Part shown: one piece after another, positions 1 to 64,000 of the stretch
Layout: every line of letters begins with the position of its first letter
How positions within the stretch are numbered: position 1 is the stretch's first letter
NCBI RefSeq assembly: GCF_014467075.1
Contig: NZ_AP023027.1
Location: 1,139,001 to 1,203,000 of the forward strand
Length of the DNA stretch: 64,000 nt
Direction: 5' to 3'
Source: Anaerostipes caccae L1-92
Lineage (GTDB): Bacteria > Bacillota > Clostridia > Lachnospirales > Lachnospiraceae
Translations under genes and position numbers: made by a program
The notes under the pieces: generated by a model
The model's input: the letters and a program-made list of their open reading frames with translations, nothing else
What the model was told of the DNA's origin: nothing
Database searches by the model: none

Positions 1-929
1 GCAACATCCGTATGTCTTTATCCATCACAGCAAGTATGGTTGTCACAGCGCTGACCCTCCCGATCATTAACTGGGTAGCAGTGAAAATTGATAATACGCA
101 GCTTGCCTGGATTATTGTTACAGCAGTGTTTTCTGTCATCTCTGTCCTTATCCTGTTAAACACATTCCGCTGCTGTAAAGAGCGTGTAAAAGTCTCTGAA
201 AAATCCGAGGAAAAACTCCCGGTGTTCACAGCTTTAAAGCTGATGGCTAAGAACCGATACTTTTTAATTTCCCTGGGACTGATGCTGTTTTATACAATTT
301 ATCAGATCATCCTTGGAATTGACCTTACCTATTACTGCCAGTATGTGTTGAATGATGTCAATCTGGTCATGCCGTTATCCATGGCTGAGAAGGTACCTAT
401 GATTTTTGTAATCCTCCTTCTTCCAAAACTGATACCAAAGTATGGGAAAAGAAATATGATCGCAGCAGGATGTTTCCTCGGAATTGCGGGACAGATCATC
501 TTTTTGTTTAATATTACGAGTGTACCTCTGGCGATTTTTTCTTCCATCATTCGTGGTATCGGGATGTCACCATTTTACGGAGTTCAGTATTCACTGCCAA
601 GTGATGCGATCGAATATGGACAGTGGAAGACCGGAAAACGGATCGAGGGTCTTATGTTCTCTTCCATGAGTTTTGGACAGAAATTTGGAGCAGGGATTAC
701 CAATGCCGCACTTGGAGCCGCACTTTCCTATGTAGGATACAACGGAATGGCCCAGACAGCGGCTGAGCAGGCGCCGGCAGCCATCGCAGTCATAAAGGCA
801 ACATATCTGTATGTGCCGATTGTGGTGTGGATCGTAATGCTGCTGATTGCCCTGTGCTATAAACTGGATAAGACATACAAAGAAATGATAGCGGAGCTGA
901 CTGTCAGAGAATTGTCAGGAAAACTTTGA
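1..929 (+). CDS. GPH-family sugar/cyclitol:cation symporter, 5' end outside window
   Basis: C-terminal two thirds of a glycoside-pentoside-hexuronide (MelB-like) symporter. The frame is open from base 3, and the first Met at 12 is internal: residues around it align with the middle of the complete homologue at 35276-36670 (RM.S....T.LP; CKERV against TKERV; then the LTYYCQYVL/LAYYCKYIL and EYGQWKTG/EYGQWKTH stretches). At least six hydrophobic segments are visible and the protein ends in a basic and acidic cytoplasmic tail. It is followed 28 bp later by iolE, so the likely cargo is myo-inositol or a related cyclitol; that assignment is inference from context. The start and the N-terminal helices cannot be judged here. 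Confidence 0.88.
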   Translation, partial: NIRMSLSITASMVVTALTLPIINWVAVKIDNTQLAWIIVTAVFSVISVLILLNTFRCCKERVKVSEKSEEKLPVFTALKLMAKNRYFLISLGLMLFYTIYQIILGIDLTYYCQYVLNDVNLVMPLSMAEKVPMIFVILLLPKLIPKYGKRNMIAAGCFLGIAGQIIFLFNITSVPLAIFSSIIRGIGMSPFYGVQYSLPSDAIEYGQWKTGKRIEGLMFSSMSFGQKFGAGITNAALGAALSYVGYNGMAQTAAEQAPAAIAVIKATYLYVPIVVWIVMLLIALCYKLDKTYKEMIAELTVRELSGKL

Positions 930-957
930 GTAATTATAGAAAGAGGTAATGATCGAT

Positions 958-1851
958 ATGTTGGATAAAAAGAAAGTAAAATTGGGGATTGCGCCGATCG
1001 GGTGGACCAATGACGATATGCCGGATCTGGGCAAAGAAAATACCTTTGAACAGTGTGTCAGTGAAATGGCTTTGGCGGGATTTACAGGATCTGAGATCGG
1101 CGGGAAATATCCGAAAGATGTGAAAACATTGAAAAAAGCCCTGGAATTAAGAGGAATTGAAATCTGCAACTGCTGGTTTTCAAGTTTCCTGATCTCAAAG
1201 CCATATGAAGAGACAGAAAAAGAGTTTATTGAACAGACCGATTTCCTGAAAGCTATGGGGGCGAAAGTCATCGGCGTGTCCGAGCAGAGTTACAGTACGC
1301 AGGGAAAGGATCAGCCGGTCTTTGAAGGGAAATATGTGATGAACGATGAGGAGTGGAAGCTTCTCACAGAAGGACTGAATAAACTCGGGAAAATTGCAAA
1401 AGACAAGGGAATGACTCTGACTTTCCACCATCATATGGGAACTGTCGTACAGACGGAAGAAGAGATCGACCGTTTTATGGCAGAAGTTGATCCGGAGCTT
1501 GTTTACCTGCTGTTTGACAGCGGACACTGTTCTTTTGCAGGAATCGACCCGGTGAAAGTTCTTAAAAAGTACATTGACAGAACCAGACATATCCATTTAA
1601 AGGATCTCCGCACCGATGTGGTAAACCAGTCTAAAAAAGAAGGCTGGAGCTTTTTAAAAGGAGTCAGAAAAGGAACATTCACAGTTCCCGGAGACGGGGA
1701 TGTGGACTTCGAACCGATCTTTGACATCATCGAAAAGAGCGGATATGAAGGATACGTTGTAGTAGAGGCAGAGCAGGACCCTGCCGCTGCCAATCCTTTA
1801 GAATATGCATTGAAGGCACGAAAATATATTGCAGAAAAAACAGGTTTATAG
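958..1851 (+). CDS. iolE: myo-inosose-2 dehydratase (IolE)
   Basis: TIM-barrel sugar-phosphate isomerase/epimerase-fold enzyme that dehydrates scyllo-inosose to 3D-(3,5/4)-trihydroxycyclohexane-1,2-dione, the second step of myo-inositol catabolism. The N-terminal block [15 protein letters not shown] and the following [16 protein letters not shown] are hallmark IolE sequence. Metal-ligand type motifs [22 protein letters not shown] and the late VEAEQD are all present. Length (297 aa) matches the family. An ATG at 949 is also in frame, but it lies only a few bases behind GAGGT (943-947), whereas the ATG at 958 has about 10 bp of spacing, so 958 is preferred. It sits directly behind a GPH symporter and before an iolH-like gene in one transcription unit. 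Confidence 0.93.
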
Positions 1852-1875
1852 GTTGTTTGAAAGGAGAATTGCTCT

Positions 1876-2790
1876 ATGAAAATAGCATTTGACGTGGATG
1901 TGCTGGCAAAGCAGATGGACATTAACCGGATGGTCCACCAGGTGGCGGACTGGGGTTATAAATACATCGAACAGTCTCCGCATCCGAGGATCAATCCATT
2001 TTATAAACATCCTCTGTTTTCCAAAGAATGTGAGACGGAATACAGAAAAGCACTCCGGGAAACCGGAGTGGAGATCTCCTCTTTTATCGTGGTATACCGC
2101 TGGTCCGGACCGACAGAAGAACAGCGGAAGATGGCAGTAGCCAACTGGAAACGGATGATTGAGATCGCCGTGGACATGGGCGTGCCTGTGATCAACACAG
2201 AACTCTCCGGTGATCCCAATCAGCAGGAAATCTGCAACGGCATGTGGTTTCGGTCAATGGAGGAACTGCTCCCGATCATCGAACGGGAAGGACTCCGCGT
2301 AGAGATTCAGTCTCATCCGTATGATTTCTGTGAGCTGAACGATGAGACCTGTGATCTGGTGAAATCCTTCCGGTCTCCGAACCTTGGATATGTATACTCT
2401 TCTCCCCACGGATTTTTCTATGACGAGGGGAAAGGTGATGTGAGATCTATGTTAAAATATGCGGGAGAAGAACTGACCCATGTGCTGTTTGCGGATACGT
2501 TCAACCAGACTCTGGACTGCCGCTATATCGCCAACCCGCCATGGTTAAACGGCCGCGGAAAGGCCGATGTGACGATTCACCAGCATTTGGCTATGGGCGA
2601 GGGAGACGTGGATTTTGTAGGGATTTTTGAGACTCTGAGAGAGATGGATTTTGCCAATAAACAGCTGAAAGAACATGCACCGAAAGCGGGAGGAGACAAC
2701 ATCGCATGTGTATCTATGTTCGGTTTTCCGGAAAAGATGGAGAAACAGGCGCCGGAAGCAAGAGAGCGCATTGAGCGGGAGCTTCTTTAA
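1876..2790 (+). CDS. IolH-like TIM-barrel protein
   Basis: 304-aa sugar phosphate isomerase/epimerase (AP endonuclease 2-like) protein that starts MKIAFDVD with a following GYKYIEQSP segment, as in the IolH proteins of Bacillus inositol operons. The conserved NTELSGDPNQ, QSHPYDF and GEGDVDF motifs supply the usual Glu/His/Asp metal ligands. It lies 24 bp behind iolE with an AAGGAGAATT ribosome site, so it is part of the inositol operon. A paralogue is encoded at 30809-31696 and shares NTELGGDVNQ, QAHPNDF and GEGDIDF. The biochemical role of IolH is not firmly established; an isomerase or epimerase acting on a cyclitol or keto-sugar intermediate is the reasonable guess. Confidence 0.8.
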   Translation: MKIAFDVDVLAKQMDINRMVHQVADWGYKYIEQSPHPRINPFYKHPLFSKECETEYRKALRETGVEISSFIVVYRWSGPTEEQRKMAVANWKRMIEIAVDMGVPVINTELSGDPNQQEICNGMWFRSMEELLPIIEREGLRVEIQSHPYDFCELNDETCDLVKSFRSPNLGYVYSSPHGFFYDEGKGDVRSMLKYAGEELTHVLFADTFNQTLDCRYIANPPWLNGRGKADVTIHQHLAMGEGDVDFVGIFETLREMDFANKQLKEHAPKAGGDNIACVSMFGFPEKMEKQAPEARERIERELL

Positions 2791-2804
2791 AGAAAGGGTG
2801 ATAA

Positions 2805-3161
2805 ATGATGATCTACCATACAACAGTGAAAGCGGTAGGAAGTGATGTGGAGGCGTTTGCTAAAAAAGGTTTTTTTATTACATTTGGTGAGCCTGCGCTT
2901 GTAAGCCTGAAAGACTTCTGCTATTTTGTCGAAGTGAATCCTGTCATGGGAGAAATAAAACCGGGCAGCAGACTGGTCATCGACGAAAAAGAGTATAAGA
3001 TTACAGAGGTGGGCAGCATTGCGGCTGAAAACCTTGGAAAACTGGGGCACTTGACAGTTTTCTTTCATGGGGACAGGGAATGTCTTCCGGGAAGCATCTG
3101 TGTGGAACAGGATCAAATGCCAGAGCTGAAAGCGGGAAGCCGGATTTCAATTATAGAATAA
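2805..3161 (+). CDS. Orphan PTS glucitol/sorbitol IIA-like protein
   Basis: 118-aa protein resembling the glucitol/sorbitol-specific IIA domain (SrlB/GutA): an ITF.E element near residue 25, then a DFCYF segment, and VGSIAAENLGKLGH with the downstream LPGSICVE. In E. coli SrlB, as I remember it, the phospho-accepting His lies in the short CFIHCHG segment; the matching segment here is CYFVEVNPVMG, with no histidine. No IIB, IIC or dehydrogenase of a sorbitol system is nearby. It follows iolH-like by 14 bp and ends the operon at a strong terminator. A role as an allosteric or regulatory domain, or as a binding protein, is more likely than phosphotransfer. An overlapping second ATG at 2808 is equally possible as start. 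Confidence 0.75.
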   Translation: MMIYHTTVKAVGSDVEAFAKKGFFITFGEPALVSLKDFCYFVEVNPVMGEIKPGSRLVIDEKEYKITEVGSIAAENLGKLGHLTVFFHGDRECLPGSICVEQDQMPELKAGSRISIIE

Positions 3162-3209
3162 AAAGAGAAAAAACTTTGCACGGTAAGTACCGGCAGGGTT
3201 TTTTCTTTG
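3161..3209 (+). terminator. Rho-independent terminator of the iolE operon
   Basis: A long interrupted hairpin: AAAGAGAAAAAAC on the left pairs with GTTTTTTCTTT on the right, and the inner CGGTA-AG-TACCG stem is flanked by TGC/GCA. It begins at the stop codon of the IIA-like gene and ends in a T-rich tract. Confidence 0.8.
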
Positions 3210-3301
3210 ACTGTTAAGAAAAAGTGCAGAATTGAACAGTATCTTTGGTGGTATTCGTTTTCTTATCGTCTTATACTAAATGAGAAGGAGGTATAAGAGT
3301 C

Positions 3302-3751
3302 ATGAATTTAGGAAACAGTCTATTCAATGCAAGAAAGAAAAGCGGCTTATCACAGGAAGATGTGGCGGGCAAATTAGGGGTGAGCAGGCAGACAATCTCA
3401 AAGTGGGAGACGGGGGAAACTCTTCCTGATATACGCCAGTCCAAAAATCTCGCAGTGCTGTATCATGTGTCGCTGGATGAATTGATCGAATTTGATATTG
3501 AATTAAAAGAAATCGAGCAGGCGATTGAAAATACAAACGAAGAGATTCAGCAGAAGGTTGACTGGACAAAAGTGTGGGCTAAGAAATACCCGATACTGAC
3601 TTCGTATCAGGAAGAAGTTGAAGTGGAAAAATATGCAGGTGAAATGAAACGAATGCTGGAAAGTTTGAAAAGAGACTATGGATATAACGACACAGATGCA
3701 GGCCTGGTATTGAAAGATATTTTAGCTCATGCCTGGAACAGCGAAATTTAA
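3302..3751 (+). CDS. XRE-family transcriptional regulator
   Basis: 149-aa protein with an N-terminal Cro/C1-type helix-turn-helix at residues 5-60 (SGLSQEDVAGKLGVSRQTIS, then KWETGETLPD). The C-terminal half is a charged helical region of unknown function (residues 75-149). The start is set by GAAGGAGG located 11 bp upstream. It is a single-gene unit between two terminators, so nothing in the context identifies its targets; such regulators often control their own gene. Confidence 0.88.
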   Translation: MNLGNSLFNARKKSGLSQEDVAGKLGVSRQTISKWETGETLPDIRQSKNLAVLYHVSLDELIEFDIELKEIEQAIENTNEEIQQKVDWTKVWAKKYPILTSYQEEVEVEKYAGEMKRMLESLKRDYGYNDTDAGLVLKDILAHAWNSEI

Positions 3752-3768
3752 GACGGGTATATATAGAG

Positions 3769-3817
3769 AAAAGACTGCTGTACCGATGATGATAAATCAA
3801 TGGTACAGCAGTCTTTT
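3769..3817. terminator. Bidirectional terminator between XRE gene and tRNA-Leu
   Basis: A perfect 16-bp inverted repeat (AAAAGACTGCTGTACC and its complement) with a 17-base loop. It has T-rich flanks in both directions, so it can end both the regulator on the plus strand and the tRNA on the minus strand. Confidence 0.85.
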
Positions 3818-3829
3818 GCATAAAAAGAA

Positions 3830-3914
3830 TGCAGTCGGAGGGACTTGAACCCTCACCCAGTTAGCCCGGACTAGATCCTTAGTCTAGCGCGTATGCCAAT
3901 TCCGCCACGACTGC
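3830..3914 (-). tRNA. tRNA-Leu (anticodon AAG)
   Basis: On the minus strand an 85-nt class II tRNA folds with a 7-bp acceptor stem GCAGTCG/CGACTGC, a T arm with GGTTCAAGTCC, an anticodon stem CTAGA/TCTAG and a long variable arm as in leucine tRNAs. The seven-base anticodon loop reads CTAAGGA, which puts AAG at positions 34-36 (codon CUU, or CUN after deamination of A34). CCA is not encoded. The call of leucine rests on the variable arm and anticodon together. Confidence 0.92.
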
Positions 3915-3989
3915 ACAACACAGTTATAATATCATGGATTTTATGGAAATGCAAATAAAAATTTGTATTTTTTTCTGAACATGAGACCT

Positions 3990-4018
3990 TTTACATTTCA
4001 GAGGGTTTCATTTATAAT
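3990..4018 (+). promoter_or_regulatory. Sigma-A promoter for the nfo-selD operon
   Basis: TTTACA (3990-3995), a 17-bp spacer and a perfect TATAAT (4013-4018), 42 bp before the nfo start. Confidence 0.7.
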
Positions 4019-4060
4019 AAGAGATGCTTTATAAATACAATAGAAAAGGAATGAAAATAG

Positions 4061-4963
4061 ATGTTAATAGGATCACATGTAGGAATGAAGGGAAAGGAGA
4101 TGTTTCTTGGATCAGTCAAAGAAGCATTGTCCTATGGAGCCAATACATTTATGGTGTACACAGGTGCGCCGCAAAATACAAGGAGAAAGGATATAAGCGA
4201 GCTTAGGATTGAGGAAGCAAAAGCTCTGATGGAGGAGTCAGGAATTGAATCATTTGTCGTCCATGCACCGTACATCATCAATCTCGGAAATACGGTGAAG
4301 CCGGAGACATTTGAACTGGCAGTGGAGTTTTTAGCACTTGAAATCGAGCGGACCAGTGCCATGGGAAGCAGAACCCTGGTACTTCATCCCGGAGCTCATG
4401 TGGGCGCCGGAGAGGATGCAGGAATTGAACGTATCGTTGAAGGGCTGAATGAAGTTCTCACAAAAGATACACCGGTTTTTGTGGCTCTGGAGACCATGGC
4501 CGGAAAGGGCAGTGAAGTCGGAAGGAATTTTGACGAACTAAAGCGTATCTACGACGGCGTTAAATATAATGATAAATTAAGAGTATGCTTCGATACCTGC
4601 CACACCAGCGACAGCGGGCTTGATATTGTCGGTGATTTTGAGGGAGTCATGGATTCCTTTGATAAGGCCGTAGGAAAAGAGCAGATTGCAGTGTTCCACA
4701 TTAATGACAGCAAAAATCCCCGGGGTGCGGCGAAAGACAGACATGAAAATATTGGCTTCGGAGAGATTGGTTTCGATGCACTGAATCACATCGTGCACCA
4801 TGAAGATTTCACACAGGTGCCGAAGATTTTGGAGACTCCGTATATTAAGGAGGAAGGGACCAAAAATTCTTATCCTCCGTATAAATATGAGATCGAGATG
4901 CTCAAAAACGGGTCATTTGATCCGAGTCTGAAAGAAAAGATTTTAGCGACAGGAGGTAAATAG
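4061..4963 (+). CDS. nfo: Endonuclease IV (AP endonuclease)
   Basis: Deoxyribonuclease IV, a tri-zinc TIM-barrel enzyme that cuts the backbone 5' of abasic sites in base excision repair. The zinc ligands of the family are recognisable: GSHVG near the N-terminus, VHAPYIINL (His68), VLHPGAHVG (His109), ALETM (Glu144), CFDTCHTS (Asp178, His181), FHINDSKNP (His213), DRHENIG and a final ETP. Length (300 aa) is standard. It is the first gene of an operon that continues to base 9884; the next start is only 3 bp after its stop. Confidence 0.95.
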
Positions 4964-4966
4964 GCA

Positions 4967-5647
4967 ATGAAAGTTACATTTATTGAACACAGCGGTTTTT
5001 GTGTGGAGTTAGAGAAGACGGTACTGATATTTGATTATTACAAAGGGGAATTCCCGGAGATGCCAAGAGAGAAAGAAATTTATGTTTTTTCTTCTCACAG
5101 TCATCCGGATCACTTCTGCCAAAAGATTTTTGAGCTGGAAAAAAAGTACCCGAACGTAAAGTATATCTTATCGGATGATATAGCAGTTCAGGTTTCCGAA
5201 AATATTACAAAGATCAGAGAACATGAAAATAAAATGATCGGCTCTGTCCGGGTGGAGACGCTGAAATCCAATGATGAAGGCGTTGCATTCCTGGTGACTG
5301 CCGAGGGAAGGACGATCTATCATGCAGGGGATTTAAACTGGTGGTACTGGAACGGAGAGCCGGAAGATGACAATGAATTTATGGTCAGGTTCTATAAAGA
5401 GGAAGTAGCCCGCCTGAAAGGAAGAGAGATCGATCTTGCATTTCTTCTCCTTGATCCGAGGCAGGAGGATAAATATTGTAAAGGAATCAATTATTTCATA
5501 GAAGAGATTCAGCCAAAAGCGGTTTTTCCGATGCACGCATTCGGAGAATATAAAATATCCAGACATTATCTGAACTGTGATGACGGACGGGCTTATCAGG
5601 GCATCGTCAGAGAGATCACAAAGGCCGGAGAAGAGTTTGTCCTATGA
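4967..5647 (+). CDS. Metallo-beta-lactamase-fold hydrolase
   Basis: 226-aa MBL-fold protein with the HxHxDH zinc motif SHSHPDH at residues 43-49, a later HAGDLNWW (fourth-ligand type His and Asp) and a C-terminal PMHAFGE that supplies the last His. The overall shape is that of UlaG-like or YycJ-like small hydrolases acting on a phosphorylated or nucleotide substrate, but the substrate cannot be read from sequence. It is tightly coupled to nfo upstream and overlaps the next start by 4 bp, so it is translated with them. Confidence 0.85.
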   Translation: MKVTFIEHSGFCVELEKTVLIFDYYKGEFPEMPREKEIYVFSSHSHPDHFCQKIFELEKKYPNVKYILSDDIAVQVSENITKIREHENKMIGSVRVETLKSNDEGVAFLVTAEGRTIYHAGDLNWWYWNGEPEDDNEFMVRFYKEEVARLKGREIDLAFLLLDPRQEDKYCKGINYFIEEIQPKAVFPMHAFGEYKISRHYLNCDDGRAYQGIVREITKAGEEFVL

Positions 5648-5880
5648 GGGAAAAGAAATTAATGCTGGTAGTTGCGTTTCCTAATACTACCAATGCCATG
5701 GCGATGGAGAAGTACTGCAGACAGCGGGGTGTGGGAGGAAGGCTGATCGCGGTTCCTCCTTCTATTACGGCGGGCTGCGGCATGGCATGGTGCGCAGAGC
5801 CGGAAGCGGAAGCTGCGGTGAAAGAAGTTCTGAGCGGGCAGTCCATCGGAACAGAAGGAATTTACCGGATTCTGTTATAA
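5644..5880 (+). CDS. DUF3343 putative Se/S carrier-like protein
   Basis: 78-aa protein of the DUF3343 type: a beta strand [18 protein letters not shown], the [10 protein letters not shown] turn and a second conserved Cys in MAWCAEPE. In other genomes this family sits beside selD and yedF and has been proposed to carry selenium or sulfur. Here it starts inside the stop of the hydrolase gene (ATGA overlap) and is 10 bp before selD, which fits that role. The two cysteines are the obvious candidates for the carrier function. Confidence 0.85.
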
Positions 5881-5890
5881 GGAGGGTTTT

Positions 5891-6916
5891 ATGAGTGAAG
5901 AAAAAATCGTGTTCTGCAAAAGCGGAGGATGTACGGCAAAGCTCGGGCCGGGGATGCTGGAGCACGTCTTAAGTAAAATCCCTAAGAAGAAAGATGAGAA
6001 TCTGCTGATCGGATTTGATCATGCGGATGATGCGGCGGTCTACAGACTCAGCGATGATCTGGCCGTGGTACAGACACTGGATTTTTTTCCGCCTATGGTG
6101 GAGGACCCTTATATATTCGGTCAGATCGCGGCCGCCAATGCACTGAGTGACATTTATGCGATGGGCGGTACGGTGAAGACTGCCCTGAATATCGTGTGCT
6201 TTCCGGAAAAGATGGATTTAAACATACTGGGAGAAATCCTGCTGGGCGGGAATTCTAAAGTGACTGAGGCAGGAGGAACGCTGGCCGGCGGACATTCTAT
6301 CGCGGATGTGGATGTGAAATACGGCCTGTCGGTCATGGGGACCATTCATCCGGAAAAGATTCTCGCAAATAATGGCGTCAGGGAAGGAGATGTCCTTCTG
6401 CTGACAAAACCTCTGGGGGCCGGAATCGTGCTGGCGGCAAACCAGATGAAGGAGGCTTCCGCTGCGGCCTATGAACAGGCGGTGAACTCTATGACTACAT
6501 TGAATAAATATGCGGCAGAAGTCCTTTCGGGATATGAGGTCCACGGCTGTACAGATGTTACGGGCTTCGGCTTTTTAAAACACCTGTCCGAAATGATCGG
6601 AGAGCAGTATTCGGCCCAAATCGACTCTTCCCAAATCCCATATATAGAGGATGCGGCGCGGTATGCAGATGAATTTTATCTGACCGCGGCGGGACAGAGA
6701 AACAGAAATTCGGTCGGAAGTGATGTAGAGTTTTCAGATGTTCCGTTCTGGATGGAGGAAATCCTGTTTGATCCCCAGACTTCGGGAGGGCTCCTGGCAG
6801 GTATTCGTCCGGAAGATGCACAGAGTGCGCTGGAAAAGTTAAAAAAGCTCGGCCTGCCGTGTGCTGCTGTGGGCAGGATTACAAAACGGAGAGAGAAGAA
6901 GATTCTTGTTTACTAA
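5891..6916 (+). CDS. selD: Selenide, water dikinase (SelD)
   Basis: Makes selenophosphate from selenide and ATP. The N-terminal catalytic loop is [12 protein letters not shown] with Cys14 and Lys17 in place of the usual GAGCGCK; the codon at position 14 is TGT, so this is the cysteine form and not a selenocysteine form. Then come [11 protein letters not shown], the TLDFFPP and [12 protein letters not shown] metal and nucleotide motifs, TLAGGHS and the late DPQTSGGLL, as in all SelD proteins. Length is typical (341 aa). It is the centre of the selenium cassette DUF3343-selD-yedF-csd; selA, selB and selC are not visible in this window. Confidence 0.95.
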
Positions 6917-6931
6917 GGGAAAGGAAGAACG

Positions 6932-7552
6932 ATGGAAAAAAGAATTAACGCGGTCGGAAAACAGTGCCCGATGCCGGTGATCCTGGCAAAGAAGGCTTTG
7001 GAAGAAACACCGGAGGGCGGAACAGTCACGGTGATCGTAGACAATGACATTGCAGTCCAGAACCTGTCAAAGCTAGCAGTGCAGAAGCAATATGGGTTTG
7101 TGTCCAGAGAGACAGAGGAAAACCTGTACGAAGTAAGAATGACAGCGGGCTCTGAAAAGACAGTGCAGCCGAAGGAACAGCAGGAGGAGAAACCGATGTC
7201 TGTTGAGGGAAAGGCAGGAGATACGGTTGTCGTGCTTTCTTCGGATAAGATGGGAGAGGGAGACCAGGTGCTCGGGAAGATGCTCATGAAAGGGTTTGTC
7301 TTTGCGCTGACCCAGCTGGACCAAAAACCGGACAGGATTCTTTTGTTTAATAATGGGGCGAAGCTTTCCTGTGAGGGGTCCGATGCGTTAAAAGATCTAA
7401 AAACTCTGGAGGAAGGCGGAACGGAGATTCTCACCTGCGGGACCTGTCTGAATCACTACGGCCTGGAAGAACAGCTCGCCGTGGGAGAGGTGACAAATAT
7501 GTATATGATTGCAGAGACGATGATGCAGGCATCGAATATCGTTAAGCCGTGA
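6932..7552 (+). CDS. yedF: YedF-type selenium metabolism protein (TusA-like plus DsrE-like)
   Basis: 206-aa two-domain protein. Residues 1-70 are a TusA/SirA-like fold with the sulfur carrier motif CPMP at 12-15; a charged linker (about 72-95) leads to a DsrE-like domain with CGTC (Cys169, Cys172). This is the architecture of the YedF proteins found next to selD in anaerobes, thought to handle sulfur or selenium between the desulfurase and SelD. It lies 15 bp behind selD and 19 bp before the cysteine desulfurase. Confidence 0.92.
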   Translation: MEKRINAVGKQCPMPVILAKKALEETPEGGTVTVIVDNDIAVQNLSKLAVQKQYGFVSRETEENLYEVRMTAGSEKTVQPKEQQEEKPMSVEGKAGDTVVVLSSDKMGEGDQVLGKMLMKGFVFALTQLDQKPDRILLFNNGAKLSCEGSDALKDLKTLEEGGTEILTCGTCLNHYGLEEQLAVGEVTNMYMIAETMMQASNIVKP

Positions 7553-7571
7553 TGACAGCCGGGAGGTATTT

Positions 7572-8705
7572 ATGATTTATTTTGACAGTGCGGCGACCAG
7601 CTATTACCGCCCGGAATCCGTGGCCCTTGCGGTGGCGGAGGCCATCCGGCATATGGGAAACAGTTCCAGAGGGATGCACGGTGCGTCTTTGGATGCTTCC
7701 AGAACAATATACGAAGTGAGGGAAAAGCTTGGAACTATGTTTGGATGCGGGCCTTCTCAGATCGCATTTACATCCAATGTGACGGAGAGCCTGAACACTG
7801 TCCTCGGCGGACTGCTCCGGCCCGGTGATCATGTGGTGACGACCGTGCTGGAACACAACAGCGTTCTGCGGCCCCTGTACCGTCTGGAACAGCAGGGAGT
7901 GGAACTCTCCGCTGCGGGATGTGATGCGCTGGGGAATGTGAGTGCCCAGGATATAGAGTCCTTGTTTCAGAATAACACTAGAGCCGTTGTCTGTACCCAT
8001 GCGTCGAATCTGACCGGAAATCTGACGGACATCCGGGAGATCGGGAGACTGGCCCATGAGAGAGGAATCCTGATGATCGTGGACGGGGCACAGACCGCGG
8101 GTGTTTTTCCTGTTGATCTTTTCAAAGATCATGTGGACGTCTTTTGTTTTACGGGGCATAAAAGTCTGCTTGGACCCCAGGGGACCGGAGGCATGGCGGT
8201 ACGGAAGGGACTTCTCATATCCCCTTTAAAAACCGGGGGCAGCGGAATCAAAACCTTTGACAGAGGACAGCCGGAGCAGATGCCGGAACGGCTGGAAGCC
8301 GGCACTTTAAACGGCCACGGCATTGCCGGGCTGGGAGCCGGCATCGATTATATCAGGTCACAGGGCATGGAAAAGCTCCGGCAGAAGGAACAGCATCTGG
8401 CCGGCATGTTTTATGAAGGGGTCCGTGAGATACCGGGAGTCACTCTGTACGGTGACTTTTCAAAAGAGGAGAGGGCACCGATTGTGAGTCTGAATATAAA
8501 AGAGATGGTTTCCGGAGAAGTAAGTTATCTGCTGACAGAGAAATACGGGATTTGTACAAGATCCGGAGGACATTGTGCGCCTTTGATGCACGAAGCGTTC
8601 GGGACAAAGGAACAGGGAATGGTCCGGTTCAGTTTTTCCAGCTTTAATACAGGAGAACAGACAGAACAGGCAGTGGAGGCAGTAAAAGAGATTGCAGAAA
8701 GTTGA
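7572..8705 (+). CDS. Cysteine desulfurase family PLP enzyme (NifS/Csd-like)
   Basis: 377-aa fold-type I PLP enzyme. It opens YFDSAATSY, has the EHNSVLRP histidine, DGAQ (Asp171, Gln174) and the Schiff-base lysine in FTGHKSLLGPQGTGG (Lys197). The active-site cysteine loop TRSGGHCAPL (Cys335) is short, as in the group that can act as selenocysteine lyase. Its place at the end of the selD-yedF block suggests that it frees selenium or sulfur for SelD and YedF. Which of cysteine or selenocysteine it prefers cannot be told from sequence. Confidence 0.92.
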   Translation: MIYFDSAATSYYRPESVALAVAEAIRHMGNSSRGMHGASLDASRTIYEVREKLGTMFGCGPSQIAFTSNVTESLNTVLGGLLRPGDHVVTTVLEHNSVLRPLYRLEQQGVELSAAGCDALGNVSAQDIESLFQNNTRAVVCTHASNLTGNLTDIREIGRLAHERGILMIVDGAQTAGVFPVDLFKDHVDVFCFTGHKSLLGPQGTGGMAVRKGLLISPLKTGGSGIKTFDRGQPEQMPERLEAGTLNGHGIAGLGAGIDYIRSQGMEKLRQKEQHLAGMFYEGVREIPGVTLYGDFSKEERAPIVSLNIKEMVSGEVSYLLTEKYGICTRSGGHCAPLMHEAFGTKEQGMVRFSFSSFNTGEQTEQAVEAVKEIAES

Positions 8706-8714
8706 GGGAAAGGT

Positions 8715-9884
8715 ATGCTGGCAGTGATATTGGCGCCGTTTTATCTGGCGCTGAATTATTATTTATATAAGAGGAGCCTTAGCTGGCTTACCGTATGTAT
8801 TCATATGATCCATCCGGAAAAGATTCGTTTCTGTTACAGAATTCTATACTGGATCACGGGTTTTTCCCTTTTGATCGCTTTTGTACTGCCCCAGTCACGG
8901 ATTCAGAGGATTTTTAAAATACTGAGCAATTACTGGATCGGTATTTTTTTCTGTGCACTTTTTCTGGCAGCGGCCGGTGATCTGATCGGACTTTTTATCC
9001 CAAGGAAAGACCAGAGTATATTGGCGGCGGCAGGAGTGATGATTCTGGCGGCGGTCATGATTTTTACGGTTTACGGCAGCATCCATGCCAGACATGTTGC
9101 TACTACCGATTATGAAGTGACGGCAGATAAAGCCTGTGCAGGCAGAAAGGAGCTTAAAGTCGCCTTAGCTGCAGATCTGCATCTAGGTTATAACAGCGGA
9201 CTTTCTCAGGTGAAAAAGATGGTAAAACAGATCAATCGGGGGAAGCCTGATCTGGTCTGTATTGCAGGAGACATTTTTGACAATGAATTCAGGGCGGTAA
9301 AAGATCCGGAAAAAATAGAGAAGGAGCTTAGGAAAATACAGAGTACTTACGGCACATATGCGTGCTGGGGAAATCATGATATAGGCGAAAAAATCCTCGG
9401 AGGCTTTACATTCGGCACAAAAAAGGACCCTGACAATGACAGGGAAATGGAAGAGTTTTTGTCCCGATCGGGGATCAGGCTTTTGGACGACAAGACAGTC
9501 CTGATTGGCGGATCGTTTTATCTGGCGGGCAGGAAAGATCCGTCCAAGGCGGGGAAGATGGGAGAACAGCGCAGAAATGCAGAAGATCTCTTAAAAGATT
9601 GTGACCTGACAAAACCGGTTATCGTCATGGATCATGAGCCGAAGGAGCTGAAACAGCTGTCGGAGGCTGGCGCCGATCTGGACCTGTCCGGACATACCCA
9701 CGACGGGCAGATATTTCCGGGAAATCTTGTGACCGGCATGATGTGGGAAAACTCTTGTGGTTATAAGAAGATCGGAAACATGAATTCTGTCGTCACCTCA
9801 GGCGCAGGAGTGTGGGGGCCTCCTCTGAGGGTGGGGACGAAATCAGAAGTCTGTCAGATCACTGTCCGGTTTTCCGGGAAATAA
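8715..9884 (+). CDS. Membrane-bound metallophosphoesterase
   Basis: 389-aa protein with about four membrane helices in residues 1-125 and a calcineurin-like phosphoesterase domain after that: AADLHLGY (Asp154, His156), AGDIFDN, WGNHD and SGHTHDGQ supply the full dimetal site. It resembles YkuE/YaeI proteins, for which lipid or peptidoglycan-linked phosphoesters have been suggested. It is the last gene of the nfo operon. Its 3' end overlaps the convergent glycosylase gene by 42 bp, without a separate terminator. Confidence 0.87.
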   Translation: MLAVILAPFYLALNYYLYKRSLSWLTVCIHMIHPEKIRFCYRILYWITGFSLLIAFVLPQSRIQRIFKILSNYWIGIFFCALFLAAAGDLIGLFIPRKDQSILAAAGVMILAAVMIFTVYGSIHARHVATTDYEVTADKACAGRKELKVALAADLHLGYNSGLSQVKKMVKQINRGKPDLVCIAGDIFDNEFRAVKDPEKIEKELRKIQSTYGTYACWGNHDIGEKILGGFTFGTKKDPDNDREMEEFLSRSGIRLLDDKTVLIGGSFYLAGRKDPSKAGKMGEQRRNAEDLLKDCDLTKPVIVMDHEPKELKQLSEAGADLDLSGHTHDGQIFPGNLVTGMMWENSCGYKKIGNMNSVVTSGAGVWGPPLRVGTKSEVCQITVRFSGK

Positions 9885-10370
9885 ACCTTTCCGGATGGCG
9901 GGGCCCCAGACGCCCACGAGACGTTCCAGTGTCCATGCCGCATTGGCCGGACTCGTAGATGGAAGTTTGACGGCGGATCTTCCCAGAGAAGGTTCGATAT
10001 GTTTACAGAATAATTTGTGGGAAGTTCCCCCGTTGGTGTAAATGCTGCGGATCGGTGCAAGGGAGAGCAGATTGGTCAGGTCGTTGGGGGTCACGTTTCG
10101 GATCGAACTGTCGCTGGAACCCTGGATATCGCAGGATGCGATTACGTCCCAGACCGCTATGTGATTGGACAGGAGAAAGATGGTTTTCTCCTCTACGGTG
10201 GCGGGAACAGACTGGGAGAGGGAAGCAGCCAGCACCTTCCAGAAGCGGTTTTGAGGATGATGGTAGAAAAACTGTCCTTCTCTGGATTTTACAGAGGGGA
10301 AGCTTCCCAGGATCAGGATTCTGGATTTGTCGTTAAAAACTGGTTTAATTTCATGTATCATGTGTTCCAT
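9843..10370 (-). CDS. DNA-deoxyinosine glycosylase (uracil-DNA glycosylase superfamily)
   Basis: 175-aa member of the UDG superfamily: RILILGSFPS followed by GQFFYHHPQNRFW, then NHIAVWDV and a C-terminal PSTSPANA. That set of motifs is typical of the family annotated as DNA-deoxyinosine glycosylase (hypoxanthine removal after adenine deamination). It converges on the phosphoesterase gene and overlaps it by 42 bp. AAAGGAAA upstream of 10370 supports the start. With nfo upstream, this gives two base-excision-repair genes in 6 kb. Confidence 0.85.
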   Translation of the reverse strand: MEHMIHEIKPVFNDKSRILILGSFPSVKSREGQFFYHHPQNRFWKVLAASLSQSVPATVEEKTIFLLSNHIAVWDVIASCDIQGSSDSSIRNVTPNDLTNLLSLAPIRSIYTNGGTSHKLFCKHIEPSLGRSAVKLPSTSPANAAWTLERLVGVWGPAIRKGLFPGKPDSDLTDF

Positions 10371-10502
10371 CGGCGAGTTTCCTTTCTGGTTTTCTTTATT
10401 TCTAATGGTAATGGATTTTTTTTACGGATTCAAGGTAAGATTTTCTTGCCTTGCAAAACAAGGTGTGTTAATATCTTAACGTATGTATAGATACTATATA
10501 CA

Positions 10503-10590
10503 CTCTGGAGAGTCTCAAAGAAAGAGCGCCGAAGGTGTACGGCAGCGCAGGCTGTTTATCTCTCAGGCAAAAGGACAGAGCAGACATAAA
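10503..10590 (+). promoter_or_regulatory. Glycine riboswitch (single aptamer)
   Basis: The conserved glycine aptamer core is clear: P1 strand CTCTG (10503-10507) pairs with CAGAG (10576-10580), GAGAG (10508-10512) pairs with CTCTC (10560-10564), and the invariant segments GCGCCGAAGG and TCAGGCAAAAGGACAGAG are present. A second aptamer with the same core is not found between here and the symporter start, so this looks like a singlet rather than the usual tandem. It lies 144 bp upstream of an AgcS-type symporter, a standard target. Confidence 0.92.
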
Positions 10591-10636
10591 CATGGGGCAC
10601 GTTTTCGGTGTACTGTATATTTGCTTACTCTTTCTT

Positions 10637-10664
10637 AGTCAAACTTTGGGTTTGGCTTTTTTTA
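10637..10664 (+). terminator. Intrinsic terminator of the glycine riboswitch expression platform
   Basis: GTCAAAC and GTTTGGC form a 7-bp stem (one G-U pair) around TTTGG, followed by T7. It lies between the aptamer and the symporter start, as expected for transcriptional control. Confidence 0.75.
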
Positions 10665-10733
10665 TTCCATACAAAGAGTTCTCCATGAATTTTTAATAAA
10701 AAGAATACAGGAAACCAAAGAGGAGAAGGAAAC

Positions 10734-12146
10734 ATGCTGACACAATTGAACAATTTTATTATCTGGCTTGACGATGTAGTTTGGGGGATACCGCTGATCG
10801 TCCTTATTTTATCTGTGGGAATTTATCTCACTGTGCGTTTGGGGCTTCTGCAGATCAGACATCTTCCCAGGGCGTTAAAATATATGGTGAAAAATGAGGA
10901 GGGAGGCTCCGGGGAAGTCACCAGTTTTGGTGCTCTCTGTACGGCCCTTTCTGCAACGATCGGTACCGGAAATATCGTTGGAGTAGCGACGGCGCTTTGT
11001 GCCGGGGGACCGGGAGCTTTGTTCTGGATGATCCTGGCGGCATTTTTCGGTATGGCCACCAAATATGCGGAAGGCCTTTTGGCGATCAAGTACCGGACCA
11101 TCGATGAGAAGGGACACGTGCTCGGCGGGCCGTTCTATTACATAGAAAATGGTATGGGGCGCAAATGGAGGCCGCTGGCTAAGATTTTTGCTTTTTTCGG
11201 AGCGGGCGTCGGTCTGTTCGGAATCGGAACATTTACACAGGTGAACGGGATTTCCGGGGCAGTCAAGAACTTTTTTGATCCGAACAACGCTCATATGATC
11301 TCCTTGTTTGGAAAAGATTATTCCTATATGGTGCTTGTTGCCAGCGTGATCATCACGGTCTGCGTTGCGGCGGTAGTTCTCGGGGGAATCAAGAGAATTG
11401 CTGCTGTTTCCCAGGTCGTCGTACCGTTTATGGCAGTGGCCTACGTTCTTGCTGCACTGAGTATTATCATTTTTAATATACAGGAAGTACCTGCGGCGAT
11501 CGCGCTTGTAGTAAAAAGTGCATTTGGTGTCAAGGCAATGGCGGGAGGAGCGCTCGGAACGATGCTGGCTGCGATGCAGTCGGGAATCGCCAGAGGTATC
11601 TTTTCCAATGAGGCGGGGCTTGGAAGTGCGCCGATCGCGGCGGCTGCTGCCCAGACAAAAGAGCCGGTGCGCCAGGGACTTGTATCCATGACAGGTACCT
11701 TTATCGATACCATTGTGATCTGTACCATGACCGGGCTCAGCATTGTCATCTCCGGTACATGGAATGTAGGGCTTGAGGGTGTGGAAGTTACTACAAAAGC
11801 GTTCCAGATGGGAATGCCGTTTCCGCCGGTCGTTCCGTCCTTTATCCTGATGCTCTGTCTGGTGTTTTTTGCATTTACTACAATTCTCGGGTGGAATTAT
11901 TACGGGGAACGGTGCCTGGAATACCTTACAAACGGCAGAATGAAGATCGTGATGGGATACCGGTACCTGTATATTCTGGCTGTGTTTATCGGACCGTTTA
12001 TGACGGTGGAAGCAGTATGGAAGATCGCAGATATCTTTAATGCCCTTATGGCGCTTCCGAACCTTATTGCTCTGGCAGCATTGAGTCCGGTTGTGATCGC
12101 AGAGACAAAAGCCTATTTTAACAAATTAAAATCAGATAAAGAATAA
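10734..12146 (+). CDS. Na+/alanine-glycine symporter (AgcS family)
   Basis: 470-aa integral membrane protein of the sodium:alanine/glycine symporter family with about 11 helices. Typical segments are GDGEV-like GSGEVTSFGALCTALSATIG near residue 57, GNIVGVATA, and SGIARGIFSNEAGLGSAPIAAAAAQT. The glycine riboswitch upstream indicates that glycine is sensed and is a likely cargo. AGGAGAAGGAAAC precedes the ATG. It forms a single-gene unit closed by a terminator. Confidence 0.93.
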   Translation: MLTQLNNFIIWLDDVVWGIPLIVLILSVGIYLTVRLGLLQIRHLPRALKYMVKNEEGGSGEVTSFGALCTALSATIGTGNIVGVATALCAGGPGALFWMILAAFFGMATKYAEGLLAIKYRTIDEKGHVLGGPFYYIENGMGRKWRPLAKIFAFFGAGVGLFGIGTFTQVNGISGAVKNFFDPNNAHMISLFGKDYSYMVLVASVIITVCVAAVVLGGIKRIAAVSQVVVPFMAVAYVLAALSIIIFNIQEVPAAIALVVKSAFGVKAMAGGALGTMLAAMQSGIARGIFSNEAGLGSAPIAAAAAQTKEPVRQGLVSMTGTFIDTIVICTMTGLSIVISGTWNVGLEGVEVTTKAFQMGMPFPPVVPSFILMLCLVFFAFTTILGWNYYGERCLEYLTNGRMKIVMGYRYLYILAVFIGPFMTVEAVWKIADIFNALMALPNLIALAALSPVVIAETKAYFNKLKSDKE

Positions 12147-12154
12147 AGAGCTGT

Positions 12155-12195
12155 AAAAAGATATCTTCGCATAAATATTGAAGATATCTTTTTTT
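12155..12195 (+). terminator. Rho-independent terminator after the AgcS symporter
   Basis: AAAGATATCTTC and GAAGATATCTTT form a 12-bp perfect stem with an 11-base loop, followed by a T tract. Confidence 0.88.
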
Positions 12196-12211
12196 GTGGA
12201 CGGACGAATTG

Positions 12212-12240
12212 TTGTCAAAGCATAAATTACTGGGTACAAT
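12212..12240 (+). promoter_or_regulatory. Promoter of the SF2 helicase gene
   Basis: TTGTCA (12212-12217), a 17-bp spacer and TACAAT (12235-12240), 65 bp before the helicase start. Confidence 0.6.
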
Positions 12241-12305
12241 AAACTTGACGGTAAAAAACAGACAGATGTTGTGAGACACGGCCGGATGTTTCAGAAAGGT
12301 GAAAA

Positions 12306-15005
12306 ATGAATTCTTATGATCATATTTTAAAATTCAAAGGAGCATGGCGCCCTTATCAAGAAAGGATTTTAGACCGTGCAGATACTTATTTGAAGGACGG
12401 GAAAATACATATTGTAGCACCGCCTGGCTCTGGTAAGACCACCCTTGGAATTGAGCTGATCCGGCGTCTGGGCAGGCCGTGTCTCATCCTGTCTCCTTCT
12501 GCAGTAATCCGGCAGCAATGGCTGGAACGTGTAAAAGAGGCTTTTATCCAAAAAGACGATCAAAGTCTGCTTTCAGATGACATACACGCACCGGCTCTGA
12601 TAACGTCTGTCACATATCAGGCACTCCATTTCGGAATGGAACAAATTAACGGGCCGAAGTCCGTTTTTGAAGCGGAACAGGAGGACTCTAAAGTATTTAA
12701 TCTTATAAATGCTGTCAAAGCAGCAGAAATCGGGACCATCTGTCTTGATGAGTGTCATCATCTCCGCAGCGAGTGGTGGAAATCATTAGAAAAATTTATG
12801 ATGAAGATGGAAAATGTTTGTGTCGTTTCCCTGACGGCTACACCGCCTTATGATTCTACATCGGCTCAGTGGGAGCGGTATATTGGACTTTGCGGGGAGA
12901 TTGATGAGGAGATCATTGTGCCGGAGCTGGTGCAGGACCACAGCCTGTGCCCGCATCAGGATTATGTGTATTTTAATTACCCGACAGAGGATGAAAAAGC
13001 CCAGATAGATGCATTTCGCGGGGAGGTCCGCAAGGTGTTTCAGGAAATGACTGCAGATGAAAGTTTTGCGGCTGTTGCTGCCTCGCGAAAGGGGATTATG
13101 GATCCGGATCAGTCTGCAGATGAACTGCTGGAAAAACCTGCGTATCTTGTCTCGGTCCTGACATTTCTGGAGGCTAAGGGAATTCCTTATCCAAAAAAAT
13201 GGCTTAAGGTATTGGGAATAAAGCGTCTGCCGGAGTTTGATATCTCAAGGCTGGAACAGCTGCTTCAGGGAATTTTGTTCGATGACACTGGCAGCTATGA
13301 TGCAGATGCCGGTTACATCAGCGGTTTAATCCAGAGTTTAAAGCGCAGAAAATGTATAGAGCGCAGAAGAGTATCGCTGTGTGCCAATGAATCTATAGAA
13401 AAACTGCTGACTAACAGCAGGGGAAAGCTGAAAAGTATCAGGGAGATTGCAGCGGCTGAATATGAATCTATGGGAAAAGGGCTGAATCTTTTGATCCTGA
13501 CGGATTATATCAGGAGAGAATATGAGAAGGCTGTAGGAGATCCAGACCGTCCAGCTGATAAAATAGGGGCAGTACCGCTGTTCGAGATGCTGCGCAGAGA
13601 ATTGGAAGCAGAGATAAGACTCGGAGTTGTATGCGGAGAACTGATGATTCTGCCGTCTGAAGCATCAGAGTTTTTAACGGATACGGCAAAGAGAATTCTG
13701 GGAGACAGCAGCAAGTTGCAGCTTGAGGAGATGAAGAACAGATCAGGGACGGCTTTGGGATATGCAAAAGTTACTGTCCGCGGGAAAAAACAGAATATGG
13801 TCCGGATTGCAACCGAGGCTTTTGAAGCCGGCTATGTACAGATTTTGATCGGGACAAAGTCACTTTTAGGAGAGGGATGGGATTCTCCTTGTATTAACTC
13901 TTTGATTCTGGCAAGCTTTGTCGGTTCCTTTGTACTGAGCAACCAGATGAGAGGGAGGGCTGTCAGGATTATGCCAGGAAATCCGGAAAAGACAAGTAAC
14001 ATCTGGCATTTGGTGTGCCTTGATACTACCAACAGACAGACCAGAGTCAGCCGGCTGATGGGAACGGGGGAGGCAGAATTGTCCGATGATTTTGCCATGC
14101 TGTCCAGGAGGATGAAAGGAATTTTAGGCATCAGTTATACAGAAGATATCATTGAAAACGGCATGGAACGACTTGATCTCGCCGAAAATCACTATACAGA
14201 AAAAGAAGTGAAAAGAATCAATGAAGAGATGAAAAAAAGAGCCAAAGACAGAGAAGGTCTGCAAAAGAAGTGGGAACGGGCCGCCGTTGTCTTCGATAAA
14301 ATGGAAATTACCGACGAATGTGTGATGGACAAATCAGTTTTGAAGCCGGGGGCTGGTTTTTTTAATCTGATCGGTTTTGAGCTGCTTGCGGTGATTATTC
14401 AAACATGCAATCTTATTCTATACACTGGAGCGTTCAGCACAGAGGGGCTGGTTCCGCTTTTGTTCTCGGCAGCAGCTACGAGTTTATTTGTACTGCTGAC
14501 GATCCGCTGCGGCACAGGAATTGTCAGGCTGCTGACACCTCTGAAACGGTTAAATGCGATTGGGACAGGGATCAGATCAGCATTGATTCAAAAGGGTCAA
14601 ATCTCTTCTGATACCAAAGTTGTGACAGAAGAAAAGGGATTATTTTATTTTGTTTATCTGAGGGGAGGGACAGTGAGGGAAAAGGATCTATTTTCTGCAT
14701 GTGTAGACGAGTTTTTGGGAGAGATTGATAATCAGAGATATCTCCTGTATGAAAAAAGGAGCTGGAACAAGATGCAGAGTTATTTCAGTGTTCCGGGCAT
14801 CTTTGCGAAGACCAGACAAGATGCCGGGGCCTTTGCACAAGCTATGAGAAAAAGCATAGGAAATTACAAATTAGTCTATACAAGAAATGAAGAAGGGCGA
14901 AAGATTCTTTTAAAAGGGAGAAGACATGCATACGCAAATCAGGCAAACAATGCGGAAGCCAGGCTCTGCGGGCGCAAAAAGAAAGTAAAAGGAGCACTGG
15001 AATAA
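12306..15005 (+). CDS. Membrane-anchored DECH-box SF2 helicase, unknown role
   Basis: 899-aa protein. Residues 1-610 form a superfamily 2 helicase/translocase: WRPYQ (14-18), Walker A APPGSGKTT (38-46), motif II DECHH (148-152), motif III SLTATPP (175-181), motif V IGTKSLLGEGWDSP (about 515-528) and motif VI NQMRGRAVR (546-554). A helical insert of roughly 250 residues separates the two RecA-like halves. After a charged coiled stretch (610-670) there are two strong hydrophobic segments (about 685-707 and 714-733), then a 165-residue soluble tail rich in Lys/Arg at the very end. Helicases with built-in membrane helices are rare. It is transcribed alone from its own promoter; no nuclease, methylase or defence partner adjoins it. 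The function is not recognised. Confidence 0.85.
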   Translation: MNSYDHILKFKGAWRPYQERILDRADTYLKDGKIHIVAPPGSGKTTLGIELIRRLGRPCLILSPSAVIRQQWLERVKEAFIQKDDQSLLSDDIHAPALITSVTYQALHFGMEQINGPKSVFEAEQEDSKVFNLINAVKAAEIGTICLDECHHLRSEWWKSLEKFMMKMENVCVVSLTATPPYDSTSAQWERYIGLCGEIDEEIIVPELVQDHSLCPHQDYVYFNYPTEDEKAQIDAFRGEVRKVFQEMTADESFAAVAASRKGIMDPDQSADELLEKPAYLVSVLTFLEAKGIPYPKKWLKVLGIKRLPEFDISRLEQLLQGILFDDTGSYDADAGYISGLIQSLKRRKCIERRRVSLCANESIEKLLTNSRGKLKSIREIAAAEYESMGKGLNLLILTDYIRREYEKAVGDPDRPADKIGAVPLFEMLRRELEAEIRLGVVCGELMILPSEASEFLTDTAKRILGDSSKLQLEEMKNRSGTALGYAKVTVRGKKQNMVRIATEAFEAGYVQILIGTKSLLGEGWDSPCINSLILASFVGSFVLSNQMRGRAVRIMPGNPEKTSNIWHLVCLDTTNRQTRVSRLMGTGEAELSDDFAMLSRRMKGILGISYTEDIIENGMERLDLAENHYTEKEVKRINEEMKKRAKDREGLQKKWERAAVVFDKMEITDECVMDKSVLKPGAGFFNLIGFELLAVIIQTCNLILYTGAFSTEGLVPLLFSAAATSLFVLLTIRCGTGIVRLLTPLKRLNAIGTGIRSALIQKGQISSDTKVVTEEKGLFYFVYLRGGTVREKDLFSACVDEFLGEIDNQRYLLYEKRSWNKMQSYFSVPGIFAKTRQDAGAFAQAMRKSIGNYKLVYTRNEEGRKILLKGRRHAYANQANNAEARLCGRKKKVKGALE

Positions 15006-15152
15006 TTGACGTTTCTAACACTTATAACAAACTGGCACTGTTAAATATATAAAAACTGGATGTTTTGATAATGCCAATGCGCTGTATAATAAGTCTTAAG
15101 TTTTTAATGCCGGCATAAAAACAAAGACTAACATATTATGGAGGACACAGTC

Positions 15153-16028
15153 ATGGAAAATGAGCGTTACCAGTTAAATAAACAGTTGGCACAGATGTTA
15201 AAAGGGGGAGTCATTATGGATGTGACGACTCCGGATCAGGCGAAAACGGCAGAGGAGGCCGGGGCCTGTGCAGTCATGGCATTGGAAAGGATTCCGGCAG
15301 ACATCCGCGCAGCCGGAGGCGTGTCCAGAATGAGTGATCCGAAAATGATCAGAGAAATCCAGGAGGCAGTATCCATCCCGGTGATGGCGAAGGTAAGAAT
15401 CGGGCATTTCGCGGAGGCACAGATACTGGAGGCGGTTGAGATCGATTACATAGATGAGAGCGAAGTGCTCTCGCCCGCCGACGATGTTTACCACATCGAT
15501 AAAACAAAATTTAAAGTTCCGTTTGTCTGCGGGGCAAAAGATCTCGGCGAGGCACTTCGGAGGATCAGCGAAGGAGCCGCTATGATACGGACTAAAGGAG
15601 AGCCAGGCACTGGAGATGTTGTTCAGGCCGTGAGGCATATGAGGATGCTGAACCGGGATATCAGACGGATTGCATCTATGGCGGAAGATGAGCTGTTTGA
15701 CGAGGCAAAAAAACTCGGTGTACCTTATGAACTGGTGCTGAAAGTCCACGAAGACGGCAGGCTTCCCGTAGTTAATTTCGCAGCTGGCGGAGTGGCGACT
15801 CCGGCGGATGCGGCTCTGATGATGCAGCTTGGGGCGGAAGGAGTTTTCGTTGGCTCCGGTATCTTTAAATCGGGTGATCCAAAAAAGCGTGCACGGTCCA
15901 TTGTAAAAGCTGTTACAAATTTCCGCGATCCGAAGATACTTGCTGAATTGTCCACAGACCTGGGAGGAGCCATGGTGGGGATCAATGAAGACGAGATTCA
16001 GCTTTTGATGGCAGAAAGAGGACAGTGA
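15153..16028 (+). CDS. pdxS: Pyridoxal 5'-phosphate synthase subunit PdxS
   Basis: Lyase subunit of the DXP-independent PLP synthase; it condenses ribose 5-phosphate, glyceraldehyde 3-phosphate and ammonia from PdxT. Recognisable family segments are [20 protein letters not shown], the Schiff-base lysine region [33 protein letters not shown] and [17 protein letters not shown]. The in-frame ATG at 15138 is rejected because GGAGG (15140-15144) overlaps it and sits 8 bp before the ATG at 15153. The stop overlaps the pdxT start. PLP is needed by the cysteine desulfurase encoded 7 kb upstream and by many other enzymes. Confidence 0.96.
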
Positions 16029-16594
16029 TGAGGGTCGGGGTGCTTGCTCTTCAGGGAGCATTTGCAGAACACCGCAGGAAGGTAGAAAACTTAGGAGCCC
16101 AAAGCTTTGAAATCCGCGGGAAAAAAGATTTGGACCGTCAGATGGACGGGGTGATTCTTCCGGGCGGAGAAAGTACGGTCATAGGAAAGCTTCTGCGGGA
16201 TCTTGAGATGGCCGGGAAGTTAAGAACTATGATCCTAAACGGGCTTCCGGCTTTTGGAACCTGTGCGGGCCTGATCCTGATGGCTCAAAGAATAAAAGGG
16301 GAGAGCGCTTATCTTGCGACAATGGATATCACGGCCAGGAGAAATGCCTACGGCCGCCAGCTGGGAAGCTTTTGGACAGAAGAATCGTTTGGAGAAGAAG
16401 GAAAAATTCCTATGACATTTATCCGCGCACCTTATATTGATGAAGCGGGAAACAAAGTCATGGTTTTGGCGTCAACAGGAGGGAAGATTACAGCTGCCAG
16501 ACAGGACAATCAGCTGGTGACGGCTTTTCATCCCGAACTGGATGACGACGATACCGTCCACCGGTATTTCCTCGATATGATAAAAGAAGCTTAG
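16028..16594 (+). CDS. pdxT: Pyridoxal 5'-phosphate synthase glutaminase subunit PdxT
   Basis: Class I glutamine amidotransferase that supplies ammonia to PdxS. LALQGAFAEH at the start, LPGGEST (about 44-50), the nucleophile in GTCAGL (Cys79) and the His/Glu pair in HPE (168-170) complete the triad. The ATG at 16028 overlaps the pdxS stop (TGATG), which fixes the start and indicates translational coupling. Confidence 0.96.
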   Translation: MRVGVLALQGAFAEHRRKVENLGAQSFEIRGKKDLDRQMDGVILPGGESTVIGKLLRDLEMAGKLRTMILNGLPAFGTCAGLILMAQRIKGESAYLATMDITARRNAYGRQLGSFWTEESFGEEGKIPMTFIRAPYIDEAGNKVMVLASTGGKITAARQDNQLVTAFHPELDDDDTVHRYFLDMIKEA

Positions 16595-16700
16595 CAGTCG
16601 ACAAGCAGGCTCTGCTGCATTATAATCAGTTTAAAAGCCCTCAGAGAAGAAACAGGAAGCGGCTTGTATCGTTGGTTTTAGGCAGAAAGAGGAGGAAGAA

Positions 16701-17276
16701 ATGAAAACACTGATACTGGCATCCGCGTCTCCCAGGCGCAGGGAGATACTGAAGCAGGTAGGAATCGATTTCACGGTGATTCCGAGCACGAAAGAGGAAG
16801 TGATTACAAAACAGGAGCCGAAAGACGCGGTGATGGAGCTGGCTCTTCAAAAAGCGGAAGATGTAGCGGGCCGTGCTGACGGAGACTGTATGGTCATAGG
16901 CGCTGATACCGTAGTCGCCATGGAAGGCAGTATACTCGGAAAGCCTGAGGATAAGGATGATGCTGCCCGGATGCTTCGCATGCTCAGCGGAAGCAGACAT
17001 CAGGTGTATACAGGTGTTGCGTGCATCTGCGGGGAAAAGAAGCATGTTTTTTATGAAGAGACATCCGTTTTTTTCTATCCGGTCTCAGAAGATGAGATCA
17101 GATGCTATATCGAGACGGGAGAACCGATGGATAAGGCCGGAGCGTATGGGATTCAGGGCAGAGCGGCCCGCTTCATACGGGGAATTGAAGGAGACTATTA
17201 CAATGTAGTAGGATTTCCTGTAGCCAGATTTCTTCAGGTATTAAAAAAATGGGATGAGCAAAGCAGCCGGATATAA
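16701..17276 (+). CDS. maf: Maf-family nucleotide pyrophosphatase
   Basis: 191-aa Maf protein, a house-cleaning nucleoside triphosphate pyrophosphatase for dTTP/UTP-type or modified nucleotides. LASASPRRREIL at residues 6-17, the catalytic Asp in GADTVVAMEG and GKPEDKDDAARML are diagnostic; YGIQGRAARFI closes the family pattern. AAAGAGGAGGAAGAA gives the ribosome site. It is 106 bp behind pdxT with no terminator between, so it may be co-transcribed. Confidence 0.93.
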   Translation: MKTLILASASPRRREILKQVGIDFTVIPSTKEEVITKQEPKDAVMELALQKAEDVAGRADGDCMVIGADTVVAMEGSILGKPEDKDDAARMLRMLSGSRHQVYTGVACICGEKKHVFYEETSVFFYPVSEDEIRCYIETGEPMDKAGAYGIQGRAARFIRGIEGDYYNVVGFPVARFLQVLKKWDEQSSRI

Positions 17277-17297
17277 AGTCCGGCTGTTGTTTTTTTT
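17264..17297 (+). terminator. Terminator overlapping the maf stop codon
   Basis: CAGCCGGA and TCCGGCTG make an 8-bp perfect stem around the maf TAA, followed by a T-rich tract of about ten bases. Confidence 0.85.
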
Positions 17298-17365
17298 GAT
17301 GTTTACGGATAAATATGGTATTCTAGTAGAAGATGCTAAAGACAGGTTTATCAGGGGGAAGTCTT

Positions 17366-18814
17366 ATGAAAAAATTATTAGTTTGTATGCTCACCTGCTT
17401 TATGGCAGTTTCGCTGCTTGCAGGGTGCGGAAAAAAAGAAGAAGCAAAGACAGTAGAGCTGGATAAGGATAATCCGACGGTCATCTCTGTCTGGCATTAT
17501 TACAACGGCGCACAGCAGGAAGCATTTGAAAGCCTGGTGAGCCAGTTTAATAATTCCGATGGAAAAGATGAAGGGATCTATGTCGAGACTTATGCACAGG
17601 GCAATGTCTATGATCTTGAGAAGACCGTGCTGAATTCAGCAAATAAAAAGGCTGGAGCCAGTGAGATGCCGAATATTTTTGCAGCCTATGCGGATACGGC
17701 ATATCAGGTAAACAAGCTTGGACTCGTAGCCGATCTGAACGAATATCTCACAAAAGCCGAGATCGGAGAGTATGTGGATAACTACATCGAGGAAGGAGAA
17801 CTTTCCAAGGCCGGAGAGTTGAAAATATTTCCTGTGGCAAAGGCTACGGAAGTACTTGCGGTAAACCAGACGGACTGGGAGAAGTTTTCAAAAGCTACCG
17901 GAGCAAAAACTTCCGACCTGAGTACAATCGAAGGACTCGTAAAGACTGCGGAAAAGTATTATAAGTGGACGGACAAGGCTACCAAAACTCCGAATGACGG
18001 GAAAGCATTTTATGGAAGAGATGCGATGGCAAACTATTTCTTCGTTGGAGCTAAACAGCAGGGAGTGGACCTCTTAACGATTGAAAAAGGAAAGTGTAAA
18101 ATCAATTTTGATAAGAAAGTAGTGAGAAAACTCTGGGATAATTACTATACTCCATATATCAAAGGTTATTTTACTGCGAGCGGAAGATACAGAAGCGATG
18201 ATATGAAGATGGGCAGCCTCATCGCGTTTACAGGCTCCAGTTCCGGGGCGGCATATTATCCGAAGGCAGTGACGGTCAATGACAAGAAAAGTTATCCGAT
18301 CAAGGTAAGATCCTATGAAGTTCCGAAGTTTGCGGATGAAGAAGATTATGCGGTTCAGCAGGGCGCAGGAATGGTCGTCACAAAATCTTCCGATAAAGAA
18401 ATTTATGCATCTGTTCAATTTTTAAAATGGTTTACCGAGGCAAAACGTAACTTTGAATTTGCGGCTACCTCCAGCTACCTGCCGGTAAAAAAAGAAGCCA
18501 ATACCGAAAAAGCTGTTGAAAAGGCAATGAAGGATGAGAAAAATGAGGATATTAAAGACACAGTTATGACAGCGGTCAAAACAGTCAATAATAACAAAAT
18601 GTACACTCCGAAAGCCGCAAAGAATGGAAGCCAGATCAGAAATATTTTAGAAACATGTCTGTCTGACAAAGCCGATCAGGACAGAAAAGCTGTGGAGAAA
18701 GCCATAAAGGGCGGCATGTCCTATGAAGCTGCGGTGAAAAAATATAACACAGATCAGAATTTTGAACAGTGGTATGAAAAAACATTAAAGGAATTAAAAA
18801 CATTGGAAGGCTGA
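17366..18814 (+). CDS. Solute-binding lipoprotein (family 1), no ABC permease nearby
   Basis: 482-aa extracellular binding protein. The lipoprotein signal is MKKLLVCMLTC...SLLAGC with the lipidated Cys at residue 21. After it comes the family 1 core VISVWHYYNGAQQ, followed by typical ADLNEYLTKAE and FLKWFTEAKRN segments. The upstream in-frame start at 17333 is rejected because GGGGGAA sits 6 bp before the ATG at 17366. No ABC permease or ATPase gene is present; the next gene, 19 bp downstream, is a transmembrane GGDEF-EAL protein. It may therefore present a ligand to that receptor rather than to a transporter (inference). Confidence 0.9.
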   Translation: MKKLLVCMLTCFMAVSLLAGCGKKEEAKTVELDKDNPTVISVWHYYNGAQQEAFESLVSQFNNSDGKDEGIYVETYAQGNVYDLEKTVLNSANKKAGASEMPNIFAAYADTAYQVNKLGLVADLNEYLTKAEIGEYVDNYIEEGELSKAGELKIFPVAKATEVLAVNQTDWEKFSKATGAKTSDLSTIEGLVKTAEKYYKWTDKATKTPNDGKAFYGRDAMANYFFVGAKQQGVDLLTIEKGKCKINFDKKVVRKLWDNYYTPYIKGYFTASGRYRSDDMKMGSLIAFTGSSSGAAYYPKAVTVNDKKSYPIKVRSYEVPKFADEEDYAVQQGAGMVVTKSSDKEIYASVQFLKWFTEAKRNFEFAATSSYLPVKKEANTEKAVEKAMKDEKNEDIKDTVMTAVKTVNNNKMYTPKAAKNGSQIRNILETCLSDKADQDRKAVEKAIKGGMSYEAAVKKYNTDQNFEQWYEKTLKELKTLEG

Positions 18815-18833
18815 TGAGGTTAAGATCCGGGGT

Positions 18834-21830
18834 ATGAGACAGTTAAGGCAAAATTCAATTTTAAAAAGAATATTGGTACCTCTTCTTCTGCTGGTCATCC
18901 TCCAGGTAGCAGTCCTTGCGGGACTTCTGTTCGGAGGCGGGGTCATGAACCGTCTGAACCAGAATTCTGTGGATATCATTAATGAGCGTGTTATCAACCG
19001 AAAGAATTATCTGGAAGATGAGATGGTGAAGCGATGGTCCAATCTGGATTCTGCCTTAAACGGGATCAACCAGTCGGCAGAGAAACTGAAGACGGACGAT
19101 GCAAAAAAGTTTTCAAGGATTGACAGTGACAGTTCGGTTTATACCGGTCTTCTGGACGAGAGCATGGAAGAATTGATCTCGCTGATTCGTCAAAACATGG
19201 TGACAGGGGCATTTGTGGTTCTTAATACCAAAGATCTTTCAAAAGAGGAAGAAAACCGCGGGTATCAAAATAAGCCCGGGATTTATATCAGGGATTATGA
19301 TCCGGTGGCTGCACCGTCTGAGAACAACACAGACCTTCTCGCGGAACGGATGCCTTCTGCCCTGGTAAAGAAGTGGAAGATCGGGATGGATACCGGGTGG
19401 AATTCGGGATTTGATTTCAAAGATTCCTCTGTCGATTACTATTCTTTTTTGTATGAGCCGTACATGGCCGCAGAGAAATACCCGGAGCTCAAAACAGCGG
19501 ATCTGGCATACTGGAGCAAGACTTATACTCTGGCCAACAATCCAAAAGAAGTGATTTCCTATTCTGTCCCGCTCAGGCTGAGCGACGGGACAGTTTACGG
19601 AGTCCTGGGCATTGAGCTGTCTACTGATTATTTAAAGAAACTGATCTCATTCAATGAACTCAGTGAGAATAAGAACAGTGCTTACATACTCGGCGTACAG
19701 GACGGAGGAAAAGGAAATCAGCTTCAGAATGTCATGGTCAGCGGGCCTGCTTACAATATGTATATGAAGCAGAGCAAATCAATCAATCTGGTTGCATCAA
19801 AAGACTATGACAATGCTTTCACCATCGGAGGATCTGATGCAGATCTGCTTTGCAGCAATGTCCACTATATCAATCTTTATAACACGAATACACCGTTTGC
19901 AGATCAGAAATGGGCGCTGATCGGTGTTGTTCCCACGGATCAGCTGTTTTCATTTTCCAACAAATTTAACAAGACACTTGTGATTGTAGTGACAGCACTG
20001 TTTATTGCCAGCATCATAGGAGTGCTGGTGATCAGTATTCTGATCACGCGGCCGGTCATCAGCCTGGCATCGGATGTCAAAAACAGCAATCCGAGCGAAC
20101 CCATTGCGCTGAGAAGAACCGGGGTTAAAGAACTGGATGAATTGGGAGGGTCTTTTGAAAAGCTGAGCTCAGATGTCTTTCAGGCGTCCAGGAAGTTTGC
20201 ACAGATCCTGCGGATGGCCAGCATAAAAATCGGCGGTTTTGAGATTGATTGGAATGAAAACCAGCTTTTTATGACAGAAGATTTTTTCCGGGTATTTCGC
20301 AGTGAAAAAATCCGGAAGAACATGTCGATTGAAGAATTCACAGAAAACATGGAGATGTTTCGGCGGTATGTGAGCAGGAAAAATGAACAGGATCATATTT
20401 ATATTTTCGAGATACCGGATAAGGAAGATCTGTTCTGGGTACGCCTGAGCATACGGTATGAAGAGGACAAAATCGTCGGTTTGGCAGAAGATATCACCAA
20501 GGAGACTCTGGAACTCAAGAAGATGGAGTATGAGAGGGATTATGACCTGCTCACGAATATACTGAACAGGAGAGCGTTTAATGCCAGGCTGGAGCAGCTG
20601 TTTCAGAAAGGAAAAGATGTTCTGGGCACTGCAGCTCTGATGATGATCGATCTGGATAATCTCAAATTTTTAAATGACTCTTACGGACATGACTTTGGAG
20701 ATAAATATATCCAGAAAACTGCAGCAGGACTCAAAAAATATACTCCCAAAGAGTCGGTAGTGGCCAGGATGTCCGGTGATGAATTTTTCGTCTTCTTCTA
20801 CGGATATGATTCAAAGGATGCAATACGAAAGAAAATAAATCACTGCTGGTCAAAAATGGATGAAGAATATCTGGAACTTCCAAATAAGCAGAAATTCCGG
20901 CTCAGGATGTCGGGAGGGATCGCATGGTATCCGGACAACACCGATGACTATACGAAACTCATTAAGTATGCAGACTTTGCCATGTACAAGGTAAAGAAAA
21001 GAGGAAAAGGCAGATATGGGGAATTCGACAGAGAAAGTTATTTTCAGGATGCATATTTGCTGCAGAATAAAGAAGAACTGAATCATCTGATTGAAGAAGA
21101 GCTGATCGAATATTACTTCCAGCCGATCATCGATGTGAAGACCGGTGAGACATTTGCATACGAAGCGTTGATGCGTTCCAGACTGGATTCGATTCCTACA
21201 GTCTACGAGATTTTGTCTCTGGCGAAACAGGAATCCAAACTGTATGAGATCGAACGCCTGACTTGGTTTAAATCTATGGAATCTTTTGTGGATTTGGTGC
21301 AGAGCAAAGCCGTAAAAAGGGGAACCAGAGTTTTTATCAATTCCATTCCAAATCAGGATCTGGATGAAAAAGACGTTGAACGGTTTGAACTTCAGTACGG
21401 AGAATACCTTGATCTGATTGTTCAGGAGATTACGGAGGAAGAGCGCGGCAACCGGATGATGCAGGCTAAAAAAGAAGAGAGGATGCATCGGTGGGGAGGC
21501 GGCATTGCTATCGATGATTATGGCAGCGGATACAACAGTGAGCACCTGCTGCTGAGCGTGACAGCCCAATATCTCAAGATTGACATGAAGATTATCAGGG
21601 ATATCCATCTGGACCGCAACAAACAGCAGATTGTTAAAAATATCATATACTATGCCCACGAAAGGGACATCAGGATTATTGCGGAAGGTGTGGAGGCATA
21701 TGAGGAAATGCAGACGGTAGTGAAGCTGGGGGCAGATTATATCCAGGGATACTATTTTGCAAAGCCGAGCCTGCTCGTCCAGCGCATCGATGAACAGAAG
21801 AAGAAACGGCTTTTGGATCTGCAGAGTTAA
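18834..21830 (+). CDS. Membrane receptor with GGDEF and EAL domains (c-di-GMP turnover)
   Basis: 998-aa protein. One membrane helix at about 10-36, a long extracellular sensor region of the dCache type (about 40-375), a second helix at about 381-404, a HAMP-like stretch, a PAS-like domain (about 460-560), a GGDEF domain and a C-terminal EAL domain. The cyclase signature is SGDEF (about 646-650); the RxxD inhibitory site just upstream is absent (KESV). The phosphodiesterase keeps the catalytic set: YEALMR, FINS, VQEITEEE, IDDYG, LKIDMK and AEGVE, so it should be active. It is paired with the binding lipoprotein upstream and ends at a terminator. Confidence 0.9.
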   Translation: MRQLRQNSILKRILVPLLLLVILQVAVLAGLLFGGGVMNRLNQNSVDIINERVINRKNYLEDEMVKRWSNLDSALNGINQSAEKLKTDDAKKFSRIDSDSSVYTGLLDESMEELISLIRQNMVTGAFVVLNTKDLSKEEENRGYQNKPGIYIRDYDPVAAPSENNTDLLAERMPSALVKKWKIGMDTGWNSGFDFKDSSVDYYSFLYEPYMAAEKYPELKTADLAYWSKTYTLANNPKEVISYSVPLRLSDGTVYGVLGIELSTDYLKKLISFNELSENKNSAYILGVQDGGKGNQLQNVMVSGPAYNMYMKQSKSINLVASKDYDNAFTIGGSDADLLCSNVHYINLYNTNTPFADQKWALIGVVPTDQLFSFSNKFNKTLVIVVTALFIASIIGVLVISILITRPVISLASDVKNSNPSEPIALRRTGVKELDELGGSFEKLSSDVFQASRKFAQILRMASIKIGGFEIDWNENQLFMTEDFFRVFRSEKIRKNMSIEEFTENMEMFRRYVSRKNEQDHIYIFEIPDKEDLFWVRLSIRYEEDKIVGLAEDITKETLELKKMEYERDYDLLTNILNRRAFNARLEQLFQKGKDVLGTAALMMIDLDNLKFLNDSYGHDFGDKYIQKTAAGLKKYTPKESVVARMSGDEFFVFFYGYDSKDAIRKKINHCWSKMDEEYLELPNKQKFRLRMSGGIAWYPDNTDDYTKLIKYADFAMYKVKKRGKGRYGEFDRESYFQDAYLLQNKEELNHLIEEELIEYYFQPIIDVKTGETFAYEALMRSRLDSIPTVYEILSLAKQESKLYEIERLTWFKSMESFVDLVQSKAVKRGTRVFINSIPNQDLDEKDVERFELQYGEYLDLIVQEITEEERGNRMMQAKKEERMHRWGGGIAIDDYGSGYNSEHLLLSVTAQYLKIDMKIIRDIHLDRNKQQIVKNIIYYAHERDIRIIAEGVEAYEEMQTVVKLGADYIQGYYFAKPSLLVQRIDEQKKKRLLDLQS

Positions 21831-21851
21831 GAAGTGTATGAACCAAATAGG

Positions 21852-21900
21852 AAAAAACCTTCGGCTGCGGCAGAGAAAAGGCCGTTTCCGAAGGTTTTTA
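21852..21900. terminator. Convergent terminator
   Basis: AAAACCTTCGG and CCGAAGGTTTT form a stem of 11 bp. It stands between the GGDEF-EAL gene (plus) and the DUF1292 gene (minus) and can serve both. Confidence 0.82.
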
Positions 21901-21948
21901 TATTGTTTATTTCAAATGATCGAAACCTGTCAGGGGATGAGAAATGAT

Positions 21949-22266
21949 TTATTCTTCTTCGTCATCCTCGTCGTCTAAAATAGCATCAAAAGCAGCGGAA
22001 ACCATCTCATATTCCTCGTCGTCCTCGATATTGTCCAGCTGAACTTCATCATCCGGCAATTCTTCGTAGCGGTAAAGAAGCAGTTCGCTTTCTTCCTCAT
22101 CGTTCTCAAGGTCTTTTACGGGAACCAGGGCGATATAATCCTGTTCTTCGATGCCGAAGATACAGATCACGGCGCAGTCGAGCTGGACACCATCCTCCAT
22201 TTCCAGATGGATGATTGGATTTTCTTCTTCAAATACGTCAGCTTCTACGTTGATATCTTCACTCAT
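21949..22266 (-). CDS. DUF1292 protein
   Basis: 105-aa, extremely acidic protein. The core EDGVQLDCAVICIFGIEEQDYIAL with LLYRYEE is the DUF1292 pattern (YrzB-like), found in most Firmicutes, usually near the RuvX-like resolvase and alanyl-tRNA synthetase genes; those are not neighbours here. The tail is almost all Asp and Glu. Function is unknown. Confidence 0.88.
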   Translation of the reverse strand: MSEDINVEADVFEEENPIIHLEMEDGVQLDCAVICIFGIEEQDYIALVPVKDLENDEEESELLLYRYEELPDDEVQLDNIEDDEEYEMVSAAFDAILDDEDDEEE

Positions 22267-22411
22267 AAGACTACCTCATTTCCTAGAATCCGGCTCTGTG
22301 AGCACAGAAATTCTATTAATTTTATTTGCATTTTTGGGCTGTTCTTAATATACTAAATAATAAAGGAAAAAGCAAGGGGACAAAAAGATTGGTACAGCGG
22401 AGGCTACTATT

Positions 22412-23614
22412 ATGGAAGAATACAGATATTTATTAGATATAGCGGTGATACTGGCTTTGACAAAGTCTTTCAGCCTGTTTTCGCGAAAAGTAAACATGCC
22501 TCCGGTAGTCGGAGCTTTGATTGCAGGCATCATACTGGGACCGGTGATGCTGAACGTGATCGAACCGTCTGACACGATCCTGAGTCTGGCAGAGATCGGT
22601 GTGATTGTCCTGATGTTTCAGGCAGGGCTGGAGACCGATATAAGGGAACTGAAACGCAGCGGAAAAGCAGCCATGGTGATTGCGCTGTGCGGAGTTGTCG
22701 TGCCCCTGGCGGTCGGAGCGGTCATCTCTTTTATGTTTGAAAAGAACTTAATGGAAAATATTTTTGTGGGAGTCATTTTGACTGCCACATCTGTGAGCAT
22801 TACCGTAGAAACCCTTCAGGACATGGGCAAACTTAAGGGGCGGGTCGGAACAGCGATCTTAGGCGCAGCGATCATTGATGATATCCTGGGTATTATCCTG
22901 CTCTCTGTTATGACAAGCATTGGAAAAGCGGGAACAGTTGAGCTTACCGGAGTGCTTATGATCATTGGCAAGATGGCGCTGTTTTTCGTTATTTCAGGTG
23001 CCGGCGGAATTTTTGTGTACAAGTTTTTCCGCAGGATGTCCACGATGAAAGTAAACAATGAACAGGTCCACAGAAGGCGGGTTCCGGTGCTTGCACTGGC
23101 ATTCTGCCTGTTTCTGGCATTTTTGGCCGAATTATTTGGAATTGCAGATATCACCGGGGCATATCTGGCAGGAATTATCCTGTGCAGAATACCGGAGACT
23201 TACTATATTCACCGAAAGGTGGAGTGTATCTCATACATGCTGATTACCCCGATTTTCTTTGCCAGCATCGGCCTCAAAGTCGAAGTGGCGGGAATGACGC
23301 AGACGATGATTATCTTCACTGTGCTTATCAGTATTGCCGCTGTCCTGACGAAGATCATCGGCTGCGGCATCGGAGCTAAGGTCTGTAAGTATTCTTATAA
23401 GGAGTCCTTAAAGATCGGGGCCGGCATGGTCTGCAGGGGAGAGGTTGCGCTGATCGTTGCACAAAAAGGAATCCATGTGGGGCTGCTCAGGGAAGAGATG
23501 TTTGCGCCTATGGTCATTATGGTGTTGGTGACAACCCTTTTGGCGCCGATTCTTCTCAAGCTGTTTTTTTCAGAGTGGTTCAGCGGATTGACGTATAGGA
23601 CAGGAAAGAGATAA
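22412..23614 (+). CDS. Cation:proton antiporter, CPA2 family
   Basis: 400-aa membrane protein of the monovalent cation:proton antiporter-2 type with about 12 helices. PPVVGALIAGIILGP near the N-terminus, LAEIGVIVLMFQAGLETD and AAIIDDILGIILLS, which carries the ion-binding Asp pair, are characteristic. It lacks the cytoplasmic TrkA-N domain of KefB/KefC. CGGAGG 8 bp upstream supports the start. It heads an operon with two M14-like genes and purL (gaps 4, -4 and 11 bp). Confidence 0.9.
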   Translation: MEEYRYLLDIAVILALTKSFSLFSRKVNMPPVVGALIAGIILGPVMLNVIEPSDTILSLAEIGVIVLMFQAGLETDIRELKRSGKAAMVIALCGVVVPLAVGAVISFMFEKNLMENIFVGVILTATSVSITVETLQDMGKLKGRVGTAILGAAIIDDILGIILLSVMTSIGKAGTVELTGVLMIIGKMALFFVISGAGGIFVYKFFRRMSTMKVNNEQVHRRRVPVLALAFCLFLAFLAELFGIADITGAYLAGIILCRIPETYYIHRKVECISYMLITPIFFASIGLKVEVAGMTQTMIIFTVLISIAAVLTKIIGCGIGAKVCKYSYKESLKIGAGMVCRGEVALIVAQKGIHVGLLREEMFAPMVIMVLVTTLLAPILLKLFFSEWFSGLTYRTGKR

Positions 23615-23618
23615 CAGG

Positions 23619-24557
23619 ATGATTGAGACAGTAGTATCAGTAAAACTCCCGGTGCGGGAGACATTAAGGATTAAGAAGAATTCCCTGCATCCGGACGTGA
23701 TGACGGGAAGAGAAAAGAGAATCTGCCTCGTTTCGGGTTTATATGGAGATGAGCTTGGAGGACAGTATATATGCGGAGAGATCATAAAGAGGATCAAAGA
23801 GGACTATGATTCCCTGTCAGGAATCGTGGACGTATATCCGTCGGTCAACCCTCTGGGGCTGGACGCCAGGAGCCGGAGCATCCCGGTCACACAGGAAGAT
23901 TACAGCGCGGTATTTCCGGGAGATTTAAAGGGGGAACTCGGGGAATATACGGCGGCTAAGCTGCTGGGGGATATGGAGAGTGCAGACTGTGTCATTGACA
24001 TCCACTCCAGCAATATTTTTCTTCAGGAGATTCCACAGGTGAGATTAAACAGCGATGCGGACGAACGTCTGCTCTGCCTTGCGGGCTATATGAACACGGA
24101 TCTGATCTGGATACATCCGTCCACGACAGTGAATGAGGGAAGCTTATCCTATGCCCTGAATGAGCGGGGAGTGCCCTGTATGGTCACAGAATCAGGGGCC
24201 GCGTTCAGGATCAAATATGACTTCTGCCGACAGATCATAGAGGGAGTGTTTGCTGTCATGAAGGAACTGGGCATCTGGAAGGGCCCGTCTGCAGAACCGA
24301 AGAGAGCCCCGGTCGTCCATGATGACGGGATTCATTATCTGAATTGTGAGACGAATGGTTTGTTTGTGACCCACAAAAAGGTGAAAGATCATGTGAAAAA
24401 GGGTGAGATCATCGGCAGTGTCACAAGTCCGATTTTAGGAGCTGTGGAGGAAGAAATCATTGCTCCGGTGGACGGTATTCTGATGACTGTCCGAGAGCAT
24501 CCGGGTGTCACAGAGGGATCACTGATCGCCAGAGTCGTGGGAGGTGACCTGATATGA
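23619..24557 (+). CDS. AstE/AspA-like (M14) protein with altered zinc site
   Basis: 312-aa protein of the succinylglutamate desuccinylase/aspartoacylase family. The usual first zinc motif GxHGNE reads GLYGDE (40-45), so the His ligand is Tyr42; Glu45, the second His (VIDIHSS, His129) and the catalytic Glu (VTESG, Glu191) remain. A C-terminal biotinyl/lipoyl-like beta barrel (about 225-310) follows, as in many family members. It overlaps the next, related gene by 4 bp. Activity as a normal deacylase is doubtful without the His. Confidence 0.82.
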   Translation: MIETVVSVKLPVRETLRIKKNSLHPDVMTGREKRICLVSGLYGDELGGQYICGEIIKRIKEDYDSLSGIVDVYPSVNPLGLDARSRSIPVTQEDYSAVFPGDLKGELGEYTAAKLLGDMESADCVIDIHSSNIFLQEIPQVRLNSDADERLLCLAGYMNTDLIWIHPSTTVNEGSLSYALNERGVPCMVTESGAAFRIKYDFCRQIIEGVFAVMKELGIWKGPSAEPKRAPVVHDDGIHYLNCETNGLFVTHKKVKDHVKKGEIIGSVTSPILGAVEEEIIAPVDGILMTVREHPGVTEGSLIARVVGGDLI

Positions 24558-25501
24558 TCAAAGAGACGTTATATACGACAGATTCCTACCTCAGGGAAGA
24601 ATTTAAAATAGAGGGATTCCGGTTCGGAAGTACAGGCGAAGACTCAGAACCGTCTGCCTGCATTGTCGGTTCCATGAGAGGAAATGAATTTCAGCAGCTT
24701 TTTATCTGCTCTCTGCTGGTAAAGAGACTGAAGGAGCTGGAAACATCCGGCTCGATTGTGGGAAACCATGAGATTCTGGTCATTCCTTCACTGAATAATT
24801 CATCAATGAATGTAGGGATGCGGTATTGGGTATCGGACAACAGTGACATCAACCGGGAGTTTCCGGGGAATCCGCAGGGAGAGCCGACCAGTCGTCTTGC
24901 GGCCAGTATATTTGCGAAAGTAAAGGGCTACCGTTATGGAATTCAGTTTCCTTCCTTTTACCGGAAAGGAGATTTTATACCCCATGTCCGGATGCAGCCG
25001 ACCGGAAAGGAAAGTGCAAGTCTGGCAAACTTATTCGGACTGCCCTATGTGATTACAAGCAAGCAGAGAAGTTTTGATGTGAAGACGCTGAATTATAACT
25101 GGCAGATCAACGGGACCGATGCATTTTCAGTCTATTCCGGTGATACAGGACATATCAATGAGTTTTCGGCGAAACAGGCTGTATCTGCTGTTTTGCGGTT
25201 TTTAACCAGAATGGGAATTTTAAAATATAATTGCCATAACGGCTATATTGCAAGTATTATAGAAGAAGAGGACATGGCGGAAGTCAAGACGGAGGCACCG
25301 GGATTTTTCCGGCGTCTTGTCAATGTCGGAGAGGAAGTGCACCGGGGACAGCTCTTAGGGGAGATTCTGGACCCTTACGAGGGAGATATTATTTCTGAGG
25401 TGCATTCCACCGTAGATGGAATCGTTTTTTACGCGAAGAAGGATCCAATGATCTTGGAGAATGCTTCTGCGTTTCAAATCATAAAGAAGCTGCACGAATA
25501 G
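24554..25501 (+). CDS. Degenerate AstE/AspA-like (M14) protein
   Basis: 315-aa paralogue of the preceding gene. The zinc motif is GSMRGNE with Arg42 at the His position, and the second His segment DIHSS is replaced by GIQFPS. Only Glu45 and the INEF glutamate remain, so this is probably a pseudoenzyme. The C-terminal barrel (VHSTVDGIVFYAK) is kept. ATGA overlap with the upstream gene implies translational coupling and perhaps a heteromeric complex of the pair. Confidence 0.75.
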   Translation: MIKETLYTTDSYLREEFKIEGFRFGSTGEDSEPSACIVGSMRGNEFQQLFICSLLVKRLKELETSGSIVGNHEILVIPSLNNSSMNVGMRYWVSDNSDINREFPGNPQGEPTSRLAASIFAKVKGYRYGIQFPSFYRKGDFIPHVRMQPTGKESASLANLFGLPYVITSKQRSFDVKTLNYNWQINGTDAFSVYSGDTGHINEFSAKQAVSAVLRFLTRMGILKYNCHNGYIASIIEEEDMAEVKTEAPGFFRRLVNVGEEVHRGQLLGEILDPYEGDIISEVHSTVDGIVFYAKKDPMILENASAFQIIKKLHE

Positions 25502-25512
25502 AGGAGGACCAT

Positions 25513-28500
25513 ATGGGACAAGTAAAGAGAGTTTATGTGGAAAAGAAACAGGACTATGCCATCAAAGCAAAGGAACTGCTGGAGGAAGTGAGGCAGTACC
25601 TGGGACTGGATGTGGAAAATATCCGCGTACTGATCCGCTATGATGTAGAAAATGTTTCTGAGGAAAGCTATCAAAAGGCGCTGGGCACCGTGTTCAGTGA
25701 GCCTCCTGTGGATGAAGTTTATGAGGAAGCGTTTCCTGTGGAAGAAGGGGAAACGGCTTTCAGCGTAGAATTCCTCCCGGGGCAGTTTGACCAGAGGGCA
25801 GACTCTGCCCAGCAGTGTCTGAAGCTGTTAAATGAAAGTGAGGAACCGGTCATCCGAAGTGCCACTACATATGTAGTAAAGGGAACACTGTCTGAGGATG
25901 AGATGGGACAGATCAAAGATTACTGCATCAATCCGGTGGATTCCAGAGAGTCCTCTGAAGAAAAACCGGATACTCTTGTGATGGAGTTTGAGGAGCCGGA
26001 GGATGTAAAGATTGTGGAAGGATTCAGGGGTATGGGCGAACAGCCGTTTAAGGAACTCTATGATTCCCTCAACCTGGCTATGACATTCAAGGATTTCCTG
26101 CACATCCAGAAGTACTTTAAAGAAGAGGAGCAGAGAGACCCGTCCATGACCGAGATCCGCGTTCTGGACACCTATTGGTCTGATCACTGCCGTCACACGA
26201 CTTTTTCAACGGAACTTAAAAATATCAAGTTCCAGGAAGGGTTCTACCGTGCGCCTTTGGAGGCGACCTATGAGCAGTACATGCTGGATCATAAGAGCAT
26301 TTTCCAGGGCAGGAAAGACAAATTTGTATGCCTGATGGACCTTGCGCTGATGGCTATGCGCCGTCTGAAAAGAGAAGGTGCTTTGAATGACATGGAAGAG
26401 AGCGAGGAGATCAACGCATGCAGCATCGTGGTGCCTGTTTCCATAGACGGGGAAGAGGAGGAGTGGCTCGTAAGTTTTAAGAATGAGACACATAACCATC
26501 CTACAGAGATCGAACCGTTTGGTGGAGCGGCTACCTGCCTCGGAGGAGCTATCAGAGATCCGCTCTCAGGACGCTCTTATGTATACCAGGCTATGCGTGT
26601 GACAGGGGCCAGTGATCCTACAGTCCCGTTGAAAGATACATTAAAAGGAAAACTTCCGCAGAGAAAAATCGTGACCGGAGCTGCCCATGGATATAGTTCT
26701 TACGGCAACCAGATCGGATTAGCCACGGGATTTGTAGATGAGATTTATCATCCGGATTATGTGGCAAAACGTATGGAGATCGGGGCTGTCATGGGCGCAG
26801 CGCCCAGAAAAAACGTCGTAAGGGAAACTTCAGATCCCGGAGATATCATTGTTCTGCTCGGCGGAAGAACCGGACGTGACGGCTGCGGAGGTGCTACGGG
26901 ATCTTCCAAGGTCCACACGGAAGAGTCCATCGAGACCTGCGGCGCGGAAGTACAGAAAGGTAATCCTCCGACAGAGAGAAAGATCCAGAGGCTGTTTCGA
27001 AGGGAAGAAGTCAGCCGGCTGATCAAAAAGTGCAATGATTTCGGTGCAGGCGGAGTTTCCGTGGCGATCGGAGAACTGGCAGACGGACTTACGATCGATC
27101 TCGATAAGGTACCGAAAAAGTATGCTGGACTTGACGGAACAGAACTTGCCATTTCTGAATCCCAGGAACGTATGGCGGTTGTCCTGGATCCAAAAGATGT
27201 GGACCAGTTCTTAGCCTTTTCCGAGGAAGAAAACCTGGAAGCGGTAGCAGTTGCCGTTGTAACCGAGGAGCCGAGATTAGTACTCTCCTGGAGAGGAAAA
27301 GAGATCGTGAATCTCTCCCGTGCATTTTTGGATACCAATGGGGCTCACCAGGAAAATGATGTATATGTGGAAGTTCCGCACCGTGTCAGCAGCTTCTTTG
27401 ATCAGGAGATTCCAAAGAGCTTTACGGAAGCATGTATTGATACACTGAAAAATCTGAATGTATGCTCCAAGAAAGGACTTGTGGAGATGTTTGACAGCAC
27501 CATTGGTGCAGGCAGCGTCACTCTGCCTTACGGCGGAAAATATCAGATGACACCGGTTCAGACGATGGTAGCCAAGCTTCCGGTGCTTCACGGAAAAACA
27601 GATACTGTGACCATGATGAGTTACGGTTTTGATCCATACTTGTCCAAATGGAGTCCGTTCCACGGAGCAGTTTATGCGATCACTCATTCCATCGCAAAAA
27701 TCGTGGCAGCCGGCGGTGATTACAAGAAGATCCGTCTGACCTTCCAGGAGTATTTCAAACGGCTTGGCGAAGATCCTGAGCGATGGGGACAGCCATTCGC
27801 AGCACTGCTCGGTGCATACCATGCACAGATTGGATTCGGACTTGCATCAATCGGAGGAAAGGACAGTATGTCAGGAACCTTCAACGACATTGATGTGCCT
27901 CCGACGCTCGTATCCTTTGCCGTAGATGTGGCAGACGGAAAACATGTGCTTACTCCGGAACTGAAACGTGCCGGCAACCGTCTCGTGCGGATCTGTATTC
28001 CGAGGGATGTCTATAACCTTCCGGTTTACAGAGAGGCGAAAAAGGTTTACAAACGAATCCACAGGCTTATAGAAGAAGGTGCAATCAAATCCTGCTATGC
28101 CATCGGATTCGGAGGAACTATCGAAGCGGTTGCCAAGATGGCTTTTGGAAATGGCCTTGGAGTTATTTTTGACCAGGAAGTTGAAATCAAAGATCTTGTT
28201 GAGAACCATTACGGATCTTTCGTAGTAGAAATGGATACGAGGGATATCAGAAAACTTGCGATTCCAAGCCTTCTTCTCGGTGAGATCACCACAACTCCGG
28301 AACTTGTATTAGGAAATGAAGTGGTTCCGCTGAAAGAGGCTGTGGATGCGTGGACCAAGCCTTTGGAAGAGGTCTTCCCAACCCGTTCAGAAGGAAGCCA
28401 GGATGTAGTAGAGACAAGAAATTACACCAAAGGCAAGGCGCATTTTGCCAAGAATAAGACAGCGAAACCAAAAGTATTTATTCCGGTATTTCCGGGTACA

Positions 28501-29262
28501 AACTGCGAATACGATTCTGCAAGGGCGTTTGAAGAAGCAGGGGCAGAGGTGATCACCAAGGTGTTTAAGAATCTGGATGCACAGGGAATCCGTGACTCCG
28601 TAGATGAGTTTGAAAAAGCAATCAAAGAGTCACAAATGATTATGTTCCCTGGAGGCTTCAGTGCAGGTGATGAGCCGGAAGGTTCCGCCAAATTCTTTGC
28701 AACAGCCTTCCGAAATGAAAAGCTTAAAGAGTCTGTCATGGACCTGCTGAATAATCGGGATGGTCTCGTACTGGGAATCTGCAACGGATTCCAGGCGTTA
28801 ATTAAACTTGGACTGGTGCCGGAAGGAAAAATCGTGGAACAGACAGAACAGTCTCCGACGCTTACGATGAACCGGATCGGACGGCATATTTCAAAAGTAG
28901 CCTATACGAAAGTGACATCAAATCTGTCACCGTGGTTCCATGAAGTGAATGCGGGAGACATTTTCAGTATCCCTGTTTCACACGGCGAAGGACGTTTTGT
29001 GGCCAATGACGATGTGATCAAAAAGCTGTTTGAAAACGGCCAGGTGGCAACCCAGTATGTGGACTTAAATGGAGATCCTACAATGAATGAGGACTTTAAT
29101 CCAAATGGTTCCTACTATGCCATCGAGGGTATCACAAGCCCGGACGGAAGGGTGTTAGGAAAGATGGGACACTCAGAGCGTATGGGACAGTTCGTATCCA
29201 GCAATATTGCAGGAAATAAGAATCAAAAGATATTCCTGTCAGGAGTCAATTATTTTAAATAA
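25513..29262 (+). CDS. purL: Phosphoribosylformylglycinamidine synthase, fused form
   Basis: 1249-aa FGAM synthase of the long type: an N-terminal PurS-like part, the two AIRS-like synthase halves (SDHCRHTTF, NHPTEIEPFGGAATCLGG, GAGGVSVAIGELADG, PLLGAYHA-like AALLGAYHAQIGF and SIGGKDSMSG) and a C-terminal glutaminase with FPGTNCEYDSARAFEEAG, FPGGFSAGDE and the nucleophile in GICNGFQ. It uses ATP and glutamine in purine synthesis. GAGGAGG precedes the ATG at good spacing. No other pur gene adjoins; it ends an operon with the antiporter and two M14-like genes. Confidence 0.96.
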   Translation: MGQVKRVYVEKKQDYAIKAKELLEEVRQYLGLDVENIRVLIRYDVENVSEESYQKALGTVFSEPPVDEVYEEAFPVEEGETAFSVEFLPGQFDQRADSAQQCLKLLNESEEPVIRSATTYVVKGTLSEDEMGQIKDYCINPVDSRESSEEKPDTLVMEFEEPEDVKIVEGFRGMGEQPFKELYDSLNLAMTFKDFLHIQKYFKEEEQRDPSMTEIRVLDTYWSDHCRHTTFSTELKNIKFQEGFYRAPLEATYEQYMLDHKSIFQGRKDKFVCLMDLALMAMRRLKREGALNDMEESEEINACSIVVPVSIDGEEEEWLVSFKNETHNHPTEIEPFGGAATCLGGAIRDPLSGRSYVYQAMRVTGASDPTVPLKDTLKGKLPQRKIVTGAAHGYSSYGNQIGLATGFVDEIYHPDYVAKRMEIGAVMGAAPRKNVVRETSDPGDIIVLLGGRTGRDGCGGATGSSKVHTEESIETCGAEVQKGNPPTERKIQRLFRREEVSRLIKKCNDFGAGGVSVAIGELADGLTIDLDKVPKKYAGLDGTELAISESQERMAVVLDPKDVDQFLAFSEEENLEAVAVAVVTEEPRLVLSWRGKEIVNLSRAFLDTNGAHQENDVYVEVPHRVSSFFDQEIPKSFTEACIDTLKNLNVCSKKGLVEMFDSTIGAGSVTLPYGGKYQMTPVQTMVAKLPVLHGKTDTVTMMSYGFDPYLSKWSPFHGAVYAITHSIAKIVAAGGDYKKIRLTFQEYFKRLGEDPERWGQPFAALLGAYHAQIGFGLASIGGKDSMSGTFNDIDVPPTLVSFAVDVADGKHVLTPELKRAGNRLVRICIPRDVYNLPVYREAKKVYKRIHRLIEEGAIKSCYAIGFGGTIEAVAKMAFGNGLGVIFDQEVEIKDLVENHYGSFVVEMDTRDIRKLAIPSLLLGEITTTPELVLGNEVVPLKEAVDAWTKPLEEVFPTRSEGSQDVVETRNYTKGKAHFAKNKTAKPKVFIPVFPGTNCEYDSARAFEEAGAEVITKVFKNLDAQGIRDSVDEFEKAIKESQMIMFPGGFSAGDEPEGSAKFFATAFRNEKLKESVMDLLNNRDGLVLGICNGFQALIKLGLVPEGKIVEQTEQSPTLTMNRIGRHISKVAYTKVTSNLSPWFHEVNAGDIFSIPVSHGEGRFVANDDVIKKLFENGQVATQYVDLNGDPTMNEDFNPNGSYYAIEGITSPDGRVLGKMGHSERMGQFVSSNIAGNKNQKIFLSGVNYFK

Positions 29263-29271
29263 ATTTGTTTT

Positions 29272-29301
29272 AAGACCGGACATGTCATTTCATGTCCGGT
29301 C
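29272..29301 (+). terminator. First terminator after purL
   Basis: AGACCGGACATG and CATGTCCGGTCT form a 12-bp perfect stem with a 6-base loop. Confidence 0.8.
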
Positions 29302-29320
29302 TATTACGTCATAATATAAC

Positions 29321-29357
29321 AAGAACCCCGCAGCTGCCTGCGGGGTTCTTATATTTA
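29321..29357 (+). terminator. Second tandem terminator after purL
   Basis: AAGAACCCCGCAG and CTGCGGGGTTCTT form a 13-bp stem with a 4-base loop, then an AT-rich tail. Between this and 29556 I see no gene, only AT-rich sequence; a 19-codon ORF at 29384-29443 is not supported. Confidence 0.85.
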
Positions 29358-29556
29358 ATGAAAAGAGAGGATTAAAAATATATATGAAAAACTATGTCTT
29401 AAGTATATCAGAAAAGCAGGCGGAAACAATGGATAGAAAATAAACATTTCTAAACGATTTCTAAACAAATCTTATGGAATTCTTGTGATTATAGAGAAAA
29501 AAGAAAGTCTGTCTGGTAAAACATGAGAATATTTTGGTCAAAATATAAAATATATA

Positions 29557-29585
29557 TTGAAAATATTATCATAATATACTAATAT
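29557..29585 (+). promoter_or_regulatory. Promoter of the transaldolase gene
   Basis: TTGAAA (29557-29562), a 17-bp spacer and TAATAT (29580-29585) in a very AT-rich stretch. Confidence 0.55.
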
Positions 29586-29632
29586 ATATTCATTATATAA
29601 CCAACAACTTTCTCATGAAAGGAGTCTTCTTT

Positions 29633-30715
29633 ATGTCAGACGCAAAAGGAAAACTGTTTGAAACTAGTGAAAAATTTCCCCAGACCGAATACTGGAATGA
29701 TTCTTGTGCGGTAAAAGAGCTGGAATACGCCATTGAGCGCGGAGCAGCGGGAGCTACGACGAACCCTGTGATTGTAGGAAATGTATTGAATCAGGAGATG
29801 GATCTCTGGGAAGACACTCTTGTAAAATGGATCAATGAAATGCCGGAGGCAACAGAGGAGGAAATTGCATGGCGCCTGATCGAACAGATGGCAGTGCGCG
29901 GTGCGAAACTCTTGGAGCCGGTATATGAAAAGACAAATCACGCAAAAGGAAAAATTTCTATCCAGACCAATGCCAAACTGTACCGAAACGCAGAGGAGAT
30001 GGCAAAGCAGGCGATTGGTTTTGGAGAACTGGCGCCAAATATTATGGTGAAGATGCCGACTTCAGCCGCGGGCATTAAGGCATTTGAAGAAGCTACTTTT
30101 GCAGGGATCAGCATTAACGCAACCGTATCTTTCACCGTGGCACAGGCTGTAGCTGTGGCAGAGGCAGTAGAGCGCGGATTAAAGAGGAGAGAAGAAGCAG
30201 GGCTTTCCAACAAAAATATGACACCTGTGTGTACCATCATGGTAGGACGTACCGATGACTGGGTGAAAGAAGCTGTGAAGCGGGATAATCTTTGTCTGGA
30301 CCCATGTGCATTGGAGTATGCAGGCGTGGCAGTCTTTAAGAATGCATATGAGATTTATCAGGAACGCGGATATAAGACAAGACTTCTGGCGGCAGCGTAC
30401 AGAAACTATTTCCACTGGTCTGAGTTTATCGGAGGAGATGTGGTTCTGACGATAACACAGCCATGGCAGGAGAAGATCAATGGATGTGATGTAGAGGTAA
30501 AAGAGCGCATGAGCCGTCCGGTACCGGAAAAATATTTAAATGAATTGAACAAGATTCCGGATTTTATCATGGCATATGAAGAAGACGGTTTAAAACCGGA
30601 AGAATTTGTACACTATGGAGCTTTCGTAAAGACGATCAATCAGTTCCTGGGAGGATATGAAAGTCTCTTGGGAGTGATCAGAAAGCTGATGGTGGGAGAG
30701 CCGGTCAGAAAATAA
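29633..30715 (+). CDS. Transaldolase-family protein
   Basis: 360-aa member of the transaldolase family. GATTNPVIVG near the N-terminus, the Schiff-base lysine in NIMVKMPTSAAG, ISINATVSFTVAQA and the GGDVVLTI segment are the family pattern. The start at 29633 is chosen because AAAGGAG (29618-29624) lies 8 bp before it; an upstream in-frame ATG at 29615 overlaps that site. It is monocistronic and faces a convergent iolH-like gene across a terminator. It may be the ordinary pentose-phosphate enzyme. Because it neighbours cyclitol genes, a specialised class I aldolase role is also possible, though unproven. Confidence 0.88.
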   Translation: MSDAKGKLFETSEKFPQTEYWNDSCAVKELEYAIERGAAGATTNPVIVGNVLNQEMDLWEDTLVKWINEMPEATEEEIAWRLIEQMAVRGAKLLEPVYEKTNHAKGKISIQTNAKLYRNAEEMAKQAIGFGELAPNIMVKMPTSAAGIKAFEEATFAGISINATVSFTVAQAVAVAEAVERGLKRREEAGLSNKNMTPVCTIMVGRTDDWVKEAVKRDNLCLDPCALEYAGVAVFKNAYEIYQERGYKTRLLAAAYRNYFHWSEFIGGDVVLTITQPWQEKINGCDVEVKERMSRPVPEKYLNELNKIPDFIMAYEEDGLKPEEFVHYGAFVKTINQFLGGYESLLGVIRKLMVGEPVRK

Positions 30716-30744
30716 CATACATAGAGAGTAAAAGACAGGAATAA

Positions 30745-30787
30745 GAAAAAAGCAAGTCCCTGAAAGTATGAGGGACTTGTTTTTTTA
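30745..30787. terminator. Convergent terminator between transaldolase and iolH-like gene
   Basis: CAAGTCCCT and AGGGACTTG form a 9-bp stem with A-rich and T-rich flanks, giving a terminator in both directions. Confidence 0.88.
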
Positions 30788-30808
30788 GCTTTTATGAAGG
30801 AAACACGT

Positions 30809-31696
30809 TTATTTGGATAAGAGTTCTTTTTCCAGAAGTGCTTTCGTAAACTTACCGTCTGTGATGGCTCTTTCCGGGAAACCAAGTGGATTGAAGGTAG
30901 CAATCGTATCTTCCTGGTCTCCGAATCCCATCTCCCTGAGAGTCTTGAAGCAGGTATCAAAATCTATATCTCCTTCTCCGATCTTTCCTATATGTGCATG
31001 ACAGCGTACTTCTCCGCTGGCATAGAGAGGGGCCGGGTTGATGTTGTAGCGGAATAGTTTTGTGTAGTCCCATGTATCTGCCACGATAATATGTTTCAGT
31101 GATTTGCCTGCATATCTGAGCATGCTTTCCACATCTCCTTTTCCGCCATCATAGTGGAACGTATGAGGAATGGAGTAGAGGTAGCCGAATGCAGGGCTGT
31201 CATAATATTTTACAATATCGCATGATTCATTGCTCGTCTCATAAAAATCATTTGGATGTGCCTGGATATCAAGGCGCATTCCTTTACTCTCGAAAATCGG
31301 AATCAGTTCATCCAGAGAGCGCATTAACTTAGCCTCGCATAATTCCGGCTGGTTTACGTCTCCTCCAAGTTCTGTGTTGAAGACAGTTACTTCCATCATT
31401 TCTCCGATTTCGATCATACGCTTCCAGCAGTCAATCGCATATTGGCGCATAAACTCATCAGGATCAGCAAGGCGGAAACCTGTAGTCAGGGCAGCAATCT
31501 TTAAGCCTTCCTTCTCGATCGCTTTTTTGTGCCACATAACTTCGCTGTTAGTAGCTTTCGGGCGTTTCCAGAACCCGGGGAAAATAGGGTCATAAGGTGA
31601 AATATATTCAAAACCTGCCTCAGCTACTGTGTGGTAGATCTCTTCGTAGGACATCCCTGTCTCCCAAAATGCACTCGTGTCAAATGTAATTTTCAT
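30809..31696 (-). CDS. IolH-like TIM-barrel protein (second copy)
   Basis: 295-aa sugar phosphate isomerase/epimerase-fold protein starting MKITFDTSAF, homologous to the iolH-like gene at 1876. Shared motifs are NTELGGDVNQ, DIQAHPNDFYE, GDVESMLRYAG and KIGEGDIDFD, which carry the probable metal ligands. Sequence upstream of 31696 is non-conserved, and AAGGAGG 8 bp before this ATG fixes the start. Its promoter carries the same 32-bp site as the plus-strand operon at 32992, so it is probably activated by the AraC protein encoded next to it. Confidence 0.82.
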   Translation of the reverse strand: MKITFDTSAFWETGMSYEEIYHTVAEAGFEYISPYDPIFPGFWKRPKATNSEVMWHKKAIEKEGLKIAALTTGFRLADPDEFMRQYAIDCWKRMIEIGEMMEVTVFNTELGGDVNQPELCEAKLMRSLDELIPIFESKGMRLDIQAHPNDFYETSNESCDIVKYYDSPAFGYLYSIPHTFHYDGGKGDVESMLRYAGKSLKHIIVADTWDYTKLFRYNINPAPLYASGEVRCHAHIGKIGEGDIDFDTCFKTLREMGFGDQEDTIATFNPLGFPERAITDGKFTKALLEKELLSK

Positions 31697-31745
31697 AAAA
31701 TACCTCCTTGGATTGTCTCGTTGATCAGCAACCTGCTTGATAATG

Positions 31746-31801
31746 ATTATAAACATGGGAGTGCATTTATAAAAGAACAATCCAATCAAAAACTAGCACA
31801 A
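31746..31801 (-). promoter_or_regulatory. Promoter with AraC-type operator, iolH-like gene
   Basis: On the minus strand: a 32-bp site (31801 to 31770) reading TTGTGCTA, nine variable bases, TGGATTGTTCTTTTA; its end overlaps a weak -35 (TTTTAT), followed by 17 bp and a perfect TATAAT (31751 to 31746). The same site stands at 32869-32900 in front of the opposite operon. Overlap with a weak -35 fits an activator. Confidence 0.75.
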
Positions 31802-31884
31802 TTTAACGATATTAAGCATGATGACTTAATGGTGTGAGTGAACCTGCTTATCTTTTATACAATGTATACAAAAAATCTGACAGT

Positions 31885-32769
31885 TCATTCTTTTGAACGC
31901 CGGATATAATGGCGTGGGGAGCAGCCCATAAAGTTTTTAAAAAGCCTGGAAAAATAATTTTGATCATAAATTCCCACATTCGCTGCGATCTCACTCATGC
32001 TTAGATTGCTGTGCTGGAGATGTTCACAGGCTTTTGTGATGCGGAGCCGGTTGATGTATTCTACAGGAGCCAGGCCGGTCACGTCTTTAAAAAGTTTGCG
32101 GAAGTGGTTGGTGCTCAGGTTCTCATCTCTGGCAAGTTCATTAAAATCGATAGGCTCTGCGATATTTTCTTCAATATAGGCAAGTGTCCTCATGATGATG
32201 GTCTGATTCTGTTTCGGCTGGGAATAGTAATTTTTAAACTGCTGATCAGAACGCTTTCTATAGATGATCAGGATCAATTCGAGGTATTTCCGTTTTAGCA
32301 GTTCATAGTAGCTTTCCTGTTTTTCCTGGGCTTTCTGCATGCCGCCAAGGATCGACAGCAGAAACATGCGCTCATTAGGATCCAGGTGGACGATTCCCTG
32401 GTTGTTGATGTCTGCCTGAAAGGACGTAGGGGTCTTTTCAAGGACTTGAGTGCCTCTTGCATCTGCCTTTAATTCCTTTACTAGGGAAAAAAACTGTTCA
32501 TCGAGGACTTCCGGATAAAATTGGCAGTTATAAATAGAGGTCTGTTCGTGAATAGCAAAGCTGTGTGAGGTCTCAGGGCGGACCAGAAAGCTGTCTCCGG
32601 GGAGCAGCAGAGTGTCTTCTTTGCAAAAAGTATGGGTACAGGAACCCTTTTCTATGAAGACAAGCTCATAATATTTATGCATATGTGCGTCCTGGGACAT
32701 GGATCCGGTCCAATGTTCGACGGAAATGCCGGAGTCATCGGCCTGATAAAAGCGTTTATAAGGATCCAT
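31885..32769 (-). CDS. AraC-family transcriptional regulator
   Basis: 294-aa regulator. An N-terminal cupin-like sensor (HMHKYYELVFIEKGS, LLPGDSFLVRPETSH) and a C-terminal pair of helix-turn-helix motifs (FNELARDENLSTNHFRKLFK; MSEIAANVGIYDQNYFSRLFK) ending CSPRHYIRR. Start 32769 has AAAGGAG 7 bp upstream; the 7-residue longer reading is not supported. It stands between the iolH-like gene and the divergent epimerase-dehydrogenase-transporter operon, both of which carry a common 32-bp promoter site, so it most likely activates both in response to a sugar or cyclitol. Confidence 0.92.
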   Translation of the reverse strand: MDPYKRFYQADDSGISVEHWTGSMSQDAHMHKYYELVFIEKGSCTHTFCKEDTLLLPGDSFLVRPETSHSFAIHEQTSIYNCQFYPEVLDEQFFSLVKELKADARGTQVLEKTPTSFQADINNQGIVHLDPNERMFLLSILGGMQKAQEKQESYYELLKRKYLELILIIYRKRSDQQFKNYYSQPKQNQTIIMRTLAYIEENIAEPIDFNELARDENLSTNHFRKLFKDVTGLAPVEYINRLRITKACEHLQHSNLSMSEIAANVGIYDQNYFSRLFKNFMGCSPRHYIRRSKE

Positions 32770-32821
32770 AAAAGCTCCTTTCTGAATCAAAATTGTTATC
32801 TTTTATGTAATAGGTGATGTC

Positions 32822-32851
32822 ATTATACAATGCCGCACTAAATGTTGGCAA
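32822..32851 (-). promoter_or_regulatory. Promoter of the AraC gene
   Basis: On the minus strand TTGCCA (32851 to 32846), an 18-bp spacer and a perfect TATAAT (32827 to 32822). Confidence 0.6.
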
Positions 32852-32868
32852 GATGGAACTTCGTTAAT

Positions 32869-32925
32869 TTGTGCTAAAACAGAGATGGATTGTTCTTTTA
32901 GAAATACTGCACAAAAAGTTATAAT
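32869..32925 (+). promoter_or_regulatory. Promoter with AraC-type operator, epimerase-dehydrogenase operon
   Basis: The 32-bp site TTGTGCTA, nine variable bases, TGGATTGTTCTTTTA (32869-32900) overlaps a weak -35 (TTTAGA, 32897-32902), followed by 17 bp and TATAAT (32920-32925). Its placement relative to the -10 matches, within one base, the copy in front of the iolH-like gene. Confidence 0.75.
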
Positions 32926-32991
32926 ACAGTCATCGAAAGAGTAACAGATTAACCAACAAAATCAGAATTAAAGTGTAAAAGGAGAGTAACA

Positions 32992-33981
32992 ATGACGAGT
33001 GAAAAAGTAGTGTTTGCAGCCCCAAGACATCCGGTTCCTATGAGTCTTTGCCTGTTTACAGACGGTTTGAGACATCTTCCGTTTGAAGAAATGCTGGATG
33101 CCTGTGCAGATATGGGAATTGAAAGTCTGGAACTTGGAACAGGAGCATATTCTGTTGCACCTCACCTGAATTTAGATGAACTGCTCGAGAGCGAAGATGC
33201 GAGAAAAGAATATTTGGATGCGATAGAAAAGCGGGGACTTAAGATTGCTGCATTCAACTGTTCCGGAAATCCTGTGGCACCGGGAGAACTGGGAAAACGC
33301 CACAGAGAAGACATGGAGAAGACACTGGAACTTGCAAAGCTGATGGGTGTGGACACGGTCGTGGCACAGTCAGGGCTTCCGGCAGGCGGACCGAACGATG
33401 AACATCCAAACTGGATCACACATACCTTCCCGCCGTCATGCAGCGAAATCATGGAATACCAGTGGGGAGTGACCATCGACTACTGGAAGAAGGCAGCCGA
33501 GAAAGCGAAGACATGCGGTGTTGAAAAGATCGCTCTGGAAAACCATCCTTACAACATGGTATTTAACGTAAGTACGATCCGCAGACTCAGGGATGCAGTG
33601 GGACCGATCATCGGACTGAACCTGGACCCAAGCCATATGTTCTTCATGGGAGGAGATCCTTTGATGGTGGCAAAAGAACTGACAAAAGATAACTGCATTC
33701 TGCATGTCCACGGAAAAGACTCCAGAATCAATCCGGAATTAAAAGGATTGGAGGCCATTGAACTGCACGGATATGATGATGACGCACATTTGAGGGCATG
33801 GAACTACGTGGCAGTAGGATACGGACATGACCACCTGTGGTGGAAAGAATTTTTCGGAAACCTGGTAGCCGGAGGATACTGCGGGCCAGTCAGCATCGAA
33901 GTGGAAGATCCGCTTATGCCTAACAATGAAATCGCAATCCGCAAATCAGCTGAATTTTTACTGGACACTATGTTAAAATAA
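32992..33981 (+). CDS. Sugar phosphate isomerase/epimerase-family protein
   Basis: 329-aa TIM-barrel protein of the xylose-isomerase-like superfamily. Likely metal ligands are in ALENHPYNM (Glu), NLDPSHMFFMGGDP (Asp, His), LHVHGKDS (His) and VSIEVEDPLM (Glu). It is the first gene of an operon with a Gfo/Idh dehydrogenase, a pairing seen where a dehydrogenase makes a keto-sugar or keto-cyclitol that is then isomerised. AAAGGAGAG precedes the ATG. The exact substrate is not known. Confidence 0.85.
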   Translation: MTSEKVVFAAPRHPVPMSLCLFTDGLRHLPFEEMLDACADMGIESLELGTGAYSVAPHLNLDELLESEDARKEYLDAIEKRGLKIAAFNCSGNPVAPGELGKRHREDMEKTLELAKLMGVDTVVAQSGLPAGGPNDEHPNWITHTFPPSCSEIMEYQWGVTIDYWKKAAEKAKTCGVEKIALENHPYNMVFNVSTIRRLRDAVGPIIGLNLDPSHMFFMGGDPLMVAKELTKDNCILHVHGKDSRINPELKGLEAIELHGYDDDAHLRAWNYVAVGYGHDHLWWKEFFGNLVAGGYCGPVSIEVEDPLMPNNEIAIRKSAEFLLDTMLK

Positions 33982-33995
33982 GGAGGAAATGAATC

Positions 33996-35168
33996 ATGAT
34001 CAACGGAGAAAGAGTTATTGAGAATCCAATCAGGTGGGCAATGATCGGCGGAGGAAGAGGAAGCCAGATCGGTTATATCCACCGTTCCAGCGCTACAAGG
34101 GACAGAAACTTCATGCTGGTGGCAGGAGCCTTTGATATCGATCCTGAAAGGGGAAAGGAATTCGGAGTAAACATCGGAGTGGATGCAGAGCGCTGTTACC
34201 CTGATTATCAGACCATGTTTCAGGAAGAGGCGAAACGGGAAGACGGCATTCAGGCAGTCTCTATTGCTACCCCGAACGGTACTCACTATGAGATCAGCAG
34301 GGCTGCCCTTATGGCCGGTCTCCATGTGATCTGTGAAAAGCCTTTATGCTTTGAGGCAGATCAGGCCAGGGAACTGGAAGATCTGGCGAGAGAAAAGAAG
34401 CTTGTGTTTGGAGTTACATATGGCTATACCGGGCATCAGATGGTACAGCAGGCAAAAGAAATGGTTGCCAGAGGAGATCTGGGAAAAATCCGTATTGTGC
34501 AGATGCAGTTTGCCCACGGCGGATGCAACATTGCCACAGAGGCAAACAATGCAGCGCAGAAATGGCGTACAGATCCTAAGATTGCCGGCCCGAGCTTCAT
34601 TTTAGGGGACGTGGGAACTCATGCGTTATACCTTGGAGAGCTGATCTGTCCGGAGCTCGAGATCGAGAGTCTTTTATGTACAAAACAGAGCTTTGTGGAA
34701 GGCCGCCAGCTGGAAGACAACGCGTTTGTACTTTTAAACTACAAGGACGGGGCAAAAGGAACCTTATGGGCTTCAGGTGTTAACTGCGGATCGATGCATG
34801 GACAGAAGATCCGTGTGATCGGAGAAAAGGCAAGCATTGAATGGTGGAATGAACGGCCGAACCAGTTAAGATATGAAGTACAGGGAGAACCTGCCTGCGT
34901 GATGGAACGGGGAACGGATTATCTTTATGGAGAGGCACTGGAGGAAGACCGCATCGGAGGAGGACACGTAGAGGGACTGTTCGAATCATGGTCAAACTTA
35001 TACCGCCGTTTTGCCATCGCTATGGATGCGGCAAACAGAAAAGATTATGAATTCTTAAAAGATTTCTGGTATCCGAACGTACATGACGGTGCCAGAGGCG
35101 TGAAGTTCATTGAAAAATGTGTGGAGTCTGCGGATGAAGGCTCTGTCTGGGTCGATTACGAAAAGTAA
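33996..35168 (+). CDS. Gfo/Idh/MocA-family oxidoreductase
   Basis: 390-aa NAD(P)-dependent dehydrogenase. An N-terminal Rossmann fold with MIGGGRGSQIG, then IATPNGTHYEI and the catalytic-lysine motif CEKPLCF; a C-terminal alpha/beta domain with GDVGTHALYLGELI (the Asp and His of the family). Many members oxidise myo- or scyllo-inositol or glycosides. Its length is longer than a typical IolG (about 340 aa), so I do not call it iolG. AGGAGG 7 bp upstream sets the start. Confidence 0.88.
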   Translation: MINGERVIENPIRWAMIGGGRGSQIGYIHRSSATRDRNFMLVAGAFDIDPERGKEFGVNIGVDAERCYPDYQTMFQEEAKREDGIQAVSIATPNGTHYEISRAALMAGLHVICEKPLCFEADQARELEDLAREKKLVFGVTYGYTGHQMVQQAKEMVARGDLGKIRIVQMQFAHGGCNIATEANNAAQKWRTDPKIAGPSFILGDVGTHALYLGELICPELEIESLLCTKQSFVEGRQLEDNAFVLLNYKDGAKGTLWASGVNCGSMHGQKIRVIGEKASIEWWNERPNQLRYEVQGEPACVMERGTDYLYGEALEEDRIGGGHVEGLFESWSNLYRRFAIAMDAANRKDYEFLKDFWYPNVHDGARGVKFIEKCVESADEGSVWVDYEK

Positions 35169-35188
35169 AGTTACAAATGCTTGGAAAG

Positions 35189-35229
35189 TTCCGTCATCAT
35201 AGAAAAGAAAAGATGGCGGAATTTTCTCT
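35189..35229 (+). terminator. Hairpin between dehydrogenase and GPH symporter genes
   Basis: TTCCGTCATC and GATGGCGGAA pair (one G-U) across a 13-base A-rich loop and are followed by TTTTCTCTTT. It may attenuate rather than end transcription into the symporter gene. Confidence 0.65.
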
Positions 35230-35275
35230 TTAAAATAATCTGTCTTTGATTTATCCAGGAAATGAGGAGAAGAGA

Positions 35276-36670
35276 ATGAATGAGAAAAAAACCGGAGGGG
35301 ATTTCAATGTGAAATTGTCCCTTGGAGAAAAAATATCATACGCGGGGGGAGATACTGCCTGCAATATTATATTTGGTCTTACGACAACCCTGCTTACACT
35401 GTTTTATACAGATTATGTGGGAGTGAATCCCGCCGCCATCGGTATGATCATGCTGGTATCCCGTGTGTTTGACGGAGGTTCTGATGTCATTATGGGCATC
35501 ATCACCGAGCGCACCCACTCAAAACATGGAAAGGCAAGACCGTGGATCTTGTGGATGGCGGTGCCGTATGCTGTCTCCGGAATTGCACTGTTTCTGATTC
35601 CTGCCGGGGCTTCGGAAATGATCAAGACCGTCTACATCTTTATTACCTATAATCTTGTCACAACAGTGGTGTATACTGCTTTAAATCTTCCGTACGGAAC
35701 GCTGGCCTCCTTGATGACCAGGGATCAGAATGAGCGGGCGGTGACCAATGTTCTCCGTATGGCATTTTCACCGATTGGAAGGATTCTGACCACATCGTTT
35801 ACCCTTCCGTTGGTGGGCTTCTTCGGAAATGACCAGAAAGCGTGGGTCATCACATCCGCAATCTTCTGTGTGATCGCAATGATCCTTTTGTTTATCTGCT
35901 TTAAAAATACAAAGGAGAGAGTTCACATCGAAGCGGCTGACCAGATGAAGGTTTCCGTAAAGGAAAGTCTGCTGGCGCTGGTACATAATAAATATTGGTT
36001 TATGAGCCTTGCACTCTGGGGAATTCTTTCTGTGTATTCCACGGTTATCGGTGTAGACCTGGCTTATTACTGTAAATATATACTTGGAAACCAGAACTTT
36101 ACCGGAGTCATCTATGCGGCAGAGCAAGGTGTTATGATCGCCGGGATCCTGATTCTTCCGGCATTGATTCCGAGATTTGGAAAAAGAAACCTGGCGTTGG
36201 CAGGATCACTGATCGTCATCGCCGGACAGCTTCTGTTCTTGTTTAATCCGCAGAGCTATGGTCTGGCTGTGGCGACTGCAGCAGTCAAGGGATTGGGAGA
36301 AGCACCGCTGTTCGGAGTTATCTTCTCGTTTATCGCGGATGCGGTGGAGTATGGGCAGTGGAAGACGCACATCCGACAGGAGGGTATGATCTTTAGTGCC
36401 GCTTCTGTGGGATCCAAGGTAGGAGCAGGACTTTCCAGTGCGGCCGTAGGTGCTGTCCTGGCGGCAGTGGGCTATATTTCTTCAGACAGCACGGGAGCGG
36501 CAGTACAGCAGCCGGCAAGCGCGGTGAGCGCGATCTCCAATATTTACATCTGGGCTCCGGTTGTCATATGGGGAGTTGCAGCAGTTGTTCTGTTTTTCTA
36601 TAAACTGGATAAACAATATGCCGGAATCATGGAAGAACTGGAAGAACGGGAATCCAGAGGCGAATTATAA
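35276..36670 (+). CDS. GPH-family sugar/cyclitol:cation symporter
   Basis: 464-aa MelB-like symporter with 12 predicted helices. LGEKISYAGGDTACNI near the start, FDGGSDVIMGIITERTHSKHGKARPWILW between helices 2 and 3 (the cation-site Asp region) and DAVEYGQWKTH late in the protein are family marks. The TTG at 35246 is rejected because GAGGAGAAGA lies just before the ATG at 35276. It is related to the partial gene at the window start. A damaged copy of its last 160 bp is found at 36838-36999. It probably imports the substrate of the preceding epimerase and dehydrogenase. Confidence 0.92.
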   Translation: MNEKKTGGDFNVKLSLGEKISYAGGDTACNIIFGLTTTLLTLFYTDYVGVNPAAIGMIMLVSRVFDGGSDVIMGIITERTHSKHGKARPWILWMAVPYAVSGIALFLIPAGASEMIKTVYIFITYNLVTTVVYTALNLPYGTLASLMTRDQNERAVTNVLRMAFSPIGRILTTSFTLPLVGFFGNDQKAWVITSAIFCVIAMILLFICFKNTKERVHIEAADQMKVSVKESLLALVHNKYWFMSLALWGILSVYSTVIGVDLAYYCKYILGNQNFTGVIYAAEQGVMIAGILILPALIPRFGKRNLALAGSLIVIAGQLLFLFNPQSYGLAVATAAVKGLGEAPLFGVIFSFIADAVEYGQWKTHIRQEGMIFSAASVGSKVGAGLSSAAVGAVLAAVGYISSDSTGAAVQQPASAVSAISNIYIWAPVVIWGVAAVVLFFYKLDKQYAGIMEELEERESRGEL

Positions 36671-36674
36671 GAAA

Positions 36675-36840
36675 TTTGGGACTGCCAGCGGCGCTGTCAT
36701 TTACCTCTATGTAAAATCGGGGATTTGAGAAAAAGATAGACTTTTGATAACTACTTGATTATAATTAGAGCGTATATTTGTGATATACTGAGTTATCCTT
36801 GGAGAATATTGATGATTATGAATATATTTTGGTGAGGAAG
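36675..36840 (+). pseudogene. Internally deleted remnant of a MATE gene and its downstream region
   Basis: Bases 36675-36704 match the MATE gene around 37335-37363 (GGGACTGCCAGCGGCGCTG against GGGGCTGCCAGCGGCGCTG). They are joined directly to a match of its 3' end and downstream spacer (38319-38450: the AAATCGGGGATTTG, AGATAGACTTTTG and GAATATATT segments). About 950 bp of MATE sequence is missing between the two parts. It cannot encode a product. Confidence 0.8.
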
Positions 36841-36999
36841 CCGGCAAGCGCGGTGAGCGCGATCTCCAATATTTATATCTGGGCTCCGGTTATCATTTGG
36901 GGTGCAGAAGCGGTTATTTTGTTCTTCTACAGACTGGATAAATAATACGCGGGAATCATGGAAGAGCTGGAAAAACGGAAATCCAGAGGCGAATTATAA
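36838..36999 (+). pseudogene. Duplicated 3' end of the GPH symporter gene
   Basis: A second copy of the last ~160 bp of the symporter gene (36508-36670). It reads KPASAVSAISNIYIWAP, then diverges slightly, and carries an in-frame TAA after FYRLDK where the intact gene has KQYAGIM; the tail ESRGEL-type end is still present. It lacks a start and is directly followed by the intact MATE gene, so it is the scar of a tandem duplication. Confidence 0.88.
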
Positions 37000-37022
37000 C
37001 AAATAGAAAGAAGAGATAGGAC

Positions 37023-38366
37023 ATGAGGGAAAATCAGGGGAATCTGACAACAGGAAGTGTAAGAAAAAAATTGGCGGTCTATGCCCTTCCGCTGGTGCTG
37101 ACTAGTGTTCTTCAGGCTCTGTACAGTATTGCGGATCTGGTGATTGCAGGTCAGTTTATCGGAAAGAGAAGTGTCTCTGCCATCAACAATTCCAGTCAGA
37201 TAATGAACCTTCTGACCCAGGTAGCTGTGGGACTGACTCTGGGAGGCAATATACTGATCGGACAGTATTTTGGGAACGGCAGCCACAAAGAAAGAAAACG
37301 GGCAGGGGGGACTCTCTTTTCTATCTCCCTCCTGTTTGGGGCTGCCAGCGGCGCTGTCATTTATCTGACCTCAGATACACTGCTTGGAATGCTCGGTGTT
37401 CCCGCGATGGGGGAATCTTTAGAATACCTGCATATTTGTGCCGGGGGATGTATCTTTATCCTTGGATATAATGCGCTGAGTTCCGTCATGCGGGGAACCG
37501 GAAATTCCAGGATACCATTTTTATGTATTCTTTCATCAATCCTTTTGAACGTTGTTTTGGACATAGGTTTCGTGGCGGTGTTCCAGAAGGGAATCAGAGG
37601 AGTGGCGTATGCCACGGTGTGTGCCCAGGCTGTAAGCTTTGTGACGGCTCTGGCGTATACATGGAAACATCAGGATTATTATGGATTTTATCTGAACAAT
37701 TTTAAAATCAGGATCGGAAAGCTGCTGGCTATTTTGAAACTGGGTGTCCCCTGTGTACTGCAGAATACGGTCGCGGGAATTTCATGGCTCACAGTCACCT
37801 ACTTTATCAATCAATATGGCGTGGATGTCTCCGCAGGCAACGGGATCAGTATAAAGATCAAGGAATTCAGCCAGCTGTTTATTACATCCATGTCCGGAGG
37901 TGCGGCTACAATGATCGCGCAGAATCTGGGAGCAGGACAGTTTGAGAGGGCGAGGGAAACAATGAGAGAGGGTATGCGGATCTGCCTGGCTATGGCGGGA
38001 ATTGTGATTTTAGTGATCGAGATCAGTGCTCCATGGCTGGCTTCGCTCTTTACAAACGATCCGGCAGTTATTTCTGCCGCGGTAATGAATTTAAGGATTG
38101 AGATCATCGGCCAGATATTTTATGCTATGTTCCTGAACTATCACTCGCTGATGACAGGCGCAGGACATACGGTTTATGTATTTATGAGCAGTTTTGTTAA
38201 CTGTATTCTCGTGAGAATCGTTTTGGCAGGTATTTTCAACCATATGATCGGCCTGAATGGGGTATATCTGGCTTGTCTCATCGCACCGTCCGTCTCTGTC
38301 CCTATCGGTTATCTCTATACAAAATCAGGGATTTGGAAAAAAGATAGACTTTTGGCAACTAATTGA
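37023..38366 (+). CDS. MATE-family efflux transporter
   Basis: 447-aa multidrug and toxin extrusion family protein with 12 predicted helices; it exports cationic compounds in exchange for Na+ or H+. The N-terminal LPLVLTSVLQALYSIADLVIAGQFIG and the mid-protein GAATMIAQNLGAGQFERARETMREGM are typical of the family. AGAAGAGATAGG precedes the ATG. It sits behind the duplicated symporter scar, and its own fragments are found at 36675-36840. Confidence 0.92.
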   Translation: MRENQGNLTTGSVRKKLAVYALPLVLTSVLQALYSIADLVIAGQFIGKRSVSAINNSSQIMNLLTQVAVGLTLGGNILIGQYFGNGSHKERKRAGGTLFSISLLFGAASGAVIYLTSDTLLGMLGVPAMGESLEYLHICAGGCIFILGYNALSSVMRGTGNSRIPFLCILSSILLNVVLDIGFVAVFQKGIRGVAYATVCAQAVSFVTALAYTWKHQDYYGFYLNNFKIRIGKLLAILKLGVPCVLQNTVAGISWLTVTYFINQYGVDVSAGNGISIKIKEFSQLFITSMSGGAATMIAQNLGAGQFERARETMREGMRICLAMAGIVILVIEISAPWLASLFTNDPAVISAAVMNLRIEIIGQIFYAMFLNYHSLMTGAGHTVYVFMSSFVNCILVRIVLAGIFNHMIGLNGVYLACLIAPSVSVPIGYLYTKSGIWKKDRLLATN

Positions 38367-38476
38367 GTATAATTAGGATATATATTTATAATGTACTGAG
38401 TTATTACTAGAAGAATGTTGCTAATTATGAATATATTATAGTAAATTTCTGAGACTAAGGTAGGAAAGGAGAAACT

Positions 38477-39085
38477 ATGGAAAAAACATTGATCACCATC
38501 AGCCGTCAGTACGGAAGTGATGGAACAAAGGTTGCACAGGCTTTGGCGGACAAGCTGGATGTATGGTACTATAACAGAGACGTCCTGCACATGGCAGCGG
38601 AAAAGATTGGCGTAGATGATTTAGATGAAAAATCCCTCGAGGAGCTGAATTACAGAAAAAGTTCCAGATATGTGGAGGGACTGAGTGTCATGATGGGAAC
38701 ACCGGGACATATTCCGGTCTACAATCAGATGTTCAAGGAACAGTCCAAGATCATCCGCAAGCTTGCAGGATACGGATCCGGGGTATTTCTTGGAAGATGT
38801 GCAGATTATGTACTGAAAGATATGGAAAATGTTTATACAATTTATCTCTATGCAGATGATGAATTCCGTTTAAAACATCTGTCTGAGGCGGAAGGCAGGG
38901 AATTTACAAAATCTGAACTGAAGAAGGAAGATAAGACAAGAGAATCTTATTATAACTATTATACGGGACAAAAGTGGGGCGATGTTCAGAATTATGATCT
39001 GGCTGTCAACATGACAAAGCTCAGCCCGGAAGATTGCGCAGACTTAATCCTTGAATACATCGAAAAACGAAGAAAAGAAAAATAA
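38477..39085 (+). CDS. Cytidylate kinase-like family protein (copy 1)
   Basis: 202-aa P-loop protein of the cytidylate-kinase-like family (PF13189 type): LITISRQYGSDGTKVAQALA at the N-terminus, a central GYGSGVFLGRCADYVL and a helical lid ending DKTRESYYNYYTG. The loop reads GSDG, while the paralogue at 40069 keeps GSGG. The two proteins are roughly 70 percent identical by eye. Function is unknown; the family is common in gut Firmicutes and is not the essential Cmk. Confidence 0.85.
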   Translation: MEKTLITISRQYGSDGTKVAQALADKLDVWYYNRDVLHMAAEKIGVDDLDEKSLEELNYRKSSRYVEGLSVMMGTPGHIPVYNQMFKEQSKIIRKLAGYGSGVFLGRCADYVLKDMENVYTIYLYADDEFRLKHLSEAEGREFTKSELKKEDKTRESYYNYYTGQKWGDVQNYDLAVNMTKLSPEDCADLILEYIEKRRKEK

Positions 39086-39093
39086 ATAAGTTT

Positions 39094-39136
39094 AAAAAGC
39101 ATCTTGAAAGCAGTATGCCTTCGAGATGCTTTTTTG
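39094..39136 (+). terminator. Terminator after kinase-like copy 1
   Basis: AAAAAGCATCT and AGATGCTTTTT form the main stem, extended by GAA/TTC across a 10-base loop, with a T6 end. Confidence 0.82.
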
Positions 39137-39256
39137 TAAAGTGCAGCAATTCTACGATTATTTTACAATACTTTTCCGGTGTTATATGATAAATTAAAAA
39201 GGAAATGAAGTGTAGTATGCACTTGGGTATATAATGAAGAAAGACGGAAGAGAAGT

Positions 39257-39859
39257 ATGAAAAAAGAGGATAAGAAACAGGAACGCATCGAAAACTATGA
39301 GAGGACGAGAAAAGAAATGAAAGAAGCAGGGTACAAGGAATCTTCCGGGATTATCTCTATTCTGAAGGCAAACGTCATGGCACTCGCGACTGCAGGGCCG
39401 TTCTGTATTATAGCATTTATCATTTACACACTTCGCTGGGGGAAGGACGGTTTTGCCATAGACAGCAGAAATCTGGTTCTTTTTCTTGGGCTGTTCTTTG
39501 TATCGATCTTCATTCATGAAATGCTGCACGGTGCAGGATGGAGTCTGAGCTGCAAAAAGGGATGGCATAGTATTGCATTTGGTTTCATGTGGAGTTCTCT
39601 GACACCATACTGCCATTGTAAGGAGCCTCTAAAATTCAGCAGTTATGCGGTGGGATTATATCTCCCTTTTTGTGTGCTGGGTCTGGGAATATTTGCTGTC
39701 TCTCTGGCTGTGCCTAATTACAGGCTTTTCATGCTCGGAATCCTCAATATGCTCGCTGCCGGAGGGGATCTCACCATCGGATGCTGTCTTATGAAACATA
39801 AGAACGGGCTGATTCTGGATCATCCTACGGACTGCGGATTTGTATCCTTTGAAAAATGA
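39257..39859 (+). CDS. DUF3267 membrane zinc metalloprotease-like protein
   Basis: 200-aa protein with about four membrane helices and a HExxH zinc motif inside the second (FIHEMLHGAGW, about residue 95). Later histidine and cysteine residues lie in YCHCKEPL. This is the DUF3267 pattern, a putative membrane protease family. A charged N-terminal helix (1-30) precedes the first helix. It is set between two near-identical kinase-like genes, which suggests insertion of the group by duplication. No substrate is apparent. Confidence 0.85.
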   Translation: MKKEDKKQERIENYERTRKEMKEAGYKESSGIISILKANVMALATAGPFCIIAFIIYTLRWGKDGFAIDSRNLVLFLGLFFVSIFIHEMLHGAGWSLSCKKGWHSIAFGFMWSSLTPYCHCKEPLKFSSYAVGLYLPFCVLGLGIFAVSLAVPNYRLFMLGILNMLAAGGDLTIGCCLMKHKNGLILDHPTDCGFVSFEK

Positions 39860-40068
39860 TGGTTTGTGAAATCTTTACAAGAGACAGACCACTCTTATAA
39901 CAAATTATGATTGATCCGCTGAAAATGAAAGTTATTATAGCATTGTGGGAATGAATTGAGTATAATGAGAGCGAAAACTGTAGTTAAAGAAACTATAATA
40001 GTCATAAATTATAAATAAGATGGGTATCTTATGAGATAACCCAACAGCAGATCAGGAAGGAAATAAAG

Positions 40069-40677
40069 ATGGAAAAAACATTGATCACGATCGGACGCCA
40101 GCATGGAAGCGGCGGCACAGAAGTAGCAGAAATTCTGGCAGAAAAATTGAACGTTTGGTATTATAACAGGGAAATTCTGTATATGGCAGCGGATAAAATT
40201 GGATTTGATTCCTTTGATGAAGAATCTATGAAGGAGCTGAACTACAGGAAGAGCTCGAAATATATGGAAGGTCTCAGTGTCATGATGGGAACCCCGGGTC
40301 ATATTCCTGTGTACAACAAAATGTATAAAGAGCAGGGAAAAATCATTCAGAAGCTGGCTGGATACGGGTCCGGAGTTTTTCTTGGGAGATGTGCTGATTA
40401 TATCCTGAAAGACTTTGAGAATGTATATTCTGTTTTTCTTTATGCAGATGATGAATATAGGCTGAAACGTCTTGCGAAAGCTGAGGGAAGGGAAGTTACC
40501 CTTGAAGAGATGAGAAAAGAAGATAAGACAAGGGAATCTTATTACAATTATTATACGGGACAGGAATGGGGCGATGTAAGAAATTATGATCTGGCTCTGA
40601 ATATGGGAAAAACAACTGCAGAAGATGCCGCGGATATGATCCTGTCCTATATTGAAAAGCGCAGAAAAAGTAAATAA
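40069..40677 (+). CDS. Cytidylate kinase-like family protein (copy 2)
   Basis: 202-aa paralogue of the gene at 38477, with the same length and start (MEKTLITI.RQ.GS.GT) and the conserved SVMMGTPGHIPVYN and GYGSGVFLGRCADY blocks. Its P-loop GSGGTEV is the canonical form. The upstream regions of both copies share a GAATTGAGTATAAT or closely similar element, so the promoter was duplicated too. A small hairpin (TGGGTATCT/AGATAACCCA) lies 30 bp before the start. Function unknown. Confidence 0.85.
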   Translation: MEKTLITIGRQHGSGGTEVAEILAEKLNVWYYNREILYMAADKIGFDSFDEESMKELNYRKSSKYMEGLSVMMGTPGHIPVYNKMYKEQGKIIQKLAGYGSGVFLGRCADYILKDFENVYSVFLYADDEYRLKRLAKAEGREVTLEEMRKEDKTRESYYNYYTGQEWGDVRNYDLALNMGKTTAEDAADMILSYIEKRRKSK

Positions 40678-40697
40678 GAGATGATTTCATTATATAG

Positions 40698-40730
40698 ATG
40701 CTCCGCGTTTGAAGCCTGCGGAGCATTTTT
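40698..40730. terminator. Convergent terminator
   Basis: ATGCTCCGC and GCGGAGCAT form a 9-bp stem with an 11-base loop and T5. It lies between kinase-like copy 2 and the minus-strand DeoR gene. Confidence 0.8.
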
Positions 40731-40763
40731 GCGTCATAACAGTTTTTGATTTGTGAAAAGCTA

Positions 40764-41528
40764 CTATCTTATTGTTTCAACAGTGATAGAATTCATACTG
40801 CAGAAATTCTCGTATTCTTCCGGAATCGGCTGATCTGTGAGAATGTAATGGATCTTTTCCAGCGGGCAGTAAGTCATCAGAGAAAAGATGCCGAATTTGG
40901 AATGATCCGCGAGAACAAAGCGTTCCATACTGTTTGCAGTGACTGCCTCCTTTACTCTGTACTCCTCTTCGGATGCATTGGTCAGACCGTTTTCCATCGA
41001 AAGACCTGTGCATGCCATGAATGCTTTTCCGATATTAAACGCTTTCAGATAGTCTGCTATTTTTACATCAACGAAAGAAAGAGTCTCTCTTTTTAAATAA
41101 CCGGGAAGAGAGATTACGGTAAGGTTTTCATACGGCAGGGCCTTTAAGGATACCTGAAGGCTGTTTGTTATGATCGTACAGCGCTTTTCAGAAATATAAT
41201 CCACCAGGTTATGGCAGGTTGTTCCGGTATCAATATAAATAATATCCCCGTCTTTTACATGATCTGCGGCAAGGCGGCAGATCGCCTTTTTTTCTTCCAT
41301 ATATTTTTCGTGGCGTTCTGCAAATGGAAGCAGCTTTTTGGAAGGAAGTGTTTCATTGAGAGTGACGCCTCCATAAACTTTTTTGATTTTTCCTGTCTTT
41401 GCAAGTGTATCGATATCTCTGCGTATCGTATTTTTAGATACCTGAAAGACATCGCATAAGGTGTCGAGAGATACCGATTTTTCTTGTATAATATACTGTT
41501 CTATTTCATCGATTCGTTTTGTACGCAT
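40764..41528 (-). CDS. DeoR-family transcriptional regulator
   Basis: 254-aa regulator with an N-terminal winged helix (LCDVFQVSKNTIRRDI, GKIKKVYGGV) and a C-terminal DeoR sensor domain (DGDIIYIDTGTTCHNLVDYI, ITNSLQVSLKAL, LADHSKFG). Such proteins respond to phosphorylated sugars; IolR of Bacillus is one of them. The start at 41528 has AGAGGA upstream, and the 11-residue longer reading is not supported. It may regulate inositol genes in this neighbourhood, but no target site was identified. Confidence 0.9.
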   Translation of the reverse strand: MRTKRIDEIEQYIIQEKSVSLDTLCDVFQVSKNTIRRDIDTLAKTGKIKKVYGGVTLNETLPSKKLLPFAERHEKYMEEKKAICRLAADHVKDGDIIYIDTGTTCHNLVDYISEKRCTIITNSLQVSLKALPYENLTVISLPGYLKRETLSFVDVKIADYLKAFNIGKAFMACTGLSMENGLTNASEEEYRVKEAVTANSMERFVLADHSKFGIFSLMTYCPLEKIHYILTDQPIPEEYENFCSMNSITVETIR

Positions 41529-41763
41529 ATATATTCCTCTTTCTGATATAGTATCTGTCATTGCTTTTATTATAGTATATTATGAGTAAATTGAAAAGAA
41601 GGAACTAGTAAGTTGTGAGAAGGTTTTTAGAGAACACAGACTGCTGGGTTTCAGATGGCGCTCAGATATGGAATTTAATGAAAGGAGGTCTTTTCCGGAA
41701 TTTTTTTCTGAGGTATAATAAAACAGAAACCAGAAATACACGGAAAGAACATCGGGGGACGGG

Positions 41764-42597
41764 ATGAAAAAACGAGAAATTAAGCTGATCGCCATGGACA
41801 TGGACGGTACACTTTTGACAAGCAGCAAGGAAATTACAGAACATACAATAGAAGTTTTAGAAGCGGCGATGGACAGGGGGATTCAGATTGTCCCTGCAAC
41901 CGGACGGTCAGTGAACGGCCTTCCGAAAAAGCTGACGGCTCTTAAGAGAATGAGATACTGTATTCTGAGCAATGGAGCCAGAGTTTATGATCTGCATAAG
42001 AAAAAATCAATCTACAAGAACCAGTTTGAGACGGATCAGGTACTTAAGCTCCTGGAAGATGTCAGACCATATCATGCTTTTCGGAGCATAGCCAAAGATG
42101 GAGAAGTGTACTGCTATAAGGAAGAACTGGACAGACTCGGGTCGTTTCATCTGGGAGAATATTCTGAGGAGATGATACATGCATCCAGAACACCGGTGGA
42201 AGATCTCAAGGACTATATTATACAGGAAGGCGGAACATCTGAAAAGATGACGCTGTTTTTTGAAGATCAGGAAGAGCGGGCAAAAGCCAGAAAAGAATTG
42301 ACGGAAAGCGGATTATATACGGTTGTGGCCTCTCTGAAAAATAATCTGGAGATTTCCCTTGATTCATGTAATAAGGGAGATGCACTTGCTCACCTGATGG
42401 AACATCTGGATTTGAAAAAGGAAAATGTCATGGCCTGCGGAGATGCCGAAAATGATTATGAAATGATCTTGGCAGCCGGGATCGGAGTTGTCATGGAAAA
42501 CGGCTCAGATGATATGAAAGCGATAGCAGATTATATTACGGACGACCATAACAGGGATGGCGTGGCCAAAGCCATTGAAAAACTGGTGCTGAATTAA
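41764..42597 (+). CDS. Cof-type HAD-IIB phosphatase
   Basis: 277-aa haloacid dehalogenase superfamily phosphatase. Motif I MDMDGTLL (12-19), motif II LSNGA, the lysine motif NKGDAL and motif IV GDAENDYEMI are all present. These proteins dephosphorylate sugar phosphates, FMN or PLP with wide specificity. It is monocistronic and divergent from the DeoR gene. Confidence 0.9.
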   Translation: MKKREIKLIAMDMDGTLLTSSKEITEHTIEVLEAAMDRGIQIVPATGRSVNGLPKKLTALKRMRYCILSNGARVYDLHKKKSIYKNQFETDQVLKLLEDVRPYHAFRSIAKDGEVYCYKEELDRLGSFHLGEYSEEMIHASRTPVEDLKDYIIQEGGTSEKMTLFFEDQEERAKARKELTESGLYTVVASLKNNLEISLDSCNKGDALAHLMEHLDLKKENVMACGDAENDYEMILAAGIGVVMENGSDDMKAIADYITDDHNRDGVAKAIEKLVLN

Positions 42598-42659
42598 AAA
42601 TATAGAGATATCAAAAGTTTGTAACAGATATTATTTATTTTTAGAGGAGGCGTTAGAAT

Positions 42660-43121
42660 ATGCAGGACTTTTTAGAAGCACTGATAAGCGAAAGAAAAAA
42701 TACAGCACTGCCTGATGAATACGATTATTTTGGAAAACTTATTGGCAGCTGGAAAATTGACTATGTAGACAATAACAATAGTTTTGTAGTTAAAGGTGAA
42801 TGGCACTTTTCATGGGTTCTTGAAGGAATGGCAATTCAAGATGTTATTATCCTGCCAGATTATGAATATGGAACGTCGCTTCGCATTTATAATCCCGATA
42901 CACATGCATGGGATGTCGCTTATGGTTACACTGGAAAAATAATAAGACTTGAAGCAAGAAAACAAGACGATATGATAGTTCTTACATTCATTAATGATAA
43001 GAGAAGAAAGTGGGTTTTTACTAAGATCGAGGACCATAGTTTTCATTGGCAGAATGTTACCGTAAAAGAAAATGGGGAATGGCATATTAATGCGGAAATG
43101 AATGCTGAGCGAATCAACTAG
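42660..43121 (+). CDS. Hypothetical protein, DUF1579/lipocalin-like
   Basis: 153-aa protein that looks like a small beta barrel: LIGSWKIDYV, a GEWHFSWVLEGMAIQDVI stretch, then alternating strands to GEWHINAEM. It resembles DUF1579-type lipocalin-fold proteins. AGAGGAGG lies about 10 bp upstream. Base composition falls here, marking the start of the AT-rich accessory patch (to about 45.7 kb). Directly after the stop lies a half copy of the palindromic element found at 45.8-48 kb. Confidence 0.65.
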   Translation: MQDFLEALISERKNTALPDEYDYFGKLIGSWKIDYVDNNNSFVVKGEWHFSWVLEGMAIQDVIILPDYEYGTSLRIYNPDTHAWDVAYGYTGKIIRLEARKQDDMIVLTFINDKRRKWVFTKIEDHSFHWQNVTVKENGEWHINAEMNAERIN

Positions 43122-43214
43122 ATATGACATTTTCTACATGATTAGTATTTCTTGTATAAAAGCAGCCATTGACGGATCAGGAGTAGATAATAACTAAATA
43201 GAGAGGAATACACA

Positions 43215-43543
43215 GTGTCAAAAAATCAAGTTATGATTAGACGTTTTCATGCAGAAGACAAAAGCCGGCTTTTTGCTCTGCTTGAGCGAGAGGGAGAGGA
43301 ATGGAGCAGCTTTGCGGCTATATCCGCTGCCGAGACGATGATGGGTTTGGTGTTTACGTTTATGACCTCCTGGTGGATAAATCTCATCGCGGCAAAGAAT
43401 TTGGCAGACTGCTGATGGAGCAGGTATGCAATGATTTTTCTGGCAAAGAGATATATGTTCTAAGCGGTAACAACCCTTATTATGAAAAGCTGGGTTATGC
43501 TATTGAGGGAACAATTTATATTGTAAAACCAAAGGTGCAATAA
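43215..43543 (+). pseudogene. GNAT acetyltransferase, frameshifted/internally deleted
   Basis: The first frame encodes the N-terminus (MIRRFHAEDKSRLFALLERE, from 43233; a GTG at 43215 is an alternative start). The second frame, entered near 43300, encodes LCGYIRCRDDDGFGVYVYDLL and the acetyl-CoA motif HRGKEFGRLLMEQV. Between them the strands expected for a GNAT fold are missing, so the gene has lost a short internal segment and its reading frame. It is probably non-functional. Confidence 0.75.
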
Positions 43544-43609
43544 CTCTTATATGCTATGCTTTGGGGTAAATGCTGTACCCGATAAATTAGAATTTGTAGG
43601 GATGCTGAA

Positions 43610-44158
43610 ATGATAAAAATAATAGAAACAGAACGTTTGTTTCTCCGCCCGCTTACGCTTGAAGATGCGGATATCGCTTATCATGGGTGGACGGGCGATG
43701 CGAAAGTAGCGGAATATGTAAGTTGGCTTCCTCACTATTCAATTGATGATACAATTGAATGGCTGAAGGAAATTGAGTGGAAACAAGATGATATAGGAAA
43801 TATCCTAGAAAATGACAATTACATTTGGGGATTTGTATTGAAAGAAACAGGGGAACTTTTCGGTTCCGGTGGGTTAATTTGGGAAGAACGATGGCAACAA
43901 TTTCAAGTCGGATATAATATCATGAAAACGCATTGGAATCACGGCTATACCACCGAAGCGATGCAGGCAATTTTCAGTTTTGCTGCCGCCAATTTGGGTA
44001 TAAAACGAATTGCTGGCTGTCATGCAAAAGAAAACCCTGCTTCTGCAAAGGTGCTTGAGAAGCTTGGTTTTGTTTATGAAAGGGATGGTATTACTTCTCA
44101 TGTTGATGGAGTTCGTCACTTTGATAACCGAGAATATTTTTTAGAGTTGGACAGATAA
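43610..44158 (+). CDS. GNAT-family N-acetyltransferase (RimJ/RimL type)
   Basis: 182-aa acetyltransferase: IETERLFLRPLTLEDA at the N-terminus, QVGYNIMKTHWNHGYTTEAM as the acetyl-CoA binding motif and RIAGCHAKENPASAKVLEKLGF in motif B. These proteins acetylate ribosomal proteins or small molecules such as antibiotics. It belongs to a run of short GNAT genes of low G+C, probably acquired. Confidence 0.88.
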   Translation: MIKIIETERLFLRPLTLEDADIAYHGWTGDAKVAEYVSWLPHYSIDDTIEWLKEIEWKQDDIGNILENDNYIWGFVLKETGELFGSGGLIWEERWQQFQVGYNIMKTHWNHGYTTEAMQAIFSFAAANLGIKRIAGCHAKENPASAKVLEKLGFVYERDGITSHVDGVRHFDNREYFLELDR

Positions 44159-44205
44159 AATTCAGGTTAAAGTGTTATGAAAATTAGAATTTATGGAGGG
44201 ATGTA

Positions 44206-44646
44206 GTGGATATACGAAAAATTACAGACAAAAAGAAAAATTATATAGACTTGTTATTGCTGGCTGATGAATCGGAAAATATGATAGACGAATACCTTGA
44301 ACGTGGCGAAATGTTTATTTTGGATGATAATGGTGTGAAAGCTGAATGCGTAATTACACAAGAAGATGATGGCGTCTATGAACTCAAAAACATTGCGGTT
44401 TTGCCTGATTACTGGAGAAAAGGATATGGAAAAAAACTGATACAGTTCCTGTTTGCTTATTGTTCTGACTGCAGTGCTCTGTTCGTCGGAACCGGTGATT
44501 GTTATTCGGCGCTTTCTTTTTATAAAAACTGCGGTTTTAAAGAATCACACAGAGTAAAGAATTTTTTTACAGATCATTATGATCACCCTATGTTTGAAGG
44601 CGGAGTTCAGTTAGTAGATATGGTTTATCTGAAATGGGAACCATAA
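44206..44646 (+). CDS. GNAT-family N-acetyltransferase
   Basis: 146-aa acetyltransferase with KNIAVLPDYWRKGYGKKLIQFL as the acetyl-CoA motif and FYKNCGFKESHRVKNFF at the end. The start codon is GTG with GGAGGG 6 bp upstream. It is the third GNAT reading in 1.4 kb. A stretch of about 130 bp beginning at its 3' end is repeated after the next, broken gene. Confidence 0.85.
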   Translation: MDIRKITDKKKNYIDLLLLADESENMIDEYLERGEMFILDDNGVKAECVITQEDDGVYELKNIAVLPDYWRKGYGKKLIQFLFAYCSDCSALFVGTGDCYSALSFYKNCGFKESHRVKNFFTDHYDHPMFEGGVQLVDMVYLKWEP

Positions 44647-44776
44647 ATTCCGGTTTGCCGAATGGAAAATATGAGTTAAGATACAAACAATGCATAATCA
44701 CATATAGTTTAAGTATAGTCAAAATCAGCCTAATACAGAAAATGATGACTTACTCTTGATCACAATCGTTGTAAAA
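44643..44776 (+). repeat. Imperfect direct repeat, left copy
   Basis: Contains CCGAATGGAAAATATGA, TTAAGATACAAA, AGTCAAAATCAGCC and CAATCGTTG in the same order as the copy at 45644-45773. The pair flanks the broken esterase gene. Confidence 0.65.
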
Positions 44777-44807
44777 CAATAAATCAGAATTTACAAGGAG
44801 ATTAAAA

Positions 44808-45639
44808 ATGAAATCAGTTTTACTTATAGGTCAATCTAATATGGCAGGACGTGGTTTTTTTGCATGAAGTCATGCCAATTTATAACGAAAATATTCTTAT
44901 GCTTAGAAATGGTAGATGGCAGATGATGTCAGAACCCATTCATTTTGACAGATCTGTTGCTGGTGTTGGACCAGCGGCATCATTTGCGCAGGCTTGGTGC
45001 AATGCTAATGAAAGTGAGCAGATTGGACTAATTCCCTGTGCAGAAGGAGGTAGCTCTATTGACGAATGGAATGCAGAAGAAACTTTATTTTGCCATGCAA
45101 TTAGTGAGGCAAAGTTTGCTATGAAAACTAGTGAATTAATTGCAATTTTGTGGCATCAAGGAGAAAGTGATAGCCATAGCGAGAAATATAAAGACTATTA
45201 TCGAAAACTTGATGTCTTAGTTAATTCATTCAGAAAAGAACTGGGCGTTACAGAGGTTCCGTTTATTGTTGGCGGTTTGGGCGATTATTTGGGGAAATCA
45301 GGTTTTGGGAGAAGTTGTGTAGAGTATGACTTGATTAATCAAGAATTACTTAGATACGCAGAAAATAATAGGAATTGTTATTTTGTAACTGGAGAACGAT
45401 TATATTCCAATCCAGATGGTATTCATATCAACGCAGAGTCCCAACGAAGATTGGGAATAAGATATTTCGAGGCTTATCAGACTAAATCAAATGTGAACAA
45501 GCCATTAGATAATGAAGTAGAAATAGTAAACCTATGCTGTGAAAAAGAATACACGATTGCAGAAAAAAGATATATAACATTAGAGCAATTTACATTGGGG
45601 GAAGGTTCTTTGGAAGAAGTAATGAAATTTTTTAAGTAG
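44808..45639 (+). pseudogene. SGNH-type carbohydrate esterase, frameshifted at a T7 run
   Basis: Starts at ATG 44808 behind AAGGAG and reads MKSVLLIGQSNMAGRG, the block I Ser motif of sialate O-acetylesterase-like (DUF303) enzymes, then hits a stop right after a run of seven T (44855-44861). One T fewer restores the frame into LHEVMPIYNENI and the rest of the protein, including AEGGSSIDEW, LWHQGESDS and the catalytic DGIHINAES. So a single base separates a full enzyme of about 277 aa from this broken form. It could be a true mutation, slippage or a sequencing error. Confidence 0.82.
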
Positions 45640-45643
45640 GAAC

Positions 45644-45773
45644 ATAAAATTCAGTTTTCCGAATGGAAAATATGAATTAATATATAAATAAAGCACAGTC
45701 AAAAGCAGCCAGAAAAAATCTGGCTGCTTTTTAGCAAACGAAGCTATGAGTTTTCTTAACAATCGTTGAAAAC
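45644..45773 (+). repeat. Imperfect direct repeat, right copy
   Basis: Second copy of the sequence at 44643-44776 with CCGAATGGAAAATATGA, AGTCAAAAGCAGCC and CAATCGTTG; it additionally holds a complete terminator hairpin. Confidence 0.65.
45701..45732 (+). terminator. Terminator after the esterase pseudogene
   Basis: AAAAGCAGCCAG and CTGGCTGCTTTT form a 12-bp stem with a 7-base loop, then T5. Confidence 0.85.
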
Positions 45774-45803
45774 CCCTTTTTGTTCAAGAAATATCATTCC
45801 GTT

Positions 45804-45882
45804 AGACATTATATCCATTTTCTGCATGACTGGAGTGAGGGATTCTAAGTGCCGAACGGAAATCATACAGAAGATGTCATAC
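45804..45882 (-). repeat. 79-bp palindromic element, copy A
   Basis: Inverted copy of the element at 47687 and 47930. Read on the minus strand it starts GTATGACAT, has the conserved centre TCCGTTCGGC.CTTAGAAT.CCTCACTCC and ends AATGTCT. Its first bases supply the last codon and stop (GTA TGA) of the rubredoxin gene. Confidence 0.85.
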
Positions 45883-46482
45883 AATGCGCTCAAAATCAGA
45901 AGCACCATGTTTGCAGATCGGACAAATGAAATCGGCAGGAAGTTCCTCGCCTTCATAAATATAACCGCAGATTTTACACCGCCATCCTGTCTTTTTTGTT
46001 TCCTGAGGCTGCGGTTTGATGTGCTTATGGTAATAGGCGTAAGTAACAGAAGGAACTTGCGATAAAACTTCCCCGTCTGTCACATCGGCAATAAACATTG
46101 TGTGCGTGCCGAGATCAACAGTCTCAGCGACGGAAGCACTGAGAAAAGCGTTGGCGTATTTATTCAGATAAAAGATACCGTTGGAGGAACGTTCATAGTC
46201 AGAAAAGTTCTTTAATTTGTCAACATCCCGTCCGCTCTGGAATCCAAAATGCTTAAAGATGTCAAAAGTCACTTCCTCGGAAAGAATGGAAACATTAAAA
46301 GAACCTGTATCTTTGATCATATCATGGGTGAAATTATCTTTATTGACAGCTATGGAAATGCGGTTCGGCGTCGTGGTGATCTGCTGTACGGTGTTCACGA
46401 TACATCCGTTATCCTTTTCGCCGTTTTTTGCAGACAAAACAAAAAGGCCGTAGCTCAGCTGAAACATTGCTGCTTGATTCAT
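45877..46482 (-). CDS. High-molecular-weight rubredoxin (flavin reductase domain plus rubredoxin)
   Basis: 201-aa two-domain redox protein. Residues 1-150 are an FMN-binding flavin reductase-like domain (QLSYGLFVLSAKNG, NGCIVNTVQQ); residues 165-201 are a rubredoxin with the iron ligands in WRCKICGYIYEG and FICPICKHG. This architecture is Hrb of acetogens, which passes electrons from NADH to flavodiiron proteins that reduce O2 or NO, so an oxidative-stress role is likely. AAGGAGG precedes the ATG. The last codon and stop are contributed by palindromic element A. Confidence 0.92.
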   Translation of the reverse strand: MNQAAMFQLSYGLFVLSAKNGEKDNGCIVNTVQQITTTPNRISIAVNKDNFTHDMIKDTGSFNVSILSEEVTFDIFKHFGFQSGRDVDKLKNFSDYERSSNGIFYLNKYANAFLSASVAETVDLGTHTMFIADVTDGEVLSQVPSVTYAYYHKHIKPQPQETKKTGWRCKICGYIYEGEELPADFICPICKHGASDFERIV

Positions 46483-46579
46483 AAATAAAACCTCCTTCTA
46501 TACTTGATTATTATACTCAATATATTCATAGTATAATCCATTTATGTATGATTTGCAATGGCAGGAGACGGGATAAACC

Positions 46580-46608
46580 TTTACTTTTGTAAGAGGCGAG
46601 GTTATAAT
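46580..46608 (+). promoter_or_regulatory. Promoter of the LacI-family gene
   Basis: TTTACT (46580-46585), 17 bp and a perfect TATAAT (46603-46608). Confidence 0.6.
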
Positions 46609-46660
46609 AAAACAAATGCGTGCAATGTGTCAAAATTTAAGAAAAAAGTGAGGAAAGCAC

Positions 46661-47692
46661 ATGGCAGGAACAATCAAAGAAATTGCAGAACGTGCCGGAG
46701 TCTCCCGTGGTACTGTTGACCGGGCGCTGAATAACAGGGGCAGGATTAAGCCGGAAGTGGCGGAGCGGATTCTGGCGATTGCCAAAGAACTAGACTACCA
46801 TTCCAACAGAAAGTCTAGAAAGAACACGCAGAATCCGGACAAACATATAAAAATCGGAGTTATCACCCAGCTCTCCGAGGCTTCTTTTATGATTCCGGTC
46901 AAAGAGGGAATCCGGGATGCGGGGAGAGAACTTGAATATTTAGGAGTGGAACTTTTATTAAAGGATATAGAATCAGTAGATGAAGAGGCTCAGATGGAAG
47001 CGATTGATGAGTTGGAATCAAAAGGGATCGACGGCCTTGCGATCATGCCGGTGCAGTCAGAGTATGTGAGAGAACGGCTGAACCGCTTGATGGAAGAAAA
47101 AGAAATTCCGGTAGTGACATTCAACTCAGATATCGTTGGCACAAAACGAGCGTGCTTTGTAGGCCTGGATAACAAAAAAAGCGGCCGTACTGCCGCGGGA
47201 CTCATGGGAATGCTGACACGGGGAAAAGGGAAGGTCCTTGTGATCACAGGGTTTTTCACTAACAGTGTAAACAGCCTCCGTGTGGAGGGATTCGTACAGG
47301 AGATTAAGAATGCATATCCTGACATGGAACTGCTCGGAGTCCAGAGCAGTTTTGACGAGACGAGGGAAGTGCAGAAGATCATTGAGAATACGATGGCGAT
47401 CGCCCCGGATCTTTCCGGTGTCTTTGTGGCATCCGGCGGGCAGGCCGGGGTGTGTCTGGCTTTCGAGAAACTGAAACTTGAGAAACGCCCTTATGTCATA
47501 GTGTATGACGCCACGCCGAAAAATACGAAAGCACTGAAAGAAGACCGGTATGATTTTTTGATTGACCAGGAAGGATACGAACAGGGATACCGGCCTCCGA
47601 ATCTTCTGTATAACATGATCCAAAAAGGACAGATGCCGGAGACGGACCATATCTATACAGATATAAAGATAAAAAATAAATATAATGTATGA
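46661..47692 (+). CDS. LacI-family transcriptional regulator
   Basis: 343-aa regulator with an N-terminal helix-turn-helix (IKEIAERAGVSRGTVDRALN) and hinge, then a periplasmic-binding-protein-like sensor resembling ribose or inositol binding proteins (GVITQLSEASFM, LVITGFFTNSVNSLRVEGF, GVFVASGGQAG). It is the regulator nearest to the iolCDB operon, 0.8 kb downstream on the same strand. The promoter region of that operon is dense in GCGTG/CACGC motifs, which makes it the favoured candidate target. Its final Val codon and TGA stop lie inside palindromic element B. Confidence 0.92.
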   Translation: MAGTIKEIAERAGVSRGTVDRALNNRGRIKPEVAERILAIAKELDYHSNRKSRKNTQNPDKHIKIGVITQLSEASFMIPVKEGIRDAGRELEYLGVELLLKDIESVDEEAQMEAIDELESKGIDGLAIMPVQSEYVRERLNRLMEEKEIPVVTFNSDIVGTKRACFVGLDNKKSGRTAAGLMGMLTRGKGKVLVITGFFTNSVNSLRVEGFVQEIKNAYPDMELLGVQSSFDETREVQKIIENTMAIAPDLSGVFVASGGQAGVCLAFEKLKLEKRPYVIVYDATPKNTKALKEDRYDFLIDQEGYEQGYRPPNLLYNMIQKGQMPETDHIYTDIKIKNKYNV

Positions 47693-47765
47693 CATTTTCC
47701 ACATGATTTCCGTTCGGCTCTTAGAATGCCTCACTCCAATCATGTGGAAAATGGACGTAATGTCT
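47687..47765 (+). repeat. 79-bp palindromic element, copy B
   Basis: CATTTTCCACATGATT and its exact complement AATCATGTGGAAAATG form a 16-bp stem around a 29-base centre. Outer ends are GTATGA on the left and GTAATGTCT on the right. Overlaps the stop of the LacI gene. Confidence 0.88.
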
Positions 47766-47806
47766 GTTGGAGAAGGGCCTCTGTCAAAAAAGGTGCCACT
47801 TTTCGA

Positions 47807-47871
47807 AAGTTATTTACCGCTATTGTAGGAGCGCATTTCAAAAGCGCGACGGAAATAGTGGTAAATAACTT
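47807..47871 (+). repeat. Second type of palindromic element, copy 1
   Basis: AAGTTATTTACCGCTATT pairs with AATAGTGGTAAATAACTT (one mismatch) around a centre that holds GCGC..GCGC. A degraded inverted copy lies at 48051-48115. Confidence 0.7.
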
Positions 47872-47929
47872 ATACCTCATCGCGCAGAGCGCGCCACCCA
47901 AAGGGTATGAAATACGGTGTGCCCTATGG

Positions 47930-48008
47930 GTATGACATTTTCCGCATGATTTCCGTTCGGCTCTTAGAATGCCTCACTCCAATCATATGGAAAATGGACG
48001 CAATATCT
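47930..48008 (+). repeat. 79-bp palindromic element, copy C
   Basis: Same element as copy B with few changes (TTCCGCATGATT and AATCATATGGAA arms, identical 29-base centre). It starts GTATGACATTTT and lies free in the intergenic region. Confidence 0.88.
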
Positions 48009-48050
48009 ACTGGATAAGTATCCATTAAACAAACGGAACGATTCAACGAC

Positions 48051-48115
48051 AGTTTTTTATTACTATTTTCGTCACGTTTTGAAATGGGCTCCTCCAATCG
48101 TGCTAAAAAATTATC
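48051..48115 (-). repeat. Second type of palindromic element, degraded inverted copy
   Basis: The complement of copy 1 is recognisable in TTACTATTTTCGTCACG and TTTTGAAATGGGCTCCTCCAAT, while the arms no longer pair perfectly. It is followed by a fragment (48118-48155) that resembles the right end of the 79-bp element. Confidence 0.55.
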
Positions 48116-48198
48116 GTTGGAATATGTGGAACATGGCCGCAGAATCTGCTGAAGATGACAGCTTAACAAGAGAAGGTGTTATTTTGCCATAGTTGAAT

Positions 48199-48244
48199 AA
48201 GGATTGAAACATAGAATCATAGTGTTTCAATCCTCTTTTTTTTG
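48199..48244 (+). terminator. Terminator upstream of the iolC promoter
   Basis: GGATTGAAACA and TGTTTCAATCC form an 11-bp stem with an 11-base loop and a long T tract. It insulates the iol operon from the LacI gene. Confidence 0.85.
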
Positions 48245-48245
48245 T

Positions 48246-48461
48246 ATATTTGCGTGCTTATGCGTGTTATATAATTGTGCAATAATACTCAAGAAGTGTG
48301 TATACATTTGTGAAATGTAGCAAAAACAATCTTTTTTATAAAAAGTGCTTGCACACAAATAGCGTGCGTGATAATATAAACACATAAAGAAAAGCACACA
48401 AAACGCATTTTAAAAGAGTGAATAAAACAATAAAACACGCAAATAACACGCAGTGAGCGTG
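48246..48461 (+). promoter_or_regulatory. iolCDB promoter region with clustered GCGTG/CACGC motifs
   Basis: A promoter reads TTGCAC (48349-48354), 17 bp, TAATAT (48372-48377). Around it are seven GCGTG or CACGC pentamers in about 215 bp, including direct pairs (48252 and 48261; 48362 and 48366) and a perfect CACGC-N5-GCGTG palindrome at 48447-48461. They look like operators of a repressor, probably the LacI-type gene upstream; the two pentamers at 48362-48370 lie inside the spacer. Confidence 0.65.
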
Positions 48462-48485
48462 GAAAACAAAACTGAGGTGAAAGTT

Positions 48486-49502
48486 ATGAAGTATGTTGAA
48501 TTTGACCAGACAAGACCAATGGATTTAGTGCTTATCGGAAGGGTAGCCATCGACTTTAATCCGGTAGACTATTTCCATCCGTTATCCGAGTGCACCACAT
48601 TTAAGAAGTATGTGGGAGGATCACCTGCAAACATCGCGGTGGGGATCACGAGACACGGAAAGAAAGCAGGATTTATCGGAAAAGTGTCCGACGACCAGTT
48701 CGGAGAGTACGTAGTAGATTTTTTTGATAAAGAAGGAATCGATACATCCCATATTTCAAAATGTACCAACGGAGAAAAACTTGGACTCACCTTTACAGAA
48801 ATCCTCTCCAGAGAGGAAAGCAGTATCTTAATGTACCGCAACTGTATCGCAGACTTGCAGTTATCTGTGGATGACATCGACGAAGAATACATAAAGAACA
48901 CGAAAGCAATCTTGGTTTCCGGAACTGCATTGGCGCAGAGCCCGTCCAGAGAAGCGGTGTTAAAAGCAGTGATGCTTGCTAAGAAAAATGATACAAAGAT
49001 CATCTTCGATATTGACTATAGAGAATACAACTGGAAAAATTCTGATGAAATCTCAATCTACTACTCTTTAGTAGCCAGAGAGGCAGATATTATTATGGGA
49101 TCCAGAGAAGAATTTGACCTGACAGAAAAACTGATAAAACCGGGCAGATCAGACAAAGAATCTGCACAGGCATGGAACAATGAGAATGCAAAGATCGTTG
49201 TCATCAAGCACGGTAAGAAGGGATCTACAGCATATACCAATGACGGAAATGACTATTCAATCAAACCGTTCCCGGTTGAGGCATTAAAAGGCTTCGGAGG
49301 CGGAGACGGCTATGCATCCGGATTCTTATATGGAGTCTTTGAAGGATGGGATATGATCGAGTGTCTGGAATTCGGAAGCGCGGAAGCGGCTATGATGGTG
49401 AGAAGCCATTCCTGTTCAGAAGAGCTTCCAAACCCTCAGGAAGTCAAAGATTTTATCCGCGAGACAAAAGAAAAATACGGCGAAATGATTGCGAGAGTAT
49501 AG
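48486..49502 (+). CDS. iolC: 5-dehydro-2-deoxygluconokinase (IolC)
   Basis: 338-aa PfkB/ribokinase-family kinase that phosphorylates 2-deoxy-5-keto-D-gluconate. LVLIGRVAIDFNP near the N-terminus, KYVGGSPANIAVGITRHGKK and the C-terminal anion-hole motif KGFGGGDGYASGFL with the catalytic Asp are typical for IolC. The GTG at 48453 is rejected because GAGGTGAAAG lies just before the ATG at 48486. It is the first gene of iolC-iolD-iolB-adh with 12-36 bp gaps. Confidence 0.95.
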   Translation: MKYVEFDQTRPMDLVLIGRVAIDFNPVDYFHPLSECTTFKKYVGGSPANIAVGITRHGKKAGFIGKVSDDQFGEYVVDFFDKEGIDTSHISKCTNGEKLGLTFTEILSREESSILMYRNCIADLQLSVDDIDEEYIKNTKAILVSGTALAQSPSREAVLKAVMLAKKNDTKIIFDIDYREYNWKNSDEISIYYSLVAREADIIMGSREEFDLTEKLIKPGRSDKESAQAWNNENAKIVVIKHGKKGSTAYTNDGNDYSIKPFPVEALKGFGGGDGYASGFLYGVFEGWDMIECLEFGSAEAAMMVRSHSCSEELPNPQEVKDFIRETKEKYGEMIARV

Positions 49503-49514
49503 GAGGATATGAAA

Positions 49515-51446
49515 ATGAGTACAGCCAGAATGACAGTAGCACAGGCTCTTGTGAAGTTCCTTGACAATCAGTATGTGGAATTTGACGGGGAAGAAACAAA
49601 ATTTGTAGAAGGCATCTTTACCATCTTCGGACACGGCATTGCCGTTGGATTGGGAGAAGCCCTGGACACCAACCCGGGAAGTTTAAAAGTTCTCCAGGGG
49701 CGAAATGAGCAGGGAATGTGCCATGTTGCAACAGCTTATGCAAAACAGAACAATAGAAGAAAAATCATACCATGTGCGTCTTCCGTAGGACCTGGAGCAG
49801 CAAACATGGTGACAGCAGCGGCTACGGCAACCGTCAATAATATCCCGCTTTTGGTCCTGCCTGCCGATACATTCGCCACAAGACAGCCGGACCCGGTGCT
49901 GCAGCAGTTAGAGAAAAGCGACAGCCTTTCAATAACAACAAATGATGCATTCAAACCGGTCTGTAAGTATTGGGACAGAATCATCCGTCCGGAACAGCTG
50001 ATGACAGCTATGGTAAACGCAATGCGTGTTCTCACAGACCCGTCAGAGACAGGTGCCGTCTGCATCGCACTTTCCCAGGATGTAGAAGGAGAATCTTATG
50101 ATTTCCCTGACTACCTGTTTGAAAAACGTGTACATAGGATCACAAGACCCTGCGCAGTAAAAGAAGAGATCGAGGACCTTGTTAATATTATTAAAGAAGC
50201 AAAGAATCCGTTAGTGATTGTAGGCGGAGGCGTGAAGTATTCTGAGGCAGGAGAAGCTGTAGAAAAATTCTGCGAAGACTTTAACATTCCGTTCGGAGAG
50301 AGCCAGGCAGGAAAAAGCGCCTGCAAGTCAAGCCACCCTTACTGCTTAGGAGGAATTGGTGTAACAGGAACCCTGGCTGCCAATACCATCGCTGATGAAG
50401 CTGATGTGGTCATTGCAGTGGGAACCAGGCTTTCAGACTTTACAACAGGATCCAAAGGACAGTTCAAAAATCCTGATGTGAAAATGGTGACGATCAACAA
50501 CAATAAATACCATGCATATAAAATGGATGCAGTGAAAGCTGTCGGAGACGCGAAAGTGACAGTGGAAGCTCTTTCTGCCAGACTAAAAGAGGAAGGATAC
50601 AAGTCTGCTTACACAACAGAGATCCAGGACGCAAAGGCAGCCTGGGATAAAGAAATGGACCGCCTTGCGAATATTGAGTATACAGGTGATAACTTTGAGC
50701 CGGAGATCAAAGCGAGAGATCCGCGTACGATTCCTGAATACGTAAAACTTACAGGGGGACTTATCACTCAGACTGCCGCACTGTGCAAAATCCGTGAGGT
50801 GATTGATGAAGACGCTAATATTGTGACAGCAGGGGGAAGTCTGCCGAGCTGTATGCAGAGGATCTGGACTACGGACAAACGGGGCGGATACCATGCTGAA
50901 TATGGTTACTCCTGTATGGGATACGAAGTGGCAGGCGCTCTCGGAGTAAAGATGGCAGAGCCTGAGCACGAATCCTATGTGGTCGTCGGAGATGCCAGCT
51001 TCCAGATGCTGCACAGTGAGATCATGACGGCCATGCAGGAAAAACAGAAGATCAATATCCTCGTGTTTGACAACTGCGGATTCGGATGTATCAACAACCT
51101 TCAAATGAACCATGGTGTGGGAAGTCTTGCGACAGAGTTCAGATACCGCGACGAAAAAAATGAAATCAAAGGGGATCTGATCCCGGTTGACTATGCAAAA
51201 GTCGGAGAGGGATACGGACTCAAGACATACAGTGTAAGAACGATCAAAGAACTGGAAGAGGCGCTGATCGACGCAAAGAAACAGGATGTTGCGACTCTGA
51301 TCGACTTAAAGGTAATCCCTAAGACGATGACAGATGGTTATAAATCCTGGTGGAATGTAGGCATTGCAACAACTTCTGAGAAAGAAAGCGTGCGAAAAGC
51401 ATGTGAAGGAGTATTAGAAGGCCGTGCAAACGCAAGACAGTATTAG
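49515..51446 (+). CDS. iolD: 3D-(3,5/4)-trihydroxycyclohexane-1,2-dione hydrolase (IolD)
   Basis: 643-aa thiamine diphosphate enzyme that opens the cyclitol ring to 5-deoxy-glucuronate. Family marks include TVAQALVKFLDNQYVEFDG, GHGIAVGLGEAL, the QGRNEQGMCHVATAYAKQ segment with the cofactor-activating Glu region, and the TDP-binding GDASFQMLHSE...NCGFGCINNLQ near the C-terminus. AGGAGG at 49501-49506 favours the ATG at 49515 over the one at 49509. Confidence 0.96.
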   Translation: MSTARMTVAQALVKFLDNQYVEFDGEETKFVEGIFTIFGHGIAVGLGEALDTNPGSLKVLQGRNEQGMCHVATAYAKQNNRRKIIPCASSVGPGAANMVTAAATATVNNIPLLVLPADTFATRQPDPVLQQLEKSDSLSITTNDAFKPVCKYWDRIIRPEQLMTAMVNAMRVLTDPSETGAVCIALSQDVEGESYDFPDYLFEKRVHRITRPCAVKEEIEDLVNIIKEAKNPLVIVGGGVKYSEAGEAVEKFCEDFNIPFGESQAGKSACKSSHPYCLGGIGVTGTLAANTIADEADVVIAVGTRLSDFTTGSKGQFKNPDVKMVTINNNKYHAYKMDAVKAVGDAKVTVEALSARLKEEGYKSAYTTEIQDAKAAWDKEMDRLANIEYTGDNFEPEIKARDPRTIPEYVKLTGGLITQTAALCKIREVIDEDANIVTAGGSLPSCMQRIWTTDKRGGYHAEYGYSCMGYEVAGALGVKMAEPEHESYVVVGDASFQMLHSEIMTAMQEKQKINILVFDNCGFGCINNLQMNHGVGSLATEFRYRDEKNEIKGDLIPVDYAKVGEGYGLKTYSVRTIKELEEALIDAKKQDVATLIDLKVIPKTMTDGYKSWWNVGIATTSEKESVRKACEGVLEGRANARQY

Positions 51447-51461
51447 AAAAGAGGTATGATA

Positions 51462-52247
51462 ATGGGAAAGGTATTCGGCTATCCTGAATTTGATGCAAAC
51501 GGGGAAAAAGTTTTAACAACATACGATAATGAATATAAAGAAATGCTGATGGATATTCGCGTCTTCCGCTTAAATGCGGGGGATGTGAAGACCTTCTGCA
51601 GGGCAGGGGAAGAGACGGCGGTCCTCCTGCTGAAAGGAGATGTAGTTTTCTCATTTGATGAAACTTCCAAAGAAGTTACAAGAAAAGATGTGTTTACAGA
51701 AGGACCTTGGGCAGTACATATCTGTACAGGAGCCAAAGTCATAGTGGAAGCAAAAGCAGACTCTGAAATCTTGGTACAGTCCACAATGAATGACCAGACA
51801 TTTGAGAGTAAACTGTATGCGCCGGAAGATGCTCCTTGGGGATATTCCTGCGTAGGAAAGTTCGGAAATGTTGCGAAACGCCGTGTCAATACCATCTTTG
51901 ACCATAACATTGCGCCATACTCTAACATGGTATTGGGTGAGGTTTTAAATGACCGCGGGAACTGGTCAGGATATCTTCCTCACAGACATCCGCAGCCGGA
52001 AACTTATTACTTCCTGTTTGACCATCCGGAAGGATTCGGGGCGAGCTTTGTGGGTGACCAGGTATTCAAGAGCACAGACGGAAGCTTTTCGGCGATTCCG
52101 GGAGGAGAACTCCATCCCCAGGCAGTTGCTCCGGGATACCAGATGTATACCTGCTGGATGATCCGCCATCTCGACGGAAATCCGTGGCTCCAGACAGACA
52201 GAAATGAAGATGAGCGCTACGTATGGCTTCATGATGCGGAATTTTAA
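51462..52247 (+). CDS. iolB: 5-deoxy-glucuronate isomerase (IolB)
   Basis: 261-aa bicupin that converts 5-deoxy-glucuronate to 2-deoxy-5-keto-gluconate. The second cupin shows the metal site HRHPQPETYYFLF with a later His in GELHPQAVAPGYQMYTCWMIRHL. The ATG at 51456 touches GAGGT directly, so the ATG at 51462 with 6 bp spacing is preferred. Third gene of the iol operon. Confidence 0.95.
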   Translation: MGKVFGYPEFDANGEKVLTTYDNEYKEMLMDIRVFRLNAGDVKTFCRAGEETAVLLLKGDVVFSFDETSKEVTRKDVFTEGPWAVHICTGAKVIVEAKADSEILVQSTMNDQTFESKLYAPEDAPWGYSCVGKFGNVAKRRVNTIFDHNIAPYSNMVLGEVLNDRGNWSGYLPHRHPQPETYYFLFDHPEGFGASFVGDQVFKSTDGSFSAIPGGELHPQAVAPGYQMYTCWMIRHLDGNPWLQTDRNEDERYVWLHDAEF

Positions 52248-52283
52248 ACAGAAAAATATCAGAAAGCATAGGAGGATAAGAAT

Positions 52284-53435
52284 ATGGCAAGAGAATTTAT
52301 TGCGCCGGGCCAGATTTATACTGGCGAAGGCGCACTCGATATGGCAGAAGGAAAATTAGGAACTCTCGGCAAAAAGGCGCTGATTGTTACAGATAAGGTG
52401 ATGGTCGAGCTTGGAAACGCAGCAAAAGTAGAAACTGCTTTAAAAAACCAGAACATTGAATATGTGATCTACAGTGAGATCAACGGTGAGCCGACCGACA
52501 CAATGATCGAAGAGGGCCTTAATCTTTATAAAGAAGAAGGATGTGACTTTATTGTCGCTCTTGGAGGCGGCAGCCCGATTGACTCTATGAAAGCGATCGG
52601 TGCACTGGTAACCAGCGGCGGACAGATTTCTGATTACATGGGAAAAGTGATCACAGAGGAAACACCGACACTTGTTGCCATTCCTACCACAGCGGGTACA
52701 GGTTCTGAGGCAACTCAGTTTACCATCATTACAGATACGAAAAATGATATCAAGATGCTGCTCAAAGGCGCTGTTTTAATGCCGGATCTTGCCATCATCG
52801 ATCCTCAGTTTACAATGACTGCACCTCCTAAGATCACTGCGGCTACAGGACTTGACGCTCTGACTCATGCGGCAGAGGCTTATACATCAAAGCTGGCACA
52901 GCCATTATCCGATACATTTGCGCTTTCTGCGATCAAAAGAATTTTCAAGTATCTTCCTGCCGCATTCAAAGACGGAAAGAATGTAGAAGCAAGAGAACAG
53001 ATGTCAATTGCGGCGCTGGAAGCAGGAATCGCTTTTAACAATGCGTCAGTAACCTTAGTGCATGGAATGAGCCGTCCGATCGGTGCCATGTTCCATGTTG
53101 CACACGGACTTTCCAATGCTATGCTTTTAAAAGAGTGCTTTATCTATGCACTGGATGGAGCTTATGACCGTTTTGGTGAACTTGGCAAAGCGATTAATGT
53201 GGCAGCTGAGACTGATACAGACCAGGCAGCAAGTGAAAAATTCCTTCAGGCAGTTGTGGATATCTGCGATGAGCTTGAAACTCCTTCCTTAGAGGAATAT
53301 GGAATCAATAAAGAAGAATTCTTCGGTGTGATCGACAAAATGGCCAACGATGCCATGGACAGCGGAAGCCCGTCCAACACAAGAAAAGACATCACTGCAG
53401 AAGAAGTCAAAGAAATTTACCGCAATCTGTGGTAA
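52284..53435 (+). CDS. Iron-containing alcohol dehydrogenase, probable malonate semialdehyde reductase
   Basis: 383-aa group III alcohol dehydrogenase. The NAD(P) motif GGGSPIDSMKAIG, TTAGTGSEAT and the metal ligands in DALTHAAEAY and HGMSRPIGAMFHVAHG are intact. It is the last gene of the iolC-iolD-iolB operon. Cleavage of the IolC product gives malonate semialdehyde; reducing that to 3-hydroxypropionate would feed the CoA-transferase, crotonase and acyl-CoA dehydrogenase 7 kb away. The substrate is inferred from this context; other short aldehydes are possible. Confidence 0.85.
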   Translation: MAREFIAPGQIYTGEGALDMAEGKLGTLGKKALIVTDKVMVELGNAAKVETALKNQNIEYVIYSEINGEPTDTMIEEGLNLYKEEGCDFIVALGGGSPIDSMKAIGALVTSGGQISDYMGKVITEETPTLVAIPTTAGTGSEATQFTIITDTKNDIKMLLKGAVLMPDLAIIDPQFTMTAPPKITAATGLDALTHAAEAYTSKLAQPLSDTFALSAIKRIFKYLPAAFKDGKNVEAREQMSIAALEAGIAFNNASVTLVHGMSRPIGAMFHVAHGLSNAMLLKECFIYALDGAYDRFGELGKAINVAAETDTDQAASEKFLQAVVDICDELETPSLEEYGINKEEFFGVIDKMANDAMDSGSPSNTRKDITAEEVKEIYRNLW

Positions 53436-53598
53436 ATTCCAACGCAGTAAGTACGTGCGTTTTACGTACTTAAATATAGATTAATGCAGATTTATGCCAC
53501 TGAAACTCCTAAAAATAAAAACAATCAAAAGATATACTTAAAGCCAAACCCTCCAATACCTGGCTTAAAATGAATTGTTAAGTATTGATCTGCATAGT

Positions 53599-53644
53599 AA
53601 GAAGCATGGACCTTTCTTTCTCCTGGGTCCATGCTTCTTTTTAA
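53599..53644 (+). terminator. Terminator of the iolCDB-adh operon
   Basis: AAGAAGCATGGACC and GGTCCATGCTTCTT make a 14-bp stem followed by T5. A smaller palindrome (AAGTACGT/ACGTACTT, 53450-53471) lies nearer the stop without a T tract. The remaining 53472-53598 holds nothing recognisable. Confidence 0.85.
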
Positions 53645-53753
53645 AAAATCAATCTTTATCTAACCCTTTTTTGAGGACAAGGTTCTTATAGAGACAAAAT
53701 TTATTTATTGCCCGGAAGAGCGCGCTGAAAGGCAATGGAAAGGATGAGAAAGA

Positions 53754-56682
53754 ATGAAGAAACCATGGGAGAGACGGATCGTGGCGGCCGCACTGATTCT
53801 GGCTGTGGGAACCGGAGCCGGAACGATTTTGAGAGCAGAAGATCAGGAAATGTCTGGAAAATCCGGGGGGGGGTATTTACGGAACTGAAGTACATCAATT
53901 AACCCGGGAACCGGAACAGACAAAAACAAAAGAAGCAGCGAACACGGAGGAAATTCCGGAGCTGAAGGAATCGTTTAAAGATGAATCCGAATTGAAAACT
54001 GAGGAGAAATCAGGAAAACAGAGAAAGCATGCAGTAAAGAAAGCAAAGGACGGGCAGGTTCTTCTGGATGTAAGCAGAGGGAATATCAGGATCACTGCCA
54101 CCGGTGCTCTGGTAGGCGATACTCCGGCTGACAGCGGTGCCCTGAATCCGCAGGGATACCGGATCACCGGGAAGACTACAAAATACTACATTGTTGTTGA
54201 GCCTAAAGTGAAGACAGATCTTACTTTTGAAAATGTTGATATCTCCTGTGCTGCGACGGATAGTCTGAATGTTTCTCATGCAGATGTGACTATTACGTTG
54301 GTTGGAAAAAACCGCCTATATTGTACAAAAGATCAGAGCAATGCCCTTACGAAGGACGGCATGGATGGAAGTCTTACACTGAGGTGTGTAAACAGCGGAC
54401 AAAAAGGGCACAAATGCGATGCAGCCTGCGGAAGTATCACGGTACAAGGCGTAGGATATCATGTGGGAGCTTTGGGAAACAGCATAAAGAACCGAACGAA
54501 TCCAAAGGAATCCGGTTTTTGTAATTTTACGATCGAGGGAGGTAATATCACAGCTCTTGGAGGTGAACACTGCCCGGCGATCGGGGCTGCCTGCTGGACG
54601 GAACATTATGTTTCATCATGTTATGCCAAAGATATTTATATCAAGGGAGGAAATGTAGAAGCCATAGGGACAAGCCATGGTTCCGGCATCGGATCAGGAT
54701 ATGGGACCAAAGTCGATGGAGTTTACATCAGCGGAGGGGTTGTCAAAGCCCGGGGAGGAGAAAATGCCCCGGGAATCGGCGCTTCCATGGGAGATCCTGG
54801 TGATTCTATGATCACACGCAATATCCGTATCAGCGGAGGAGATACAGTTGTGACAGCCATCGGCGATTCTAAGTCAAAAATGCCTGGAATAGGATCTGCG
54901 GCAGGAAATGGAAAGGTATCAGGGATTACGGCTGCACCGGAAACCGGTTATCAGGGATACGTACAGGATGGGACATCTCTGACGGACTTTATATTTACAG
55001 AGAACACCCCGTTTGCAGCGGAGAGTTCTTTTTCTGTGGGAAACTTTTTCACACAAGTATATTTTGGACCATTCAGGGACAGCAACAGTATTGATTCTGC
55101 AACAAAAGAACAGATCGGCGCAAATCATGTCATCAGCAGGACAGGCGGAGAGGGATTCAGCCGGGAACAGATCAGGACTCTGGCGAAAGTCACTGCAAAA
55201 GACAAAAACGGAAATACTATAGATGACCAGAAATTGCTTCTGGATGACGAAAGCCAGCTTAGTGCGGTCAATCAGGCTAAGAAGGAAGGAAAGACAGGGG
55301 ATTTTTTTCTGACTTTCCGCACGGAAAGTGGTACAAAGGTGACAGTCACAGTTTCATTGAGAAACAACGGTACGGATGCGCAGGATTATAAAGAAGAAGA
55401 TCCGATTTCGCTGATCGGAGCCAACCATTTTGAAAAAGACAGCGGAGGAGATCCGTTTACAGAAGAACAGCTGAAACAGTATGGGCAGGTAAAAGGGAAA
55501 GATCAGAAAGGAAATAATATAGAACTGAAAGATTTTCAGCTTGATCAGGAACAAGTGCAGAAGATTAACAAGACGAAGGCAGATGGAAAATCCGGAATTT
55601 TTGATCTTACTTTTTCGGCTCCGGACGGTGTTTCTGTTACGGTCAGGGTAACGTTAAACGGTACGTTTGATGAAGCCGAAGAGAATCCTGACAATGGGGA
55701 GATTATCAAGGCTAAAAATATCATAAGCAAAACCGGAGGAGAGGCATTTACAGAGGAACAGCTGAAAGAGATTTCCAGGGTAAAAGCAGAGGATAACACG
55801 GGTCAGAAGATTGCTTTAAAAGACATTGGATTTGCGGATTTGGAAGAAGTTAAATGTATCAATGATGCTAAAATAGCAGGTGAGATTGGGGGATATCCGC
55901 TTACGTTCCGGACGCCGGAGGGAACAGATGTGAAGATTACCGTTTTTCTGCGTCAGAGAGGCAGTGACAGCGCAGATTACGGCAAAGAAAATATCAATCC
56001 GTTTATCGGCGCCAATGATGTGGTTTTGGAAACAGGAGGAGAACAGCTTGCCGTAAAAGATATGATTGATTTATGTGAGGCAAAGGGCAAAGATCAATAT
56101 GGCGACAATGCAGACCTGTGCGTTGACGAAAAGCAGCTTCAGATAATCAATGAGGCTAAGGCAGCAGGAAAGACAGGAACTTTTGATTTCACATTTGTAA
56201 TAGAGGGAGGCAGTGCCTCAGTCAAAGTGACATTGACCGGAAGCCATGTGGTAAGTTTTGATCCCAACGGCGGCGAAAATGCTCCGCGGGACCAGATCAT
56301 TGAAGGCGGAAAGACAGCAGTAGAGCCAAAGGACCCTGTAAGAGAAGGCTATACATTCAAAGGATGGTATGTTACAGATGATGATGGCAGAGAAGTACTA
56401 TGGGATTTTAACATGCCGGTCCATCAGAATATAGTTTTAAGAGCAAAATGGGAGATCACACCGGAAGAAGATCCGGCTGACAGTGAAACCGCTTCAGAAA
56501 AAACGGAGACAACAGACCGGGAGAGCGGGAATACATGGGGATACAGAGAGGTACCTGAAAAGAAGAAAGTAGAGAGAACTATCGCAGAGACGAGCGACGG
56601 GGGAAAAGGGTATCTTTTGATTTTATGTACAGTTTCAGCAGCGGGGCTGGCATGCGGACTTTGGAGAAGAACAAAGAAATAA
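53754..56682 (+). CDS. Cell-surface repeat protein, out of frame at a G9 tract (phase-OFF or broken)
   Basis: A signal peptide (MKKPWERRIVAAALILAVG, hydrophobic to about residue 25, ending LRAED) runs into a G9 tract at 53865-53873 and stops 4 codons later. With eight G the frame continues as GGGIYGTEVHQ into a 975-aa protein. It has an acidic stretch, a carbohydrate-binding/beta-helix-like region (GGNITALGGEHCPAIGA, GSGIGSGYG, APGIGAS), four repeats of about 100 residues (each IGAN or AKN, TGGE.F..EQ, K.GKDQ.G, then TF..E.G..V.V.V.L), one Listeria-Bacteroides (Flg_new) repeat (VSFDPNGGENAP, REGYTFKGWYV), and a C-terminal membrane anchor ending RRTKK. No clear LPxTG is seen (IAETSDG precedes the helix). 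As read, only the part from about 53992 is open. Confidence 0.8.
53865..53873 (+). repeat. Poly-G tract (G9) in surface protein gene
   Basis: Nine consecutive G, 37 codons after the start. Eight (or eleven) G put the signal peptide in frame with the surface protein; nine do not. Such tracts are classic slipped-strand switches. Confidence 0.85.
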
Positions 56683-56687
56683 ACTTG

Positions 56688-56727
56688 CAGACAGGCAGTC
56701 AATGTTCTTTTAGTGGCTGCCTGTCTG
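56688..56727. terminator. Hairpin between surface protein and tautomerase genes
   Basis: CAGACAGGCAG and CTGCCTGTCTG form an 11-bp perfect stem with an 18-base loop. It has no good T tract on the plus strand, so termination is only likely. Confidence 0.6.
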
Positions 56728-56740
56728 GGCTCTGAGTAAT

Positions 56741-57130
56741 TTAGAGGTCTCCGGTCAGAAATTGGGCTTTCCCGAATCCGAAACTCCAGTCGGCATCGCT
56801 GTTTTCTGTTATGGAGACGAGCAGGTCTTTTGGCGGAATCCCGCAGTTTACATTTAGTCTTTCACAGAGCAGGGAGTAAAGTTTTTCTTTTTTCTCCCGG
56901 GGTCTCTGTTTGCTTGTGACACGGACCACGATTTGATCCTTTGTGCGCTCAAATCCAAGGCCGGTATCTAGGAGGATCATTTCTTCCGGATCGTGCTGAC
57001 TGACGATCTGATAGCGGTCCCGCTCCGGTATTTCAAAGGCTTCAACCGCACATTCGTGAATGGTATCCAAAATATTTTTCAGTCTTTTTTTATCATCTTG
57101 TTTTTGTAAGTCTACTTGAATCAATGGCAT
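56741..57130 (-). CDS. Tautomerase-family protein
   Basis: 129-aa protein beginning MPLIQVDL, which exposes Pro as the N-terminal residue after Met removal, the catalytic base of the 4-oxalocrotonate tautomerase superfamily. The length and the GIPPKDLLVSITENSDADWSFG end match the longer Tautomerase_2 type. It is divergent from etfB, and its start lies 24 bp from the etfB -35 box. Substrate unknown. Confidence 0.82.
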   Translation of the reverse strand: MPLIQVDLQKQDDKKRLKNILDTIHECAVEAFEIPERDRYQIVSQHDPEEMILLDTGLGFERTKDQIVVRVTSKQRPREKKEKLYSLLCERLNVNCGIPPKDLLVSITENSDADWSFGFGKAQFLTGDL

Positions 57131-57153
57131 AACAGAATCCTCACTTTCTATCG

Positions 57154-57236
57154 TTGACAGATAAAAATAATGGTGGTAATATAACAGTAATAATTAATTA
57201 GCATACGAACTAATGGGATGCAAATTAATTTGTATG
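57154..57236 (+). promoter_or_regulatory. etfBA promoter with shared operator
   Basis: TTGACA (57154-57159), 17 bp, TAATAT (57177-57182), then an inverted repeat at 57201-57236: GCATACGAACTAAT and ATTAATTTGTATGC. The core GCATACGAA...GGGATGCAAA matches the sites at 62839-62867 and 63014-63043 in front of the echA-pct and acd genes. Confidence 0.8.
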
Positions 57237-57322
57237 CGTATCATAGCACAGCAGTTTTTCAGAGTCAACAACTTTATTTGAAATAAACTTCGGATTAAGG
57301 CTGGGAAGGGAGTGAAAAAAGG

Positions 57323-58063
57323 TTGAACATATTGGTTTATTTAAAAGAAGTTCCGCCAAAAGAGGAACAAGTGAAATATCAGACTGCGGAAGGGATCAGC
57401 GACAGTGATAAAAATGTTTTGAAAGAAGCTCTGAATCTGAGAGATCAGGAGGGGGGGGGCACAGTGACAGCCATGGTGATCGGTCCGCCGGAAGCAGAGA
57501 AGACTGCGCGGGAGGCTTTGACATGGGGAGTGGACAGAGCGGTTCTGGTCTTTAAAAAGGAAACCGGCGATATCAGCCACAGCGCAAAACTGCTTGCCGG
57601 GGCGATAGAGGCAGAAGGTATGTTTGATATTATTCTGTGCGGCCGTCAGGCCATTGACGGGGATGCTGCCCATATGGCGGCCATAACGGCATTTTTCCTG
57701 AAGATTCCTCTGATTGCCTATTCAAAAAAAATGAAAGTTTCAGACAAGAAAATATTTAATTGGTGTATGGCTTTAGAGGGAACAGAGCGGACAGAGAGTT
57801 CTTTGCCTGCCCTGGTTCTCTCGGTAAGAGAAGACAATGCGCTGAGACACCCGAATGTTGCTGACATTATGTCCGCATATGCAGAGAGTACGGTGATTCC
57901 TGTTTCGAAGGCCGAACAGGGGAAAACAAAAAAGATCATAAAACAGGTTCGGGAGTATATACCGGATGAGGCGCCGAAAAACAGACAGATGCTGACCGGC
58001 AGAGACGAGCAGGAGCTGGCGGAAAAGCTTTGGCAGCTGATCAAAGAAAAGGAGGCCGTATGA
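57323..58063 (+). CDS. etfB: Electron transfer flavoprotein beta subunit
   Basis: 246-aa EtfB, the nucleotide-binding subunit of an electron transfer flavoprotein. MNILVYLKEVPP at the start, VTAMVIGPPEAEKTAREALTWGVDRAVL and ILCGRQAIDGDAAHMAAITAFFLKIP are family marks. The start codon is TTG behind GGGAG (57307-57311). A G9 tract at 57451-57459 encodes GGG where most EtfB proteins have only GG. It pairs with etfA downstream (4-bp overlap), and by context with the acyl-CoA dehydrogenase at 63095, probably to reduce acrylyl-CoA. Confidence 0.93.
   Translation: MNILVYLKEVPPKEEQVKYQTAEGISDSDKNVLKEALNLRDQEGGGTVTAMVIGPPEAEKTAREALTWGVDRAVLVFKKETGDISHSAKLLAGAIEAEGMFDIILCGRQAIDGDAAHMAAITAFFLKIPLIAYSKKMKVSDKKIFNWCMALEGTERTESSLPALVLSVREDNALRHPNVADIMSAYAESTVIPVSKAEQGKTKKIIKQVREYIPDEAPKNRQMLTGRDEQELAEKLWQLIKEKEAV
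57451..57459 (+). repeat. Poly-G tract (G9) inside etfB
   Basis: Nine consecutive G after Glu43; the reading frame is intact at this length. A change of one base would truncate EtfB early and probably uncouple etfA. Confidence 0.85.
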
Positions 58064-59043
58064 AGAAAACATCAAAAATTTTGATCATAGGAGAGATACA
58101 GAATCAACATGCGGCCCACGTGACAGTTGAGCTTCTGGGAGAAGGCAGGAAGCTGGCAGATTCTCTGGATGCAGAATTGATTTTGACAATCGTGGGAAAT
58201 GATGTCGAAAAAACATGTAAGGATCTTCTCAGGTATCCCGCAGACCGAATCATAGCGGCGGATCATCCAAGTCTTAAACAAAAGCAGCTGGAGACTCACA
58301 GCAGGATTCTGTATGAGATTGTTAAGGAGCAGAAACCGGATATGATTCTGGGAGGGGCAACGTTGTTCGGAAAGACACTGCTGCCGACTCTGGCCGCCAT
58401 GCTTGGAACAGAAGTGATTACGGATGCTGCCGGATTGGAGATTGACAAGGAAACAGGGGAACTGCTGGTCACTAAGCCTGCTTTTGACGGGAAGAGCATG
58501 TCTGTGGTTTCGATGCCGGAGGCTCCTGTGCAGATGGCGCTGGCAAAGCCGGGAGTATTTAAAAAGGCCTGTGAGACAGACGGCAGAGAAGGAAAGTTTA
58601 CTGCGTTTTCGGCAGACTGGCTGCAGGAGATAACAGAAAGAAAAAGAACACTGGATCTTATAAAAGAAGAAAAGAAGATTTCCCTGGAAGATGCACATAT
58701 CATTGCGGCCGGGGGAAGAGGGCTGAAAGGTCCGGAGGGATTTCGGCTGCTTTTACAGTTCGCCGAAAGGATCGGAGCACAGGCCGGATGTACAAGGCCG
58801 TGTGTGGATGCAGGGTGGATGCTTCCGGAGCAGCAGATTGGACAGACAGGGTGTATAACGAAACCGGACATTTATATAGCATTTGGAATTTCCGGGGCGG
58901 TTCAGCACATGACCGGAGTCAGGGCCGGGACAGTGATCGCAGTGAACAGTAACCCGAATGCAGCTGTTTTTAAATACTGCGATTATGGCATTGTGGGAGA
59001 TGCAAAAAAGATATTGGAAGAATTTTTGAAACTGCCGTTGTAA
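58060..59043 (+). CDS. etfA: Electron transfer flavoprotein alpha subunit
   Basis: 328-aa EtfA. The N-terminal part is ETF-fold (ILIIGEIQNQHAAHVTVELLGEGRKL). The C-terminal FAD domain has GRGLKGPEGFRLL, GCTRPCVDAGWMLPEQQIGQTG, the FGISGAVQHMTG loop and NSNPNAAVFKYCDYGIVGD. AAAGGAGG lies just before ATG 58060, which overlaps the etfB stop, so the two subunits are translationally coupled; the longer reading from 58030 is rejected. Confidence 0.95.
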   Translation: MKKTSKILIIGEIQNQHAAHVTVELLGEGRKLADSLDAELILTIVGNDVEKTCKDLLRYPADRIIAADHPSLKQKQLETHSRILYEIVKEQKPDMILGGATLFGKTLLPTLAAMLGTEVITDAAGLEIDKETGELLVTKPAFDGKSMSVVSMPEAPVQMALAKPGVFKKACETDGREGKFTAFSADWLQEITERKRTLDLIKEEKKISLEDAHIIAAGGRGLKGPEGFRLLLQFAERIGAQAGCTRPCVDAGWMLPEQQIGQTGCITKPDIYIAFGISGAVQHMTGVRAGTVIAVNSNPNAAVFKYCDYGIVGDAKKILEEFLKLPL

Positions 59044-59071
59044 AAAAGAAGACCCGGAGGACCGGATCTTC
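59042..59071 (-). terminator. Terminator of the echA-pct-permease operon
   Basis: On the minus strand GAAGATCCGG and CCGGGTCTTC form a 10-bp stem (one mismatch) with a 4-base loop, followed by T6. It may also serve etfBA from the other side. Confidence 0.8.
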
Positions 59072-59081
59072 AATGTTAAGT

Positions 59082-60389
59082 TTATAATCCAAAAGAAGCT
59101 AAGACGATAAAGATTCCGCAGGATATAAATGGTATGATAATCTGCGTAACCGCAATATCCCAGTAAGCTTCTTTATGGGTCATTTTACAAATGCCGAGCA
59201 GTGTGATCTGCGCTCCCTGATGAGGAAGTGTATCTAAAGTACCGGCTGCGATGGCGGAAATCCTGTGCACATAAGGCAGCGGGATTCCCATTTTAATATA
59301 GGTAGACTTCAAAGCATTAAAGGCAACCCCCATACCGCCGGAAGCAGAGCCGCAGGCTCCTGCACAGACAGCCACGGTGATCATTACAAACACCAGAGGA
59401 GGCATGCTCATGTCTTTCAGAGCGGCAACCAGGTCGGTAAAGCCCTGAGTTTTCTGTACAACGCCTCCAAAACCTACAACGATTGCAGTATTTAAGATAG
59501 CAACGCCGGAGTCAGAAGCACCTTTGTTAAATACGTTGATCCATTCGTTGATGCCCTTGACTCTGTTAAACATCAGAATGGTAGCCAGGGCTACACCTGC
59601 AAATACAGATGTCTCCACAGGAAGCTTCACGATGTTGAAGAGCACCAGAATGAGCACAATCGGAAGGACAGCGATAGCAACGTGGGGAAGATTTTTATCT
59701 TCATCGATGGCCATCTCTTCTTCACTCAGCTGATATTTTAAGGACTTATCGATAAAACGATATCCCTTTTTCGTAAACTTTCTTGCCCGCATTTCCAGCC
59801 AGACAAAAATCATGATAAACATAGCCGCAGTCGTGATCAGAGATGGAACAAATGCGGCTGTTGCCGGTGTGCCAAGGTTATCCATGGCAATGACATTCTG
59901 AATAGAAGGAGAACCGGGACCGCTCATGGACCAGGTCCAGCATCCGGCAGAGATTGCGGCCGGGATGAGCCTTCTTGTAAGATTCGCTTCCTTGAATAAG
60001 TTTAATGCGATTGGATAGATAACAAAAAATACAACGAAGCCACTGACTCCTCCAAAGGTCAAAAGACCGGTGATGATCATGATGATCGGTGCCACGAATT
60101 TTCCGCGGCAGAGCCCTGCGATCGCTCTGGCTATGGATTCTGCGGCTCCGGTATATTGATAAACGGAGCCGAACAGTGCGCCGACAAAGAATACGAGAAA
60201 ATACTTTGTCACGTAGTCGGATGCTGCAGGCATAAATGCATTTTTCAGCGAGTCCAGGATTGGAAGCTTAGAGCAGATGACCACGAAGATCGTGACAAGG
60301 GGAGCCAGGATCAGGGCACTCATCTGTTTAAAAGCTAAGACTCCGAACAGGACAATCGCCAGGACTAAGACTAAGATTTGTAAATTCAC
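59082..60389 (-). CDS. GntP-family organic acid permease
   Basis: 435-aa membrane protein of the GntP/CitMHS-like group with about 12 helices (LTFGGVSGFVVFFVIYPIAL, CAGACGSASGGMGVAFNALK, LDTLPHQGAQITLLGICK). Start codon is GTG with GGAGGG 7 bp upstream. It is the third gene of echA-pct-permease. In this setting it could export propionate or import 3-hydroxypropionate, lactate or 3-hydroxybutyrate; the sequence does not decide. Confidence 0.88.
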   Translation of the reverse strand: MNLQILVLVLAIVLFGVLAFKQMSALILAPLVTIFVVICSKLPILDSLKNAFMPAASDYVTKYFLVFFVGALFGSVYQYTGAAESIARAIAGLCRGKFVAPIIMIITGLLTFGGVSGFVVFFVIYPIALNLFKEANLTRRLIPAAISAGCWTWSMSGPGSPSIQNVIAMDNLGTPATAAFVPSLITTAAMFIMIFVWLEMRARKFTKKGYRFIDKSLKYQLSEEEMAIDEDKNLPHVAIAVLPIVLILVLFNIVKLPVETSVFAGVALATILMFNRVKGINEWINVFNKGASDSGVAILNTAIVVGFGGVVQKTQGFTDLVAALKDMSMPPLVFVMITVAVCAGACGSASGGMGVAFNALKSTYIKMGIPLPYVHRISAIAAGTLDTLPHQGAQITLLGICKMTHKEAYWDIAVTQIIIPFISCGIFIVLASFGL

Positions 60390-60415
60390 AAAAACCCTCC
60401 TTTATTTGTGGATTG

Positions 60416-61975
60416 CTAATCGTGTTTCAGACCCATCAGCTCATCTCTGAAAATTCTTTCATCCATAAGCTTTGGCGTACCGTCCATTTTAGGAGTGAAT
60501 CCCATATGGTCGATGATCTGTGTTTGGATATCGATGCCAGGGGCAACTTCTGTCAGATAGACACCGTCTTTTCTCAGTTCAAAGACAGCGCGCTCTGTGA
60601 TATAGAGAACCGGCTGGCCGACTTTATTTGCGTACTCGCCGCTGAACGTAATCTGTTCAACTGTATCCAGGAACTTGTTGGATTTTCCTTCCTGGTCAAC
60701 GACAAGTTTTCCGTCTTTTACCGACGTTTTTAAACCGCCTGCAGTAAAGGTTCCGCAGAAGTAGCAGCGTTTTGCATTCTGAGTGATGTTTACAAAACCG
60801 CCGCAGCCTGCGATCCTTGGACCAAATTTGCTGACATTGATGTTTCCGTCTTTGTCCGCCTGTGCGAGGCCTAAGAATGCATAGTCGACACCGCCTCCAT
60901 CATAGAAATCAAACTGGTACGGCTGGTCTAAGATACACTCGGGATTGACGGACCCTCCGAATTTGGCTCCTCCCTGAGGCACACCGCCGACAGGTCCCGC
61001 CTCTACGGTCAGAGTCATGTAATCTCCGATGCCTTCTTCATTGGCAACCATAGAGATATATTCAGGAATACCGATGCCTAAGTTGACTACGGTGTTTTCT
61101 GTCAGTTCCATGGCAGCTCTCCGTCCGATGATCTTTTTTGCGGAAAGAGGAGGATACTCAAGGCTGCTCAAAGGAATACGGAAGTCTCCGGTCATAGCAC
61201 CGTCATAGTCGCATCCCACGCACTGTTCGTGGTCTTTCATGTCTTCTGCTTCCACGACTGCATCCACATAGATTCCCGGGATCTTGACCAATTTTGGATC
61301 TAAGGTGCCGTCTGCGACGACCTTTTCCACCTGTACTACAATTTTTCCGCCGCTGTTCTTCACGGCCTGAGCCATGGTTGTGACTTCCGTTGTACAGCAT
61401 TCATGGGAAAGTGTCACGTTGCCGTGTTCGTCAGCATATGTACCCCGTATGAATCCGATGTTCAGCGGAAAAGATTTATATAATAATTTCTCTTCTCCTA
61501 AGATCTCGATCACATCTACAATGTCCTCGGTCGTAATGTCATTCAATTTGCCGCCTTCAATGCGCGGGTCGGCAAATGTATTTAATCCAACATGAGTGAT
61601 CACGCCGGGTTTATGACCGGCGATGGCACGATAGAGCTGTGCCAGAGTGCCCTGGGGCAGATTGTATCCTTCGATTTTATTGTCAAGGACCAGCTGTCCA
61701 AGCGTCGGGACCATGTTCCAGTGTCCGCCGATGACACGTTTGGTCATTCCTTCATGGGCAAAATGATCCGCACCGCTTCCGTCACGGTTTCCCTGGGCAG
61801 CAGCGTAAAATAAAGTCAGGTTTTTCGGAGAACCGGTTTCCAAAAATCTTTTTTCCAGAGCCTTTGTAAGGGCTTCCGGCATTCCGCTGGCAACAAATCC
61901 GCTGGTAGTGACGGTTGTATTATCTTCTACCAGGGCAGCTGCCTGATCTGCTGTAATAATCTTAACTTTTCCCAT
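60416..61975 (-). CDS. pct: Propionate CoA-transferase-type enzyme
   Basis: 519-aa family I CoA-transferase in which both subunits are fused. The N-terminal half has VTTSGFVASGMPEALTKAL and GGHWNMVPTLGQL; the C-terminal half has NLGIGIPEYIS and the catalytic glutamate in TVEAGPVGGVP. This length and motif set is that of Clostridium propionicum-type Pct, which moves CoA between acetate, propionate, lactate, acrylate and 3-hydroxypropionate. It would activate 3-hydroxypropionate and release propionate here. AAGGAGA precedes the ATG, 21 bp after the crotonase stop. Confidence 0.92.
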   Translation of the reverse strand: MGKVKIITADQAAALVEDNTTVTTSGFVASGMPEALTKALEKRFLETGSPKNLTLFYAAAQGNRDGSGADHFAHEGMTKRVIGGHWNMVPTLGQLVLDNKIEGYNLPQGTLAQLYRAIAGHKPGVITHVGLNTFADPRIEGGKLNDITTEDIVDVIEILGEEKLLYKSFPLNIGFIRGTYADEHGNVTLSHECCTTEVTTMAQAVKNSGGKIVVQVEKVVADGTLDPKLVKIPGIYVDAVVEAEDMKDHEQCVGCDYDGAMTGDFRIPLSSLEYPPLSAKKIIGRRAAMELTENTVVNLGIGIPEYISMVANEEGIGDYMTLTVEAGPVGGVPQGGAKFGGSVNPECILDQPYQFDFYDGGGVDYAFLGLAQADKDGNINVSKFGPRIAGCGGFVNITQNAKRCYFCGTFTAGGLKTSVKDGKLVVDQEGKSNKFLDTVEQITFSGEYANKVGQPVLYITERAVFELRKDGVYLTEVAPGIDIQTQIIDHMGFTPKMDGTPKLMDERIFRDELMGLKHD

Positions 61976-61996
61976 AGTTTATCTCCTTCATTTATT

Positions 61997-62773
61997 TTAG
62001 AAATCTTTTAAATCTGCTTTGCGTTTCTCAAGGAATGCGGTCATGCCTTCTTTTTTGTCTTCCGTAGAAAATGCCAGTCCGAATAAGTCTGCCTCTAATG
62101 TAAGTCCGCTGCTTAAATCGGTATCCATGCCTGTGTTGATCGCTTCTTTTGCAAGAGAGATGGCATAACTTCCTTTGGACATGATCTTTGCTGCCATCTT
62201 TTTGCAGTAATCAATCAGTTCTGTCTGAGGAACTACCTTGTTTGCAAGTCCGATCCTGTAAGCCTCCTCAGCATCGATCTGGTCACATGTAAAGATCAGT
62301 TCTTTTGCACGGCCTTTTCCGACTAAGCGGGAGAGACGCTGTGTTCCGCCGAATCCCGGGAGAATTCCTAGTCCTGTTTCCGGCTGTGCGAATCTTGCGT
62401 TTTCTGCGGCTACACGGATGTCACAGGCCATGGAGATTTCACATCCGCCTCCGAGTGCATATCCGTTGACTGCGGCGATCGTTACCTGAGGCATTGTCTC
62501 TAATTTAAGGAATGCTTCTTTTGCCAGCAGACCCATCTGTCTTCCTTCTGCAGGAGAGGCATTGACCATTTCAGAAATATCGGCTCCGGCCACAAATGAT
62601 TTTTCACCTGATCCTGTAAGGATAACAACTCTGATGTCCTTACGGCGGGAGATCTCGGAAAAGCACTGGTCTAATTCTGCTAATGTCTCACTGTTTAAGG
62701 CGTTTAAAGATTTTGGTCTGTTGATTGTAACTACTGCGATCTCGTTTTCTACTTCCATTAATAAATTGTTCAT
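61997..62773 (-). CDS. Enoyl-CoA hydratase/crotonase, probable 3-hydroxypropionyl-CoA dehydratase
   Basis: 258-aa crotonase-fold enzyme. The oxyanion-hole segments GEKSFVAGADISEM and ALGGGCEISMACDIRVA and the two catalytic glutamates (GGCEIS; PETGLGILPGFGGTQRL) are in place. The start at 62773 has AAGGAGG 8 bp upstream; the 10-residue longer reading is not supported. First gene of a minus-strand operon with pct and the permease. Between pct and an EtfAB-linked acyl-CoA dehydrogenase, the likely substrate is 3-hydroxypropionyl-CoA giving acrylyl-CoA; crotonyl-CoA is an alternative. Confidence 0.92.
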   Translation of the reverse strand: MNNLLMEVENEIAVVTINRPKSLNALNSETLAELDQCFSEISRRKDIRVVILTGSGEKSFVAGADISEMVNASPAEGRQMGLLAKEAFLKLETMPQVTIAAVNGYALGGGCEISMACDIRVAAENARFAQPETGLGILPGFGGTQRLSRLVGKGRAKELIFTCDQIDAEEAYRIGLANKVVPQTELIDYCKKMAAKIMSKGSYAISLAKEAINTGMDTDLSSGLTLEADLFGLAFSTEDKKEGMTAFLEKRKADLKDF

Positions 62774-62838
62774 TGTAAATCCTCCTTGAAATAACATATA
62801 CATTGCACTTGATCAGCTCTTGTTAGAAAATTAACATA

Positions 62839-62911
62839 TTGGCGTACAAATATTTGGGATACAAAATATTATTTATGCTTCTAATATGGACTATTTTTGG
62901 TTGCTTGTCAA
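62839..62911 (-). promoter_or_regulatory. echA-pct-permease promoter with shared operator
   Basis: On the minus strand TTGACA (62911 to 62906), 17 bp, CATATT (62888 to 62883), and 16 bp further the operator; on the plus strand it reads TTGGCGTACAAATATTTGGG followed by ATACAAAAT (62839-62867). It aligns with the etfBA site at about 20 of 30 positions. Confidence 0.8.
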
Positions 62912-62970
62912 TGGTTTATCAATATGTTTTATTTAAATTGTATAATTATATAAAAAAATATAAAAGTTTA

Positions 62971-63043
62971 TTGACAATATGCACAAGGAGTGATATATTT
63001 AGCTTACAAAATATTGGCATACAAATATAGGGAAATAAAATGG
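62971..63043 (+). promoter_or_regulatory. Acyl-CoA dehydrogenase promoter with shared operator
   Basis: TTGACA (62971-62976), 17 bp, TATATT (62994-62999), then TTGGCATACAAATATAGGG (63014-63032) followed by AAATAAAATGG. The GC of the motif lies 18 bp after the -10, against 19 bp at etfBA. A partial half-site TTAGCTTACAAAATA precedes it. Confidence 0.8.
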
Positions 63044-63094
63044 TACATTTATGTTAAGTTTATAGTCTATTTTGGGCGAAAGGAGTAATTATTT

Positions 63095-64000
63095 ATGAAT
63101 TTTGAGTTAACCGAACAGCAGGCAGCCATTCAGGAGACAGCAAGAAACTTTGCTCAGACGGAGTTACAGCCGGGAGTGTTAGAGAGAGATGCCAACAGTG
63201 AATTTCCGGTAGATCTCTATAAGAAGATGGGAGATCTTGGACTGATCGGACTTCCTTATCCGAAAGAAGTCGGAGGCCAGGGAGCCGATTACCTGTCTTA
63301 TGTATTGGCAGTGGAGGAGGTCTCTAAAGTAGATGCTTCTGTGGGGATTTCATATTCTGTATCCACTTCCTTATATGGAGGAAGTATTATGAATTCTGAC
63401 GCTCCGGTCGAGAAAAAGAATGAATTTCTGGCACCGGTATTGTCAGGACAGCATTTCGGATCTTTCGGTCTCACAGAACCGAATGCGGGATCTGATGCAG
63501 GAGGATGTGTCACAGTTGCGGAAAGAGACGGAGACGAGTACATATTAAACGGTATGAAATGCTTCAATACGAACGGGCCTTTAGCCGATTATACGGCGGT
63601 GTATGCCCTGACGGAACCTGAGAAGAAAGCCAAGGGACTGTCCTGTTTCGTGGTGAAGAAAGGAACTCCCGGATTTTCAGTGGGCAAAGTGGAAGATAAG
63701 ATGGGAATCCGCTCCGCACAGGTTTCAGAGATGATACTGGAAAACGTACGGGTGCCGGCAGAAAATATGATCGTTCCTTCCGGAGACGGATTTAAACTGG
63801 CGATGAAGACTCTGGACGGAGGCCGTATCGGTGTTGCTGCACAGGGACTTGGAATTGCAGAAGGTGCATTTGAGATTGCAAAAGAATACTTAAAGACGAG
63901 AGAACAGTTTGGCAAACCATTATACAGAAACCAGTATCTTGCATTTAAGATGGCGGAACTTGAAATGGAAATTGATGCCGCAAAACTAATGCTTTACAAA
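63095..64000 (+). CDS. Acyl-CoA dehydrogenase (probable acrylyl-CoA reductase), 3' end outside window
   Basis: The first 302 residues of an acyl-CoA dehydrogenase. MNFELTEQQAAIQETARNFAQTEL is the N-terminal helical domain; SFGLTEPNAGSDAGG, LNGMKCFNTNGPLADY and the MGIRSAQVSEM segment make the FAD and substrate site; GGRIGVAAQGLGIAEGAFE and KTREQFGKPLYRNQYLAFKMAEL begin the C-terminal domain. The catalytic glutamate and the end of the protein lie beyond base 64000. AAGGAG is 8-10 bp upstream of the ATG. With etfBA, pct and the crotonase under the same operator type it probably reduces acrylyl-CoA to propionyl-CoA; a butyryl-CoA dehydrogenase is the alternative. Confidence 0.9.
   Translation, partial: MNFELTEQQAAIQETARNFAQTELQPGVLERDANSEFPVDLYKKMGDLGLIGLPYPKEVGGQGADYLSYVLAVEEVSKVDASVGISYSVSTSLYGGSIMNSDAPVEKKNEFLAPVLSGQHFGSFGLTEPNAGSDAGGCVTVAERDGDEYILNGMKCFNTNGPLADYTAVYALTEPEKKAKGLSCFVVKKGTPGFSVGKVEDKMGIRSAQVSEMILENVRVPAENMIVPSGDGFKLAMKTLDGGRIGVAAQGLGIAEGAFEIAKEYLKTREQFGKPLYRNQYLAFKMAELEMEIDAAKLMLYK

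Follow-up and report, generated by a model that had tools for sequence, protein, structure and literature searches.

At the downstream end of the window, the 64-kb stretch of Anaerostipes caccae L1-92 DNA analysed here, lie three transcription units of a predicted inositol-to-propionate branch. On the plus strand, etfB (57323..58063) and etfA (58060..59043), encoding the beta and alpha subunits of an electron transfer flavoprotein, gave sub-cut-off matches to the NCBIfam EtfB and acryloyl-CoA reductase gamma models and to NF042970 and other EtfA models, respectively. The second unit, on the minus strand, comprises an enoyl-CoA hydratase gene, echA (61997..62803; NCBIfam short-chain enoyl-CoA hydratase, 381 bits vs. 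a cut-off of 394), a CoA-transferase gene, pct (60416..61975; sub-cut-off matches to the NCBIfam FadX and 3-oxoacid CoA-transferase models) and, as its last gene, a permease (59082..60389; Pfam Na_H_antiporter PF03553, 36.9 bits vs. a cut-off of 23). An acyl-CoA dehydrogenase gene (acd, ACD2) occupies 63095..64000 on the plus strand and extends beyond the window to genome position 1203237; its match to the NCBIfam acryloyl-CoA reductase model NF042972 (338 bits vs. a cut-off of 640) was scored on the in-window part. Matched by name and gene order, pct, echA and acd would be the counterparts of OxcT, EcdH and AcaD of A. rhamnosivorans in the available text of PMC8355322.

The promoters of these units share one design, as an earlier, sequence-only reading had claimed and as the letters confirm: TTGACA, a 17-bp spacer and an AT-rich -10, namely TTGACA-17-TAATAT for etfBA (57154..57182, plus strand), TTGACA-17-CATATT for echA-pct-permease (62883..62911, minus strand) and TTGACA-17-TATATT for acd (62971..62999, plus strand). 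That reading had also placed a related site 16–19 bp past each -10. Such sites are present, but they are rows of 12-bp imperfect palindromes rather than single operators. The repeat unit, a putative operator, is TTWGCATGCWAA, and copies in the window keep three to four of its six pairs. The arrays hold three copies at etfBA and two each at echA and acd, in steps of 15–16 bp, and begin at the -10 or 15–17 bp beyond it.

At etfBA, the putative operator palindromes are TTAGCATACGAA (57198..57209; 12.9 bits with the motif matrix, kept in genomes G004 and G009), ATGGGATGCAAA (57213..57224; 11.6 bits, 15 bp after the first) and TTTGTATGCGTA (57229..57240; 10.4 bits, 16 bp after the second), the last with weaker counterparts in the relatives (5.3 bits in G004 and 4.3 bits in G009). 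The inverted repeat with GCATAC/GTATGC ends described there earlier was found as stated, with 13 of 18 arm positions complementary. At echA, the distal palindrome is TTGGCGTACAAA (62839..62850; 12.6 bits) and the promoter-proximal one TTGGGATACAAA (62854..62865; 12.8 bits). These two arrays start downstream of the -10 as placed earlier; at acd, TTAGCTTACAAA (62999..63010; 12.0 bits) abuts the -10, so that the array starts earlier than had been seen, and is followed 15 bp later by TTGGCATACAAA (63014..63025; 15.0 bits).

The sequence-only reading held that no regulator gene adjoins these units, and supposed that a TetR, MarR or LacI gene might follow the acyl-CoA dehydrogenase. The first statement was wrong and the second was borne out: a marR gene lies at genome positions 1203443-1203856, 205 bp behind acd and just beyond the window edge, and its promoter itself carries related sites. 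The 137-aa product has a MarR winged helix-turn-helix domain (Pfam PF01047, 6.5e-15, 55.2 bits vs. a cut-off of 24.6), and an AlphaFold2 model (pLDDT 94.5) predicts a MarR fold, with MarR proteins as the top PDB matches. The promoter, TTGACA-17-TATGAT, is followed by two palindromes of 13.4 and 8.9 bits, which are looser and 24 bp apart and form no 15-bp pair; in G008, the best site at this promoter reaches just 4.4 bits. The regulator was unreported in the open-licence literature searched, and the available part of PMC12888040 names none.

A further unit with such an array is a second acyl-CoA dehydrogenase-etfBA operon (ACD1-etfBA) at genome positions 1128219-1131200, 68 kb upstream of the window etfBA, whose promoter, TTGACA-17-TACTAT, carries four palindromes at steps of 15, 15 and 15 bp. 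We considered it as the butyrate (bcd) operon and rejected this, since a different acyl-CoA dehydrogenase (52–55% identity) is present in 11 of 11 genomes of the genus and ACD1 in four of 11. The ACD1 ortholog (≥89%) is confined to the same four genomes as the MarR ortholog. The regulon of three units proposed earlier stands insofar as all three share arrays, and falls short in number: the putative regulon, as read from sequence, has at least five units, namely etfBA, echA-pct-permease, acd, ACD1-etfBA and marR. The rnfC promoter is a candidate addition. In G000, G004 and G009, a perfect palindrome lies inside its TTGATT-17-TATCAT spacer, and it is absent in G008 and in the seven genus genomes without MarR; one of the latter, G006, carries instead a strong palindrome of another sequence (15.1 bits), located farther upstream of rnfC. 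As a rough estimate puts the expected number of perfect sites at about 1.6 per genome, rnf is no more than a candidate.

Specificity resides in the pairing of copies. When the matrix was built without the promoter being tested, the best 15-bp-spaced pair at etfBA, echA, acd or the fourth operon was equalled by none of 500 random sequences, and that of the marR promoter by 64 of 500. Pairs of at least 13 bits at 15 bp occur in the window at the etfBA, echA and acd promoters only and in stretch L021 (19.5 kb) at the fourth operon only, with none in the remainder of L022 or anywhere in L023. Single 12-bp copies are unspecific: 15 places in the window reach 10 bits, seven of them within the three promoters. 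A genome-wide search with a one-site pattern (≤3 mismatches) proved useless (151 + 163 matches vs. 145 + 158 for the reversed control). The count for a 15-base pattern (≤1 mismatch; 10 + 17 matches vs. 12 + 21) is uninformative as well, because the control gives as many or more. Its matches fall on the five units at seven of 27 places; 17 of the other 20 lie wholly or partly within open reading frames, and the remaining three are at 801042, near unrelated genes, and, overlapping each other, at the rnfC promoter (two places). In 16 promoters from other genomes, picked after many had already been inspected, the spacing peaks at 15 bp (mean 5.9; runner-up 2.2 at 31 bp); here the divergent G008 echA and ACD2 regions were separated, and the test was also repeated on 14 regions.

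The earlier proposal had been made to depend on the motif occurring at orthologous promoters, and the sites were found again there in three relatives. This conservation is weak evidence because the four Anaerostipes genomes include three close relatives. A tandem-site model, trained on the four MarR-bearing genomes and scoring only the best 150 first-look candidates per genome, was run on 11 genomes of the genus. The four with a MarR ortholog (77–100% identity) gave best E values of 8.6e-5 to 5.0e-4 and 7–10 matches each at E ≤ 5 (a place matched on both strands counting twice), and the seven without MarR gave 0–3 matches with a best E of 0.139. The ACD1 promoter of G008, which lies outside the training set, scored E 5.0e-4 with three palindromes 15 bp apart; at the G008 echA promoter, just a single copy is clear (12.9 bits), and the best 15-bp pair reaches 13.5 bits. 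Two scans of the regions upstream of housekeeping-type acyl-CoA dehydrogenases (6 + 5 loci) found no two sites 15 bp apart.

Beyond the genus, the sites recur in Coprococcus, Eubacterium and Clostridium loci bearing the same MarR. A relative of EchA, Pct, ACD2 or the permease lies near MarR in 13 of 62 ortholog loci, including those of Eubacterium, C. symbiosum-type, C. algifaecis and C. tyrobutyricum; the other count to set beside this is 45 of 62 loci in which, as far as the DNA reaches, every enzyme looked for is missing (some of these loci are short contigs), and among these 45 the 14 scored marR upstream regions held no pair above 3.4 bits. In 11 loci of other genera, a pair of at least 13 bits occurs in 11 of 37 target upstream regions (second genes of operons included) vs. 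5 of 80 control regions, a weak statistic (rank test, p = 0.026). After removal of controls sharing DNA with a target, 3 of 76 remain (p = 0.020), two of them being etfB-like genes behind marR that fell below the identity cut-off. Among the 399 controls from the full set of 41 scanned loci, 12 score at least 13 bits; they include the gene that follows marR in Clostridium sp. OS1-26 (19.4 bits). The sites fall in the -35/-10 spacer at Eubacterium ACD1, C. transplantifaecale marR and C. algifaecis echA. In C. catus, outside the training set, the top genome-wide match (E 0.0069) falls at an ACD1 ortholog, which sits on a different contig, and an array is likewise present at a broken copy of ACD2. 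For C. tyrobutyricum, A. neopropionicum and C. drakei, the highest-ranking model matches lie away from pathway genes.

Taken together, we consider it likely (probability roughly 0.8) that an autoregulated MarR encoded behind acd represses at least five units of the predicted inositol-to-propionate branch through rows of 12-bp palindromes at 15–16 bp. The earlier interpretation of a single repressor is thereby supported at the level of sequence, with MarR as its presumed bearer. MarR dimers would line up next to one another along the array, covering the DNA from the -10 to the beginning of the transcript, and obstruct RNA polymerase. They would be released as a CoA thioester of the branch accumulates, acryloyl-CoA or propionyl-CoA being the first candidates, and the CoA-transferase, hydratase, two acyl-CoA dehydrogenases, two etfBA pairs and permease would then be switched on jointly.

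Published induction data bear on this model. According to the available text of PMC8355322, the matched CoA-transferase, hydratase and acyl-CoA dehydrogenase and the second operon of A. rhamnosivorans (the matching is our own) are induced up to 6440-fold on inositol; this agrees with the co-regulation proposed earlier for those units, and the window etfBA is not among the proteins named there. On lactate, C. catus induces a hydratase and permease and two acyl-CoA dehydrogenases (PMC8914356, in its available part), which by our own mapping would belong to three site-bearing units. Its lactate (lap) cluster is induced together with those units and yet holds no site, the highest score, upstream of the cluster's pct, being 6.4 bits, so that another regulator must act there. 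The induction common to inositol and lactate users suggests that a CoA thioester might release MarR.

The arrays could be read by some other protein. A LysR-type gene (298 aa) adjoins ACD1, directly upstream of ACD1-etfBA, in G000, G004 and G009, and its product might read the motif and activate all units. We regard this as highly improbable: the gene was not found beside ACD1 in G008, although the three-copy array is intact there, and the stretches around the ACD2 and echA units of four relatives hold no LysR relative. The usual position from which LysR proteins act is upstream of the promoter, whereas the arrays sit at or past the -10; the promoters here are also close to consensus, requiring no activator. 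Only marginally better placed, and still very unlikely, is a regulator of the inositol cluster for which the motif would be its own. A scan of 10 window proteins included the products of a DeoR-type (window 40764-41561, presumably IolR), a LacI-type (window 46661-47692) and an AraC-type gene, and iol and propionate proteins rise together in A. rhamnosivorans, as the available text of PMC8355322 reports. However, no 15-bp pair of at least 13 bits occurs elsewhere in the window, iol promoters included (a single palindrome of 10.5 bits lies at 48249, upstream of iolC), and the motif also occurs near MarR in C. catus, Eubacterium and Clostridium loci. That the likeness of the three sites reflects chance or duplicated AT-rich promoters is scarcely credible, even with three of four Anaerostipes genomes being close kin, given the leave-one-out result at four of five promoters, the spacing peak in other genomes and the C. 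catus arrays found independently of training.

It is also conceivable, if doubtful, that MarR and the arrays are paired as we propose, but that MarR activates or fine-tunes, or that it responds to the product, propionyl-CoA, or to a redox signal instead of an intermediate on the substrate side. Some MarR proteins are activators (PMC5487221, in its available part), whereas the sites here lie on the -10, in the -35/-10 spacer or just downstream, which are repressor positions. For a redox signal speak C6 and C41, invariant in 63 of 63 aligned MarR orthologs. The one-cysteine redox position is that of OhrR C15 and MgrA C12; in a profile alignment, C6 falls elsewhere, and opposite the redox cysteine of OhrR, MgrA and SarZ stands the invariant N8, two places past C6.

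Among known systems, the motif matrix agrees with the SlyA-type 12-bp palindrome, the E. coli / Salmonella consensus being TTAGCAAGCTAA (PMC5797941, available part); both have TTAGC/GCTAA ends, and TTWGCATGCWAA differs mostly at the centre. In the same source SlyA activates two E. coli operons through H-NS antagonism, whereas here 2–4 copies in 15–16 bp steps lie at the transcription start of catabolic operons. CouR, FerC and HcaR, MarR-family proteins that govern hydroxycinnamate genes in response to CoA thioesters (PMC5487221, as far as available), likewise control genes of a CoA-thioester pathway; the predicted structure resembles CouR (CouR-DNA 6c2s, TM 0.88; also 5cyv, CouR with p-coumaroyl-CoA). 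However, alignments show 20–27% identity, and the present case involves a short-chain aliphatic pathway, array operators and a putative ligand. IolR (PMC8355322, available text) shares the substrate and the gene cluster, but its candidate in the window is DeoR-type and no window array lies beyond the propionate units. LctA (LutR-type) of the Anaerobutyricum soehngenii lct operon is likewise associated with a lactate operon of a gut bacterium that includes etf and acyl-CoA dehydrogenase genes, but is another regulator type with other genes; the available part of PMC8914356 gives the C. catus units no named regulator.

The outcome is a named gene, an exact putative operator and a testable ligand. 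A bolder extension, which we hold to be unlikely as a whole, is that one MarR lineage across Clostridia senses the acryloyl-CoA/propionyl-CoA branch for any feed (inositol or lactate), its dimers stacked on phased 15-bp arrays at acryloyl-CoA reductase promoters and released by acryloyl-CoA, possibly via C6 or C41, with a reach to the Rnf operon in close Anaerostipes relatives. Propionate formation from inositol and from lactate would be tied to one candidate sensor, and the paired 15-bp model may serve to search further gut genomes for acryloyl-CoA reductase operons, as it did in C. catus.

The sequence-only reading had described a common promoter architecture for three units of the window, namely etfBA (57323-59043, plus strand), the permease, CoA-transferase and enoyl-CoA hydratase genes (echA-pct-permease; 59082-62803, minus strand) and the acyl-CoA dehydrogenase ACD2 (acd; 63095 onward, plus strand), and TTGACA, a 17-bp spacer and an AT-rich -10 are indeed present at all three. 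It had further proposed a common operator and one repressor encoded elsewhere. Its observation was right and its interpretation holds, with corrections. The genome is a single contig of 3.59 Mb, of which the window spans 1139001-1203000; a MarR-family gene (1203443-1203856, promoter TTGACA-17-TATGAT), seen by reading beyond the window end, begins 443 bp outside it and probably supplies the missing regulator gene. A second operon, ACD1-etfB-etfA (genome 1128219-1131200, promoter TTGACA-17-TACTAT), was reached via a pattern match.

A symmetric matrix fitted on these five promoters of the source genome yields a 12-bp palindrome, TTWGCATGCWAA, of about 10 bits from 13 sites. With positions numbered from the start of the -35, its copies lie at 44, 59 and 75 (etfBA), 46 and 61 (echA), 28 and 43 (acd), 28, 43, 58 and 73 (ACD1-etfB-etfA), and 36 and 60 (marR), and those at etfBA, echA and acd are each imperfect, with three to four of six pairs. 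When one promoter was left out at a time and its best 15-bp pair was compared with 500 random sequences, none of the 500 reached the score at etfBA, echA, acd or ACD1, while 64 of 500 did so at marR, which has no pair 15 bp apart. Pairs of at least 13 bits were confined to the three window promoters and ACD1 among the stretches searched (the window, the 19.5-kb stretch L021 with the ACD1 operon, and the stretches L022 and L023).

The same spacing stands out in 16 upstream regions of other genomes, which were chosen after many had already been viewed and include some close relatives. Averaged over the regions, the pair score is highest at 15 bp (5.9; next, 31 bp with 2.2), and with 14 regions it is 5.9 at 15 bp versus 2.5 at 30 bp, both comparisons being computed with the overlapping echA and ACD2 regions of one Anaerostipes genome (G008) separated. 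The observed 15-bp pair was reached by none of 200 shuffles in 11 of the 16 regions, one of which, G008 echA, was scored via the adjacent ACD2 array and has an own best pair of 13.5 bits; one or two of 200 shuffles reached it in three regions, and five and seven in the other two.

Within the genus, the arrays are kept at the orthologous promoters of G004 and G009, and in G008 at ACD2 and ACD1. The third etfBA copy is weaker in G004 and G009, the G008 echA promoter has one clear copy, and the G008 ACD1 promoter, outside the model's training, has three copies at steps of 15 and 15. A MarR ortholog (77-100%) occurs in four of 11 genus genomes, and ACD1 at 89% or more occurs in the same four; strong matches of a paired-site model also fall there, although this model included sequences of these genomes, which favours them. 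A LysR gene adjoins ACD1 in three genomes and was not found beside G008 ACD1. G008 ACD2 (L056:5848-6983) reads as a number of shifted pieces with a stop, while its array is intact.

EtfB/EtfA (57323-59043) share only 66-69% identity with the pair found in the matching place in G004 and G009, unlike the permease, CoA-transferase, EchA, ACD2 and MarR, which are 95-99% identical to their counterparts; from these identities, the etf pair looks like a replacement, or fast change, under a retained operator. Elsewhere in the window, a DUF3267 putative zincin peptidase gene lies between two cytidylate-kinase-like genes (38477-40677), and several GCGTG(T/C) repeats with one 10.5-bit palindrome (TTTGCGTGCTTA) lie upstream of iolC (48249-48453), where another regulator may bind. 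A perfect palindrome, TTTGCATGCTAA, sits in the TTGATT-17-TATCAT spacer upstream of rnfC (genome 1648550-1648561; L138), a name assigned by reading the sequence alone. It occurs in the source genome, G004 and G009 and is absent from G008 and from the seven genus genomes lacking MarR, one of which, G006, carries another strong palindrome at a more upstream position; this Rnf complex gene is a candidate regulon member only.

Sites overlap the -10, sit in the -35/-10 spacer or start at most 17 bp past the -10, and since they lie at or near the -10 of near-consensus promoters, they fit a repressor, whose binding and direction are predicted. MarR dimers bind palindromes in successive major grooves, according to the portion of the source used (PMC5487221). 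A 15-bp step corresponds geometrically to about one and a half helical turns, which would set adjacent dimers on roughly opposite faces. The AlphaFold2 model of the protein, which is 99% identical to the MarR of Anaerostipes hominis BG01, has a confident MarR fold (pLDDT 94.5), with close folds including MepR and OhrR on DNA, PcaV and CouR. All 63 aligned orthologs have both C6 and C41, but C6 was required by one of two search patterns; leaving the first row aside, seven of the other 62 lack that pattern and still have C6. C6 does not fall at the redox position of OhrR/MgrA. This regulator counts as a new MarR-family member, set apart as a variant by its phased array, and after one narrow literature search we judge arrays of this kind to be new.

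When GTDB contigs were scanned using the MarR alignment, 62 loci were recovered. A relative of EchA, Pct, ACD2 or the permease is within reach of marR in 13, and an ACD1 relative alone, with or without etf genes, in four; the remaining 45 have none of these within reach. The gene orders include EchA-Pct-ACD2-MarR in Eubacterium callanderi and ACD1-EtfBA-EchA-Pct-ACD2-MarR in Eubacterium sp. The paired-site model was run on 13 genomes; 11 had not contributed to its training, although C. transplantifaecale is close to a trained genome. The best match fell at a pathway unit in five of these 11: at ACD1 on another contig in C. catus, at etfB (37% identity) in E. callanderi, at ACD1-etf in Eubacterium sp., between permease and ACD2 in C. 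transplantifaecale, and at ACD1-etfB in C. algifaecis. Their E-values are modest (0.007 to 0.13), and the evidential weight of the matches is in their location. The best match fell elsewhere in another five (G087, G114, C. tyrobutyricum, A. neopropionicum and C. drakei); in C. tyrobutyricum the echA-pct promoter ranks second (E 1.98). In Dysosmobacter (L221, G123 C1:274208) the best paired match is just upstream of a MarR paralog (31% identity).

The array expected before ACD2 in C. transplantifaecale (L225/L105) sits immediately after the permease gene, at a distance of about 2 kb from ACD2 and separated from it by an ORF of about 370 codons, perhaps an insertion. Clostridium sp. OS1-26 has a 19.4-bit pair (L114:10532) upstream of the gene directly behind marR, with the sought enzymes not nearby.

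The ACD1-etfB-etfA operon fits AcaD-Etf (AR1Y2_1050 to 1052) of the A. rhamnosivorans inositol-to-propionate pathway, a mapping of our own onto the pathway as given in the part of PMC8355322 consulted. For lactate, the C. catus GD/7 transcriptomes, in the part of the study used here, have a hydratase with a gluconate-type permease, two unlinked acyl-CoA dehydrogenases and the lap cluster induced (PMC8914356). We infer the correspondence between the study's tags and genes from names and order. In C. catus VPIC661, marR adjoins the hydratase-permease pair, which has a weak site (10.4 bits; 15-bp pair reached by seven of 200 shuffles), and ACD1 has a 23.5-bit pair. A broken ACD2-like gene near the lactate lap cluster (L254:5591-6600) has a promoter array with pairs of 19.0 and 17.5 bits, and the lap promoter itself has no array (best, 6.4 bits). 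The only part common to the lactate and inositol routes is the end from acryloyl-CoA to propionyl-CoA, and it is on this basis that we would venture a guess at the signal.
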